From Fasciolopsis buskii (Eukaryota; Platyhelminthes; Trematoda; Plagiorchiida; Fasciolidae), in the NCBI GenBank assembly GCA_008360955.1, contig LUCM01000831.1, positions 119,712 through 183,711 on the forward strand: a DNA stretch of 64,000 nucleotides, in the 5' to 3' direction. Both the position numbers and the translations under genes were made by a program. Positions 1 through 64,000 of the stretch are shown one piece after another; the first letter of the stretch is position 1, and each line of letters opens with the position of its first letter. Below the pieces are notes generated by a model, which did no database searches, was not told the DNA's origin, and saw nothing but the letters and a program-made list of their open reading frames with translations.

Positions 1-70
1 TGATGATGATGATGATGATGATGATTCGGATGATGATGATGGTGATGATGATGATGATGATGATGGTGAT
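1..70. repeat. (GAT)n trinucleotide microsatellite
   Basis: The window opens inside an imperfect GAT/TGA trinucleotide tract with a few interruptions, followed by purine-rich sequence to about position 105. It is low complexity and any reading frame through it is not evidence of coding. Confidence 0.9.
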
Positions 71-105
71 GCGGACTAGGAGGAAAAGGAGGAGGAGAAG
101 ATAAT

Positions 106-2562
106 GATGATTATAATTCGATCGTCCACAATGATGGTGGAGACTCAGATGATAAGGATGTTGGTAATAAATCCGATGATAGTTTAAGATTACAACATTA
201 ACAAGACTGCAAACTGTTTTTATCATTTAAATGACGAGTACAGTTCTCGTACCTGACTAGATAAGTCCAGAGACACGGGATTGCTCAGTGTGTGCAATTA
301 AAATCCCAGTGCTGATTGGCATCGATCATTGGCCAAATTAGAGTAACAAAATTCAGTCATATGAATATTTTGTTTGTTTTGTCTATGTAATTCTCTTTAT
401 GATATAATGTCATTCAATTAACTATCGTCAAAGGCAACCTTATGGGATGGGATTGATGGGATCAGACGTGATTAGACCGAAGTACTTCATTCACGTTGGC
501 ACGCACGTCTTACAACATAATCGGCATCTGTGTACCATTCAACTATGCAAATCAACGAAGACACTCATAATACGTTGGCAACTTCATCAAAACTTTGTAC
601 TGTCAGTACTTCGCTGAGTTTTTGACTGGACAGCATCGGTTTTCGTTTTATCATCTGTCCCTCTGTTACCATCGAACGGACTATTTGTACTCTGTCACTC
701 GCCGACCACAGATTTCAGAGATCTAGTGTAAGGCTTACTAATTTCCAGAATTGCGGTTGTTGGTGTCACGCTGACCGGACATGGAGTACCTGCCTTGTTG
801 GAACACATTCTCTGTTCTCTCGAGCGTGGTTGGACCGGAATCGCATGTAGCCCTGATTGGATAGTCATGCGCGTAGATCTTTTCTTTGTTGTACAGTTGA
901 CTGCTTCTATTTTCAGGTTTATGTTCATCTTCTAAAATTTCTACCTTTTTACCATTTTCAACTTTTCGAACCCGTTCGAACCTCAATTTGTTAATTAGAC
1001 AAAATCAAGCCGTGTTATTCGCCCCCCAGCATTTGTCTAGCCCATCCTCTGGGATGGCGATTAACGAAAGGGGGTTTGACAAGCCACTGACCTTGTCTCT
1101 AAGCTCACAGTTCAATCAGTGTTGTCATTGCTCTTATCCCAGTGTTCGGTGCTATTGGACTGCATGCGGTGAGTGCGTTCACATGCAAGGCTGATCGCGC
1201 TGGTACCGTGTCAGAAATTTTCATTGTTCAATCACTTTATTACGCCGCCAAGATATTCAAAACCCAAGTAAATAAGCAAAAATCTCCGATGTTTTCACAA
1301 GAATTTAAAATCAGAAATGAAAGGAAACTAAATTAAAACCTTCCCGAAAAATTTTATGTCTGTGCATTGATTTCTCGCCTATTGTTTTTTAAGAATAGCC
1401 GTGAGAAAACTCGACCTTGAGACATTCAAAATATCGACTTTTTCTCTCCCAAACGTTGGTTATTATGCAAACATCGCGTTCATCACTTTGAGCTGAACTT
1501 TATCTGGACTGAGGGACAGTGCACGACAACCTGGGAATGAGTGATTGGCAACGAACTTTTAAAACACCATATATGTATATTATATATAAATATATATATG
1601 TATATATGTTTGTATATATGTATGTATATAGAGTGAGTACAGTTTAACGCAACGGGTGGCCTCCGGGATAGTTTGGGCTGATTCTCGATGGGGAGAACAG
1701 TAATGAGGAAAAAAATGTTAGCCAAAATGCGCCTCCCTCTGTCCTCTTAGTATGTTTTACAATCCACAATGGCCTTAATTCGCGCTATCGTCTTGGCGCG
1801 AGTTACGCGTCTGAAAGTTTAAATGAACAGCCAATTGAAGAACAGTCTTATTTTATCTGCTCAAAACCAAGACAGACAAACAGACAGGACAATCGTTTCG
1901 CTCGGTATTGCGTGAAATATGCCCCAAGCGATGAGATTTTCTTATCCTAATAAGGATAACAGCCACCTAGCCACATGTGAACACTATTCAATTGTTCTGT
2001 CGATCGCTAACCTCGCATGGCCGGGCAGACAAATCTATGGATGAACCCGACTGCAGAGCAGACATAGGAAAAGAAAACACACACAAAACTGATGAAAACC
2101 CTATCTACGTTTGGGATGCATGTACACAAGTCTTCGCCACGTCAAGAAGCGTTCCCTTGGTTACCTTTCGTATGTAGACAAACAATGAGTTGTAATCCTG
2201 GGTCCAAGATAGTAGTATTCACCAAATAGAAACTGTACAAGTGAGAAAAACGATTGGTAACATCATCAAAGCTTTGAGTTCAGTTGAATCGCTTAGAAGA
2301 ACAACGGAAATAACCCGGCCTAACTGTGACATCTTGTGAAAATTGAAACACGCGGATTTTAGTTCTCCCGTATTTATTCAATTCGAACACAAAAGATCGG
2401 ATCACATTCAGTCTTATTATCAAAATCATATTGAACAGTGTTCAGTGAATCAAACTCATCATCCAACCAATCGATTCATCATTTAAACAGTGACAATTTT
2501 ATCATCATTTTTTGTCTAATTTACTTTGCTGACGTAAACAATCACGTGGTGTGTGAGTCACA
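106..2562. other. Upstream flank of the long split gene; no gene recognised
   Basis: I see only short open frames without coding character. The one clear structure is an interrupted (TA)n tract at about 1568-1632. The promoter of the downstream gene presumably lies here, but I find no distinctive TATA or initiator arrangement to support a position. Confidence 0.5.
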
Positions 2563-2637
2563 ATGACAACTAATCGAAGAGTGTACACTGACGGTCAATT
2601 AAAAAATCAATTGACAAAACTTGATCCGGAAAAACAG
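2563..2637 (+). CDS. Exon 1 of the long split gene, with start codon
   Basis: It encodes 25 residues beginning MTTNRRVYTDG. The ATG is the first codon but one after an in-frame TGA, so translation cannot start further upstream without splicing. The exon ends CAG before a consensus gtaagt donor, phase 0. Confidence 0.75.
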
Positions 2638-5600
2638 GTAAGTTGAATTTAAGTGCCAAGCTTTCAAAATACCCAGTTACGCGATTACCATGAAACACGT
2701 CTCTTCTCTCTGCCTCTCAACAAAACTGTTTGTTTGTTTGTTTGTTTGTTCGATTAAAATTAAAGCCTACTGGCCGGATATAAAAAAAACAAGAAAGAAG
2801 ACAGAAAATCAAACGTCGCATTACTTGCCCAAAATCCTTACTAACAGTAACATTCATTACTGACGTATTATTAGTGGTAGTAACCCCAGTACCAGTAGTA
2901 GTAATGGTAGTAGTAGTTGTTGAAGTTTCGAGAAATTTGAACACACTAATTGACTGGTTGTCTTTCGAACTTCATTCGCAAAATACAAATTTCAGTTCGT
3001 TCGAACAGTCCGGCTTTAGGTAATCACCAGACTTGAGTTTGGCTCAAGCTAGACCTCATCTTTGGTGCATCTTCGTCCTCGAAACTAAACTTTTTCGCCT
3101 GGCAGTCGCGTTCGTTACCATTGTGCTGCCCAACCCTTCCGGATATCTTCAGACTATTGTGGCAAACAAGGGCACCCGACAGCTCTGAACAAGATTGAAG
3201 TTCCAGAAAGTCGTCAGTTGATCAAAAAACATCATCAATATTACACAATTCTAGAAAGTAATTGTGAGACATGGACGCTGAAAACCAAACGCGATGCAGG
3301 CCGAGTGGGGATAGTTACCCAGTCTTCCTGTGAAGATTCGAGTGAAGTTAACGGGACAGCATCCTTTTGAGGCTTCCGGTCACTGTTGGTTATCACTTAA
3401 CATCACATATGATAACACTTTACCCGACCATTCTCATTAGTTTAGTCGACAGCTAGTGACTCAGTGGTAGTGGACAGGCCGTGCAGTTGGAGAGCTGTAG
3501 TTGAACCCTAGGTTCGATGAAGAATATGAACTACTGATGACTTCCTACGACAGCACGAATTGAGTCTGGAGTTTCGCGAGAGTAAGTTTGACCGGATGGC
3601 CGGAGTTTTGTGCACTGAGACCGATGTTTAGAGAACGGCTGGTTAAGCGAAAATACTACCAGTTGCAAGCACTACTCGCAATTGATTATAAAATATATAT
3701 TCACGTAAAATTCCAAACCTTCCTACGTTTATCACATGGACTATCGCGAAAATACGAAAATACCAGACAATTTTATTTGGATTGGAAAACGTTTTTGATC
3801 ACTTGTAAATTAGTCACCGGAACTGTGCTGGAGCCCGATTGGAGGTGGGAACTATGAATCGGTTATTTTCAACTTTGGGTCTACCAGTAAAGAATTCAAT
3901 ATCGTGAAGTATGAAGTCATCTCGTAGCTGGATTAATCCACCACACAATATCCCCGCAGCCTTTCGTATCGGTTGATTTACTAATTAGGACGAATGCTTT
4001 TACTGGACTGGTTTCACATGATATCATTGTGAATCACTCATTGCAGTTCGGCATATACTCGATCAGATACAATAAAAAATCAAAGAAAATGTTTCAGCAC
4101 GTTTATCGGAGCTGGTAGAGACGGTTTAGACTGAAGACAGGACATCGTCCACGGCCTAGATTGGAACTCTTGGAATTGGCACGTACGATCAGTTATTGAT
4201 GTGCCCTAACAAAGAGGAACAGTAGTCAACCGTCTCCGGGGTCTCATTGTCTAACTGGATTATCAAGCGATGAGATGGTGCAAATTTTACACCCAACATG
4301 ATGATATCCCCGTCGCGCCGAATGACTGACAGCGCTGGAGTAATATTTATACTGAAAATCGGTTCGCGAGATTCGGCTGGTCACAATAACTACCGGTTGC
4401 AAATTGCCAACGGACACTGGACTTGTTCGACCGAAACGAAGCAACTGAAAACAACGGAAAGACCACATTACAAAAGAAACAAGTTCAGAGTTTATCTGCA
4501 AGTTCATACGACTATATACACGCTAGAAAATATCCTAAATCGCTTAGTACCTATCGTCCAATGGCCTTCGAGGAATGTTTGAACTGCACGGTCACCTGGG
4601 ACCACCGTTCTCATTCGTCGACTGTTAACGCGGATTGGAGCGACGAGGTACCGCGTTTTATCAAGTACATTGCTAGCAGACTTACCACACTTGATCAACC
4701 AGCAATGAGATCAGTTAATTACAAACGTAAACAACCGTAATGTTCTATTTTCAAATGGTAACTCACCAAATTCGTTGGATATTTTGTCAGTCCTTTGTGG
4801 TAGCCTAAGAAATTGGCTTGAAGTGGCAGACATCTTTTGGATCCAATTGTCTAATCCTGTTATCGACCTCCTAACCAAACTACTAGCAGTCTTCGCATTG
4901 TCGAAAACTTGTCCCGGATCCAGTTTGCATTTTTCGGCAAAAGAATTCAACCAAAACTTGGACGAATTTGATCAAAACAAATCAATTCGATTAAACCGTT
5001 ACGGATAACTTTTCTTCATTTTTCCACGGTTTCTTCCGTTGTAGGCTATTCTCAGCTTTCAAGGCTTCCATTTTGCTGAGCTGCGTTTATTCGCATGTCC
5101 GAGATCGAGCAGATTCGGATGCCGTGACATACTGTTCGTGTGTTCACAAACCATTACACAAACAACAATATGATTGCTACTACTACTACTACTACTACTA
5201 CTACTAATACTGCTACTACTGCTACTACTACTACTACTATTACTACTACTGTTACTACCACAGTGGGCGTCATTCTTGCACTGCAAAAGTATCTGCTCCC
5301 GTACAGTTTTTCCATCTGATTGTGTTTTGATTACTTTTCAATGCTGCGAGTTGGCAACGGAAACCGGAGGGCATAAGTGCAAACTTAGGCGTTGTAAAAA
5401 AAAGAACTGAATCGAACTGATTTGTCCACTTCTCCCGTTTGGTTGTTAGAAATTCCGAAAGCATTTTCCTATCGTTTTCGTGCATATATATGTATATATA
5501 TATATATATATATATACAAATATATATATATATATGTATGCACTGGTTGCCAGAAAAAGGCCCATCCTTCGAAACCACACCATAATTGCATGGCCTCGGG

Positions 5601-8600
5601 TATACTCAAGAGCTGCTTGGGACAGAACTGCCTATCCTATCACACTGTTCAGCCTCCGTTCAAACCGATCTCGTCAATTCGATCGAGATGAATATTTACA
5701 AATAAGATACAGTCATTTTTGTCTGTCAATTGAATGACAACGAAAGTTGCTTTTTGTGTGTGCTTACAATGCGTGGAATATGCTCAAGTGACACAAAGCG
5801 GAGATCAGTCCTTTGGACCGGTAAACCGGCAGACTGATCATCCAAGAATAAATATCAAACTTATATTCAGAAACACAATTATGGAAGATCAAATCAAAGT
5901 GATCTGATGAAAACAACAGTGCAGCCGCACAGATGAGTTTCCCCAAAATGTTTGTGGAAATGTTCTACTGGAACAGTAAGGAGTGTTGGTTGCTCGGTGT
6001 CCGGTCGCTAATGGTTAGTATTTTCGGGAAATCGTGAATTTGCACTGGAACACAAGCACTAAGCCGATTTTCTACGTTGAAGACGCACTTCTGCATTGTT
6101 CTCTTATTGTTTACAAATTTAATATCCACCACGATACCAAGATGGTCATGTGACCATCTCGATCGTTAAGTGTAGTGATACCGGTTTGAAGGAAGGGTTT
6201 GGTCATTTAGTGAAGTGTTACTACTTAGGAGGGTATATCTAATCATTTATAAATTCCGCCATGCGAAGATTTCTGATCACTTTCGAGTAGCAGAGCTTGA
6301 GAATAGTGAATCAGTATATATTTAGAGATACCAAATTTTCATACAATGATGTGTTTGCGAGACTGATATTATATACTTCAATAAAAATGATTCATATTGT
6401 ATAGATTATGAACACTAAATGTCTTATTTTGGTGAAACCACTCCGATTCTATGAAACACGGGGAAAACCCGGACCAGTCAGAGTTCTAGCTCGACCAGTT
6501 TACGGAGTATTCAAGCAATTAATTAGGCAGATCGTCTACCTTCGAATGATGTCATATCTCCACAGAGGTACAAAGACAAACGTATCCAGTGGTTTGCTTC
6601 TTATTAGGGAAAACTTTTTAGTCAATCAAACGAATGCCCATCGTCATACGCGACAGATATCAGTGATCAGTTTGGAAACCCTCGCTGGTCCTATAAGCAT
6701 GCCATTGAAAGAATGATGTGACGTCAACCTCAGTAACTCCCGTCGGCAACAATTTTGCACGTTACAAACGATTCTCCATGCATTGTCAACATCGACATTG
6801 AAAATCATAGAATCACTGTCCATCTATTTCATTTTTGTTAGAAACCAAAAACAATGCGTATCCATTGCAAATCGGCCCGAATATTTGTCGGTCTAACTTC
6901 TTAGCTATTTTACACTAACCGAAACGATTCAATTGTTATTGCGGTCTGAGAAAACCCGAAACGATTCGGAAAACTAGCGGACAACTTGCGAAGGAGTCGA
7001 ATTTCCGGTACTGGATCGGATCTAACAGTACAAAGATCCGAGTCGATTTACTGGACTGCTTGAGGTCATGTAAATTCTGACAATGTTATGAGTAAAACGT
7101 GCAAATTTTATGAGCCCTATGGATTTGAAAGTGCTCGTGTTGATATAAACCAGCACGGTTACGGAGCCTCAGGCCATGTTCGCTTTCGGGTCTTGTGAAT
7201 TGCAGTTCAGTTACACACCCCTCTCCAAGATGGCTTTCCCAGTCCATGCACCGGATATATATATATATATATATACGTGTTGGTAGTAGGAGATTGAATG
7301 TTTTCGTGAAATAATTCATCAAGTGATATCATCGCTCAAACCAACATGAACAAACCAGGGGAGCGCAGCACACCTGTTTCAACTTTATTAGGAATCATCA
7401 GCAATGCATATCCATCAAGCCCAAACTGGGACGCGAACCCAGAACGAACGATTCTGAGTCGAACGCCTTACCCATTACGCCGTCGGGCAGGTACTGAACG
7501 GGTCGTTGAACTTCACCACATGATGATGTTGCACCTATCCGTGACTGATTTGCACGGCCACTGGCAGCCAGCGCACACCAGTCGACCCCTTCTGATTGAT
7601 TACTTTTCTGCAGGTAGCTTTGGAAATGACTTACAGAGCTTGGCTACTTGGTATGTGTTAGTAGTATATGCACATATATACATATATGTATATCACCAAA
7701 AACTTATTCGTAGCCTCAGGAGTGTGCAAGGAAGCTCTTCGTTGAAGAGTCCACAGAGGAACCAAGACTGCGATTCGCTGATAATTCTTCGTCAGATGGG
7801 CTGAACTAACCTGAGGAAGGCTGACGAAATGCCACCAGAATGGACGTAAATTGTGTGTTTCAGGGTCAGTTTCGTTCACCAATTCACTTACTACCTACAG
7901 TAATAATATATATATATATATATATATATCACAGTTGTGATTCTTCTGTGGACTCTTCGATGAAGAGCATCCATGCACACTCCTGATGCTACAGATTCGA
8001 TTGTGGTGAGAAATATCAATCAATTCGGAGTGTGCAAGTATGTGGATGTTTTGACAAGAGAGCATCGGGTACGCATACCTGACGAGCGACAATAACCGCG
8101 AAACCGGTCGTGTGCTCCCGGGCTAATTTTGTTTACGCATCCAGATACTACTTCCTGGTTCTATATATACATATATATATATATAATCACCCGCCTGAAA
8201 ATAAGGATATTCCAACAAAACAAGTCAGTAAAATTTTATATACAGCGGATAACTGAGGGCGAAAAGTAATAGTAAACCAGTACAAACCAATTGCTGTTTT
8301 GTATTTTTTGCAGCACAAATTCTACGATTTTTCACTGTTTTCAGATTACTTGTTTAGGGAGGATGAGTTCTACAGACAGGTCACAAAGTGTTCGCCCCAG
8401 TGACTTCGGTTTTGAGTTATATATCTTGGCATCTCCAACCAGTAACATTCCTCATCTGTCGGGCCACAACCAAGAAGGCAGGAAACACTGACCGATGACA
8501 AAGCCGAAGTAATGTTCTTCATACCTCTAAACCAAGTTAGAGCCTGACCGTCACTCCCTTTTATCCACTCTTGCCCATCACATGAAAAAGGAGTAGGGAA

Positions 8601-11600
8601 AGGTAGACGATGCGCAAGTATACGCAATACCTGTCCAAGCCATCGAAGACGACGTAGAGCGATTATCTGTCGCAGTCAGAGGTCAACTGTCTGCACCCAA
8701 CACACGACGACGCATACTGTCCTTACTCAACCGATGTTCTCACCAAACACGAGCAGTGCTTCGGATAAACTCGTTGCCGAGCATCCCCGGCTCGGATAGG
8801 CCAGGTCTCGCTACCATAAAGCAGAACATTACGAACTGTGGCATGGCAAACCATTCCCTTGAGAGAAGGCCGGACGTCACGGCGGCTTCACAAGTGTCGC
8901 AGATTCGCGGAAGCTGCTCTGGCTTTCGAATTTTGTGATGTGAACTTCTCTCCAGTGATTCCGACAGGTATGATCAGGCTCCTGAGGTACCCAAGGCTAC
9001 TGAGTGCCCCTCACTGATAAACACAAATGGTGAATGCATGCACAAGCTCCTGATAATCTTGAGGAAGAACCTTGCATTCTGAAGAAGCAAACTATATATT
9101 GTGGACGGTATAATCTTAATGACACAGCGCTGTTGGTAGATGCAATACGCCGACGTTTCGACTACCGTGGGTAGTCTTTCTCAAGGCAAGTTTTACAATA
9201 AAAAAATCATTCACAATGAAATCCAATATATGGCACATTCGTCGGAAAGTACATACTTTACCTGGATACCTCAATCGCGAAGCGGTCTAATAGGCGTTGA
9301 ACTGCCTGTGTAGTCACCCAGCAAGGCGATATCATCGTCAACATCTGTTCTTTGGGAGAAGTTTAACTCCACACTCTAAAAGACCAGATAAAACCTTCTG
9401 TGAAATATCCTCTGCGACAAAGTTCAATGGAAATGGGGACGAAGGGCAGTTTTGCCGTACTCCAATGGAGACCACGAAGGGTGGAAAAAGCTGTCAATAA
9501 GCCATCACCCAACCTAACATGACCCCGAATAGACTGGCGTGTGTCAAGAAGGCGCAGAGACTCAGCGGAAATTCAGAGTGTTACAGCGCGACCAGTCAAG
9601 CAACAACTAACTAACCAAGCAGAAAATAAAACATTTTTTCTAAGCCATCAGTATTCATTGATGACTTGAGGTGTGCGGAGACAATTCTGGCTTTTTATTC
9701 AATGCACTTCGAAAGATTAAAACGTGAGTAGGATCAGATGGCTAATCGCGATCTAACCGATGTTGCAGTGTGCGTTTTGGGCGCCCATCGAAGCATATGG
9801 ACAACTTAGTGCACATTAAAGTGTAGTCGGAACCTATTGGGGAGATGGGGATTGGGTGTTCTAGCACGACCGGGCAGTCTTTCAAACAGTCCCACCATTT
9901 TTAGTTAATAGCGATGTGGTCGATTTGAATCCATTGCTGACTCAAAGAGGACGGACGAAGTGCCGCATCGGTGATTCGAACGTCTGAAGATTGTACTAGC
10001 CAGAAATAATTGATGGTCTGAGCGCAAGGCCAACAATCGTTCGCGGTTTTAAGAACGACAGGAATCGAGTTCAGTGACTTCCTAGATGCGTCGCATTGAA
10101 GGACAACCGACCTGCCCGAGCATTCACGTTCTCCGCCGAAACCACGATGTCACCCTACCTTCTTGTGCTTAAGAGGCAGTGCAGGTTTTGGTAGAAAATG
10201 CCCTTGACTGCATCTGGGCTGCAATCTGTTGGCGCGTAGGCTGAGACAGCAAACAAGTTTTGTCTATCAAGGAGACAACTGTTTAGTTTGCACCAATCTC
10301 GAAGTCCCACTGCACACAGCCGTCTATCGATTGGGATCCATTTAGGCAGTGCAGCGTCAACCGTCTCACCAATGCCAGCAAAACCTGAATCTGAAGCCTC
10401 AGAGTCACAGAAAGGCAGGTAAAAATTGGCGGAAGGACTGGATATGGATATCAGTCGGATAACACAGCTGAAGTCTTTAATACGTGTGTCTTGGATACAA
10501 CAACCATCGACGTCTAGGATCTGCAATTCAAGGGTTAAACACCCCTGTTGCTATTTGTGGAAAAACCTGAGAGAACAAAAAGAGGAACAGGACTTAATCA
10601 AGTAACATTACTACTCGCATGGCCGACTGTAGTTCCCCGAAGAATGTACGGAATTCCGGTGAGAAGGGAAAGAACAAAACGAATTAGTAGAGGAATGAAA
10701 AGTTGTTTACCGCGGAAAGGCAGCTGTCGAGAATGAGATAGGAGCGATAAAATCCTATCCGAAGATCGATCATTTTCGTGACTGTATGCGTCATGGACTG
10801 TTGCGCTAGTCGGTCGCTCAGTCCAGAGTAGGTCTTTTAAGTTGATGATGTGCTTCCAGCTTTTTCATGGTCAAACGAGTACTGGAATGCAACCGAAACA
10901 TTCCAGACGAGCCGGTGGCCAGATGATCGGTTCATACATCGCCGCTGGAGAGCCTTGTCGCGTCAGTGGGACACGACAAGTGGCAATGTCTTTACTTAGT
11001 TGGCGAGCCATACTCGTCAAATCACAGTACCATCAGTTGGCTCTTGTGGAGTTTTTTAACGTGAAAGTCTTCCAGGCGAAATCGCACATCGTCCTCGATA
11101 TTACCGCTGCTTGTCCGCGGTCGCTTATTTGGTGGGCTTGAGCCTAACTTATTCACGGTTAACCACCTGGATAGCCACAATTCGGCAATCCAGGGACTTG
11201 CCTAGTGTTATGCAGCGCTGTCTTGAGGGCATACCTTACCCAAAATTATAAATCTGAGTAATTTTCCATCTAGCACGTCATCTAATGACCCGAAAAATGG
11301 ATCGCAGTATCCTACGACTAACTTCAGCGTTCTTACAAAAATTTCCCCACAGTAGTCTAGGGATAAATCGAAGGCACTCATGGTTATTTATCGAGACTTT
11401 GTACATTTCCTATGATTCTGCCCCGCTTAGAAGTACCCATCTTGCTGTGTAAGGACCTTTGGCTGATAACCCTATACCGACTCGATATCAGAGATGGTGA
11501 TTAGTTATACCATTTATCGGTCAATTATGAAGGAATTTTAAAATATCCAATTGCTGATGGATTTTTAGGGTCAAATGGTCGTTTTCGAAGAACTTAGGCG

Positions 11601-14600
11601 AACTCCTTAGCTGCGATTTGAGCTGGAGGCTCAGCCGGTCAGCTAGGGTGTTGCGATTTTCCCTGAAGAGGTTCAAGCAGTGAGGTGAACTGTCGAGAAA
11701 TTACACAGAGGTTGAACACGACTACTAGAACAATGTCCCATAAGGAGGATTTGAAAGGTAGCTGAATAGAACCCTAATCTAGCGATCAGGATGCTGTGAA
11801 CAGTTGCGAGATGGGTCCGCACCCATTGACGCAGGTCGGACAAAACTTCTGTTGTCTCTGGCTAATTCTGGGAGTAACATGAGATCATTTGTATACGATC
11901 ATTGCGCGGAACACCGTCTCATTAAATTGTCTAAAGGCGAATGTCAACTTAATTTACACTGGATAATGGCTTCATCGGTATAGTTTCATTTTTTCTAGCA
12001 TATCACACACAAACTCCGATTTGTCCTGGTATCACTTTCGTACGTGTTGGAAACCGTATGTTTTGTTCATCTAAATTCACACCGACGAAGACGAAATCTC
12101 TAATGGGAATATAATTGGCTCTGGCCAGCAGGCAAATAATAAATAGTGTCTTACAGAATTCGAATAATTCTACCACCAGTCATACCCAGCACTTAGCAAC
12201 ACTGTTTTCGCCGAGTCCCCTTTATGCTAAATGTACACTTTCGTTTGATTAATAATAAAAGTAAAGGAATTGAAATCACATGGTGAATTGTTTCATCAAA
12301 ACGCCTAATCTCCTGTTACTGACACATACCAATTAGCCATGCTCTCTAGGTCATGCCCAAAGCCTTCGTCGTACTTAGGCTACCTGCAGAGAAGTCGTCT
12401 ATCAGTAGGGGTCAGTCGGTGTGTGCTAGCGGCCACTAGCCGTGCAAATCAGCCACGGATAGGTGCGAAATCATCATGTAGTGAAGTTCAACAAACCGTT
12501 CAGTACCTGCCCCATGGCGTAATGGGTAAGGCGTTCGACTCCGAATCGTTCGTTCCGTGTACACATACTAGTTTGGGCGCGATTTCTATGCACTGCTGAT
12601 TATTACTAACATGGGTGAAACAGGCGGACAGTGCTCCCATGGTTTCTTACTGGTTAACTGAACGTTGGCATTACATGGATAAAAGAAAATCAATCAACGA
12701 TTTGCCCGGTCTTCTAACTCCTTTCCTCTGCGGTTAGTTAGACACAGTATGGTTGGTCCCCGCGGTGAAATCCGTAGGGCCTCATTTAAAAAAGCAGTTG
12801 TAGAGAGGACGTCTCATTTAATCAACATTCTCGGTTGGTTTTACAGTTCGAGTTTGCCGGGTTTGGCAGTTTGATGGTTAATGTTCCATCATCCGCCCAA
12901 ATGACATGATCAATGAATAGAAATCATTTTACTTAAGGGAACTGAAACCAGTACTGACATCCGGAGTGATGACACCCCAATCTCTGTCGAACACGGAAAA
13001 GCTTTTTAGGTATCATCTGTTCTTCTCAGTCTCTTAGACTTCCCGAGACATTCGGGATCTTATGCGGACGGTAAAGTTAAGACTGCACCGTCATTTTCCT
13101 CTCAAAAGGCTCACGCAACCAACTCAAGCCCGTCGTCCGGGGACAGTGAACAGGGAGTGATCAGTGCGTATGGAGAGCAACTTATGTCAGAGGTATTGTT
13201 GCCTTTTCCTTATCAAAAAATGTTTATTTCATCCCCTTCTGAGTGATCAGTTCACAGTTGAGTCGGAAGCAGGCAGTGGTGTCACAAGAAATTTACTTTG
13301 TCGTTTCAGTCTAATCAGATTTGTTTATAAGTTTAGTCATCCACCCATGAATAACCGGTACGATATTCATTTGTTCACTTTGATTGTTAGCGCCTCATCG
13401 TTTTCTACTTCGGTGATAGAAAGCTTTAACCAGTCCCTTGTGGCATGCATCCGAGACTGTGGCTCATTTCAACTAGCATTTGAACTCTTAGGAGAACTAA
13501 GATCACTTAGCAGCAATTTCTTGGTACGACCTCGTTGAAGACATTCAGGAATTTAATTTTCTCCTCTTGGAATATTCTCTAGGAGTTGAGCTTGGTATTC
13601 AGGTCGCAATAGTTTCATTACCAGCTGAGAGGATATCATCAGTACGTAGACAGTGACCAGTCTGAGATGAGACGCAATGATAATGTCATTTCAGTTAATG
13701 ACAAAACGTTTGTAACTTGAACGCCAATCGAAACGCCTACGAGACTTTGAAGACTGTCAACTTGAAGTACAAATTCCTGGTATTCAAAATGGTCTAAAAT
13801 AATGCTTTTCCTCCATCGACGGTGTTCGAGACGAGGTCATCTCGGACCCTCAGTGGGACGCTCTTGAGCTACCTCTCTCCTAAACCCTAAGCCATCATTT
13901 GATTGCAACTAGCTTTAATCTAAACTACACCACACATCAATCATTAGAAAAATTATATAAACTACTTTCTTTCCACTCCCATTATTCACATTTCTCTCCC
14001 AAATTAGCAAGAATTTCTGCGTTTCTCTGACTATTTTATTGAGAAAGAGTCAGACATCTATTTGGATACTTTATCCCAATCAAGAAATGCTTTCTCTGAT
14101 GCACTGTCACAAATCAAACGTGATTTGGGTTTCGATACAGTCAGCGATGAAGAGGATGACGAAGATGAGACGGAAGAAACGACCGACGGGAATTTCAAAC
14201 GAAACGGTGCGTCAGAAGTTGTTTTTTTCTCTTTCGGTCTCCATCGTCTACAGATGACAAACTCATCTTCGTTCGGTCTTAACCTCACCACTTAACCTAT
14301 CAATTTTATTACTACTGCATACATTTTAATAGAACTATGCATCCTTTTTCAATCACAAAATAATGCGGTCAACAAATAACGATAAAAATACAAATTAGTT
14401 TGGTGAACTAGAATAAAATGTCATTCTTCTTCGTCGGGGTTTGTCTAGCAGAAGAAAGAACGAAACTATCGGGCGGGGATCATATATTAGAGAACGGACC
14501 GTAATCTGGAACTAGACGATGAGATGAGTTAACTAGCAAACGTTTCATCCGAACGCATTTGATGCACCGTGCATCAGACGCATGGTTCATCCACAGTTTT

Positions 14601-17600
14601 TCAGTGAACTAGCTATTTCCGCATTGAAATACGGACCTCGACGGTCAGCCGTCGACTTGAGGGGAAGGTTGGAACAGTTGGGATTTGTGTGGTGAATTTT
14701 TCACTTCTGTTCTCGTCGCGTCTTAGTATCTCCTTCGTTTCTGCTGGTCTGGATGGCTGGGGCACACACGGTGAAGATGGGTAGAGTGGCTTTTAGCAGG
14801 CTGAAGGAAGGAGAACAATGATACTGGTGCACTGCTACGAGAAGACAAACAATATCGTTCAAAAAGTACCGAAATGCCAGTATTCTGATGTACCCAGTAA
14901 ACGTGGCTGTTGTCAGCATTTTACTGTAGAAAAGGCCCATCTTACAAGTTTCGTGTTTGAGAGATGAGTGCGATTTTAAGAGAGTGCAGAGACTAATTTT
15001 CCTAAAAAGGATTTTGTTTTAAATCGTTCGCGAATATTCGATCAACGGTTAGTCACGTTAGCATGTATATATACTCACCGGAATCTGGTTTGTACGACAG
15101 GAGGGTGAATGGATTGAGAATCGATTTTAAGCGTTTACAAACGTGATCGGTGGTCGTTCTGTTTGGGTATGGCACATCCAACAGACCGAAAGACGACACA
15201 GGAGGCGCATGATGGTATATGATTAGTCGGAACTAGGTACGTGGATAAATAAAGTTCTGATGAAAAACCGAGAAACCGATAGTATGCTTCCGGAACACTG
15301 CTGACTAAAAACTGTGCATGTATATATATATATATATGTATATGTATTAGAGGTTAGAAGGCGTATTCTGTGTTATGAAGTTTCGGTCCAAACTAGGACT
15401 CGTTGTCATATATATATATATATATACATGTATATATATTACCGGAATCTAATTTGCATCCTCAGGAATGTGCATAGAAGCTTTTCATTGGAGATTCCGC
15501 AGAGGAACCACAACTGTGATTCGTTGATAATTCCTCGTCATTTAGGCGGAGCCAGCCTTAGAAACGAGAGCAGAATGCTCCAGAACATATATATGTATAT
15601 ATGTAAATGTGAAAATTGTAAGTAGTATGTGGATGAGTGAACAGAGTTTTCCCGGAGGCACACAGCCGGTTTCGCGATTATTGTCGCTCGTTAGGTATGC
15701 GTATCCGGAACTCTCTTGCCCAAACATCTTTATGGTTGTCCACTTCAAATCGTTGCCATTCTGCTCTCGTTCCTAAGTTTGGCTCAGTCCAACAAACAAA
15801 GAACTGTCAACGAATCACAGTTTTCGTTCTTTTGCGGACTCTTCAATCAAGAGTTTTCATGCATGCGCCTGAGGCTTCAAATTAGATTCTGGTAAGATAG
15901 CGATTCGAAGTACATAAGCATAAAGAGATTGGGAGGAGAGAGTACCGGGTAAGCATACCTGGAGAGCGATAATAACCTCGAAACCGGTCGTGTATTTCCG
16001 GGAAAATTTTACGCACTCCGCCAGATACTACTGACAGTATATGTTTATATAGATCCACCAGCGCAAGTGGTTGGTAGTTTAAGGTTACGAGGGCTTGAGT
16101 CCGATGGAACCAGTCCTTTGGTTAGCGGTGGTTGGGTAATGGCTGACCGCCCTAGGTAAAACGCAATCGACGCACAGTCCTCAATGCAATTTGATCTTGT
16201 CAGACAAACGGAAAACCCGAATCGAGACCGCACTGTCTGATTCGCTTCCAGATGACACAGTGGCGTAAGTGAGAGCTAAGTGTGGGTATGCCGTTTGAAA
16301 AGTTTTTATTGTGATTTGTGCTTACCAGTCAGTAGGAGCGGTCCAGATTCGATAACAAATGATATGAACTTAATCAGATGAAATCCGTCAAAAGAGATAG
16401 ACAAATCATAGCGAGATCCGGACAACCGGTGAAGTAATAGAAATCACACGGGGGGGAAAATATGCAAGCAAAATTCTCTGCAAATTTCTCATAAATTCAT
16501 TTATTAAAAATGGGATATTTTTGAAGCATCACCTTGGCTGTTCTCGTTTGAGTTCTTTGGGCTGACTGCAAGGAGACATCAGAAGAGTAATTAGAGGTTG
16601 CTCAACAATACATAACCGAGGACAGGATATAACATACTAGTGTTGCTTAATCGGTTCCCCGTATTTGCATAAATATATGAAGCATTCGAATCAAAACAAA
16701 AATAATATAATCCAGTTGTCCTCGTATTATCTTATCCAAGCAAGTCATGAGTGGCCAATAACCTATTCTGCTTGCTTAGTTCTTTCTTTCGTCGTCTGAT
16801 ATCGGTCACCTCTACAGGTCGTCGTAATCTTCATGGTGTTCCAGAAAGTGAAATAATTCCCAGCGCTTCGAAGTGTACAGTTCCGTGTTCGCGCGATTTA
16901 TTCGTCCTGAAGTTTCTTCATGAACCGGCGTGAATTGGTGATAGTATTTAAGCCAAAAAACAGTGACTTGGAATTCAACTTGAGGCAGATCAAAGTGTCC
17001 AAGTATTTTTGTAAGGTTATGAAAACTAAGCTTGACGTTTAGATCGCAAATCTTTCATCACCAGTCGAGGTGACACTATGAGTGCGTCACTTCGACTGAT
17101 GATGAATTGTTTGCGATCAAATCGTCAAGTTCAGCAATCAGAACTTTCAGAAGACCAACACGTTGAGCTACAACAAACGCGGATGTACTAGTGAAAATAA
17201 TTTCTATCAATTATTTACTTCATTGTGTCAAAACCCCTGATTACAATAGCACAGTCACGTGACCTTGATTTCGTTGTTCATTTAAACAAATCGAAATTCC
17301 TCTCGAAATTTGCTCGCCAAAACCCAAAATTGACTAATCATTAACCGCTGGAAGAAGAACAAAAATCCCGCTAGCAGAACGACGATTTTTCTCCCACGAA
17401 AGCTGTTATCGTGTCTTTCAAATGTTCTAGATGAAATCTTCCCAGTTCGTGCATTTATAAAATTCCCAATAGTGAACTAACAGTTGAAGAGGTCAGACTC
17501 CGGTGTACATCCGTTTGCGTGTATTTTCGGTCAGGACAATGAAAAACACTAAAATAGCATTGTAATCCTGGTTTCAATATGATTTCTTACTGCAGACTCT

Positions 17601-20600
17601 TTTCACCGTGTGCTTTTTATTATATGAGTAGTCAGTTTGGACTCTCACGTTAGCTCCACACGTTGTTTGACAACCGGAAAATAGACACCCTCATTCAAGA
17701 ACAAATTAAATCTCTGTTCCTAGTCAAATCCTCCCACATGTGTGTATGCGTAGATCTGACTTGCAAATTCCAAAGTCCCGCAAGAAATGTCTTATTTCAC
17801 CGAATCAATGAGGCTGAATAACAGATATCCATATAAGGAATACTGATAGGCCGTTTTAATCGACACTACGGTTTATTTAGAATAATCTTTTATCAAAAAT
17901 GTCCTGTTTGAAAAATTTCTCAGTTTTTTGCCTCTGGATGATATCAAATTGACCTCCGTTGGGTGGTGTACCTAAATTATGACACCAGGGTTAGGAGACA
18001 TCTGATCACAAACAGCCTACCAATATATATATATATATTACATAATAATATATATATATAGTGCGCACTGCGGCAGCTTGAAAGTGGGCATGATACAAAC
18101 GCAAAAACATATCGATGGAAGCATACACAAAGCGAATAAGTGGGAATAGAAAGAATACTAGTAATAAACAATGACCGATGGATAATCTTTAGTGATATTC
18201 ATAAACAAAGATATAAAATAACAGTCCGTAATAAACCCGAAATATTGACAAAGTTCGGCAAAATCCTACGAGATGGCTGGTTCTATCGGGACCCAGAGTC
18301 TCCTTGAATACCTTTATCGTACAGGTGGTCACTATTCAAAGCATCGTTTTTCGCTGTCAAATTAATATGTTTTGCTAGGAACATGCATTTGAACCTAGAT
18401 TTCACCGCGAAACCGACTAGTGTGAGTAGTAAGAGGTAGAATATTATACGAATTTATTATTTTTACGCTACCAGCACCTAATCCATTTAAGAATCACTGT
18501 GCAACCCAGGTAAGTCTGCTTCGCATGTCTTGTTAAAAATCACCAATAGCGCATCTGTACCGTGCCCGAGATAAGACTCGAACTTGAGGATGAACGGTGA
18601 CGGGTCAAATTTTTTGACCATTAACTTTGTCGGGCAAGCGTTCTACCGTGTATATTGAACTTCATTCCAAGATACATAATCTATTTAATAGCGATTTGCA
18701 CCGCAGCTGACAAATGTCATTCAACATCCAACTTTCTGCTACTCATCTTGACTAAGTAGTCTACCAGTATGGGTTATTTTCAAGACCTGTATCCTATTTC
18801 CGTGAGTATTTATTACCTTGCACCAGCAGTTTGTGAGAGGTTCAGATCGGTAAGCAATAAGTCCTAGGTTAAGGATATAAACTCAGTTCAGCCTCTGATA
18901 GCCTGCCCGGTAAGTATCCTAACCACGACTTTCCATCCACAACTGTTCGTCCGGAGTTCGCGTCTCGGTGGGGCAGTGATGGATACCCACTGCTGACGAT
19001 TCCATCGAAATTGTGTTAAAGAGATGCACACTGGGTTCTACAACGGCAAATCAGGCATGGGTTAAACGTTGACCCAGGGTGATGAATATTTTCGTGAAAC
19101 ATTTAATCTCCCAAGATTTGCGTAAATTAATCCCATTTTCAAATCGGAACATTGCACGCGGTGAATTTTTTTTTGAAAAATTTATTTTATTTATGAAATT
19201 TCCCTATTTTAATGATCCTGTATGCTTCATTCGATTTCACTCTTGGAAATGGGCTTGCAATCAGATAAGAAAACCGGCTTGTCGAACGCATCACTCGAAC
19301 AGAGCGAACAAATAACTTCAATCAGTCAAGCATTCTCTGAACTGTTGACGGATTCGGACGTGAAGACCAGGACGAGACAGAAAACGTCCAAGAAACGTGA
19401 GACAAAGTCTTCGAAAAAATCCTCCACGTACGTTTTTTCATCCGATATATCTCATGTGAGCATCAAATGTTAAGACTAATTACAAAGGTGCATACGGTCG
19501 TATGGCTAGCCGAAATGTCTGTCAGGAAGCAAACAGTTCACAAACCACAGTCTAGGTTCTGGAAGGAACAAAATCTATCACTGTCAATCGTACGCTCGGA
19601 ATGGGCGTGTCGGTGGAGTGAAGGAGAGTTAAAAGGTCAACCGCGTTTATTTTACACGTGACTATTCCACGTTCAAACTCATCGATCAATCCGGGATTTG
19701 GCAATTTTCGATGGTTCTCTTCTCGCTTTTGGAAATGCTGGACACCGTGACGGTGTGAATAGTTATTAGAAATCAACGCAGCATCCCGGGAACATCGCGT
19801 AAACAATGCCAAGTATACAATAATACAGTCAATAATTTCAGTTGTTTGAATGACATAATGTTAATAATACAGTTAGATGTAATGTGGCAACGATTAGACT
19901 AACGTGGGTAGTCTTTTTCAGGGCAAATTTTACAAATTGATTGTGAGCTCAGTTTTAGCTAAGAATGAGGATGATGGTCCAGTTAACGAGGGCCAGGGGA
20001 TGGGACGATGTTCCGTGTATTTCCGAACTGACTCCAAATGGTTTCATAATGCCTGTCAAATGATTCAGCAAACGTCATGTGTAGTCATCAGAGTTCGGGA
20101 AAAAATCGCGCATAGGTATATTGGTTGCCTTGATCACTATCGGAACATTTTGACAAGTAAACAGCGGAAAACGGTTAGATGGTACAAAGAAACGTGTGAA
20201 AACGTTTTCACGCGGTTAGCTCGCAGGAAACACCCCATTTTGGACGTCAGCACTCGTCGAAAACTCGAGTTTTAAGCTGAATCAGCGGAGTGAATCACTA
20301 GATTGGGGCGGCCGCAGAGCAATCGAAAATGCATCGTCGGTTACTAAACTGTTGATGGTCTATCCAGTAGGCGTTTAAACAATACGTGTCACTTTTTATA
20401 CCTATTTTTAATAGTCATGTCCTGGAATGGATTAAATAGGCATTTCTTTGCTGAACAGCCCATTTATCGGAATTAAATGAAGTCACTAATTCACGTGTTC
20501 GGGGTCAACAACTCACACGCGATGTGCCAGTTTAGATTATGCGGTGCTTGAGAATCTGTGCTTATTCAAATGTAAGCTGGGACTACCTAAGTGGGTGAAG

Positions 20601-21367
20601 GCTACGAAACGACAGTTTCAGCCTATCAGACAACATACAGAGGCCACTAAACCTTTAGAACAGCGATCGTGTCCAAATCGATCTTGATTGGCAATCAAAA
20701 CCGTGTAGGTGATGTGATATACACTCTAATTCTTGAAATGTTTCAACCTTCACTTATGATTTTGGCACTTTATACCCACGTTTCGCGGAACTAGGTCAGT
20801 GAGATTGTCTCCGGAAAATGTACACATAATTTTCAAGGAAAAACCAACTAGGTTTCTCTCATTACTTCGGGGAGTAATGACCTTACTCAAATGAACCGAA
20901 GGAGCTGTTTTCAACAACACCACAGACAATGTCATATCCCAACCGCGGGACAGTGAGTGATTCTCGATGAGGTTCACACACGTCACAATCTGAAATGGAG
21001 AACGCGAAAGGAGAACCAGCGTAAACTGAAACCCGGTAAGCGCGTCAACCGGCAACCAGACTTACATGATAAAATCCAATAATGATAGTTTACAATCTGT
21101 CCGCTACAGACAGTACCCGAGAATGGATCATATGTTGGAGATTGTTTTCAGTTCAGCCCATAAAGATCTTTTGAGGCCCATACTAGTACTTGAGAGAAGA
21201 AATCAAACTACCAGCCAACAACCTGTGACAGATAAACAATTCACACCTTTGAATTGCAGAGCCATTACATGAATGCGGAACAAGCCTGCTACGTTTAGCT
21301 TCAAATCCCGGGGTTCCAATGGAAACAAATTGTGCCTCTGCGTGTGCGTATGCGTGTGCGTGTGCGT

Positions 21368-21398
<31 letters not shown>

Positions 21399-22905
21399 CG
21401 TGTGCGTGTGTGTGTGTGCATGTGTGTGTGAGCCGTGACTGGATGCGTCGTCGCGTGTCGAGTGCAAACAATCGCAACTTGACTTAAGTAATCACACCAC
21501 GCTGTCTTCGGTGGCTTGGCCCCGTATTCCGTATGTCTCCCTAAAGTCTGTCTTTTCAAGCTCTTTCTACGCGTGCTGATCAAGGCTGGAATAGGCGATG
21601 CGGCGATCAGGCTGTGAATTGGCGTAGAGTTATAAAGAAGTTAGCTTTGGTTTAAGCCGCGGCGGGCGCTTCATACCGACTTATTCGAGGTCCAAGAGAT
21701 GAAGGGTGTTGGTGGTTAACGTCACCGAGATACATGACTCGCAAAAGAAGTCAGTGGAGTGAATAGCGCGCAGCCTATCCGTAGAACTCGCGAAAAACAA
21801 AACGTGTTTTCTTGCGTATATTATAATCCCTGTCATATCGAGTTTCTTCATAATTATATTTAAATTTTTCTGCATCGTCACGAGGGAATTGAACTTTGGT
21901 CCACCTCTAATTGATGGTCGGCGGTGCCCAAGTTGACAAAGTCGTGACGTTTGGACGTGAATGTCGCGGGTTCGAATCCTCCCGCTGCCGGTCAACTTCC
22001 CCACTTGACAGCCCTCTACTGGTTGCAGCCCCTTTCCTGAAAAATAATNNNNNNNNNNGATGTGCCAGTTTAGATTATGCGGTGCTTGAGAATCTGTGCT
22101 TATTCAAATGTAAGCTGGGACTACCTAAGTGGGTGAAGGCTACGAAACGACAGTTTCAGCCTATCAGACAACATACAGAGGCCACTAAACCTTTAGAACA
22201 GCGATCGTGTCCAAATCGATCTTGATTGGCAATCAAAACCGTGTAGGTGATGTGATATACACTCTAATTCTTGAAATGTTTCAACCTTCACTTATGATTT
22301 TGGCACTTTATACCCACGTTTCGCGGAACTAGGTCAGTGAGATTGTCTCCGGAAAATGTACACATAATTTTCAAGGAAAAACCAACTAGGTTTCTCTCAT
22401 TACTTCGGGGAGTAATGACCTTACTCAAATGAACCGAAGGAGCTGTTTTCAACAACACCACAGACAATGTCATATCCCAACCGCGGGACAGTGAGTGATT
22501 CTCGATGAGGTTCACACACGTCACAATCTGAAATGGAGAACGCGAAAGGAGAACCAGCGTAAACTGAAACCCGGTAAGCGCGTCAACCGGCAACCAGACT
22601 TACATGATAAAATCCAATAATGATAGTTTACAATCTGTCCGCTACAGACAGTACCCGAGAATGGATCATATGTTGGAGATTGTTTTCAGTTCAGCCCATA
22701 AAGATCTTTTGAGGCCCATACTAGTACTTGAGAGAAGAAATCAAACTACCAGCCAACAACCTGTGACAGATAAACAATTCACACCTTTGAATTGCAGAGC
22801 CATTACATGAATGCGGAACAAGCCTGCTACGTTTAGCTTCAAATCCCGGGGTTCCAATGGAAACAAATTGTGCCTCTGCGTGTGCGTATGCGTGTGCGTG
22901 TGCGT

Positions 22906-22936
<31 letters not shown>

Positions 22937-25900
22937 CGTGTGCGTGTGTGTGTGTGCATGTGTGTGTGAGCCGTGACTGGATGCGTCGTCGCGTGTCGAG
23001 TGCAAACAATCGCAACTTGACTTAAGTAATCACACCACGCTGTCTTCGGTGGCTTGGCCCCGTATTCCGTATGTCTCCCTAAAGTCTGTCTTTTCAAGCT
23101 CTTTCTACGCGTGCTGATCAAGGCTGGAATAGGCGATGCGGCGATCAGGCTGTGAATTGGCGTAGAGTTATAAAGAAGTTAGCTTTGGTTTAAGCCGCGG
23201 CGGGCGCTTCATACCGACTTATTCGAGGTCCAAGAGATGAAGGGTGTTGGTGGTTAACGTCACCGAGATACATGACTCGCAAAAGAAGTCAGTGGAGTGA
23301 ATAGCGCGCAGCCTATCCGTAGAACTCGCGAAAAACAAAACGTGTTTTCTTGCGTATATTATAATCCCTGTCATATCGAGTTTCTTCATAATTATATTTA
23401 AATTTTTCTGCATCGTCACGAGGGAATTGAACTTTGGTCCACCTCTAATTGATGGTCGGCGGTGCCCAAGTTGACAAAGTCGTGACGTTTGGACGTGAAT
23501 GTCGCGGGTTCGAATCCTCCCGCTGCCGGTCAACTTCCCCACTTGACAGCCCTCTACTGGTTGCAGCCCCTTTCCTGAAAAATAATTTACATTGTTATTT
23601 CATCAATAAAAGAAGTAGAAAATAAAACATTGAAACGATTTGAACCTGATCATTGGTTTATGGAACAAAGACTATAATCATAGGTGAGCAAATTTCTATT
23701 GTCCTGCTGCTTTGCTGTTGTAGATGGAAGTAGGTGGAAATTTATTTTCTTGTTACTTTGATCACGTGCAAACCCAATAGATCAGTTGCAATTATTCGAA
23801 ATGTAGACTGAGAATTACTGATTACCCTCGTTTGTCCCTTATCTTGCCTGATCTGGTACGTTTCGGAAACCCGGGACTCGAGTTCCACGAACTATGTGAG
23901 ATCGATGTTACAACGTTTCCAAATATGTTCTTATTTTGGGCCAAAGCTTTAACGAATGGTCCAGTATTTTTTCGAAGAAGAAATGTCAAACTTTCATTCG
24001 GTTTTCCCAATAGCAAATACTCATGGAACGCGTGAAACAATATTTTTCGTCAAAAAGTGACCCGAATGAGTTCATTCATACTTCACACCATAATATTGAC
24101 TTTGATGTGACGAAACACTAGAACGAGAAATTGGCACGCACAATAAGATGAGAAATTTCAACAAACCGATCTTTATAACTCCCAGAAGGCAACTCGAACC
24201 AAAATCAATTTTAATAACACTTTGATGTTCGAAATAAGATGTTTTCTGGGGCGCTAAACTTGGCATCTTGAGTTGATGGTATAATTAAAAACTGCCTGGG
24301 CTGGACCAGAGCTCGGAGGTTACCAAGACGGAGATCAAACTGAGACGACGCGTGTAACATGCTGGAGTGAGTGGCAGGGATTTTTAAGTGATTATGAAAC
24401 ACATACTAATAGAAAGCCTCAGACGGATCATTTAGTCCACTGTTTATCCCTAACAAATAGGGAACGGTACATTCGCTTGTTGTTTTCTAATCACAAATTT
24501 ATCGACCACTTTACTCGCAGTGATTTGGAAGACGAGCCTAACGAGTCCGAAATTGGAGAAATCAAAAAACCACATACTGACAAAAAGTGAGTTATCTCAA
24601 TCGATTGGTCTGTTTATTCCCTTCAACAAAAGTGGAATGGAAACCAAAAGTGATTAGCGATGAATACTTGACTAACCGAACAGTTTCAAATTGTCCGGCC
24701 GAAGTGTTTTTCTTCGAATCAACAAGCGAAATCTGATAGATTGCAATGACGCGATAGGAACATGAACTTTGAACACATGAATGATTGCATAGTCAGCCGT
24801 TGCAGAGTCCATATTCAGGGGGCGACGTGAGTCTAACGTTATTCAGAAATGGGAGGTGTCACAGGCAATGACATGTTTGTCCGCGATAGTGATCTCCAAA
24901 GCGTCTTCTATTGCTTCAGAACACATGTGAATGTGTCTCATTGACCTCATCAAAAGGTAGACCACATTCCTTCAACGAACTTAGTGGGAAGTGGAGATAA
25001 ATTTAACCCCGAGGAGACGGGTGTTAGCCTTTTGATTGCACACGGACCATGAGAAGCTGCGCGAAAATATATTATCAAGGTGTCTGACCACTGGTGACGT
25101 TGGTTTGCTTTCGTTATTTACCGAGCGAAAGAGAAAACCGATTACGAGGAAACTCATCGGCTGATCAGCGAATGGGGAAAAAACGCAGCAGTGGTACGTG
25201 GCCCAGTTTACAACCTGTCATTCAATTTGTATTGAATTTTCAGGGTCTCGTTATGGAACTACGATCCGTGTACTAGAGCTCACATTATCGGCGGGCCTAC
25301 GGTGAAAAGAATCGAATATTTCTACCGCAAAAGCAAATGCAATATTTCTCTATCGGTGAAATTGTCGCTCGGATTTGTCTGGTAAAACGTTCGGGCCAAC
25401 TGCCATTTGAAAAGTGGCTAACATTTTCTAAAAATTTATTTTCATACCCGTGACTTGAATTAGAACAAAATTATTCCCAGTCGTAAATTGCTTCAATTAG
25501 TCTTGGACTATTTGAATTCGACTAATGATTTAATCGATCTGTCGTCAGGGTATCACGTGTACTTCTACCCGGTCTTTCATTTGACTCCCATTCGTGTTGT
25601 TGTTGTTGTTGTTGTTCCCGTTATTCTACTTTTCCCCAATCCCATACGGCCGTATTCAACTTCACATCATTTTATTTATTGTCTTTTCTATCATACGCTA
25701 GGCGCATGTGTATGCAAGAAGAAATTTCCCATGTGTTATTTTCTTGATGTGTTTTACTCGATGGAAACCATGGTTACCGCTTCGAACAGTGGTACAAAAT
25801 ATGCCTGATTCCGTGCGAATATAACCACGTTGTCTAACCAATCGATTAGTTGGGAATTAAAATATTCATGGGAAATTTTAGCAAATTTACAGAACCAAGT

Positions 25901-28900
25901 AAGAATTTCTACAAATATGCATGCACGATAACACCAATGATAGTAGATTTGCTATGCAGAAATACAAGGCCAGCAGTGTAGAGTGATATATGACGATAAG
26001 CACAAGGGTTACGAATAGGTTTACATTTCAAGAGATTTGTTATATGAAATAGACAAGCCATCGGAGTCAAGTCCAGTATGACGGAATCCTATCGATAAAG
26101 ACAAGTCCAAAAGAGTTTCTTAAATGTCTTCTGTGCAATGTGTGGGCGTCGCTTGAAAAAAAGCAATGACAGTACATGACGTGAACATTGGTCGATTGCT
26201 CTATCTCACGTGTGTTTGTGGTTGTTAGAGTGCATGTGACTAACTTCATTACAAGTAATCGGTTCGTGACAATATGAGGAGCTAACACGATTGTAAGTAA
26301 GGTGGTATTTGTCCTGTAGAGAACTGTCGAGTAGTTGTGACGTGGTAAAAAGTTGCTTCTCCAGCGATTCGGCTCGCCTAGTTGACACATAGTCGAAGAT
26401 GGTAGCTTCCTCAATTTGGGAGCCTTTATTTGACCGCGATTCTTGTCCTTCATCTACTGCATTCGTTCGTATCCGTGATGAAGAAATTATATGGAATAAC
26501 GCCTTGAAACCATTCGGTGCTTGACGGAGGCCACCGTTGGTCCGCCATTCTCGTACTTGCTAAGTCTCATCAGTCAGTGAGAAAGTAGCGAATCTCTTGT
26601 AATCAGTATTCATAAAACTGTGATTACCATACCTAGCCTATATAGTATTACAAAAACACCGGAATGAGTGTTCTCATTTTTTCATTGGATCATCCAAATA
26701 ATTGTTAGCTTCAGCAAATCATGATCGGCTTCTAGATAGAGTCTGAAACGAATCAAAAATGGTCAGTCACTCTAACCGACTGATTCATGATAGAGCTATC
26801 AAAAAGCAACCAGACAAGAGTCAGATGTCAGAAATGCAGACCAGATCTCGGATGTTTATTAGGATAGGAAAATTTTAATCAGCGGGGATCGGATGTCTAT
26901 AATTGAACTGAATCAAGAACCTCACAGACTACAGTTACGTATGTCCGCGGTTCACTTCGGGCACTATGCATATCATGTCTCGGCTAACTTTTTAACTAGA
27001 AATTTGTTTCCCGTGTCTTGTGTCTTCTTACTGTAGGTGACAAGAGTGAATTTCGTTCGCGTTTCACAGGTGACTCATGACGTTCCGTTGGTCGAATAAC
27101 GTCTGCTCCAATCTGCCTCATTTGATTTGTCCACAAAACCAATAAATTGTATTACTGTTACACAGTTACTAATTGAAATTACATTGTATTTGAAATACAG
27201 GAAAAATAAAAAATCTAGAAAAGTCTCGGAGCACGCTGTGGATGACGAAATTATCACAGCACTCAAGAAAAATTTGATTGAGGAACTGAGCACAGCCGCG
27301 AAAGAGGAGCAAGTAAGCTATCGAAATTTCTTGTGTCTTCGTTCAATCGATTCCTATGTATAGTCCATCAATTCGAAGCGTCAAGGCCGAATGAGTGAGA
27401 TCTGTCTAGACCGATTCAAACAAAAACCCCTGGTTGTTTGTTTGATTGTTTGATTGTTTGTGTGCTTGCTTGGTGAATGGGTAAAAGTCAACTTGAATTT
27501 CTGACAAAACTGTAAAATGGTTCGAAGTACAGAGATAAAAACTCTACGAAACGTGCATGGAGCCTGAAACGGATTGTTCATACAGGAAAGGTTTGTTCAG
27601 GCGACTAAGCCAGTCCACGTGGACCAAAAGTCAAACTTCGCGCGAATGAACAAAGACAGTGGAGATGGAAGTCGTGAAAACGCACTGCTCATTGTATCGG
27701 ACATAAGTTAATTTGTTGGCTGATCTCACGAAACTGATTGATCGATTGCTGACAACAAGGGAGGTATGGATTCACAACGTCCGACAAACGAACAAGACAT
27801 GAAATATGAACGCGACCGTGCCAGATAGGAAGAGTCTAAAGGTAGTACCACTTGAAGACTTTCAAAGGAAGCCATGGGCACAGTTGTGGGAAGACACTAG
27901 TCAGTGTTTTGAAGCATGCTGCTTGGAAATCTATCCCAAGCATTAAGTTGTTTTCAAACGATTAAATACAAAGATGTAATTACTGTTCCATCTATTAGAA
28001 CTTGCAAGCGATTTTAGAAACTTAGCAACAAGGATGCAATCTCTGCTTCTTTCTCTTTCTCTCTCTGAGAGCAGTGAAGTAGAGAGAGAATGTACGATTT
28101 CATCAAATTGAAGAACAAACATATAAAGTATCCGAAGCTCTCCCGCTTCAAAGGGTCACAATGAAGAGTCTGTTCGCCTTGTAGAATAAGCACTGCGCGT
28201 ATCCTGGATCCAGGAAGGATTGTGAACCTAATCGAATTAAGGCATCTAATAGAAGCAATTAGACTTTTCGAATCTACTCGTTAGTAAGTGTTGTCGGTAT
28301 CAGGTCAAAGATAGATGAATATCGGGAACCGGCCCAAAAAGCACACTGGACATCAGCACACTTAAACAAACTCCCTAGAGAGTTGGTGGAGGAGGAATGT
28401 GTGTGAGAGAGAGAGAAAGGAAGAATTCAATCACATTGGCTTGGAACTGATTAAAACTCTTTTAGATTGTATGAATCACCAAACTCAAGGTCATTACTAT
28501 ACGAACAACAAATGGAATTGCGCAGAACACGTGATGTGTTAACGCAAGGAGAGAAAAAGGATGAATGCGGTCTAGTGCCCTTGAAAACGACCAGGTTAAA
28601 CGGGGGGAAGTGGGAACTTGTTTTTACCGAGTGGGAAAAAACGGAGTTCAGTTGAAAACACTGTCAGGTGTGTTAGACATTCGGAACATTTGGTTCAGAC
28701 TCTTTTTAACATTGAGGATTTGCAGAACGGTGAAACGATCGAGGAGGCTAAAAGGTTCGGCATGTGCACGTGGAATCTGCCATCGAGAGAAAAAGAAACT
28801 GAACAAACAAGGTAACTTACAGCATTAAGTGAAGTCGCGGAGGTCTTATGCACAAGCAGTACGGATTTTGAAGGTCAGTCGTTACAGGATTGGGAAGCAA

Positions 28901-31900
28901 GTTCTCGAATACCTTCAAAAGAGCTGAATACAGGGCACTGTGTCAATACTTGTCAGATCTCAACTTGGGAATTGGCCTTAGTCGAACAGAATTCTAACAA
29001 TGTAGGGTGGTTCTAGTAGCAAAGAAGTTGAACAATGGAGCACACAATTTGAGTAATAAGCGTTTAAGCGAACGGTGTCTACAAGACTTATTGTCCTTCA
29101 CTTTGAACGAGGTCCTGAGGAGTGAGTTCTCCAGATTTGCACTGATCTCACTAGGAGCAGCAGAGTGAGGCGGAAATAAGGGCTAACCTGAACCGTTGAA
29201 GGCTTGATAGTTGCATCCTTGGACGTCGGGATTGGATATAGGATTTGGCGGTATAGCTGTTCCAAGATACTTTAGATCGCTGGACAACTGCTTTTACCAA
29301 AATGAGTGTCCATATGCGACGCATTCAGTCGCCTTATCTCAGTTTTTATAGGGATAGTAAAATGTTTAACGGTATAACACAAACCATTCATGTCCACTGT
29401 TTCTTCATCTGAACGCAGTCGGTTTAATTAGGGAGAAGAAAGCCTGTCCGGTAGGATACCGTATCACAGTGGGCCAGCCTACGTTATACAAAACGTTAAG
29501 GTACTGTCTTAGAAACTCGCAGTAGTGAGATTCTTGAAGGTCAAAAGACATTGAAAAGTCGGCGGAGTCTTGAGGGCAAGAACAGCAAATCGTAATCCCA
29601 GTGTGTAGAATATAGATTCGATTACCAAAGGCCTTCTACAATAAACCTTGAGATGAAGAATTAAAATTCAGTCATCAGACATTCAAATACGAGCCCGTTA
29701 CCAAACAACAAAAATGCTGATGTCATTATTCAAAGTTTTCTCAAGAAAAATATCGTTACTTGTTGGAAACGCCAACAGATCATGTAGCGAAACTACCGAG
29801 TCTGTTCAATTCGCCAACGATAACGCACAAACAATGGTTATTGAATATAATGCGCTACTGGAACAATTTATTTGCAAACTGCCCTGAGTCGGACACTTGT
29901 ATGTTGAGAGTGGGGCAAAGATGCTGATAATGATAATGTGTCAAAAGTCCCGTAATTTTTAATGAATAGTGCTGCGGTTAATTCATTTTGTGGTACTAGA
30001 AAATGTGAGAGGAAGACGTGCATACTACTTGTGCCGGGCAGACTCCATGACACCGCTTCCTTTATTTTTCCATTTTGCCTGGGAATTATTATGATGATTG
30101 TTCATAACCGAGATGTTCAGTCCTTTTCTCACATGCTACTACTCTCAGTAACATTGTATATATATATATCTGTATATATATAGAGAGAAAAAGGAGTTGT
30201 GTGAATATAGTTGTTGGAACCGTATGCTGGCTGCGGCTAGTTTGACACACAGCCTAGTGCGTGTGGCTATTTCTTCTCAATGTGTGGTGTAATCAAGGAA
30301 CTGTACTACATTTCAGAATGGTACCTATCATTGCGATTTGTATTGTCACTATGTATGTATGTATATATAAACATGAAACCACCGCTCTTCTCGAAGAGCG
30401 TCAACAACTATTCGGTGATTGAATTACCTCGTGAATTGTACTCAGAGATTTATATTTCATCTAGACTATTGAAATTAAAATGTAGATATCTCGGATTCAA
30501 GTTGTTTCCATACTCCTTCTAGGATCAGTTACACCGCTACCATTCGGTAATGTATAGCTCGTTAAGTGTTAACGCGATTGTTAATCACATCGAACTTGGC
30601 TCTCCCATGCAGACACATATATGCGATCGCACGTACATTTATATTTGCCTATTCTACGTTATTTTGTGACTACTTTTTCTGTATTTCATTGATCCAACAG
30701 CCTGTCCGTTACCAAAAAGTTGCTTGCAAATTTCGGTTGTCAGTTACCCAATGGTATTGATTTCTCTATCTTCACTTTTAATTTGTTCGACCACATGTTT
30801 CCCTTGCAAGGAAGCAATTATGAAACGTATGAAAAATCACGGGACCAAAATCGATCGAGAAAGAAAAACACGAAAAGGCTTTCTCGATGAGCGGATCCGT
30901 GAGGCACGTGGAAAACTACCAGCGAGTACGGACACTGTCTATGCGGATATTGTGGACCGAAAAACCGAGCTGAATGCAATGTGAGTCGACTCAGTTAATT
31001 GAATAGGTTGTGTTTCAATCCTTCATCTTATTGAGAAGTTCTGCCAAGAGATAGGAAGAAAGCCAACTTAGATTAGCAGGCATCTGACTCGCATTACCTC
31101 CATCTCGGTCTCAAGTCCCTTTCGAAGCCCGACAGGTGTAGGCTGAGAGTTTCTTCTAAGGGTAACGCTATTTTTAGTCTTCCCAAGGATGATTGCAGTT
31201 GATACTGTACGGTAGTTATTTCTTACTCATTCACATAATCAATTGCCAACTACTACTGAATAGGTCCAAAGTAAGCTAAATAGGTCATCATAGGGGGTGG
31301 TTTCTTATATTCAACCCACATACAAATTGACAGTTTTTGATTTTTAGAAATCTACAAACTAGTGCAAACAAGAACCTGCCAATCAGTGTGTCCTAATTTG
31401 GCATGTGACATCCCATGTGGAATGCCATTTAAGATTTAACTTGTTGACAGATGACACGTTGAATAACGTGGTGTTCAAAGTATGCATAAAATCCGCTGGA
31501 ATGCATAATCTGTTCAGCGGTATTATTTCTGTGCAAAGTGCGCGGTGAATCAATCCACGTCGTAGTCAAAACAGAACTTGGTCAAATGCCACCCATCCAT
31601 TCGATCTAGGATAGCGGGTGATATTTATCCCATTGATCACCAATCATGGGTCACGATGGAGAATCGGTTGCTTTCTGGTGAAGACTAAAAGAGCCACCAT
31701 TGGGAATCGAGTTTACTTAGCGTCCCGGTTTCTCCAGTCATTTCCTTGGTCTATGTATGGGTATACGTTTATGTATATGTGCATGCATATAAGGCTTGTA
31801 CGGTCCCGTGCATAGGGATGCGCTTAACAAAGAACCGTTCAGATAAGACAAGAAAGTGTTTGTTTTTGAGTGTGTACTTTGAACGAACTGTCCCTCATTG

Positions 31901-34849
31901 ATGTAAGTTAGTCGAGTTGGTCGGATGGACCATAGTACATGAAGACTTTACTTCTTTATTACTGAGCGCAAACTATTCTACTCTGTTAGGTGTCTCCTTT
32001 GAGATTTGGGCTCACGCAAAACGAGCAAGACGGTAATGCCCCCGGGCAAATAATACAAATATCGAAGGATAGTAAAAATTATTTTGGTTTGCATCCACAT
32101 GAATCAGAACGACATTTGTGGTGCACTTTTGTAACACAAAATGAACGGAACTCTCGGTCACCCATAAACTTCAATAGTCTAACGATTGTTTTTCGTTTTT
32201 TTTCTCGAATGGATGGAGTTTTCGATCATCCGATGAACTCTTTTCCCGTTTCACAGGCAAAAACAAGATCGTTCGGGACAAGAGAAAGCATCGAAAAATC
32301 GGCTGAAATATAAAAAACCTCTGAACGAGTCAGAACAGAAAGCTTCGACTAACATTGGATCTGATGATCCATTGGAAAGTGCGGATAGTGGAAAGCGGAC
32401 CAAATCAAAAAAGTCGGCCAAACGTGAAAAGAAAGTACAGTAAGTCTGTTTTACCATCAGGCGGATGAATCTATTTGACATTCGCTCCCGCCTTCCCTTA
32501 CATGATGGGAAATAGAACGATTTCTTTGCGGTTTTCACTGCTTCTTATTCGTCTTCCTATATGCCAAAACACCAAAGCGAAAAAGTTTTCGAAATCATTC
32601 CATCGAGTCTGTATGGTCTCAAGACAGCTCTATTTTTTTCTGGAAATGAGTCTAAGAATGTGACATTTGTAGATCCAACTTACCTTCTTGAATTTGTCAA
32701 TGTTCATGACGATTGGTTTACTGAGAAATAAACATTAGAAAAGACCGTTGGTTTGTCGAATTGTTCATCCTGGTGTTTCGTGTACATCAGGTGTACAGCC
32801 TCTGGTCCACATAGCCATCCTGAAGAGAAATCATTCATCGTACGACTGGGTTACCAAAGTATCAGCCAGTTGCCATGGCAGACAAGCAGATAGGTAGGCA
32901 GTATGTCTTGTGTTGCTGAAGCACAATAAACTTTTGCGAGCCACTCTAGATGGCCTAGCAGCCATGATGTTCTTGTCACGGGCATTCGTCCAGAGTTCAC
33001 GTCTCAGCTGTACATCGTGCCTATGATTAATTTGGATTCCTTTGATTCATGATGAATAGTTTCCTGGTTAAGGCCACTTATTATTACCCAATAATAATAA
33101 AGATTAATAATTATTGAATCGTAAATTTATCATTATTAAAATGCGGACTTTGATAGTTATTTTAGCCTCATTACCGCAAAGTTTCCTCAAGGTAGAATCT
33201 CATTTTGATGAAATCCTCTTCTAACTTATACGGAAATGAATATAAAATGTTGCCTAACGTATGCTAACCAAGTAATTAGAGGAGTCAAAAGGCAATACTC
33301 GCATCCGGATAACGTGCGATGCGTCGCTTGATCCCGGCGGCTCATGCTTGGCACAGTCAGCTCAAACAGTAAAACGGGGCTTGTTCAACACGAAAAAAAT
33401 CATTTGGTGATTGCCTGCTCGTTATAACCAGTAAAAGCTGTGTGAGGTAGCACAGAAACCAATCATTCGTGAAATTCGAAATCACCTTGGCAATACCGAC
33501 CGGAAACACGAGAGATCGAAATAAACGGTAACAACATTTTTTAAGGATATCAGCTGCGGTAAAAGGCATTAACTCAGTCATGTAAGTCAGTCATTTCAAA
33601 TGTCTAGTTCATGACCCGTTGGTCACTTTGGTTGTAAGGTAGCAACAGCCCGAAGTCGTCCAGACCGTTGTCATTTCGGACCTACTGAGACATCATGTTG
33701 CTCTATGTCCCTCCGGTGTTCCGTTTTATGATTCCCAACCGCGTGCTCTCATTAGTGCAATGAGTCCTGAAGTCTATCGGCTATACTCCTTCTGCCAGAC
33801 TGTGACTTCATACAAGCTACCAGAACAAGGGAAGAATTAGTAGTTGTATTTCGTTCAGCCGGTGTGTCCGTTTGGTCACTATTGATTGACACGAGGTGTC
33901 AACAGACTGCCATTATTTGTAATTTTCCTTCTAAGATTTGAAAGTCTAACGAATGTGAATCAGAACTAACAGCTGCTAGCACGGCTTCTCCCCCGATCTT
34001 TGCCTTCATCAAACATTAGACATCAATTAAGCACAAGCGTTGAGGTGGTTTAACTTGATCCGGCTAAACGAGATAACGCTAACTGTGAAATTTTCTAAAC
34101 TTCGAATCGCTTACGTTCAGCATAGTCATTCAAAATTAAGAACATCGTCTTCGTTTGGGCGATAACTATCAAGGATTGCTATTTAAAATTCCATCAGTAG
34201 TCAAAAATGGAAATACAAATGATGTAGACATGATCATCATCCATCCCCCCACTTCCCTTCTTATTGCAGTGACTTGGGTGATGCCGAAGAGCGTATAGAA
34301 GAAACAAGTGCGGACGGCAATATGCCACCAACAGACACAACCGTGAATGAAATTGACGAATCAGAAAGAAAGGTGTGTTCATGTCGTTTTACATTGGGTT
34401 TATTACACAAGTGGAACGGTTGCTGGGGGAGTCATAGAGATATTTAGATTATTCGTTTTATTAGGATGAATTAAGACGTTTACGAAAAGGGTTTATCATA
34501 CTTTAAAAACCCCTAATAGGTTTATATACTATTACTTTAACTGACTCTAGTCGCAGTGTACAAGTCGCAGATCCTTCGGTCAGCCTTGCATTCGCGAAGC
34601 ACCAGACTCGAATTTCGTTCTCGTTACAGCTCATTAGTAATTCCTATCCATCATCACGCCCAGTGTTTGAAACGGGGATTCTCATCTTGTGAGGCATGTG
34701 TGCTACCACTACGCTGATCCAAACTACTGTCGTCCTCAATGACAGTCAACAACATCTAACAGCTTCGAAAGGAGAAACGGTTACCATCGGTTAATTCTAG
34801 AAAAATAGCTCCAATAAAGTCAGGTCTTCTCCGCAGAACTGGCCTGCAT

Positions 34850-34914
<65 letters not shown>

Positions 34915-37900
34915 ACTTTGAAGATTTGCGCTTTAGGATTCGTGAACGACTTTGAGCAGTTTAACGTCAGAACCTTAGATGCCGGTAAGTACAATGGCGC
35001 ATCTTCACAAAATAGCAGTTTCCAGATTTTTCCTTTGACGTTTTCATTGCTCTTTGGTCTTGAAAATTGCATCTTCGGAAATTGCATTATTTTTTCTCCT
35101 TTCAGCACAGGTCATGCACTCTGAACTGCCATGACCACAGGTTATTGAGATTCTGTACTTGATTGATTAAGTCTCACAAAATTGTTCGATCAGAAAGAAT
35201 CAGTTGAAGAGAATGGTACATGATCGATAGAGTATCGGGTTGAATGCCATTCAACGGATTAGCAAGCAAATATACACGGAATGTTGGGTCATGAACACTG
35301 AACTAGGACAGTAAGTGTGGAGACAAAGATTAACGAACTGAGTTCGAAAACGAAAACAACAAATTAGATTCGTGTGACAGAAATTTTATTGTTTGTAACA
35401 TGGGATTACGAGTCGAACTCTTCGGCAAAATGTTCGTTGAATTAGCGGCCTTTTGAATTCAGGCAATTAAAAACGGGGCAACACTGTGTACGTACAAAAA
35501 CGCACATCGGGGTGGCTGGCATTGGTCAAACGGGTAAGGTCGTGACGTTTGGACGAGAGGGTCGCATGTTCGAATCCTCTCACCGCCGGTCAATTTCCCC
35601 ACTGGGGAGCCCTCTGCTGGCCCCGGCCCTCTTCCAAAAAATTGATGTACGTTGTTATTTCATCAATAAAGGAAGTGAAAGAAAAAGAGTAAAATCCATA
35701 GAAAATTCAGTTTGTCTAAATTACTATGAAGTTTGATTGCAACTTAGAAAGAATAAACTTAGAAGCTTCAAGAAGCTACCGTGGCTGGTAGAACGAGCAA
35801 TACGGATTCAGATCGTATACCAATAAGCTAGAGTTTAATTAATGAATCATGATTCTTTATTAGATTCATACTAAGCAAAGAGTAAGATGGGAACATGAGT
35901 GATGAATAATGATCGATTAGCACACATTATTGACACGTGATGCCGAGGGAGGGTTGTGGCGGAATTAGGAGCGAAGCAAGGGGTGCAAATAAGTCAATAT
36001 CGGTTTCACGGGAAAACTTGGATCTGTCGGGAAACAAGTTGTTCTCGCAGAATGTTTGAATCAGACAATTGCCTTTGTCTGTCCAATCATGTGGGGAAAA
36101 CAAACAAATTTTCGATTTGTCTTTTCGTCTCCTCCAAAACGATGCTCGTTGAATGCGAAAACTTCAAAGCCCATGGAAAACAGTTTCCAATGGGCACAGG
36201 CACACAGGGTAGACCAAGGCTGACCTTCCAGTCGGTTGTTGTTAACACGGTCAGAGCTATTGAATCAAACTGCTGGCTAACGGCACTTAAATTGGATCCA
36301 GTCAAACAGCACACACTTGTCAATGCATTTCAATGTATTATCGTACAACCGGCAACAGTCCGGAGAAAGTAAATTAACTACGTCCGCCGCTCGGTGATGC
36401 TCCACTGTCCGAGAGTCATTCTGGTGTTGTTCGACGGATTCCGAGAAATGCATCCAAATTTTGTGAAATTTGTAATGGGATGGAAGAAATTCTGACGAAC
36501 TGTTTGGCATAGACATTTGCGTACACTAAATGATGTCGCATTTCAGTCGTAAATGTGAGGGTAAAAATAAAATATGAATAATAAATAAATAAATAAATAA
36601 ATGAATAACTACATTCGTGAAAAATATGAAAAACCGTTGAGGAATTATCATAGCATAGTATGATATGTTTCTCAAGAATTCGGCTGAAACCCGGTCACGA
36701 TTTGTCAAAATTAGAGCTAAATATGGGACAGTGGAATTCTTAGTGATATTGATTCTAGATGGTACGGAAATATGAGAGCAACACTTTGAAAGATCTTTGT
36801 GCACCGGATCGTAAACCGAAGATAGGTTATTGGAAAAACTTCGGGAATCATCGTTGTTTGAACCGGCTTGAGAGAAGGCACCGTCATCAGCAGATGGCAA
36901 GGGGAGCTAGTAGATGAGTCGCTGCTGTGAGTAGAGAAGAGAAACGGTGAAAGAGCAACATCCTGTAGCACACCTGACTTGTTACTCAACGGTTTCGAAA
37001 CTTTACCGTCCATCCGTGTGCACTGGGTTCGGTTAGTTTAAGTAATCAGACAGCCATGCTAATAAAGAACTCGGACAGACAAATGTTTCCAGTTTGTAAA
37101 GTAGAGGAAACCGTGAGACCGATTCAAATGCCGACGAATAGTCTAGAAAGGTGCACCGCACAGATTTCATCCATGCATTTAAAGATTTACAAATGTGGTG
37201 AATGAGGGAGTTGATAGCATCCAAAGTGGACCTGTTAGATTTATAGGCAAACTGACAAGGGTTGTCAGGAAGATATATAGAAGAACGCAGGCGCTTAAGT
37301 ATAGCACGCTTCGTCCATTTAAGACCAGAAGACATTAAGACGATAGGGTGAAAACGTTTTGCTAAAGCAGTAAAAGTGGTGGATTTAGGGATGTGAATAA
37401 TGGTGACGGGTCTCCAACAGCCAGGGATAGAAAACGAGATTAATGATGAGTTAATCATAGAAGTAAACGCATCGGTCACAGCCACAACACCATGCCTTAA
37501 AAGAGCTGAGAACAGACTGTCAGGACCAACTCCTATGGTGATTTTAGTGGTGCGCAGAAGGTTGAGCATCTCTTCTCTAGAGAAACCTGTAATGCCTCGT
37601 CGTTTTCGTCCTCTTCCAGGATCTCGCTAACCAAATGATGTGACCGTTCATTCCAAACACCTTAAGTGACACCAGTTAATCATAAAGCCGAAAATCTCCG
37701 GGGAAGCTACTTGTTCGGGGAAAACCTAACTTGATAAACTGTTACACGTGTTTATCTCGAGGAATTCTGCTCCCCTTCTAGCCACCCGGGAACTTGTACC
37801 CAAATTTTTGAACTTGACAGTAGACAAACGGCAATAACCGCGAAATCGGTCGTGTGCTCCCGGAGAAATTTTTTTCGTTCTGTCCACGTGCAAAACATAC

Positions 37901-40900
37901 CAATTATAACAAAACCTTTTTGTCATGTATATGACTAGTCGACAGATACATCGCAGTTTCAACCAGTCGACCGGAAAAATTTTAGCCTGTCTTCATATCC
38001 TTTTTGAAGCAGGCGAACACAGAGAATTCTAACGGTTTTAAATATTGGAACCCGAGAAAAACTAAAATGGCAAATTGCCAATGCTGCCGGCTGCAAACCG
38101 AAACAAGTGATCCGAAAGATTAAGTTAGAAAATTTTTCAATTCTGTCGGATACTTTATCAAGTTTAGGTTCAGATATCATAGAGTAAACGTAAATCCAAT
38201 CCTCGCTGTCCCGTTGTTTCTAAAAATTCAGACGTACACACTTCGTGAACTAAGGCAAAGGGAAAAGGTAAGATTGAATGGGTGGTCGATCCGTTACATT
38301 AAATGCATGTGCTCACAAAGAAAAACAAATACCCGGCACCCCACGCGCGGATCTACACTGGCACACAGAAGGGGTTCTGTGCAAGAATTCTCCAGCTTCT
38401 TGTCATGCGACGAACCACAGTTGTTTTTATCACCTTGTGGGTAGCGATCGATATCATTCGATACCTGTAAATGTCCATTTATTTATTTATTTATTTATTT
38501 ATTCACTCATTCATTTAGTAGGTGACCTACTCAGTAGTTGATTGTTCTATGTGTGCCAGTAGTGCTCTCATAACATGGATCAAGCTGGCTGTGTTCATGT
38601 ACGTTCACGGTTGTTCAGAGGTAAAACATGTCGCTAGTAGACAGTCCGAATAAATCAGCACTTAGATAAAATTATAATATTTTGTCACCGACGGGGTTCG
38701 CTACTCGCGTTGGCACTAGCAACAAGGCATTCAGATCCTCAACATCTGCAGTTTAAACAAATGGCAGTGTCTCCTTGTACAGGAAGTGCGAGGCTATACA
38801 CTTTCAGAGTGTATTCAAAATGATTTGGAACAATGTCAAAACTAATCGTAATTGTCACTCAAATGATTTAGTGTGATCTCGTTCCAACAGGTCTGAAAAG
38901 CAATCCATCTTACACGGACAAACTTGTGCTTACGTACAACGATTATCTATTCATTAATCCACAGTTTAGCAAAATGAGAATTCCTGTGATCTGGGGGCTT
39001 GCCCTTTATCAGTTCCGAATGCATTCGGCATGATTCCGAAATAACACGCAAAATGGTATGGAAATCCGGTGTATCATCCGAGCCTTTTAACAGGTCGCTT
39101 TTCAACGTAAGGCTGCTGTCCAGTGAAGTTCATTAGTTCAGAAAACTAGCTAGCAAACGTGCGCATTTGCCTTGTTTCGCTCTGCTACTATTCGCACTGA
39201 CTGTGTATCCCAAAGGAAGCAATTGACACGACACGTTCATCCGAATGGAAGACTACCAGTTTACTCTCGTGTGTCTTTTGTCTAGCTGCTTCATTTCGAT
39301 AAACATTTCCAATCAGTTTGATGTAATGGGATGGGTAAAATTTATTGAAGATCAGCAACATTCCCAAATTGTATTTTGCTCAGTCAGAATTTTTGGACCA
39401 AATGTAATTCTTACTTTTGTGGATGACAAAAATCCTGGTGTCACGTCTTCTCTTACATTCAAAACAGAAGAAACGAAAAAAGAAAAAACGGGACCTGAAT
39501 GAAGACTCAACCGAACAAATAAACGTACAATGATTTCCGAATGCATTAACCATTGTGAACCACGGTAAACTTTGTTTTCTAAAACCAACAGATTTTTCCA
39601 ACTCCCGTCCCGTTTTTGACAGACTCACTTGTCCCTTTCATTTTTCATTCATTCGCTTTCCTGTAACGACAATTCTCGATTGTTTCGTTCATCTGATTGT
39701 CTCATTTTCCGATTTCTGACTTCGTTTTGTCTGTTTGTCCCACAACCGCGTTTGTAATGTTTTCCCGAACCCAGCAACATGACCAATTCCCATTGTGCGT
39801 CTACACTCGTCAGATCTTTCCACTCACGTTATTTGATCAAACTGGCAATTAGTAACGCCCCGGGATACAAAAAACCTAACACATACACGCACACATGCAG
39901 AGAGAGACACACGTTGTCATCCTAATGTACGGATTGTTGGCAATTTGCACACTTGATGTCTGCCACTTTCTGTGTTACTAAAACTACTTTCAGATTTGAT
40001 TCCGTCAGAGGTGGTGTCAATCAATCGATGAAACACAATGGAACACTTATATCAGAATGATGCCATCTTTTGTGTACCACAAGAAAGGCTCGGGGATAAA
40101 ACATTTTCGATGATCATCGTGTGACTGATATTAGAGATTGCACCTTTCCCTCCCACTTTGGTCCCCGTACCTGGCAAACAGTGTACCATTGACAGAGGGC
40201 ATGGGTCCAAGTAAGAGATGATTTGGGATTTCATGCTCCTCTGTGGAGTAACACATTCAATTGTGTGGCTCAGCTGAGCGATGTGTGTTGGTTACATGAT
40301 TTCCACTCGAATTCCGGCTGTTTTGCTTGTATCCAGTTCCATCGGTACTGACCAATAAATGTTACAATCGGCACTGGATTGTGAAAGTGTAAGTTGGTCA
40401 TGTCATACATGTTATTTGATTTTACACATTAATTGTTCAGGCCATACAGGTGGAAATGGACTAGGAATTAGCATTCGATAACTAGGTTTGCAAGTGAGTT
40501 CGGTTTTATGGGCAGTTTGTGCGTCTCTTTTTCGAGTACAACAGAGACAGGAATGACAGTCGTCTTATAAAATCTGGCCCCTTCCCTCGTTGAGTGGTTA
40601 GCCAGATAAGTATGTTTTGCTGGGGAGAATTGTGAAATGAACGAAAACAGTTTGGTAACTTGACTGCCTTGATCCGTTCGAGCAGTAGAAGGTTCGATTT
40701 GATAATTAGATGACCCAAATCCCACCGACAAACTATGGAAGCAGTGTGAAGCTGTTTCATTCGCCTTTTTCAAAATCATCAACTGCGCAAATCCATGTCG
40801 TCTGAATTGGGACGCCGGTATAAGACGAACGGTTCTGAGTTGAACGTCTGAGCCATTAGGCTAGATGAGCTGGTTTTCAACGGCTCATTGAATTGTTCAG

Positions 40901-43900
40901 TTCTCAAATCCCATCTTGTAAGACTAAAATCGGCAAGTTGGCCGCGATCTACAAGTCATTTGTAGGGCTTTGTACCTCTGGTAAATAATAACACGACGTA
41001 CGAATCAACCACGACTTGCGGTGAAAACCAATGAACGTGGACCAAACTGGAAATAGTACATGGAAAAGACATATTTTCATTCTTATCCCTGATAACGGCG
41101 TGAGTAGTCAATATAAGTTTCCAAAAATTAATAACAAATGAAAGCTGTGACACCCCATCCCTGAAGCAAGGAGCGGAAACACCAATAATTCGTTCAACCA
41201 TTTGGTTTCTTAAGTTACTGTCTTTTTCAGTGCTACTTTGGTTTGAGTAATTCAACAACAACTAGCTTGACTGTTAGGAGTAAACTGTACACTTCGACCG
41301 GAACATCACCCAAATGAGAAGGAATGCCCAACACCAACACCTCATGGTTTCACGCAACATTTGATCATGGATGTACTGCTGATCAACACAGAATTCATCT
41401 TTGGTGTTTATGAGGTAAATTGTTGATGGGGAAAATTTCTTGCTCATTTGCCTCTTTGGCTGAACTTTTCGAATGTTTCATTCAGACTGCCAATACCGGA
41501 GGTCTCCCAACACACGGATCCACATGACACATAATCAAGCGTCGTAAGAGGCAGTTTTGAGTGAAGTTGTAGGTTTCTTTGTGCATCGATCCAACCTTAT
41601 TGCATCCAATAAAAATGGCGCATTACACGAGTGTATCTGATGCATACAATCTTGCAAACAATTCATTCCATTACTGTCGTGGCTTCTAGTAGTATGCAGT
41701 TGCACCATTTACATAAGCTTCTTATTGAAAGCACGAGTTGGGTCGAACCTGCTAGTCCACATGTGTATACCAACCAAGACACGCTTTTCGAATAAGAACC
41801 ATCAGTCGAATCGCTTTGTCCAATCCTTACAACAGTGGATCTGGTATTTCTTTGTCGCGGTTTTCACAGCCTTCGACGTCCAAGTAAGTGGTTTCGTCAC
41901 TGTCAGATAAATTATTGTTCATCCCCATTCTATCACCCAAGATGGACTTCACACCAGTCGAGTGCTAAAAAATCTTCATCGTGTACTGCACGTTCCCGAC
42001 TGCGATTCACCTCGCTAATCAATTCTTACCAGGAATTATCAACAGGCAGCAACTATGATATCACTTCTCCTCGTGCGAATCGCGGAGTTCACCGAATGCT
42101 GACTAAAATGAATGATAGTTGAGATGGTGTTCCGGACTACAAGGTCAATCAAACCTGTCACGTTTTTGATTGTCTCTATTTGCCCTTAAAATATTAATCA
42201 TTTTTGGCACAGTTAATTCTATTTTCATGTCTAGTTAGTTGGTCGCCGAGTGTACGCTTGTCACCTGCTGGAATGCTTGGCCATTGTAGCAGACAACATT
42301 TTATTAAAGCCGAACCATGGCGAAACGTGAGAACAATTTGCCAAGTTTATCCGGCAGTATGCGCTTCCAATCTATCAGAGTCGGTTGAAACTGACGTATA
42401 CACTTGTCCGGTCTGCGATGAATTATCGATTTGTTTATCGCAACCAGTGATCAAACCTGGACGCTCTAGCCAAATTTGTAAATTCTCTGTGTGTTCTCTT
42501 GGCCGAACTAGCAATCTTTTTTGTTTGCTTTTGACTATAGTAGGGTATTTATTGTTAAAAACAAATGCCCCTTTTTCATGCAGTACACGGCCTAATTTGG
42601 ACACCATATCCCTTGGTAAACAGATTGTGATTCGCTTTGAAGCTGCTCTACAGGAGACTTCGAATGCGAATTCTGTCCACCAGCCGGCCAAGAAACGTGA
42701 ATTCTGTCGACTCAATGGTAATTCGTGCGAATTTAACGGAACAAGCTGTGGAACAACAAAGTGGCTGGTTTGGGCCCGTGAGTTTCACGTGACTACCCTG
42801 GTGTTTTTTCATCAGCCCAATCACGTGCTTCTATCCAGCTGACTCATGTCGACCCGTCTACGAGATGGAACCAAAGGTTTTTGAATTTAACGATTGCGAA
42901 AGACGTAAAGGAAAGGGGCTTCGAAAATTTCGTTTACGTGAAATCGGGTTTGTCATTTGAGCAGGAACCTTCCTAATTCAATCGTCTGGACAATGGATTT
43001 AAGGTCTCATCCAAGGGAGGTGATTAAACCTAACTGCGATGGTGTGATAGATTGCCTTTTTGCTGCTATACTGAAAATGGTTGCTTGTCTACTATTAGTC
43101 CAAACAGACTAAATCTGTGAATCTCATCTCAACAACGTTATCGCGAGAATGGTAGGAAGTAAGAGGCGCCACTACTTGTCTGGCTCAACTATTTCAAGTC
43201 CCACAGCAAAACCGATCCCAGCAACGATTGAACGACCGTTTGAGCCTTTTGAGCATCAACTAAATTACGGCTATGATATCCAGTTTGTACGGGATTCTTG
43301 GATTTAACATCGGACTATTGATAAATCATCATTAAGGTCAGGTCCACTGTTAGTGGTCTGAGACAGGTGAAATTAGCTCCAGGTTCACCACAAGCGTGGC
43401 TCTCTTGTTCAGAAACAGACAGCCAGGCCACCATGAAGAGGACACCTACCTCATGAACTCTGCTTTTGCTAGGAGCACTCAGACACAAACTGCATCCACA
43501 CACACACACACACGGACAATTAAGCACCACAAAATGGCTCAGATGAGTAGTACCTGCTGGAATCAACCCCAAGAGCACCGATTGAAATCTACCCCATAAT
43601 CCTGATTTGCACCTTATACATTTTGGCATTTCTCATTGATGTTACACCAGTGCACAAAACTTTAGGTTGTTTCATCGATCGTCCATTTTTCCAATGAGAA
43701 TGCATTATGACCAAGTATGGAAATCCTATGTCGACGGCGCTGGTTGTACAATGCAATGGATCAGTTTGATTGGGATAAGCGCGTATCGATAGTGGGTTGG
43801 CTGGCATGTTAATGCGGAGGATAGGTATCGTGTTATCAGTCATTGTGAACGTGACGTGTGACTGAAGCGATTAGTCCATGGGCATACGCGTTATGACTGA

Positions 43901-46172
43901 ATAGCCGTGGGAAATACGCTAGCCCATCAATGTTTTGTGTTCCGAATGGGGGCTGAAATTTTGTTGATGACGAACTACCAAGAAGATTAGGGACATCCTA
44001 ACAACTGCACCAATGGCTGGTTCTGCCCATTCGATCAGTATGTGTCACGTGATATGCAATGCGATCCGACTCGTCACGAGACGATTCACGGCCGCTGCAC
44101 TTTGAATCGAGCCTATTGGAAGCGCCGATCGGAATAATAATTGCAGACAACCGGGATGTATGACCCTGCGCTGTCTCATTGGTACATTTGGTCGGATGCG
44201 AGAGATGCGTTGTTCGTACGGTCAGTTGTGAGATAAGAGTACAAGGAATAGGTAGCATCTAATTAAAGGCGAACTTAGTTCAGATTGTAGACAAATTCAC
44301 ACGATATGGCCTGAGCTGCTAGCGGCCTTTCTGGCTTGGCTACTTTGAACATTTGCGGTTTGTTCTAGAACAGAAGTCATACATGGATGTTGAGGCACTT
44401 CAGAAAATTGGAAGCTTCAAACCAAGAAACAGATCCGAAGCACGGCAACAGACAATGCAGCTGCTAACCTGCGGGGTATTTTGAGTTCGATCCATCGACA
44501 TCTGTGTATCAGGCTTCACGCAAACTAGAACTGTCTGGAGGTTTAGTCGAGACTAATATCAAGAACGGGGGGCGCATAAGATTTTCAACCCCGCCATATG
44601 CCTCCTCCTGAAGATGGTCGAGAAGCGATGGAATTTTGTTATTGGTTCAAAAGTCTGCTTCCCACTCAGCTTACATTACATAAGGACATCGTTTATTCCG
44701 GTATGAAGATAAATGTTTGTTGCTGACTTGATCAGACACATGTTCCCAACCGACTAGGTGAATTCCACTGGTTATTCAAGGATGTTAGGGGATACAGTTA
44801 GTGATTACCTCGAAACTGTCTTTATAAATCTTGTCAAAGATCATCCGGTACGACCAGGCACCAGGACACGGCACAGTTGACATAACTCATTGGTACGACC
44901 AAACAGTCCCACTGGAACGGATCTGTTGGAAAGGTCCGACAGCACGTTTGTTTGATCTACTTGATTTCTTCCCTTGGATTAGGTGAAGCATTGGCCGTAC
45001 CAACAGAATCCATCTCATCTGAAAGATCTGGGTTAAAGTTGTTTATATTTGTACCTCCGCTCATGCTGGAAGCTGTTCATTGGAGCTTCGTTCGAGGAGA
45101 GGTGATGCTTGCCAAAATCAGCATGGAGCTGCCTTCGGGCAAAACGTGTAAGTAGCTAAGATGATGACGATTCGAGAGCGAATGGACAGTTCCACTCCAT
45201 TTTGAGTCATTTTCCAATATTTTCTTGTTCTTTTTCATACGACAATAAGGAAAAAAGTAACTGATAAACAGATTATTATTTTCCCGATATATATTACTTA
45301 AAGCATTATTATCAGTCAAAACGATATTTGATATCTCGCTTGTGTTGAATTCGTGTTAATACGTGCAGACATTCATGGGAAAATCGGGGTTGTGTCATCT
45401 TAGCTACTGGTACAAAACCCCGGTGAATTTTGCAAGTATGACCACAGTGATTGATGAACTAAAAGTAGCAGCGTGGTTAGGAGACTTCGATTTTAGGGGA
45501 CGCATGAAAGGCAGATAATGACGACCAAAACTGTGGCATTGATAGTGGGCATGGTGTTTTGAAACCTGTCAAGAACCGTCGTTCGCCGGTGTAGTCCACG
45601 ATTGTTGGAGGAAATACGATACTGCTTTGGCTCTTTGGCTATGATTCAGTGCAGTACAGAGCCAATGACATTAATTGCGATGGGGAAATGATAACGCATG
45701 GAGGGAGATTGAAGCAGCACTGGTAACCTTGCGCATCGCGTTTTGTATACTTCGCGCATGAATTTAGTGGAAGAGATATGCTCCTTGTTCACTAGGGCCC
45801 ATTGCTTGAGCAACAAGAGAACCAGCAACCGTGATCTTGACACTTCGAGTGGTGTAGAATCACAAAATTTTCCAATAGGTCCGACGTGGCAATTACCCGG
45901 GCGACAGCAAGTTGCTGCCTTGATCGCGCAACGATTGCAGTTGGCCGTAACTTCGCAACAGGCAGTGGTTTACCTAACAGTAAAGAGAAAGTTTATGCAG
46001 AAGTCAACAACCTTGTGAAGGCGCAACTATAGTTACGGCAAAGATAAATTTCCGTGTTGTTTTAACTGAACTGAGATCGCTTGTCGGTTCATATGAGGAT
46101 AAGCTAAAATTCGTTATCGAAGAAGCTGTCAGCATGGGCATTGAGCAATTATTCGATTCACGTATCGGATAG
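2563..46172 (+). CDS. Long 13-exon gene, charged Lys/Glu/Ser-rich protein of unknown family
   Basis: Proposed join: 2563-2637, 14008-14206, 19265-19427, 24521-24586, 27201-27312, 30811-30980, 32257-32439, 34270-34372, 39468-39524, 41870-41883, 42584-42717, 44983-45145, 46001-46172. Every junction has GT and AG, and the phases chain without a stop (0,1,2,2,0,2,2,0,0,2,1,2), giving 537 codons including the stop. The ATG follows an in-frame TGA at 2554-2556. The product has an N-terminal segment with hydrophobic heptad-like spacing (exon 2), an acidic run (DEEDDEDETEE), several basic clusters and a KKRKKKKR motif in exon 9 that resembles a nuclear localisation signal. There is no signal peptide. 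A nuclear or chromatin-associated role is inference from composition only; I do not recognise the family. Exons 1-9 are strongly mutually consistent. Exons 10-13 are weaker, and other exons could exist. Confidence 0.7.
2727..2750. repeat. (GTTT)n tetranucleotide tract
   Basis: Six consecutive GTTT units occur here. Confidence 0.9.
2868..2922. repeat. Imperfect GTA trinucleotide tract
   Basis: GTA/GTAGT repeats produce an artefactual Thr-rich open frame on the minus strand. Confidence 0.8.
5176..5260. repeat. (TAC)n trinucleotide microsatellite
   Basis: A long CTA/TAC tract with a few substitutions produces poly-Leu and poly-Ser open frames that are not genes. Confidence 0.95.
5484..5537. 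repeat. (TA)n microsatellite
   Basis: An interrupted TA dinucleotide tract. The flanks do not match the hammerhead repeat units. Confidence 0.95.
7253..7275. repeat. (TA)n microsatellite
   Basis: A short, nearly perfect TA tract. Confidence 0.9.
7335..7605 (-). mobile_element. tRNA-related SINE, family A, minus-strand copy
   Basis: The reverse complement carries a tRNA-like promoter: an A-box-like GGCGTAATGGGTAAGGCG (7463-7481) and a B-box-like GGTTCGCGTCCC (7428-7440). On both sides it aligns by eye with the plus-strand copy at 12340-12650, including the segments ending in CACGGATAGGTGC and GATGATTCCTAATAAAG. Interspersed copies with conserved flanks argue for a SINE, not a tRNA gene. Confidence 0.65.
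7675..7905 (+). mobile_element. Hammerhead-family repeat unit: left domain plus core-deleted hammerhead
   Basis: The left domain (about 7691-7815) shares the GCCTCAGGAGTGTGCA and GAAGAGTCC(A/G)CAGAGGAACC blocks with copies at 15.4 and 15.8 kb. It is followed at about 7846-7905 by a stretch matching the hammerhead 3' stem I strand (GTGTGTTTCAGGG) and the family end (CACTTACTACCTAC). The catalytic core is missing. (TA)n tracts flank both ends. Confidence 0.6.
7900..7930. repeat. (TA)n microsatellite between hammerhead-family units
   Basis: The TA tract separates the plus-strand unit from the inverted left-domain fragment. Confidence 0.9.
7931..7998 (-). mobile_element. Inverted left-domain fragment of the hammerhead repeat family
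   Basis: The reverse complement contains ATCAGGAGTGTGCATGGA and a GAAGAGTCCACAGAAG block, as in the left domain at 7700-7770, so the two fragments form an inverted pair around the TA tract. Confidence 0.6.
8000..8184 (+). mobile_element. Hammerhead domain of a short retroelement-like repeat
   Basis: The segment leads through the intact ribozyme (8066-8122) to the family 3' end (ACGCATCCAGATACTACT, about 8134-8151) and then a TA-rich tract. The same end is present after the relics at 15.6 and 16.0 kb. No open frame for a reverse transcriptase or GIY-YIG nuclease is present, so the unit looks non-autonomous. Confidence 0.65.
8066..8122 (+). ncRNA. Type I hammerhead ribozyme, complete core
   Basis: The core reads CUGACGA (8079-8085), stem II GCG (8086-8088), an 8-nt loop, CGC (8097-8099), GAAA (8100-8103), then CCGGUC (8104-8109). 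Stem III is the three-base-pair ACC/GGU with no loop. Predicted cleavage follows C8109 (GUC). Stem I pairs GCAUAC (8073-8078) with GUGUGC (8110-8115), including one G-U wobble. After a small internal loop it continues with CGGG (8066-8069) against CCCG (8117-8120). All positions known to be required for hammerhead catalysis are present. Minimal stem III hammerheads are known from trematode satellites and Penelope-like elements, where they may work better as dimers. Activity is inferred, not shown. Confidence 0.85.
8370..10545 (-). mobile_element. RTE-type non-LTR retrotransposon relic
   Basis: Read on the minus strand from 10.5 kb, it starts with an apurinic-type endonuclease domain (CCIQDTRIKD, then FAVSAYAPTDCSPDAVKGIF). 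It continues in broken frames through SNHRCGTSSV near 9.98 kb and DQxAI-region remnants to reverse transcriptase remnants at 9.25-9.57 kb, then the C-terminal region (LKGMVCHATVRNVLLYGSET near 8.8-8.9 kb and a TAG at 8370). Frameshifts, stops and an internal foreign insertion make it non-functional. At about 2.2 kb including the insert, it is shorter than the roughly 3 kb usual for RTE. Confidence 0.85.
9089..9262. mobile_element. Foreign fragment nested in the RTE relic, Penelope-like end motif
   Basis: The RTE frame is interrupted between codons for RFAIEVSRY (ending near 9262) and FASSECKVL (starting near 9088). The inserted segment contains GACGTTTCGACTACCGTGGG followed by TAGTCTTTCTCAAGGC, a motif type common at the ends of Penelope-like elements. 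A diverged copy lies at 19845-19945. The family call is tentative. Confidence 0.45.
12340..12650 (+). mobile_element. tRNA-related SINE, family A, plus-strand copy
   Basis: It shares a 5' region (CACGGATAGGTGC near 12457), the A-box-like GGCGTAATGGGTAAGGCG (12515-12532) and the 3' CACTGCTGATTATTACTAA with the minus-strand copy at 7335-7605. The B box region is mutated here, so this copy is probably not transcribed by RNA polymerase III. Confidence 0.6.
14008..14206 (+). CDS. Exon 2 of the long split gene
   Basis: The acceptor is tttctctcccaaattag and the donor gtgcgt, with phase 0 in and phase 1 out. It begins QEFLRFSDYFIEKESD, a likely helical segment, and ends with an acidic run followed by DGNFKRN. 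The G left at the 3' end completes a GAT codon with exon 3. Confidence 0.8.
15244..15298 (+). ncRNA. Decayed hammerhead relic with shortened stem II
   Basis: CUGAUGA (15257-15263) and GAAACCGAU (15272-15280) are recognisable, followed by GUAUGCUUCCGG as the stem I 3' strand. The interval between the core boxes is 15 nt instead of 21, so stem II is lost. Confidence 0.5.
15436..15592 (+). mobile_element. Left domain of the hammerhead repeat family, direct copy
   Basis: It starts GGAATCTAATTTGCATCC and ends GAAACGAGAGCAGAATG. It is matched in inverted orientation by 15752-15893, so the two arms face each other around a hammerhead relic. TA tracts lie on both sides. Confidence 0.65.
15618..15893 (-). 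mobile_element. Near-full-length hammerhead repeat unit, minus strand
   Basis: Read on the minus strand from 15893: left domain (GAATCTAATTTGAAGCCTCA), the GAACGAGAGCAGAATGGCAA link, a GGCAAGAGAG block, the mutated hammerhead (15650-15707), and the family end CCACATACTACTTAC. This is the best copy in the window for defining the unit, at about 275 bp. Confidence 0.65.
15650..15707 (-). ncRNA. Mutated hammerhead ribozyme, minus strand
   Basis: The minus strand reads CUAACGA (15694-15688), GCG/CGC stem II with an 8-nt loop, and GAAACCGGC. The G5-equivalent of the CUGANGA box is A, and the cleavage triplet GUC has become GCU, so it should be inactive. Stem I is still pairable (GCAUAC with GUGUGC). 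Confidence 0.65.
15905..16035 (+). ncRNA. Mutated hammerhead domain, plus strand
   Basis: CUGGAGA (15959-15965) replaces CUGACGA and stem II reads GCG/CUC. GAAACCGGUC (15980-15989) is intact, and the spacing of 21 nt between boxes matches the intact copy. The segment continues to the family end CCAGATACTACT near 16020-16031. Confidence 0.65.
18018..18060. repeat. (TA)n microsatellite
   Basis: Interrupted TA tract, with no hammerhead-family sequence directly beside it. Confidence 0.9.
18400..18480 (+). ncRNA. Possible remnant of the hammerhead repeat 3' half
   Basis: ACCGCGAAACCGAC (18404-18417) with GUGUG shortly after, and TTTTTACGCTACCAGCACC at the end, resemble the 3' half of the family. 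The CUGANGA box is not visible. Confidence 0.3.
19265..19427 (+). CDS. Exon 3 of the long split gene
   Basis: The acceptor gcaatcag leaves AT, which completes a GAT codon with exon 2. The exon encodes DKKTGLSNASLEQSEQITS and ends in a Lys/Ser-rich stretch (KKRETKSSKKSS) before the donor gtacgt, phase 2 out. Confidence 0.8.
19845..19945. mobile_element. Second copy of the Penelope-like end motif
   Basis: GGCAACGATTAGACTAACGT followed by GGGTAGTCTTTTTCAGGGCA and TTTTACAA parallels 9128-9200. It is diverged and truncated. Confidence 0.35.
21339..21429. repeat. TG/CG-variant dinucleotide microsatellite
   Basis: TGTGCG units grade into pure (TG)n. It is repeated identically at 22877-22967 in the second duplicate. 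Confidence 0.95.
21914..22048 (+). mobile_element. tRNA-related SINE, family B, truncated at the gap
   Basis: It contains a perfect B box GGTTCGAATCC (21969-21979) and an A-box-like AGTTGACAAAGTCGTGACG. It is identical to the start of 23452-23620 and about 80% similar to 35506-35690, and is cut off by the N gap. Confidence 0.6.
22049..22058. other. Assembly gap (10 N)
   Basis: Ten N bases lie between two identical 1528-bp stretches. Confidence 1.
22059..23586. repeat. Second copy of the 1528-bp direct duplication starting at the gap
   Basis: It begins directly after the N run with GATGTGCCAG and ends at AAAAATAAT. Sequence then continues uniquely (TTACATTGTTATTTC), as expected if this contig is the one that reads through. 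Confidence 0.9.
23452..23625 (+). mobile_element. tRNA-related SINE, family B, complete 3' end
   Basis: It has a tRNA-like head with the B box at 23507-23517, then a unique body and an AT-rich 3' end TTATTTCATCAATAAA shared with the copy at 35.6 kb. Reasons for calling it a SINE: polymerase III-type internal promoter, short length, and an unlinked diverged copy. Confidence 0.6.
24521..24586 (+). CDS. Exon 4 of the long split gene
   Basis: The acceptor is ttactcgcag and the donor gtgagt. One base completes the Thr codon from exon 3, followed by DLEDEPNESEIGEIKKPHTD. Phase 2 in and out. Confidence 0.75.
24587..27200. other. Intron 4, nothing recognised
   Basis: I see only short open frames. 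The minus-strand frame at 26067-26453 has no domain that I recognise. Confidence 0.5.
27201..27312 (+). CDS. Exon 5 of the long split gene
   Basis: The acceptor is tgaaatacag and the donor gtaagc. It encodes KNKKSRKVSEHAVDDEIITA and then an amphipathic, helix-like stretch. Phase 2 in, 0 out. Confidence 0.8.
27313..30810. other. Intron 5, nothing recognised
   Basis: Overlapping open frames at 28467-28828 looked exon-like but do not fit the phase between exons 5 and 6. A short interrupted TA tract lies near 30.16-30.18 kb. Confidence 0.5.
30811..30980 (+). CDS. Exon 6 of the long split gene
   Basis: The acceptor is cccttgcaag and the donor gtgagt, with phase 0 in and 2 out. It encodes EAIMKRMKNHGTKIDRERKT and a second helical segment ending KTELNA. 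Joined to exon 5 it makes one continuous charged helix, which supports the splice. Confidence 0.8.
30981..32256. other. Intron 6, nothing recognised
   Basis: No repeat or coding signal stands out. Confidence 0.5.
32257..32439 (+). CDS. Exon 7 of the long split gene
   Basis: The acceptor is gtttcacag and the donor gtaagt. It encodes QKQDRSGQEKASKNRLKYKK near its start and a KRTKSKKSAKREKK basic cluster near its end. Phase 2 in and out. Confidence 0.8.
32440..34269. other. Intron 7, nothing firm recognised
   Basis: A weak tRNA-like patch near 32.93-33.02 kb resembles one near 18.95 kb. Nothing else stands out. Confidence 0.45.
34270..34372 (+). CDS. Exon 8 of the long split gene
   Basis: The acceptor is cttattgcag and the donor gtgtgt. 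It encodes an acidic segment DLGDAEERIEETSADGNMPP. Phase 2 in, 0 out. Confidence 0.75.
34852..34910. repeat. (AT)n microsatellite, the longest pure tract in the window
   Basis: About 29 uninterrupted AT units. Confidence 0.98.
35506..35690 (+). mobile_element. tRNA-related SINE, family B, second locus
   Basis: It shares the GGTCGTGACGTTTGGACG block, the B box GTTCGAATCC (35568-35577), the CCCCACTGGGGAGCCCTCT body and the TTATTTCATCAATAAA end with 23452-23625, at about 80% identity by eye. Confidence 0.65.
36580..36603. repeat. (TAAA)n tract, probable 3' tail of the adjacent LINE
   Basis: On the minus strand this is a (TTTA)n run at the 3' end of the LINE relic at 36.6-37.7 kb. Confidence 0.7.
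36604..37720 (-). mobile_element. CR1/jockey-group LINE relic, minus strand
   Basis: A 178-codon frame at 37033-37569 carries reverse transcriptase motifs: GCWRPVTIIHIPKS, FAYKSNRSTLDAI and FLDYSSAFESV. Downstream are GVLQDVALSPFLF and SADDGAFSQA, the latter a mutated YADD box, in other frames. The frames are broken, so it is a relic. A related RT segment lies at 47.98-49.03 kb. Confidence 0.85.
37740..37900 (+). ncRNA. Mutated hammerhead relic
   Basis: UAGACAA (37821-37827) replaces the first core box. The loop CAAUAAC, CGCGAAA (ending 37845), UCGGUC and GUGUGCUCCCGG remain. The spacing between boxes is the canonical 21 nt of this family. It should be inactive because the first core box is lost. 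Confidence 0.6.
38477..38516. repeat. (TTTA)n tract
   Basis: About nine TTTA units. It could be another LINE tail, but no LINE protein motif is visible upstream. Confidence 0.9.
39468..39524 (+). CDS. Exon 9 of the long split gene, basic cluster
   Basis: The acceptor is ttacattcaaaacag and the donor gtacaa. It has 19 codons with a KKRKKKKRDLNEDST motif, phase 0 in and out. The run of eight basic residues resembles a nuclear localisation signal. An alternative frame through the same DNA exists, but only this one fits the phase of exon 8. Confidence 0.6.
39525..41869. other. Intron 9, a degenerate SINE and nothing else
   Basis: Only the SINE-like patch at 40785-40880 is recognisable. Confidence 0.45.
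40785..40880 (-). mobile_element. Degenerate family A SINE fragment
   Basis: The reverse complement reads CTAATGGCTCAGACGTTCAA, then CTCAGAACCGTTCGTCTT and GGCGTCCCAATTCAGA, aligning with the tRNA-like head of the copies at 7.4 and 12.5 kb. Confidence 0.45.
41870..41883 (+). CDS. Candidate 14-nt micro-exon (exon 10)
   Basis: Fourteen bases lie between a strong acceptor (gcggttttcacag) and a consensus donor (gtaagt). Phase 0 in and 2 out link exon 9 to exon 11 without a stop and add Pro-Ser-Thr-Ser-Asn. Without it the phases of exons 9 and 11 do not fit. Support is by splice-site quality and phase only. Confidence 0.45.
42584..42717 (+). CDS. Exon 11 of the long split gene
   Basis: The acceptor is ctttttcatgcag and the donor gtaatt. 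It encodes TRPNLDTISLGKQIVIRFEA and ends KKREFCRLN, phase 2 in and 1 out. It sits inside a longer chance open frame (42204-42842), most of which is intron. Confidence 0.65.
42718..44982. other. Intron 11, nothing recognised
   Basis: A short (CA)n run lies near 43495-43512. Open frames here have no recognisable motif. Confidence 0.5.
44983..45147 (+). CDS. Exon 12 of the long split gene (3' end uncertain)
   Basis: The acceptor cttggattag leaves GT, which completes a Gly codon with exon 11. The exon reads GEALAVPTESISSERSGLKL and then a hydrophobic stretch ending LPSGKT. Two donors overlap: gtgtaa after 45145 (phase 2, fits the next exon) and the stronger gtaagt after 45147 (phase 1, would create a stop with the nearest acceptors). 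Confidence 0.5.
46001..46172 (+). CDS. Candidate terminal exon of the long split gene
   Basis: After acceptor gtttatgcag an open stretch of 57 codons ends at TAG (46170-46172). Its middle (LTELRSLVGSYEDKLKFVIE) has good helical coding character. An alternative acceptor after 45965 opens a different frame (GLPNSKEKVYAEVNNLVK) that stops at 46032. Both are phase-compatible with donor 45145, so alternative ends or a frameshift are possible. Confidence 0.4.
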
Positions 46173-46331
46173 CTTTATGCATCTTGTAATTCTCCCAAGC
46201 AGTCCAGTGCTTAACGGTTGTGAGAATCGAATTGAATTGAACCATTGCTACCAGGAGCAGAACAATTTTCAGGTTTAAATGTAAGATTATCACGTAAACA
46301 CATAATGATTCATTTTGTTTTAATACAACAA

Positions 46332-46337
46332 AATAAA
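46332..46337 (+). terminator. Candidate polyadenylation signal AATAAA
   Basis: A canonical AATAAA lies 160 nt after the proposed stop codon, with U-rich sequence before it. This is consistent with the end of the split gene but not proof. Confidence 0.35.
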
Positions 46338-47060
46338 GTTAAAGTCCGGATCCTAAATCGCCCGGTAATGAATTACGATACCGTTACAAACCGATTGGAA
46401 GACAAAATCGAGCAACAGAAAAGACTGAATGAAGTAGACTGAAAGTTTTTAGTAAAACCAAATGAACAGAGATAAAAAAACATGGGACAATAGCAGCTGC
46501 TTCCGATAAAAGATAGGTGACGATGTAACATCCAATCAGTAGTTTATTCACTATCAGAATTGTGTCTTACACGGCGAGGCACGGATAGACTAAACTATAC
46601 TAAAAAGGGCATATTGGTTCGGTCTGGATCAACGTAACTACTCGATTCCAAGAGAAGAAAAATTCTTTGGGTATTTTGAATATCGCAAAAGAGTAGAGAC
46701 ATGGAAAGCAGAACACACATTCGGTGTACTCAGACGCGACGAGGAGCAGATACAAACCCGCAGCACAACGAAGAAAAACCAACGAAGTAGAAATTCGATG
46801 CAGCTGAATGAATGAAGACGTCGACGAACAGGGGTTTATATGACAAAGGACATGAACGGAAAAATAAAATAAAATGGATCGACAAAAGCGCTAGCATTTC
46901 AGTCGAATTAAACAGTTTCACAAGGACCACGTGATAAAAAAGGCACGAAGTAAAATTAATCAGAGATGCATTTTGCTCGTTCAAGGTGAATTCCGAAATG
47001 CACTACGAGTGTATTCGCAGGAAGTTTGTAAATTAGTGAAAGTCCACCCGGCCTATCTGC

Positions 47061-47978
47061 CTCCGGCTGCATTGTCATCCTCTAATCCCATCCATGATAA
47101 CATAACTCATTCTAGAAACGTTGGCACTGAAAATGAGATTTTGGAGGACTAAATATCGTCAATGCAGTAGATTCCTTCACGGTCAGGCAGCCAGTAATCC
47201 GGGTCGCATTCCAACAGTCTTATTCCATGCAGTAACGAGCTAAACTTATCAGTGAATAATTCCGCCAGCACATGTCCGACGACTCGAAAGTTGGATCTGC
47301 CCTGCAATGGACAGAGTGAAAAGACACGATCCGAATGAAACATTCTAAGAACTCTGAAGACATGTATTGTATTCTGGACGTTTACGTACACGGATGTGCA
47401 CGTTTCAGACCGAAATGCGATACATACGAGGGCGAGGGTCTGTGCAACACAATGTAGAATATTTTTCTTACCTGATTAAAATGACGAGAAAAAAAGGACG
47501 CGAACAGAAATATGGTTGCAAGACAATGACTAGAAAGTCAGTGGCTGCCTGCTCCGGATTGGTGCGAATTTGGACCAGACAGGGTACAGTTGAGTTCCCG
47601 TAGATAGTTATGCGCGAATGTATGGAGCGGATGGTAGAACGTACCCAGACGTGAAAAATGCATTTAGATTTTTTTTCGCACGAGATAAATGCGTATCATA
47701 CAACTTGGTACAGAGTTATTTTAGTGATGTGAAAGAGAAAGAGAGGAAAACCCGACAAAGGGTTGTGAATTCATTCTTCAAAATACCAGCAAAAATGAAG
47801 GGCGACTAGTAGAGGAGAGTGGAACAAATGCACTGGTAAACAAATAGGTAGATAATGTTTTCCCTAACCGGGAGACGCTTCAGTCATTCATTCTATGTAA
47901 AATGATAATCTGAGGATTTCTACACGATTCAAATTGAGGGATGACCATCTCAAATTTTATCACCAAGAGTTCGTGAGT
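47061..47978. repeat. Left arm of a 0.92-kb inverted repeat
   Basis: By eye this matches the reverse complement of 52883-53805 at about 97% identity. The arms are separated by about 4.9 kb. On the minus strand it contains an 80-codon open frame (47149-47391) that is also open in the other arm. Confidence 0.9.
47149..47391 (-). CDS. Unknown 80-codon open frame, left-arm copy
   Basis: The frame ends FSSLLHGIRLLECDPDYWLP followed by DREGIYCIDDI. It differs from the right-arm copy by only two visible residues. There is a splice-acceptor-like tract ending in CAG before the RSNFRVVGHV segment. Function unknown; it may be an exon captured with the repeat, or chance. Confidence 0.3.
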   Translation of the reverse strand: MYVNVQNTIHVFRVLRMFHSDRVFSLCPLQGRSNFRVVGHVLAELFTDKFSSLLHGIRLLECDPDYWLPDREGIYCIDDI

Positions 47979-49289
47979 AATTGACAAATCTATCTAGGTG
48001 AGCGGTTCCCACTTAGTGAGAGAAGAGTCAGTCGGTTAAGTAAACCGAGGAAAAATAAACGAACATTAGGCGTAGAAAAAAGTCATGGATGAGATAAGTT
48101 GTTGAAAACGTTGCGGAAGTCCTCCGTTCCACTTACAGACTGACAGACAGCAGCGTCTTCCACATATGTGAATAATTGACCAGATGGATTGGCACCTAGC
48201 TTGCTGATGTGTGTCGAAAACAAACATGGAGAAAGGATAGTTCCTTGAAAAACGCCATGATTATTTACCAATGGGGTAGATTGGTTTCTTCCCAGTCTTG
48301 TACACTGAGTTCTGTTAGTGGAGCAATCTGATGACCATATGAAAAGATCCTAACTACAGCGGAACTTTTCTAGTTTGCGAAGAACTAAAGACCGGAGAAC
48401 AGAGTCGGATGGGGAGGAGAAATTTAGAAAAGCCCATCGGACAGAATTGGCGAGTACATTCAAGGATTTGGAGATATAATGAACCAATGAAATTATAGCA
48501 TTCAAAGTGTGCCTGTCTGGTTTGTACGAAAACTGAAGCGGGTCACCGGGCATGCTATGTTAGCTTAGGAGTGCACGATTTAAGAACGATGGGACGAAAA
48601 CGATTGGCTGGAATATGGGAATTACTAGGTCTGGCGATGGGCACACATAGTGACTGGTCTCCAACACTCGAGGATGCAATGTATGTATCGGGCTGTATTC
48701 AGAGTAGAAATAAACGCACCAGTGAGTAAAGCCACAGCGTACGTGAGGCGAAGTGAAGACATGACCTCAGGACCTATACCTGTTGTTATTTTGGTCGGAC
48801 GAAAGAGTATGAGTGCTATTTCCTTGGGAAAGGGTTGAACATCAGCACATTCATTCGGGATGTATGACATTGCAGAGTCATTAGTTGGACGAACCAACGC
48901 TCGTTTATTGCTTCCTATGTCTGCATTTGCGTTGCACATGGCGAGTCGATTTTTTAGTTCTTCTGGTATTGGCAAAAAAGATGTACCTGACTTGCTCGGA
49001 ATCCTGTGATTTACGGAACTGTTCATGTCGTCTCCCTAACGCCTTCAATGTGGGTGAAGCAATACGGCCATCGCAGAGCCAAAGTGTTGTTGGGCGAAAA
49101 TAAATATCAAAAATTACTTTGAGTATATCTACGAAAGATTGATATTTTCATTTAGAGAATGGAAGGAAATCCACGAGTTTGCATCGGAAATGTATATCTT
49201 ACCCCGAAAAATTGCCTAGTCTTAGTATGATGTGGTTTGACTACTTGAACGATTGGGAAGCTGTTCGGGGAGGGGTAAATGTCGATGAC

Positions 49290-49665
49290 AAGCAAACACC
49301 AGACTTAGCAAGGACAATATTTCAGCAAGACGGCGCACCGACGGATGCTGTTTCCCTTTATCAATGGCTGGATTAAAATCTCTTTTACTTGGATCAGCCT
49401 AGAATTTTCAACTTTATGACATTCAAGGCCTCCGGGTTTGGTTGTGCCGCGTCTTTTTTTACTTTGGGGTTAGGTTTAGAAAACGATTCCGTCTTCGGGC
49501 CGCAGATCCTGTCGATTCAGTCGGTACGTGAATCGATTCCGACACCTATGATGGAAACTGCTCAAGAGAATATGGCTCAAGGGCTACCTAGGACAAAACA
49601 GTGGCGTGATTGGGCGTTCATTTTACCCATGGTAGTTGTATGACTTTTAAACAGTATGAATCACT
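49290..49665 (+). pseudogene. Mariner-like DDE transposase relic
   Basis: TIFQQDGAPTDAVSLYQWLD carries the second catalytic Asp motif (QQDGAP) of mariner-type transposases. It is followed in broken frames by FGPQILSIQSVRESI, ETAQENMAQGLPR and a C-terminal HFTHGS. The region where the third acidic residue should lie is scrambled, and the N-terminal half is missing. Confidence 0.55.
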
Positions 49666-49669
49666 GGGT

Positions 49670-51700
49670 TTGATGGGTAACGAAGATGAAGAATTTCGAT
49701 CGACCACGGCGGTTACCAACACCGATGAGTCACATCAGATAGCGGAAAGTATTCAAATTAGCTCGCGGTCAATAGGCGTGTTGTGTCTTCGTGGACCCGG
49801 CAACAAAAGACACTGGTTGGTACACGGGGATATGAAATAAGAGCATTCGACAGTTATTTTTAGGGATTCTGTAACTAATTCTGTTTTGGCAAATAAGTAC
49901 TTATCACACTGCTCACTTACTTCACAATAATTTATCCGCGGAATTAATGTGGAAACTAAGAGTTCAGCTTAACTAAAGATTGGACTACAGATCCAAGCTT
50001 CGGAACTTCGGAGAACAAGGGTGTACCTAATCGGGTAACAGAATGCTTTACGAATGATAAATGTTGTTCCACCGTGAAGCTTTTTTGGTTGTTGTGTTCA
50101 AATTGAAGTAAATAGAATAATGGTAAAGTCTCATGGTATGTTGGACGTTGATAATGAATAAGAGTGGACAGAAAACACGATATGACAACAAAGGGTTGGG
50201 AAATAAATGGTCAACTCGTTCCTTCTAGAGGCGAAGAACAGCAATCGGAAGAGTCGCTAGGCCTGTGTAGTTTGCTTGTTTCGTGAACATTTAAAGCGAT
50301 CGTAGGTGCTGATGACTTGGAATTTTATCTCGGGATAATTAAGCGATACGGATTTGAGTAGCTGCACATTTCGGATGATCATCCTATGAATAAGACACCG
50401 GTGAATTTATGTGCAAATCGCATGATGCGGTCGGACACAGCTCCGCTCTGGCCTACGCAGACATGCAATCAATGAGGACCATGACGACAAGCAGTTGTGA
50501 AATCCAAACATTCCGCAAAGACGATTGGACGGAATGAATTCCACCAATCGAAACATATCAGACTTTTGTATATTAACTCGTGAGCTATAAATACAACCTG
50601 AACTTGTTTCCGTTCTCTTGTGGTCTTCTTGTTGACTTTGTTCACGTAGTTCGGTTCGAGGCCAATGGAGTGCTTGCTGTTGACTAGTATCCGCTTGTCC
50701 CAGTGGCTGAACGAATTCCCTTTACTAATTGCAAGTCCAAATTTTACAGACACATCTTCTCAATTTGCTCGCTTAACAGCCCTCCGTTGGCCGCGAACTC
50801 CATCCCGAAAGTGAGGTGGCTATTCGTTTCGTCAATGCATGCAAATCAAAAAGTCAGTGCATCGACTCATTTGATGTTTCCATGGCTTTCAAAGACGATT
50901 AGCAAATAAGTAGGAAGTCGGGGAGGACCTGGCTTGATTCAATGCGGATTGTTTTGTTTCCGTTAGAGGTAAAAATGGTTTGAACCACAGGATAGTTCCG
51001 TGTGATATTTGGACAGACATCCCTTTTTTGAGCATATACTATAGTGCCAAATACAACGTGAATCTAAGTCAGGAAAAGACCTATTGGTTATGCCGGAACC
51101 AGAAGGCGATTAGCCGGTCTTGATCGAAAGCGGGCACAACCTACTCACGGATGACGTCAGTTTTGCCAATCATTACTTTTTTTAACACCGTTACCCGTAA
51201 AATACTTGTAAAGGTGGTCAAAAGGAAACGTCCGGGGTGGGTGTACAATTTGCTAGCCACTTGGATCGCTTTTCATGTTTCACAAATATTTCAAGCTACC
51301 GTACTTACGAAATGCTTTGGTGCCTTTCAAAACAGAAAAACCGATTGTCACTAAAACATGTAGCAAGTTTCTGTTCGAACACGACTGAACCCATCAGTGT
51401 TATTGAACACATCTTGACTCATTCACGTTCTCCGCTGCTTGTGTGAGAAAGAAATATGTCGTTCCAGGATGTATAACATCCGGTTTTCAGCGTGATTGGT
51501 AATACTGAAAAACATTTGCACCAGTGATCCTTTGGAATTCCGTATCCAGTGGTTCTAAGAATAACTAGTTGTTGAGTGACTCAGTAACAGCTGATCCTGT
51601 GCAAATCATGGTCTGCTCGAAGTAATCTCCTCGGGTCTATCTTGAAGCCCACGGCATCATTCGTACGAAGGTACTGTGAGGTTCACGTCTTATTTTAACC
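49670..51700. other. Unassigned sequence
   Basis: No recognisable protein motif or repeat is apparent. The minus-strand frame at 50469-50753 was considered for a Penelope GIY-YIG domain but lacks the motif. Confidence 0.45.
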
Positions 51701-52882
51701 ACACTTTCGCAGAAGCGAAACGTGGTTCATACTCCGGCGCTCCTGTTTGACTGCCGGCATTACAGATCCTCCCCTGTTCCCGCCGCCCCATCAGTTCAGA
51801 GGATTCGTTTCCCAATGACAGAACGGCTCATCGCTACTCGTAATCGAATTCACTTGTGTTCAAGTACTCTTCTGAATTTCCCCTCTATTAGATTTAACTA
51901 CGCATGTGCATCAAGGATTCCCCACTCAACCGGAATGATGCATTCACGTCGGTTGGCGGGCTGCTCTGAAACGCACCCCATCGGTCACATTGTCTGTTCC
52001 ATCTCTGCTGAGTATCAACATGCATTCTCTGCCCACAAAATTACTGGATCTATCTCCCGTTGTTCCATCTCGGATACACGTTCATACCTGTTTGATTTGC
52101 ATTCAAGACTCGTGGTTGAACCCACGTGTTGCGGACTCGACTGCATCCATCGCCGGCTTTGAGGACCACCGACAGGACAGACAGACCAGCGTTAAGAAAA
52201 CCGGTGGTGGCATGGTCACACACAATTTCTTCCTGACCAGACAAGTCTGAAAACAGTTTCTTCATATTTATTGTCTGATATTAACTATCTATTCGGTGTT
52301 ATCCTAGACCTTCTCGACAAAGGAGCACTATTAGCGTGGACATGTACGCAGCTTCCCCTTGCAAACAAACTGATGTCTCGTCATTTCTGCTTTTCCTGGT
52401 CTCGTTTTTCGATGACAGTTTTAGTCACGCCTCGACATTCCTCATTAGCCTATTTGATTTAAACGGTCTATTCAGTTGCCCAATCAGAAGGGGATTCCGG
52501 GCTAGGTACAACCATTACCAACCATCCCGAGTTATTCCGTTTTAAATTACGTGCCCCGATTTCAGCCCGTGGTCGCTGAGTTATTTTGAAACCCAGGATT
52601 CATTCCCAGACAGCTTCCCAATCTATCAAGCAGACAAACTACATCATACTAAGAATATGCAATTTTTCCGGGGAAAACATTTTTCTTCCTCGAACATGCC
52701 TTTTCTGTTCTCTAAATAAAAATGTCAACCTTTCGTAGAAGCACTCTATCTAATTTTAGATATTTATTGTCACCTAGAAACGCCATTTCTCTCCGATGGC
52801 TGCAATGCTTCACCAACACTGAAGGCGTCAGGGAGACGACAAGAACACATCCATAAATTACGGGATTCCGGGCGAGTCAAGT

Positions 52883-53805
52883 ACTCACGAACTCTTGGTG
52901 ATAAATTTGAGATGGTCATCCCTCAATTTGAATCGTGTAGAAATCCTTAGAAAATTATCATTTTACATAGAATGAATGACTGAAGCGTCTCCCGGTTAGG
53001 AAAAACATTATCTACCTATTTGTTTACCAGTGCATTTGTTCCACTCTCCTCTACTAGTCGCCCTTCATTTTTGCTGGTGTTTTGAAGAATGAATTCACAA
53101 CCCTTTGTCGGGTTTTCCTCTCTTTCTCTTTCACATCACTAAAATAACTCTGTACCAAGTTGTGTGATACGCATTTATCTTGTGCGAAAAAAAATTCTAA
53201 ATGCATTTCTCAAGTCTGGGTACGTTCTACCATCCGCTCCATACATTCGCGCATAACTATCTACGGGAACTCAACTGTACCCTGTCTGGTCCAAATTCGC
53301 ACCAATCCGGAGCAGGCAGCCACTGACTTTCTAGTCATTGTCTTGCAACCATATTTCTGTTCGCGTCCTTTTTTTCTCGTCATTTTAATCAGGTAAGAAA
53401 AATATTCTACATTGTGTTGCACAGACCCTCGCCCTCGTATGTATCGCATTTCGGTCTGAAACGTGCACATCTGTGTACGTAAACGTCCAGAATACAATAC
53501 ATGTCTTCAGAGTTCTTAGAATGTTTCATTCGGATCGTGTCTTTTCACTCTGTCCATTGCAGAGCAGATCCAACTTTCGAGTCGTCGGACATGTGCTGGC
53601 GAAATTATTCACTGATAAGTTTAGCTCGTTACTGCATGGAATAAGACTGTTGGAATGCGACCCGGATTACTGGCTGCCTGACCGTGAAGGAATCTACTGC
53701 ATTGACGATATTTAGTCCTCCAAAATCTCATTTTCAGTGCCAACGTTTCTAGAATGAGTTGTGTTATCATGGATGGGATTAGAGGATGGCAATGGAGCCG
53801 GACGC
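52883..53805. repeat. Right arm of the 0.92-kb inverted repeat
   Basis: This is the counterpart of 47061-47978, with roughly ten differences in a 380-bp stretch compared by eye. Confidence 0.9.
53473..53715 (+). CDS. Unknown 80-codon open frame, right-arm copy
   Basis: Same frame as in the left arm: RMFHSDRVFSLCPLQSRSNF and so on to CIDDI and a TAG. Upstream at 53268-53390 another frame (NSTVPCLVQIRTN) weakly resembles the 3' end of the LINE at 36.7 kb (NSTVPYLALILTN), which argues that the arm is LINE-derived. Confidence 0.3.
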   Translation: MYVNVQNTIHVFRVLRMFHSDRVFSLCPLQSRSNFRVVGHVLAKLFTDKFSSLLHGIRLLECDPDYWLPDREGIYCIDDI

Positions 53806-55400
53806 ACACGAATGCATCCGTGACCAACACCCTGCATGTATGTGCACTGGAACAATTAATCCACTTAACAGCAGTTGTTTCACATCAGACTAACCACACC
53901 TTTAATATGATGCAAGCTTTCCCAGGTCCTGTATACGGTCAGAGGTCAACAATCTAGGTTGGCAAATTGCTGCCTCTTGAGCACTGCGGAAGCAGTCGCG
54001 ATCCGTCTCCACAATCCTCCACTGTGCTATCAAAAGCTATTTGTGGTTGCACTTCAAATCCCCTGGACCACCGTCCGTCTCAGAGCAAGGCCTTGACCAC
54101 AAAACAACTAACACAACACTTTCTTGTGTATTCAGGTTATGCATGTAACACCATATATCCTTTCCTCGCCCATATTTTTATTTGATCAATCCAATCCTTC
54201 CTAAGGAAAACTTTTCCAAATATATGGTGACGTATTTGTATGAGTACGAACCACTGAAAACGAACTTGTTCGCCAACTTGTTTTCTCAAATACACTGGTA
54301 GTGCAATGCGGAGTGCATCTTCAACTAGCAAAACGAGTCTCCGGTTGTTTCCCTATTTTTTAAGCCACGTGCTCCTTGCCAGAACAATGAAATACGGCTC
54401 AAAAGACAGACAACATTTGACGAAATCATTTTATGTCATGTTTGACGCATGCGTTTAGTAGAACGTGCATGCCCCACAAGCACCAGGGTCCATTACACGG
54501 AATATAGGGGAGGAGTGGTGGATAACCGACAAACGCGATGCTGAATCTTGGATTGACGTAGAAACATAAACGGTCACAGACCAGGTATGGCAATGGGCCG
54601 AGTTGACCCTTACCACCAAATTGATCAACAGATCTGGGGTTCCTACCGCTGACGGGTTACGATGGCAGATGCATACACACTCTACCTGATCCCCACCAGT
54701 CTAATTAGAATAGGATAAGCTAACCGATCAGGTTGTTGTATCAGGATGACTTCTAGCCAAATTTCACACGTTCGTCCGTCCAAAACACACTCGGTCCGAA
54801 CGGGGGAGCTTCAAGAAAACCGTGGCCCATAAAATTAATTTCCGATCTTTTTGACGTTAGTGACCCTGGAATCGTTCGATAGAAGCATTTCGCCTTCGTC
54901 AAACGCAAATATAGATGATGAGGGTACAATTATTTCGTTCTGTCAGACTCCAATTGGTGACTCACGTGATCTGTGACGTGTGATGTGTTCATGTAATCGG
55001 TGTTTCGCGCACGTTTTTTGTTTTCGGTAATTCATACGAACCTACCACCGAATTATCCATACGGGAAACGAGATCGAAGCGTTGGTTAGTCGACTGACTA
55101 AAACAATCCAAGTAGCAGATTTGGAATTTTTAGCGGTTTTTTTTCGAAATCCTATGGAATTCAAGTCCATTCTGTTTGACAAAAACAGTGATCTAGTAGC
55201 CCGTCGTAAAATGTTTTTGTCACTTTAGATTACGCGGTTTGGATAGCGAAAATAACAAACGAAACAAGATCTTTCAAACAGCATGCCATTCACTATACCA
55301 AGTTCGTTCATAATTCAGTTCCACAACAGGCATGTTAATTTACGGTACAATTTCATTTGAATTGTTACGCGCGTGAACGGATGCAAGAGTCTGTACAACT
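53806..55400. other. Unassigned sequence
   Basis: No coding or repeat signal that I can support. Confidence 0.45.
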
Positions 55401-55439
55401 TAACAAAGGGAATGTGACCAAGCATAGAAATGGCTGGAC

Positions 55440-55560
55440 AACAGAGCACCGGGAACGCACACAACTGATGAGGGACAGTAACAGCGAACTCGGTCGTGTA
55501 CTTCCGGGGAAATTTGGTTCATCTAACCATACGCGAAACGCACTATTGACAACAAAAGAC
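55440..55560 (+). ncRNA. Mutated hammerhead relic with intact first core box
   Basis: CUGAUGA (55465-55471) is intact, but GAAA has become GAAC (55486-55489) and two of three stem II pairs are broken. CGGUC and the stem I strands (ACCGGGAACGCACAC upstream, GUGUACUUCCGGGG downstream) remain. The box spacing is again 21 nt. Confidence 0.6.
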
Positions 55561-55770
55561 CGAAGGACTTGTGTTTAAACAAATGCCCCCGTATGGGGCA
55601 ATTCAGTGTCTGCACCTAATAGCCACTTTCTACGCACGCACGGGTGGGGGGGGGGCGGTCGACGATTGAACGTAAAGCATTTTGTGCAAATAACACCATC
55701 TTAGTGGTTAGCGACCTGATTACAACCGATAACTCTCGTGGTTACCAACTTCTATGACCTGAAAGGATGA

Positions 55771-56121
55771 TCAATAAAACCACTCGCTTTTACTGTGTAC
55801 GAGAGCTCTAAAAAAACTACTGTGGAGACTGATATGAATAGTGGTGCAGATGAGTACAATGACAAAGCACAAACAGAACTGTGAACATAGTGATGTGAGG
55901 ACAAGTGATCGCGAAATTTGGTCGAAAACAATCACCAACCCTAGACTCTGCAATAATCGATGCAATACGTTCGTTCGTTTTCGCGGTACGGACGGAACAC
56001 CATCAATCTCTTTCTCGTCCATATTTGTATCTGAATAATCTAAACCTTTGGAAGAAATTTCCCAGTATACTGTGACATGGTGGCATGAGTTCGAGTCATC
56101 GAAAGTGAGTTTGTTCGTCAA
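55771..56121 (-). CDS. Unknown 116-codon open frame
   Basis: An internal ATG gives MDEKEIDGVPSVPRKRTN and then a hydrophobic stretch (SQFCLCFVIVLICTTIHISL) that could be one membrane segment. There is no recognised family and no strong start context, so it may be chance. Confidence 0.2.
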   Translation of the reverse strand: MTNKLTFDDSNSCHHVTVYWEISSKGLDYSDTNMDEKEIDGVPSVPRKRTNVLHRLLQSLGLVIVFDQISRSLVLTSLCSQFCLCFVIVLICTTIHISLHSSFFRALVHSKSEWFY

Positions 56122-56341
56122 ATTGTGTTTTCGCAGTATGGTCAGTGAGAATTTTCAAACTACTGGAGTAATCTTGAACAGTTATCACAAAAAAATTCAG
56201 CAGACCTGGAAATACACTGGTAATTTCGACAAAACATAATAAATAGTTAATAAATAGAAAACTAAAGTAAATTCCACGATCGTCTGAAAAGAAAAAAAGC
56301 AAAGGAGAAGAAGAATATTCCGTTTTGGCGTAGAACCGTAG

Positions 56342-56516
56342 TTAATCGTCAGCCAGAAACCAGATATGTGTGTTCGTGGACTGCCCGTCAGGTCGACCGA
56401 TCACGGTCCAATAATATGGATCCGGTTTGAATTTCAATCCGACAGTGGTCAATTCTTCGGAAAACTTGACAGACTCGCGGCGAAAATCGTCTTCCGTGGC
56501 CGGACCGATGAATGGC
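56342..56516 (-). CDS. Candidate terminal exon of a SOUL/heme-binding-like protein
   Basis: After acceptor atatctactag the frame reads PFIGPATEDDFRRESVKFSE, ELTTVGLKFKPDPYYW and NTHIWFLADD before TAA. The pattern L-x3-G-x2-F then YY, and a final N-x-x-(V/I)-W, resembles the C-terminus of SOUL/HEBP2-type heme-binding proteins. The family call is by memory of the pattern only. The upstream exon candidate is at 58165-58390, but the phases do not join directly, so an exon may be missing. Confidence 0.4.
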
Positions 56517-58164
56517 CTAGTAGATATCGTAATTTGTCCCCAAGGAGGACAGGCCAAATTCGGAGACGACGAGAGGGGGGAGAGGGACGCGGAGGAAGAG
56601 AAGGCAAGAACACGAGCATGGATTGAGCACCAGAGAGCACGACTAGTTTGAACAAAACTTAAGAAAGGGAGAATTAACCCCAAAAAGATACACAGTATAT
56701 TTCCACCAGGCAGGCACCACGGGAACTGCCAAGCTTATCAGATCTATGTGTGGGTGGGCGAACGAGATTTTTTTGGCCGATCGACGGGTTAGGAATGAAA
56801 TGTAGGGGATGTATAAACTTTTGGGTTGTCTTCTCTACGGAATGATGACTGTGCTCCCAGGGAGTAACCCAGAACAATGAGTCTATAAATTATCATCTGG
56901 CCTTTGCAACCGACCGTCAAAGGATGCGCAGCACATGGATGAGAGGAAGAGCCACCGCAGAAGCGCGCACAACTCGCTATGCGGCTACCATCATCCGTCA
57001 GGTACGTGTACCCGGGACCAACTTACTCGACCAACCGCATGTTTAAATTCCCAAACTTTGGCCTTAATTAACCGAGGAAAACATTCCCACGAATAACCAC
57101 TATGGTTTCCAAACGGACTTAACCTCCACGCACATTTCTTAAGATGTAAATGAGATTGTGGAGCTACAAATGAGGCCTCGATAAAAGGTGACTGAACCCA
57201 AAGACGGCTCTTGACCCCTGATCCCGAGCCACTCTGTGATTTCTCACAGGCCCGGTTTGTTCCGTCTCAGGAATCACTCGGAGTAAAGTAGAAAGCTAGT
57301 GGAAATTCATTAGCTCTGCCAACTTACCGACTGGTTGCAACAATGTCCTCCAGTAAATAAGGACTTCCACAGAATCTTTTACACCGGTGAGAATCGTGCG
57401 ACTGTGAGGAATAAGATTTCGTAACCTCAAGACAAATCGAGTTAAATAAAATTCTTCGTGTATTCCCAGAGGTGAATATTCCGCGGTCATATCATCACGT
57501 GGGAACAAAAATGAGCGAGAAATCAAGCAACAGGACAACACGACACTTTCGAAATAATTCCCTCTGGGCTATTGAAAAATTCAGTAACAGGGAACAATAA
57601 AACGTTTGCAGACCTTAAGCCCAGGATACAAGCGTTTCTTCCGCAAGCGCGTAAAAGAGGCCTAAGATACTAGACTAAGTCATCGGAAGACGGATGCGTT
57701 ACATTATCTATCCATTAGAATAGTTTGTTGTAGACATCTGAGTGTTGTGACACAACACAATGCAGGACATATGCGCGGGATAACATTAAATCGGTAAAAA
57801 TGTCGAAGGAACTTGGAAAAAATGCACAGCCAATCGGGAGGAGGACCAGGAATGATAGCAGGTGATTCACAAAGCTAGCAAAGAAGGATGCAGGATAGCA
57901 CAAATCGTTCGACTAAGGAGAATGAAAACCGAAATTGGCCAGGATGCAGAACATCAATGAGCATGCTATCTTAGGAAACACGGCTGTAACTGGCCCAACG
58001 CCGGACTACGTCTTCAAATCATTCCTGGTTAAGTCAAAGAATAAGGATGAAATCTTTACCATCTATTTTCAACGTAGAAGTGAATTGTAAAACGGCTCCA
58101 TATCATTCACGTTCGTTTTCAAGATTTAATGTATTATCAAATCGGTTATGATTAAGCCTTTTAC

Positions 58165-58390
58165 TTGGTCACGAAGAAAATAAGATTTCACAGAACCGAG
58201 AGTGTGCAGATTATCGACAGTCAGCGTGGCAAACATCACGTGCTCCGCATACCGAATATACAAAGTATAACTGAAACAGGGACTATTAGGAGGATGTACA
58301 AAAGAGAAGAGTGTCGACAGATTGGCGCCTGGCAGAACATCAACCGTTGAACGATTGGGTGAGCAGATCGCCACGGGACAACGTCATTTG
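58165..58390 (-). CDS. Candidate internal SOUL-like exon, frameshifted
   Basis: After a good acceptor (tgtttttacacgccag) the DNA encodes MTL, then shifts frame by one base to PVAICSPNRSTVDVLPGANL and LSTLFSFVHPPNSP, then TLYIRYAEHVMF. The MTxPV box and the PP-rich link followed by a beta-strand-like segment are features of SOUL domains. One apparent extra T near the MTxPV codons breaks the frame: pseudogene, assembly error or misreading. Confidence 0.35.
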
Positions 58391-58963
58391 CTGGCGTGTA
58401 AAAACAAAGGTCGCTCCGTACAACAATAGCAGATGGTTCAAGAACACCCACAGCAATAAGTCTTTTTTCTAGTTTTTCTTCTCGCTTTTTTCAATACAAC
58501 AAAGACAGATAGAGCGATAGAGGAGACGTGAGAGAGCATCCAACCTGGAGCGAGAGCGACGCTGAGCAATGTGAGTGTACCAAGTAACGTTTAAATCATG
58601 TGGCAACTTTCTCATCAACATTTTTCCAATAGTTCGAGGGGCGTTAATGCGCAAGCTATTGATGCATACAAGTGGTTACAGGTATAATCGATAGTACCCA
58701 GGCTGAATTGGAGGATACGCACCTGAAAGGAGACTTCAGAAATACAAATTCATCAACTTTCGATAAGCGCGACGACCACTCGAGGAGATACAATCACCTA
58801 AGTAATAAACTATTCGGCCCCATCTAACTCCTTCTCCCTTCCGAGAACAAGATTCGGTTTCGGGCAGATCAAGCTCCGTCATAGAACTTCAAACTTTGGA
58901 AGTGTAAAACACATCTCAAACACAGTCACATTGTTGTTAAGACGGCCGAGAAATAAGTCCACC

Positions 58964-59170
58964 TTACTTGGGTATTCGTTCAGTAGTCCGCTTGTTCCAA
59001 ATTAGAAAATCGGCTCTACCTGGGCAAATATTATTGTCACTATTACCACAGGAGGATAGTGCTATCACCATAGCCATTTCGATTACAAAGTTAAACATAA
59101 GTAGCGAAAGAGCAGTCCTCATAAACAGCACTTCTTGTGGTGAATTCGGGGTGAGGGGGTGGGAAGTGGC
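58964..59170 (-). mobile_element. RTE reverse transcriptase fragment
   Basis: LMFNFVIEMAMVIALSSCGN corresponds to the LFNFVxxMVMEIxLSSCENS block of the RTE copy at 61.25 kb. It is flanked by unrelated sequence. Confidence 0.7.
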
Positions 59171-59179
59171 CATAATTAT

Positions 59180-60825
59180 GGATTCGGCCTCGTTCGTGTG
59201 TGTAAATGATTGGAAAAGAAAAACAAATTTCCCCGTATACCCTTCTATGAGAGGCAGAGTCAGAAAACTATACGGTCGATTGAGTCTAACGTTTTTCCCG
59301 GGTCACTGAAGAGAACGGATGATGCAAATGTTCTGAAATTTATCAGAGAGTAAACAAGTGGTCAACACAACTGCAAACGAGTAAAAAACCGGCTTGACTC
59401 ACGTGTCCATTTCCTTTCGCAAATACGAGGTAACTGGTTAAGGACAGTACCCACGAGAGGGAATACTTACATAACTTATTCTCGTGATTTTGCCCGGGGA
59501 GAACTTTTCACTTTTTTCATATCAGCACAGGTAGTGACTGACATAAGCTCTTGGATATCTGTTCGCTTTCTCATATCAACCCCCGTCTCGGAACTTCGCC
59601 ACTATATCCTCGAAGACTGACGGCGACAGTCTATCTGATGCAGCTTGTTTGTGTCTCTTGGGGAAGACCAATTGTCTGATGGTCAGCATTGCTGACAGAG
59701 GATTGATATCTGTCCACGTGTCGGATCACATGCGAAATTTGGGGCAAAAAAATGATCCCAAAGGTAATCTGTCCAAAGCTCCATGAGACACTCCTGACAA
59801 CGGATCAGTGAACGGTCGCGTTTACCGGTTACCTCACTTACACTTGGTTTTCGTAGACCAGTAGGGATTGTGGTCACTATGAATGATCAAAACCTTCTCT
59901 GTTTCCTTACATTTTCCCGTCCACTACTGTTGACGCTCACTTCGGCCCAACCAAATTCAACATAAACGACAATCGACTAGAGTTCAGTCTAACAATGCGC
60001 GTTCGGCTCTTGCAGTCAAAGCGATCCCGATACCAACCTTACCACGAGCGCTCGAAACTGGATCCTCGAGCACGAGAAGAGCAAAGCGAAACATCTAGGC
60101 TATGAAGAATGAATACCGAAAGGAGACTATGATTGCGTGTCTCGGAAGTGCACCACACGGCTGTTTTTGGGAGTTTCAAGAGCTCTATTTCGTATGGCAT
60201 GAGAACGTTGCAGCGAACCCAATGAAGTGGACGTTTGTCCTTGGTCAATTTGTTTAGTTTGTTTTTCGCCTTGACGCTAATGCGACGATCAGGGAATTCT
60301 AGCGCAATCACCCGTGGCTTCTCGCACTGTCCCTATATCAGAAGTATTGCAGGTAGTAAGTCACATCCTATAGACGAAGCTGGGGGTATGTGGCTTGCCT
60401 TGCTGTTTAACGCCGAACGACGATGATGATGATGAATACCTCAGGGTTGTTTATACTTCACAAGGGGCTTTTTATTGAAGATCCTCATTGGAGCCTTTAC
60501 CCTAAAATTCTAACCCACAAGGCAATAAGGTGTTATCTGGCACGAGAACATGATTGAAGCACTCGTGAAAGGGTTTCTTTAGATGTGCCACATAGGATCT
60601 CGTTGTCATTCTTTCTGATTCAATGTGTGCCTAAGGTGAAGTAGCGTTTCATTGTTCGTTTGGATCTCTTACTCATATTCTTTTATACTCCACCTCTGTC
60701 TCTGCCCACCTTCAAGGACGGTGACGAAATGTCAACATCTGATTTGACGAAACAAATAGGATAATTCTGGAAAACGAAGATCTGTGAGAACTGGTGTGAA
60801 TCATTAGTTGCACCGACTTACGATG
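59180..60825. other. Unassigned sequence
   Basis: The minus-strand frame at 60039-60311 (start MIALEFPDRRISVKAKNKLN) has some coding character but no recognised family. A (GAT)4-type run lies at 60421-60433. Confidence 0.4.
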
Positions 60826-60829
60826 ACAG

Positions 60830-62143
60830 ATCTTCACGCAAAAATCGCGGAGGAATCAGTTTGGTAAATATCACATCCAAACTGCTCGCAGGCATTATCC
60901 CCCACCGATTAAGTAGTAATAACAAAAGGTGCGAAAGTGAAAGTCAGGCCGCTTTCTAAACAGATCGTGGTTGCACTTATCAAATTTTCATTTTGCTACA
61001 AATCTAGACACATTGGCACATGTTTCATAAACTCATTATTTCTGTCTTCCTTGGTGAGAAACTGGCGTCCGACACAGTTTATTGTGCAGTTCTTTGGCGC
61101 TGCTCGTGATCGAAAGGTGTGCCAGAGAAATTTATGTCACTTGTCTAGTCTCCGAAATTGAACGGCCGAAGCCGAGTGCGCGCTTATGACGATGTTCTAC
61201 CCGAATTCACCACGAGAAGTGACGTTCGTCAGGGTTGCTCACATTTACCTCTCCTTTTTAACTTTGTCAATAAGATGGTAATGGAGATAGTCCTATCGTC
61301 ATGTGAGAATAGTGGCACTGATAACTGCTCAAACAGGAACTTATCTAATTGGGAATATGCGAACGGTGTTGTGCTACTGAGCGAAAATTCAAGTAAGTTG
61401 CAGGTTTTTCCCGACCGTCTTAAATGATGGTCTAGCCGTGTTTGGAATACATTTTGCACCCTCAAAGTGTAAAAATGCTGTTGCAGAACGGGATTGGCTC
61501 AAAATCGAACCTTGTCCTTGCAGAAAAAGCGGGTGAGGTGAATTGATTTAGTTACTTTGGTAGTTGTATCTCATCTAGTGGTCGTATATCAAATGAAATA
61601 TGTTCGAGCATACAGAAGGCCCAATCGGCATTCACTAATTTGAAGCATCTGCGACGTCGGTGTGAGATCCGGTATACGCAGCAGCAGTGAGGGTGGCGCT
61701 GCTATACGGTTTAGAAACGTGGCCGTTGAAGGCATAAGATATCAAGAGAACTTCAGTGTTCGAACACCGTTGTGTTCGTAGTTGTGATAGAATTTGGTGG
61801 AAGAATTCAGTGAATAACTCAGAGGTTAGGCGTAAACTACTGAGTCCTAGGGTTCAGTACTTAGAAGAACCACTGGAACAGAATAGATTACAATGGTTGG
61901 ATCATGTTTTGTGCATGTCCACAGAACGACTACCTAGTTATACTACGTTCTTCGAGGGCGGTAACGGATAGAAGATTGGCCAAGGTGTCCGGTCGATTAC
62001 ATGACAATTCTGTTCAGTTTGTACATGCATGTCTCGTTCCAACGCGCTTTCACGTCCAAAACATCCAACCAATTGGCATGGAGGCATTGAAGGGTGCACA
62101 ATGGCGATCGTGTTGTCATTTTCGATCGAGTCAGAATGACTGA
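60830..62143 (+). mobile_element. RTE-type LINE relic, 3' two-thirds
   Basis: Blocks in order: RGGISLVNITSKLLAGIIPH (60.85 kb), RVRAYDDVLPEFTTRSDVRQ (61.17 kb), LFNFVNKMVMEIVLSSCENS, YANGVVLLSE (mutated YADD), FEHRCVRSCDRIWW (61.76 kb), RLQWLDHVLCMSTERLP, and the C-terminal QWRSCCHFRSSQND with TGA at 62141-62143. Multiple stops and frameshifts; no endonuclease domain is seen. Confidence 0.85.
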
Positions 62144-62630
62144 TAAAGTGTGCATTTGTACAGTGCGACTGCATTCCGTATGGTGGTCACCACAGCCTTC
62201 TTCCCTTATCCCCACGGCTGTAGATCTCGTCCTCGTCCAACTTGCCTTTCCCTTTTTTGTGTAACGTGGTGAGAAGGATATCGGTCAAGTGAGGCTTACC
62301 ATACTGTTCAGAGCAGTACGATAGAACATATGGAACATGGTCTATACATTATTTCTACTTCATTTATTTTTCGTTTTCAACGGTCTTCTCTTCCATCATG
62401 GTTCTGATGACATGATATGTGAACGAATATGCGCAATATATTTAGCATTTGAAAAAAGGTGGGTGCTGAAGACCGTTTTCCGTGCTATTTGCTGAACTCT
62501 CTCGCAAGACTGTGAACAAATCTCGGGCGAAGAAGCTAACTTAGCGTTGGCAGTTACGATTTGAATGAAGGGCACACACATGCATACACATAAACACAAC
62601 TGAACACACTAACCTTGCATAAACCGTTTT
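62144..62630. other. Unassigned sequence
   Basis: Probably begins with the RTE 3' untranslated region; no other signal. Confidence 0.35.
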
Positions 62631-62640
62631 CGCGGGCCAG

Positions 62641-62850
62641 TTGTCAAGCTTCAAATTTGGAGCGATCGGTTTCGGTGCTCCGACACCTTTGTCTGGCAGC
62701 GGAGCATTAAATATCAATGTAGATTCGCAGGTCGGACCACCGCTCGGTCGAACTTCTACTGGGCGTGGATACTCGAATGGAATTTTCTTTTCTGATAGAG
62801 TACCAAAAATTGGGTGGGAACAATTCGGACGGAGAGGAGATTTTGAGTGA
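62641..62850 (+). CDS. Orphan Gly/Phe-rich open frame
   Basis: The frame FKFGAIGFGAPTPLSGSGAL, then VGPPLGRTSTGRGYSNGIFF, follows an acceptor-like cgcgggccag. Composition looks coding, with FG spacing reminiscent of low-complexity nuclear or structural proteins, but no family can be assigned. It ends at a TGA at 62848-62850. Confidence 0.25.
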   Translation: MSSFKFGAIGFGAPTPLSGSGALNINVDSQVGPPLGRTSTGRGYSNGIFFSDRVPKIGWEQFGRRGDFE

Positions 62851-62865
62851 AATTAACCCGATTAT

Positions 62866-62884
62866 ACATATATATATATATATA
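62866..62884. repeat. (TA)n microsatellite
   Basis: Short TA tract. Confidence 0.9.
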
Positions 62885-63460
62885 ATCAAAAATGTGAATG
62901 CAGTTCATTTGCCATCGCAATCTTGGCGAAGGACAAAAACAATGAGCGGAAAAAGAGAAAAGAAACAATGCGTGTAGTACATCCCAAATGCTACTTTTAT
63001 TCGCCATCTCCACGTCATCGGTGATCCATCGGGATCGATGATTCCTCTGTGGATTTGATATTACCCGTTTGCCCAAACCGAAGTGGATGGTTGACTTAAG
63101 GAAATCAAACCCAAGAATTTGGCCAAACAGTCTAAATCACAAGGTAGCAAGACGATCTGAGGGTCAAGTAACCAACTGGGAGCCGGCGAATGACTGTCCA
63201 GTTCATGCGCCATTCAGACGCGGCTAAACATCCTAGGTACCCAGTAAACTCCTTAACCAGGGATCATCATCAACATCGTTCAGCGTTAAACAACAAGGCA
63301 AGTCTCACTGACCGCTGCCTCTTCCCCAGAGGTGCACGTCTCTATGAAAATAGTGGATATCCTAGGGGAACAGACAGTGGACCTGCACGGGTGGGAAAAG
63401 ATAAGACGCTGCTGCAGCCGACACATGGAACACAGTCTAACTGTACAAACGCACGTGTTT

Positions 63461-64000
63461 TCAATCATTCTGATTCAATAGAAAATGACAGCACGATCGC
63501 CACTGTTCACGGTTCACTGCCATATCCTTAAGTGTCTCCAGCCACCCAGTTGATGAGTCCTCCGGACCCCAACCACAAAGACGAAGACGTGAGACACCTA
63601 ATTCTCATCCCACGTTGCCACATCATCTGTTGTCCTCCAGATGGCTTCTTCCATTCCTTGGAAGGGACCCAAAATAGGGTACGGTATGGTAGACGAGTGT
63701 TCGCCATACGCAACAAGTGACCCAACCAGTGTAGTTTACTAAGTCTCATACGATGAAACAAGGTGTTCTGAGAGCCGGCATCTAGTACTAGATTCCTGAC
63801 CTCCACATTACTCACCCGGTCACTCCATTCGATCCTCGCCATACTACGTAAACATCGGTGGTCGAAAACCTCCAACCGACGAACATCTCCTACACATATA
63901 CTTCATGTCTCGCAACCGTACAGTAGAACTGAGCGCACTGCGGCACAGTACACATGGCCTTTCAACTTCACCAAGGATGCCAGTGAGCATACTGCCGTAT
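63461..64000 (-). mobile_element. RTE-type LINE relic, C-terminal end, running off the window
   Basis: Minus strand from the window end: VRSVLLYG-type remnant near 63.93 kb, then FDHRCLRSMARIEWSDRVSN, LSKLHWLGHLLRMANTRLPY, a QQMMWQRGMRIRCL block, and the C-terminal QWRSCCHFLLNQND with TGA at 63463-63461. This copy keeps a 115-codon open frame (63528-63875), so it is younger or less damaged than the one at 61 kb. The 5' part lies beyond 64000. Confidence 0.85.

Follow-up and report, generated by a model that had tools for sequence, protein, structure and literature searches.

A minimal type I hammerhead ribozyme motif lacking helix III and its 307-nt repeat unit at TA microsatellites of Fasciolopsis buskii

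The hammerhead motif and its surroundings

The window (the whole 64,000-nt stretch of Fasciolopsis buskii DNA analysed here) carries a hammerhead ribozyme motif on its plus strand, together with repeats of several kinds. A Pfam scan that covered 132 of the window's 267 frames with a length of at least 65 aa revealed no host gene near the hammerhead. The same scan returned four marginal matches and one reverse transcriptase fragment (37033-37626, minus strand; PF00078, 4.8e-11), for which a protein search gave one relative and the only solved structure matched in the Protein Data Bank was an R2 protein (E 0.0012). Neither result speaks for a Penelope element. Elsewhere, an inverted repeat at 47058-47957/52903-53806 has arms of about 900 bases, mostly 98% complementary and about 5 kb apart. 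A 300-base direct repeat at 20521-20820/22059-22358 is 100% identical at a spacing of 1538; more repeats share this spacing, and they probably represent a recent 1.5 kb tandem duplication. A dispersed 62-base repeat (9137-9198/19874-19935) is 82% identical, and a tRNA-like match at 7418-7488 (minus strand; 27.6 bits, just below the 29-bit gathering score), possibly a tRNA-derived SINE, sits inside the inverted repeat pair 7320-7618/12379-12677.

The hammerhead itself is composed of the following parts, with the basis of each in parentheses:

8066-8120, plus strand: type I hammerhead ribozyme motif without helix III (core letters, Rfam, strict scan)
8066-8069/8117-8120, plus strand: outer stem I, CGGG/CCCG, 4 bp (sequence, fold)
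8073-8078/8110-8115, plus strand: inner stem I, GCAUAC/GUGUGC, 6 bp (strict scan)
8079-8085, plus strand: CUGACGA core (sequence, strict scan)
8086-8088/8097-8099, plus strand: stem II, GCG/CGC, with the 8-nt loop ACAAUAAC (sequence, strict scan)
8100-8102, plus strand: GAA (sequence)
8103-8108, plus strand: palindrome ACCGGU, A15.1 to U16.1 (sequence, strict scan, alignment)
C8109, plus strand: C17, with predicted cleavage 3' of it (motif)

The stretch 8066-8120 is a genuine hammerhead ribozyme motif with a complete type I core: CUGANGA, GAAA and UH follow in order among three stems, of which stem I is open, and stem III in the monomer is reduced to one A-U pair enclosing the palindromic CCGG. 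Both strands of the window were searched with a strict scan requiring CTGANGA, stem I of at least 4 bp, stem II of at least 3 bp, GAA, A15.1 with U16.1, stem III of at least 3 bp without a minimum loop, and H17. This single site was found in the 64 kb, where chance predicts 0.015 sites (mean of 200 first-order Markov sequences of window length); none of the 200 contained a site with stem I of at least 6 bp plus a stem III loop of at most 6 nt. The best Rfam match, over the whole model length, was RF02275 Hammerhead_HH9 (32.2 bits; E 3.5e-4 in 64 kb, 1.1e-6 when 201 b were searched), and at the gathering score of 52 bits Rfam gives no match for the window hammerhead. We attribute the low score to the missing helix III, since the model wants a 5-nt loop there, absent from our motif, and the alignment has a gap.

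An earlier note on this DNA, made from the letters alone, had described a minimal type I hammerhead with CUGACGA, GAAA and a GUC site, a clean GCG/CGC stem II and a stem I in two helical blocks. The sequence and the strict scan bear out the core letters and the pairing of stem II, the blocks of stem I prove to be the inner 6 bp and outer 4 bp listed above, and the classification is supported by the core, the scan and the Rfam E-value. The same note held that a covariance score below threshold would count against the motif; the score does fall below the gathering threshold, while its E-value is significant. The loopless ACC/GGU hairpin drawn for stem III, by contrast, is not possible, ACCGGU being a palindrome.

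Through this self-complementary hexamer, two ribozymes could share a 6-bp helix III, a duplex estimated at -8.3 kcal/mol. The catalytic fold without stem III is estimated at -14.7 kcal/mol and the best monomer fold at -19.0 kcal/mol; in the latter, ACC 8077-8079 pairs with GGU 8106-8108 and stem III is lost. The monomer fold energy is unexceptional (z -1.8, with 12 of 200 shuffles equally low). The alternative monomer fold and the palindromic stem III make poor cleavage of the monomer likely. The suggestion in the earlier note that the ribozyme may act as a dimer gains support from the palindrome, for which full pairing is predicted only with a second copy. Dimer cleavage has been reported for newt hammerheads (available text of PMC7229834) and for Penelope-type hammerheads (available text of PMC7761336).

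A 307-nt unit and the ends of its copies

The hammerhead lies within one of several copies of a repeat in the window, described here in monomer numbering, in which position 1 is window 8110, the first letter past the cut site:

7928-8169, plus strand: 5'-truncated insertion, monomer 126-307 then 1-60, 96.7% identical to the monomer of array L009
7907-7929, plus strand: (TA)n 5' of the insertion, with the junction AT common to the target and monomer position 126
8162-8186, plus strand: TA tract of the element (monomer 51-61) merging into target TA, with one C interrupting
7686-7841, minus strand: older inverted segment, monomer 60-214, its outer end 214 adjoining TA
7853-7928, plus strand: decayed piece of the element, following the older inverted segment
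15432-16044: head-to-head inverted copies (minus 15432-15760, plus 15757-16044), cores decayed
37821-37876, plus strand: decayed copy, ribozyme region only (nhmmer)
55414-55531, plus strand: decayed copy, ribozyme region (nhmmer)

The left outer end of the inverted pair at 15432-16044 is monomer 214 and adjoins TA, and 7686-7900 resembles a further, older head-to-head pair. Four further copies were found in the window by nhmmer, namely 15752-15607 (minus), 15901-16044 (plus), 55414-55531 (plus) and 37821-37876 (plus), and none passes the strict scan: the CTGANGA letters are altered in three of them, and the copy at 55 kb is without A15.1. They are the decayed relatives that the earlier note had spoken of. 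Another decayed hammerhead-like stretch, recognised by eye and alignment and absent from the nhmmer matches, lies at 15255-15293 (plus).

The family extends across the genome. The 703 Mb assembly (6974 contigs) contains 888 exact matches to the 34-nt core, of which 462 lie on one strand and 426 on the opposite one; the reversed 34-nt control has 0 matches. A first genome search, in which 40 of 1183 candidates were scored, had given at least 41 places, with 307-base spacing on several contigs; the 41 comprise the window itself, 39 places that match the full 141 bases at 98% and one that matches 138 bases at 99%. The earlier note was right that the ribozyme belongs to a repeat family, and missed the 307-nt tandem unit, its setting in (TA)n and the hundreds of copies.

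Arrays with at least two full units were L009, L010, L011, L026, L036 and L050. All five full 307-nt monomers of L009 are identical, as are the five of L010 and the three of L011; the unit measures 313 nt in L026 and 317 nt in L036 and L050, with 96.8-99.7% identity within these arrays. Between arrays, first units are 93.9-100% identical (seven arrays compared). Columns differing from L009 number 23 common to both monomers of L036 and 22 common to both of L050 (gap columns counted), and 12 columns are fixed inside each of these two arrays and differ between them. Such array-specific columns indicate a common origin of all units in an array, either a single template or a single homogeneous source. 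Metazoan non-LTR retrozymes are recognised by a type I hammerhead in each of several tandem units some 150-450 bp long, and the loci read hold 307-nt units of this kind, up to five full ones in a row plus partials, with no LTR seen. The unit has a GC content of 45.9%. When units are joined, stop-free runs reach at most 77 aa, so that the unit appears not to encode a reverse transcriptase; given the 307-nt periodicity as well, a coding part would have no space between units. As a circle, the 307 nt are predicted to fold at -98.6 kcal/mol versus -71.7 +/- 9.0 (z -3.0, 0 of 100 Markov sequences as low), with the UA tract unpaired.

The ends of the copies were analysed in 85 segments of at least 90 nt from 70 loci (66 distinct, with identical junctions collapsed); five segments shorter than 90 nt are excluded from the 3' end table. 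Twenty of the loci came from similarity and 50 from the exact core match or its hit list, in contig order, and conservation of the core among them is uninformative since they were chosen in these ways. L042 and L043 carry the C122 insertion already present in L014 and are still counted, L043 among the 52 segments that follow. In these 52 of 85 segments, the 3' end lies at monomer 58-61, where the unit's single long TA tract (51-61) stops. The proportion is 19 of 23 in the similarity set and 33 of 62 in the contig-order set, the remainder of the latter being made up of seven segments ending at 205-214, nine whose alignment is broken at the cut site and 13 that end elsewhere. In the similarity set, the remaining four are the young array L009, which ends at 206 beside (ATG)n with no TA after it; the young copy L021, which ends at 147, also with no TA after it; the array L010, chained to an older neighbour with an apparent end at 254; and one old copy broken at 301. 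The 205-214 class has eight segments in all, with L009 at 206, L072 at 208 and six exactly at 214, where the one further TA-like run in the unit (AUAU, 211-214) stops.

Of 53 segments whose 3' end falls at 58-61, 52 cross the ribozyme cut site, and the template was therefore a ring or an uncut tandem RNA rather than a cut linear unit. The 5' ends are spread over monomer 2 to 272 (47 of the 52 segments, after N-edged ones were dropped). Directly 5' of 26 of the 52 there is an alternating TA run of at least 7 nt, against a background of 15 in 14,000 positions; no TA run of 7 or more precedes the other half. An overlap of at least 1 nt between segment and TA run is present in 24 of the 26 (expected 47%, P 1e-6), and this microhomology holds on 21 distinct break points (P 4e-5; repeats merged, one row dropped). 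TA runs flank many copies on both sides and mask any target site duplication, a feature that in metazoan non-LTR retrozymes, where it occurs, is larger than 4 bp. Thirteen pairs of copies are inverted head to head with at most 25 bases between the two 5' ends, including the pair at window 15432-16044, and the outer end is exactly at monomer 214 in six of the thirteen and at other positions in seven. In L013 (2053-2368), two copies, each monomer 211-307 plus 1-61, stand tail to tail and meet within TA as a near-perfect palindrome.

Stem I offers a comparison outside the searched core. On the 5' strand of inner stem I, 4 of 372 letters differ, versus 98 of 2232 further upstream (P 8e-4), in a comparison that was chosen after the pair counts had been seen, covers 62 of the 66 distinct copies (four with a poor upstream match were left out) and omits one subfamily position (43 of 62 copies). 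We take this as a modest sign that stem I may have been kept while copies were made. The pair counts contain almost no changes on both sides of the stem, because the copies are too alike.

How the copies may have arisen

The window copy is probably one of a family of non-autonomous, non-LTR retrozymes with a 307-nt unit, and the cycle that we infer for it involves ribozyme cleavage, an RNA ring and a helper enzyme. Tandem copies would be transcribed, neighbouring ribozymes would pair via the palindrome ACCGGU and cut after GUC, and the unit-length RNA would be ligated into a ring. A reverse transcriptase/endonuclease from another element would then nick genomic (TA)n, and the nicked TA end would anneal to the UA tract of the RNA (monomer 51-61) and prime DNA synthesis, which may circle the ring more than once. 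Synthesis would halt at variable points, with the 5' end joining the other TA end by short microhomology, and occasional priming of the second strand at AUAU (211-214) would produce head-to-head inverted copies. Target-primed reverse transcription, as established for LINE elements, usually leaves copies with a fixed 3' end and truncated 5' ends, some of them inverted. In general terms, we tentatively propose, at somewhat less than even chances, that an animal retrozyme RNA ring may be copied directly into genomic TA microsatellites by reverse transcription that is primed by the target and passes round the ring more than once, that the UA tract would serve as primer-binding site, that both nicked strands may prime, giving the inverted copies, and that helix-III-less ribozymes would cut in pairs, which would restrict ring formation to tandem copies.

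As for the helper, two GIY-YIG matches above the family cut-off (E 6-9e-4) were found in the genome among the 150 of 212 candidates scored. One of the two, at 28.6 bits, lies in an open frame at L080 1387-1827 (plus) that resembles Penelope-type endonucleases. With only these two matches, a Penelope-like helper for the retrozyme is a guess. Penelope-like elements have been suggested as helpers of metazoan retrozymes in the available part of PMC7229834. In the available part of PMC11167929, an Anolis Penelope-like protein is reported to start within its own RNA and, on AT-rich DNA, to cut and extend each of the two strands, an activity that could yield copies such as those described here.

The ends of the insertions would be explained almost as well if the template were an uncut tandem transcript of genomic arrays, in which case the ribozyme trims ends or is irrelevant and the ring is unneeded. 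We consider this unlikely, though it deserves serious weight, since arrays with two or more full units exist to supply such transcripts and, in the available part of PMC11167929, insertion by the Anolis Penelope-like protein in vitro needed no hammerhead cleavage. The array-specific variants that monomers share are what a single ring predicts, and a homogeneous source array would produce them as well. It is more doubtful that the repeat represents the pseudo-LTR terminus of a Penelope-like element, present as short truncated copies rather than as an independent element. Such elements typically carry minimal type I hammerheads that lack helix III (PMC7761336, as far as available), and a GIY-YIG frame exists in the genome; nevertheless, the 307-nt periodicity and the limit of 77 aa speak against a coding part between units.

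We regard as very improbable that the family is an ordinary satellite spread by exchange at the DNA level, through DNA circles or recombination between TA runs, with the ribozyme as a fossil. Tandem arrays, homogeneous units and TA runs on both sides would all be expected of such a satellite. However, recombination at TA tracts predicts whole units that start and end in the tract, and few of the segments ending at 58-61 also start there (L020 at 51, L015 at 57); the lower variability of inner stem I relative to the other upstream letters is a further point against it. 

Relation to known elements and meaning

Schistosoma Smalpha has a hammerhead with a full helix III. By description, our element is like Smalpha and the W-element, whose SINE-like or satellite repeats also contain a type I hammerhead (available part of PMC8490949). 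The earlier note had placed the motif among trematode satellites and Penelope-like elements; the nearest kind is rather the metazoan non-LTR retrozyme, which, in the available text of PMC7229834 (Cervera and de la Pena 2020), has a short tandem unit of 150-450 bp, a type I hammerhead, GC below 50%, arrays as well as solo copies and a stable predicted circle, all features shared by the 307-nt unit; no LTR was seen in the loci read. The same text describes amphibian (newt, axolotl) satellite 2/HHR_Amex1 hammerheads, which have, as here, a one-pair helix III and a palindromic tetraloop and which cleave better as dimers; the unit of satellite 2, likened by description only, is 330-350 bp versus 307 nt (PMC7229834, available text). 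The minimal type I hammerheads of Penelope-like/Terminon elements are similar in having the core without the non-conserved part of helix III (PMC7761336, available text), whereas the present unit has no room for the coding part of those elements. In contrast to the palindromic ACCGGU here, invertebrate hammerheads mostly have a usable helix III, according to the same portion of PMC7761336.

A retrozyme with a minimal hammerhead is an already known kind of element. In the titles and abstract openings listed for retrozymes or hammerheads in trematodes, Fasciola, Paragonimus and Penelope-like elements, and for their dimer or palindromic helix III, target-primed reverse transcription and rolling-circle copying in metazoans, the present element is not described; a search for retrozymes in flatworms returned none, and one for retrozymes with microsatellites returned a plant retrozyme and a curation guide only. 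The available portions of PMC7229834 and PMC7761336 make no mention of (TA)n targeting in which copies end 3' within an internal UA tract. What looks new in detail is that a probable invertebrate retrozyme carries a putative dimer-type ribozyme devoid of helix III, and that its insertions bear a (TA)n signature with a putative priming tract inside the unit.

The return of retrozyme RNA rings to DNA has so far been a hypothesis (PMC7229834, available text). Here, many young copies appear to record this step in their ends, through a preferred internal 3' end complementary to the target, variable microhomologous 5' ends and inverted pairs resembling the products of twin priming. These signatures make the priming model testable with a purified enzyme and a TA-run target. 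Under this model, TA runs across the genome would be seeded with ribozymes.
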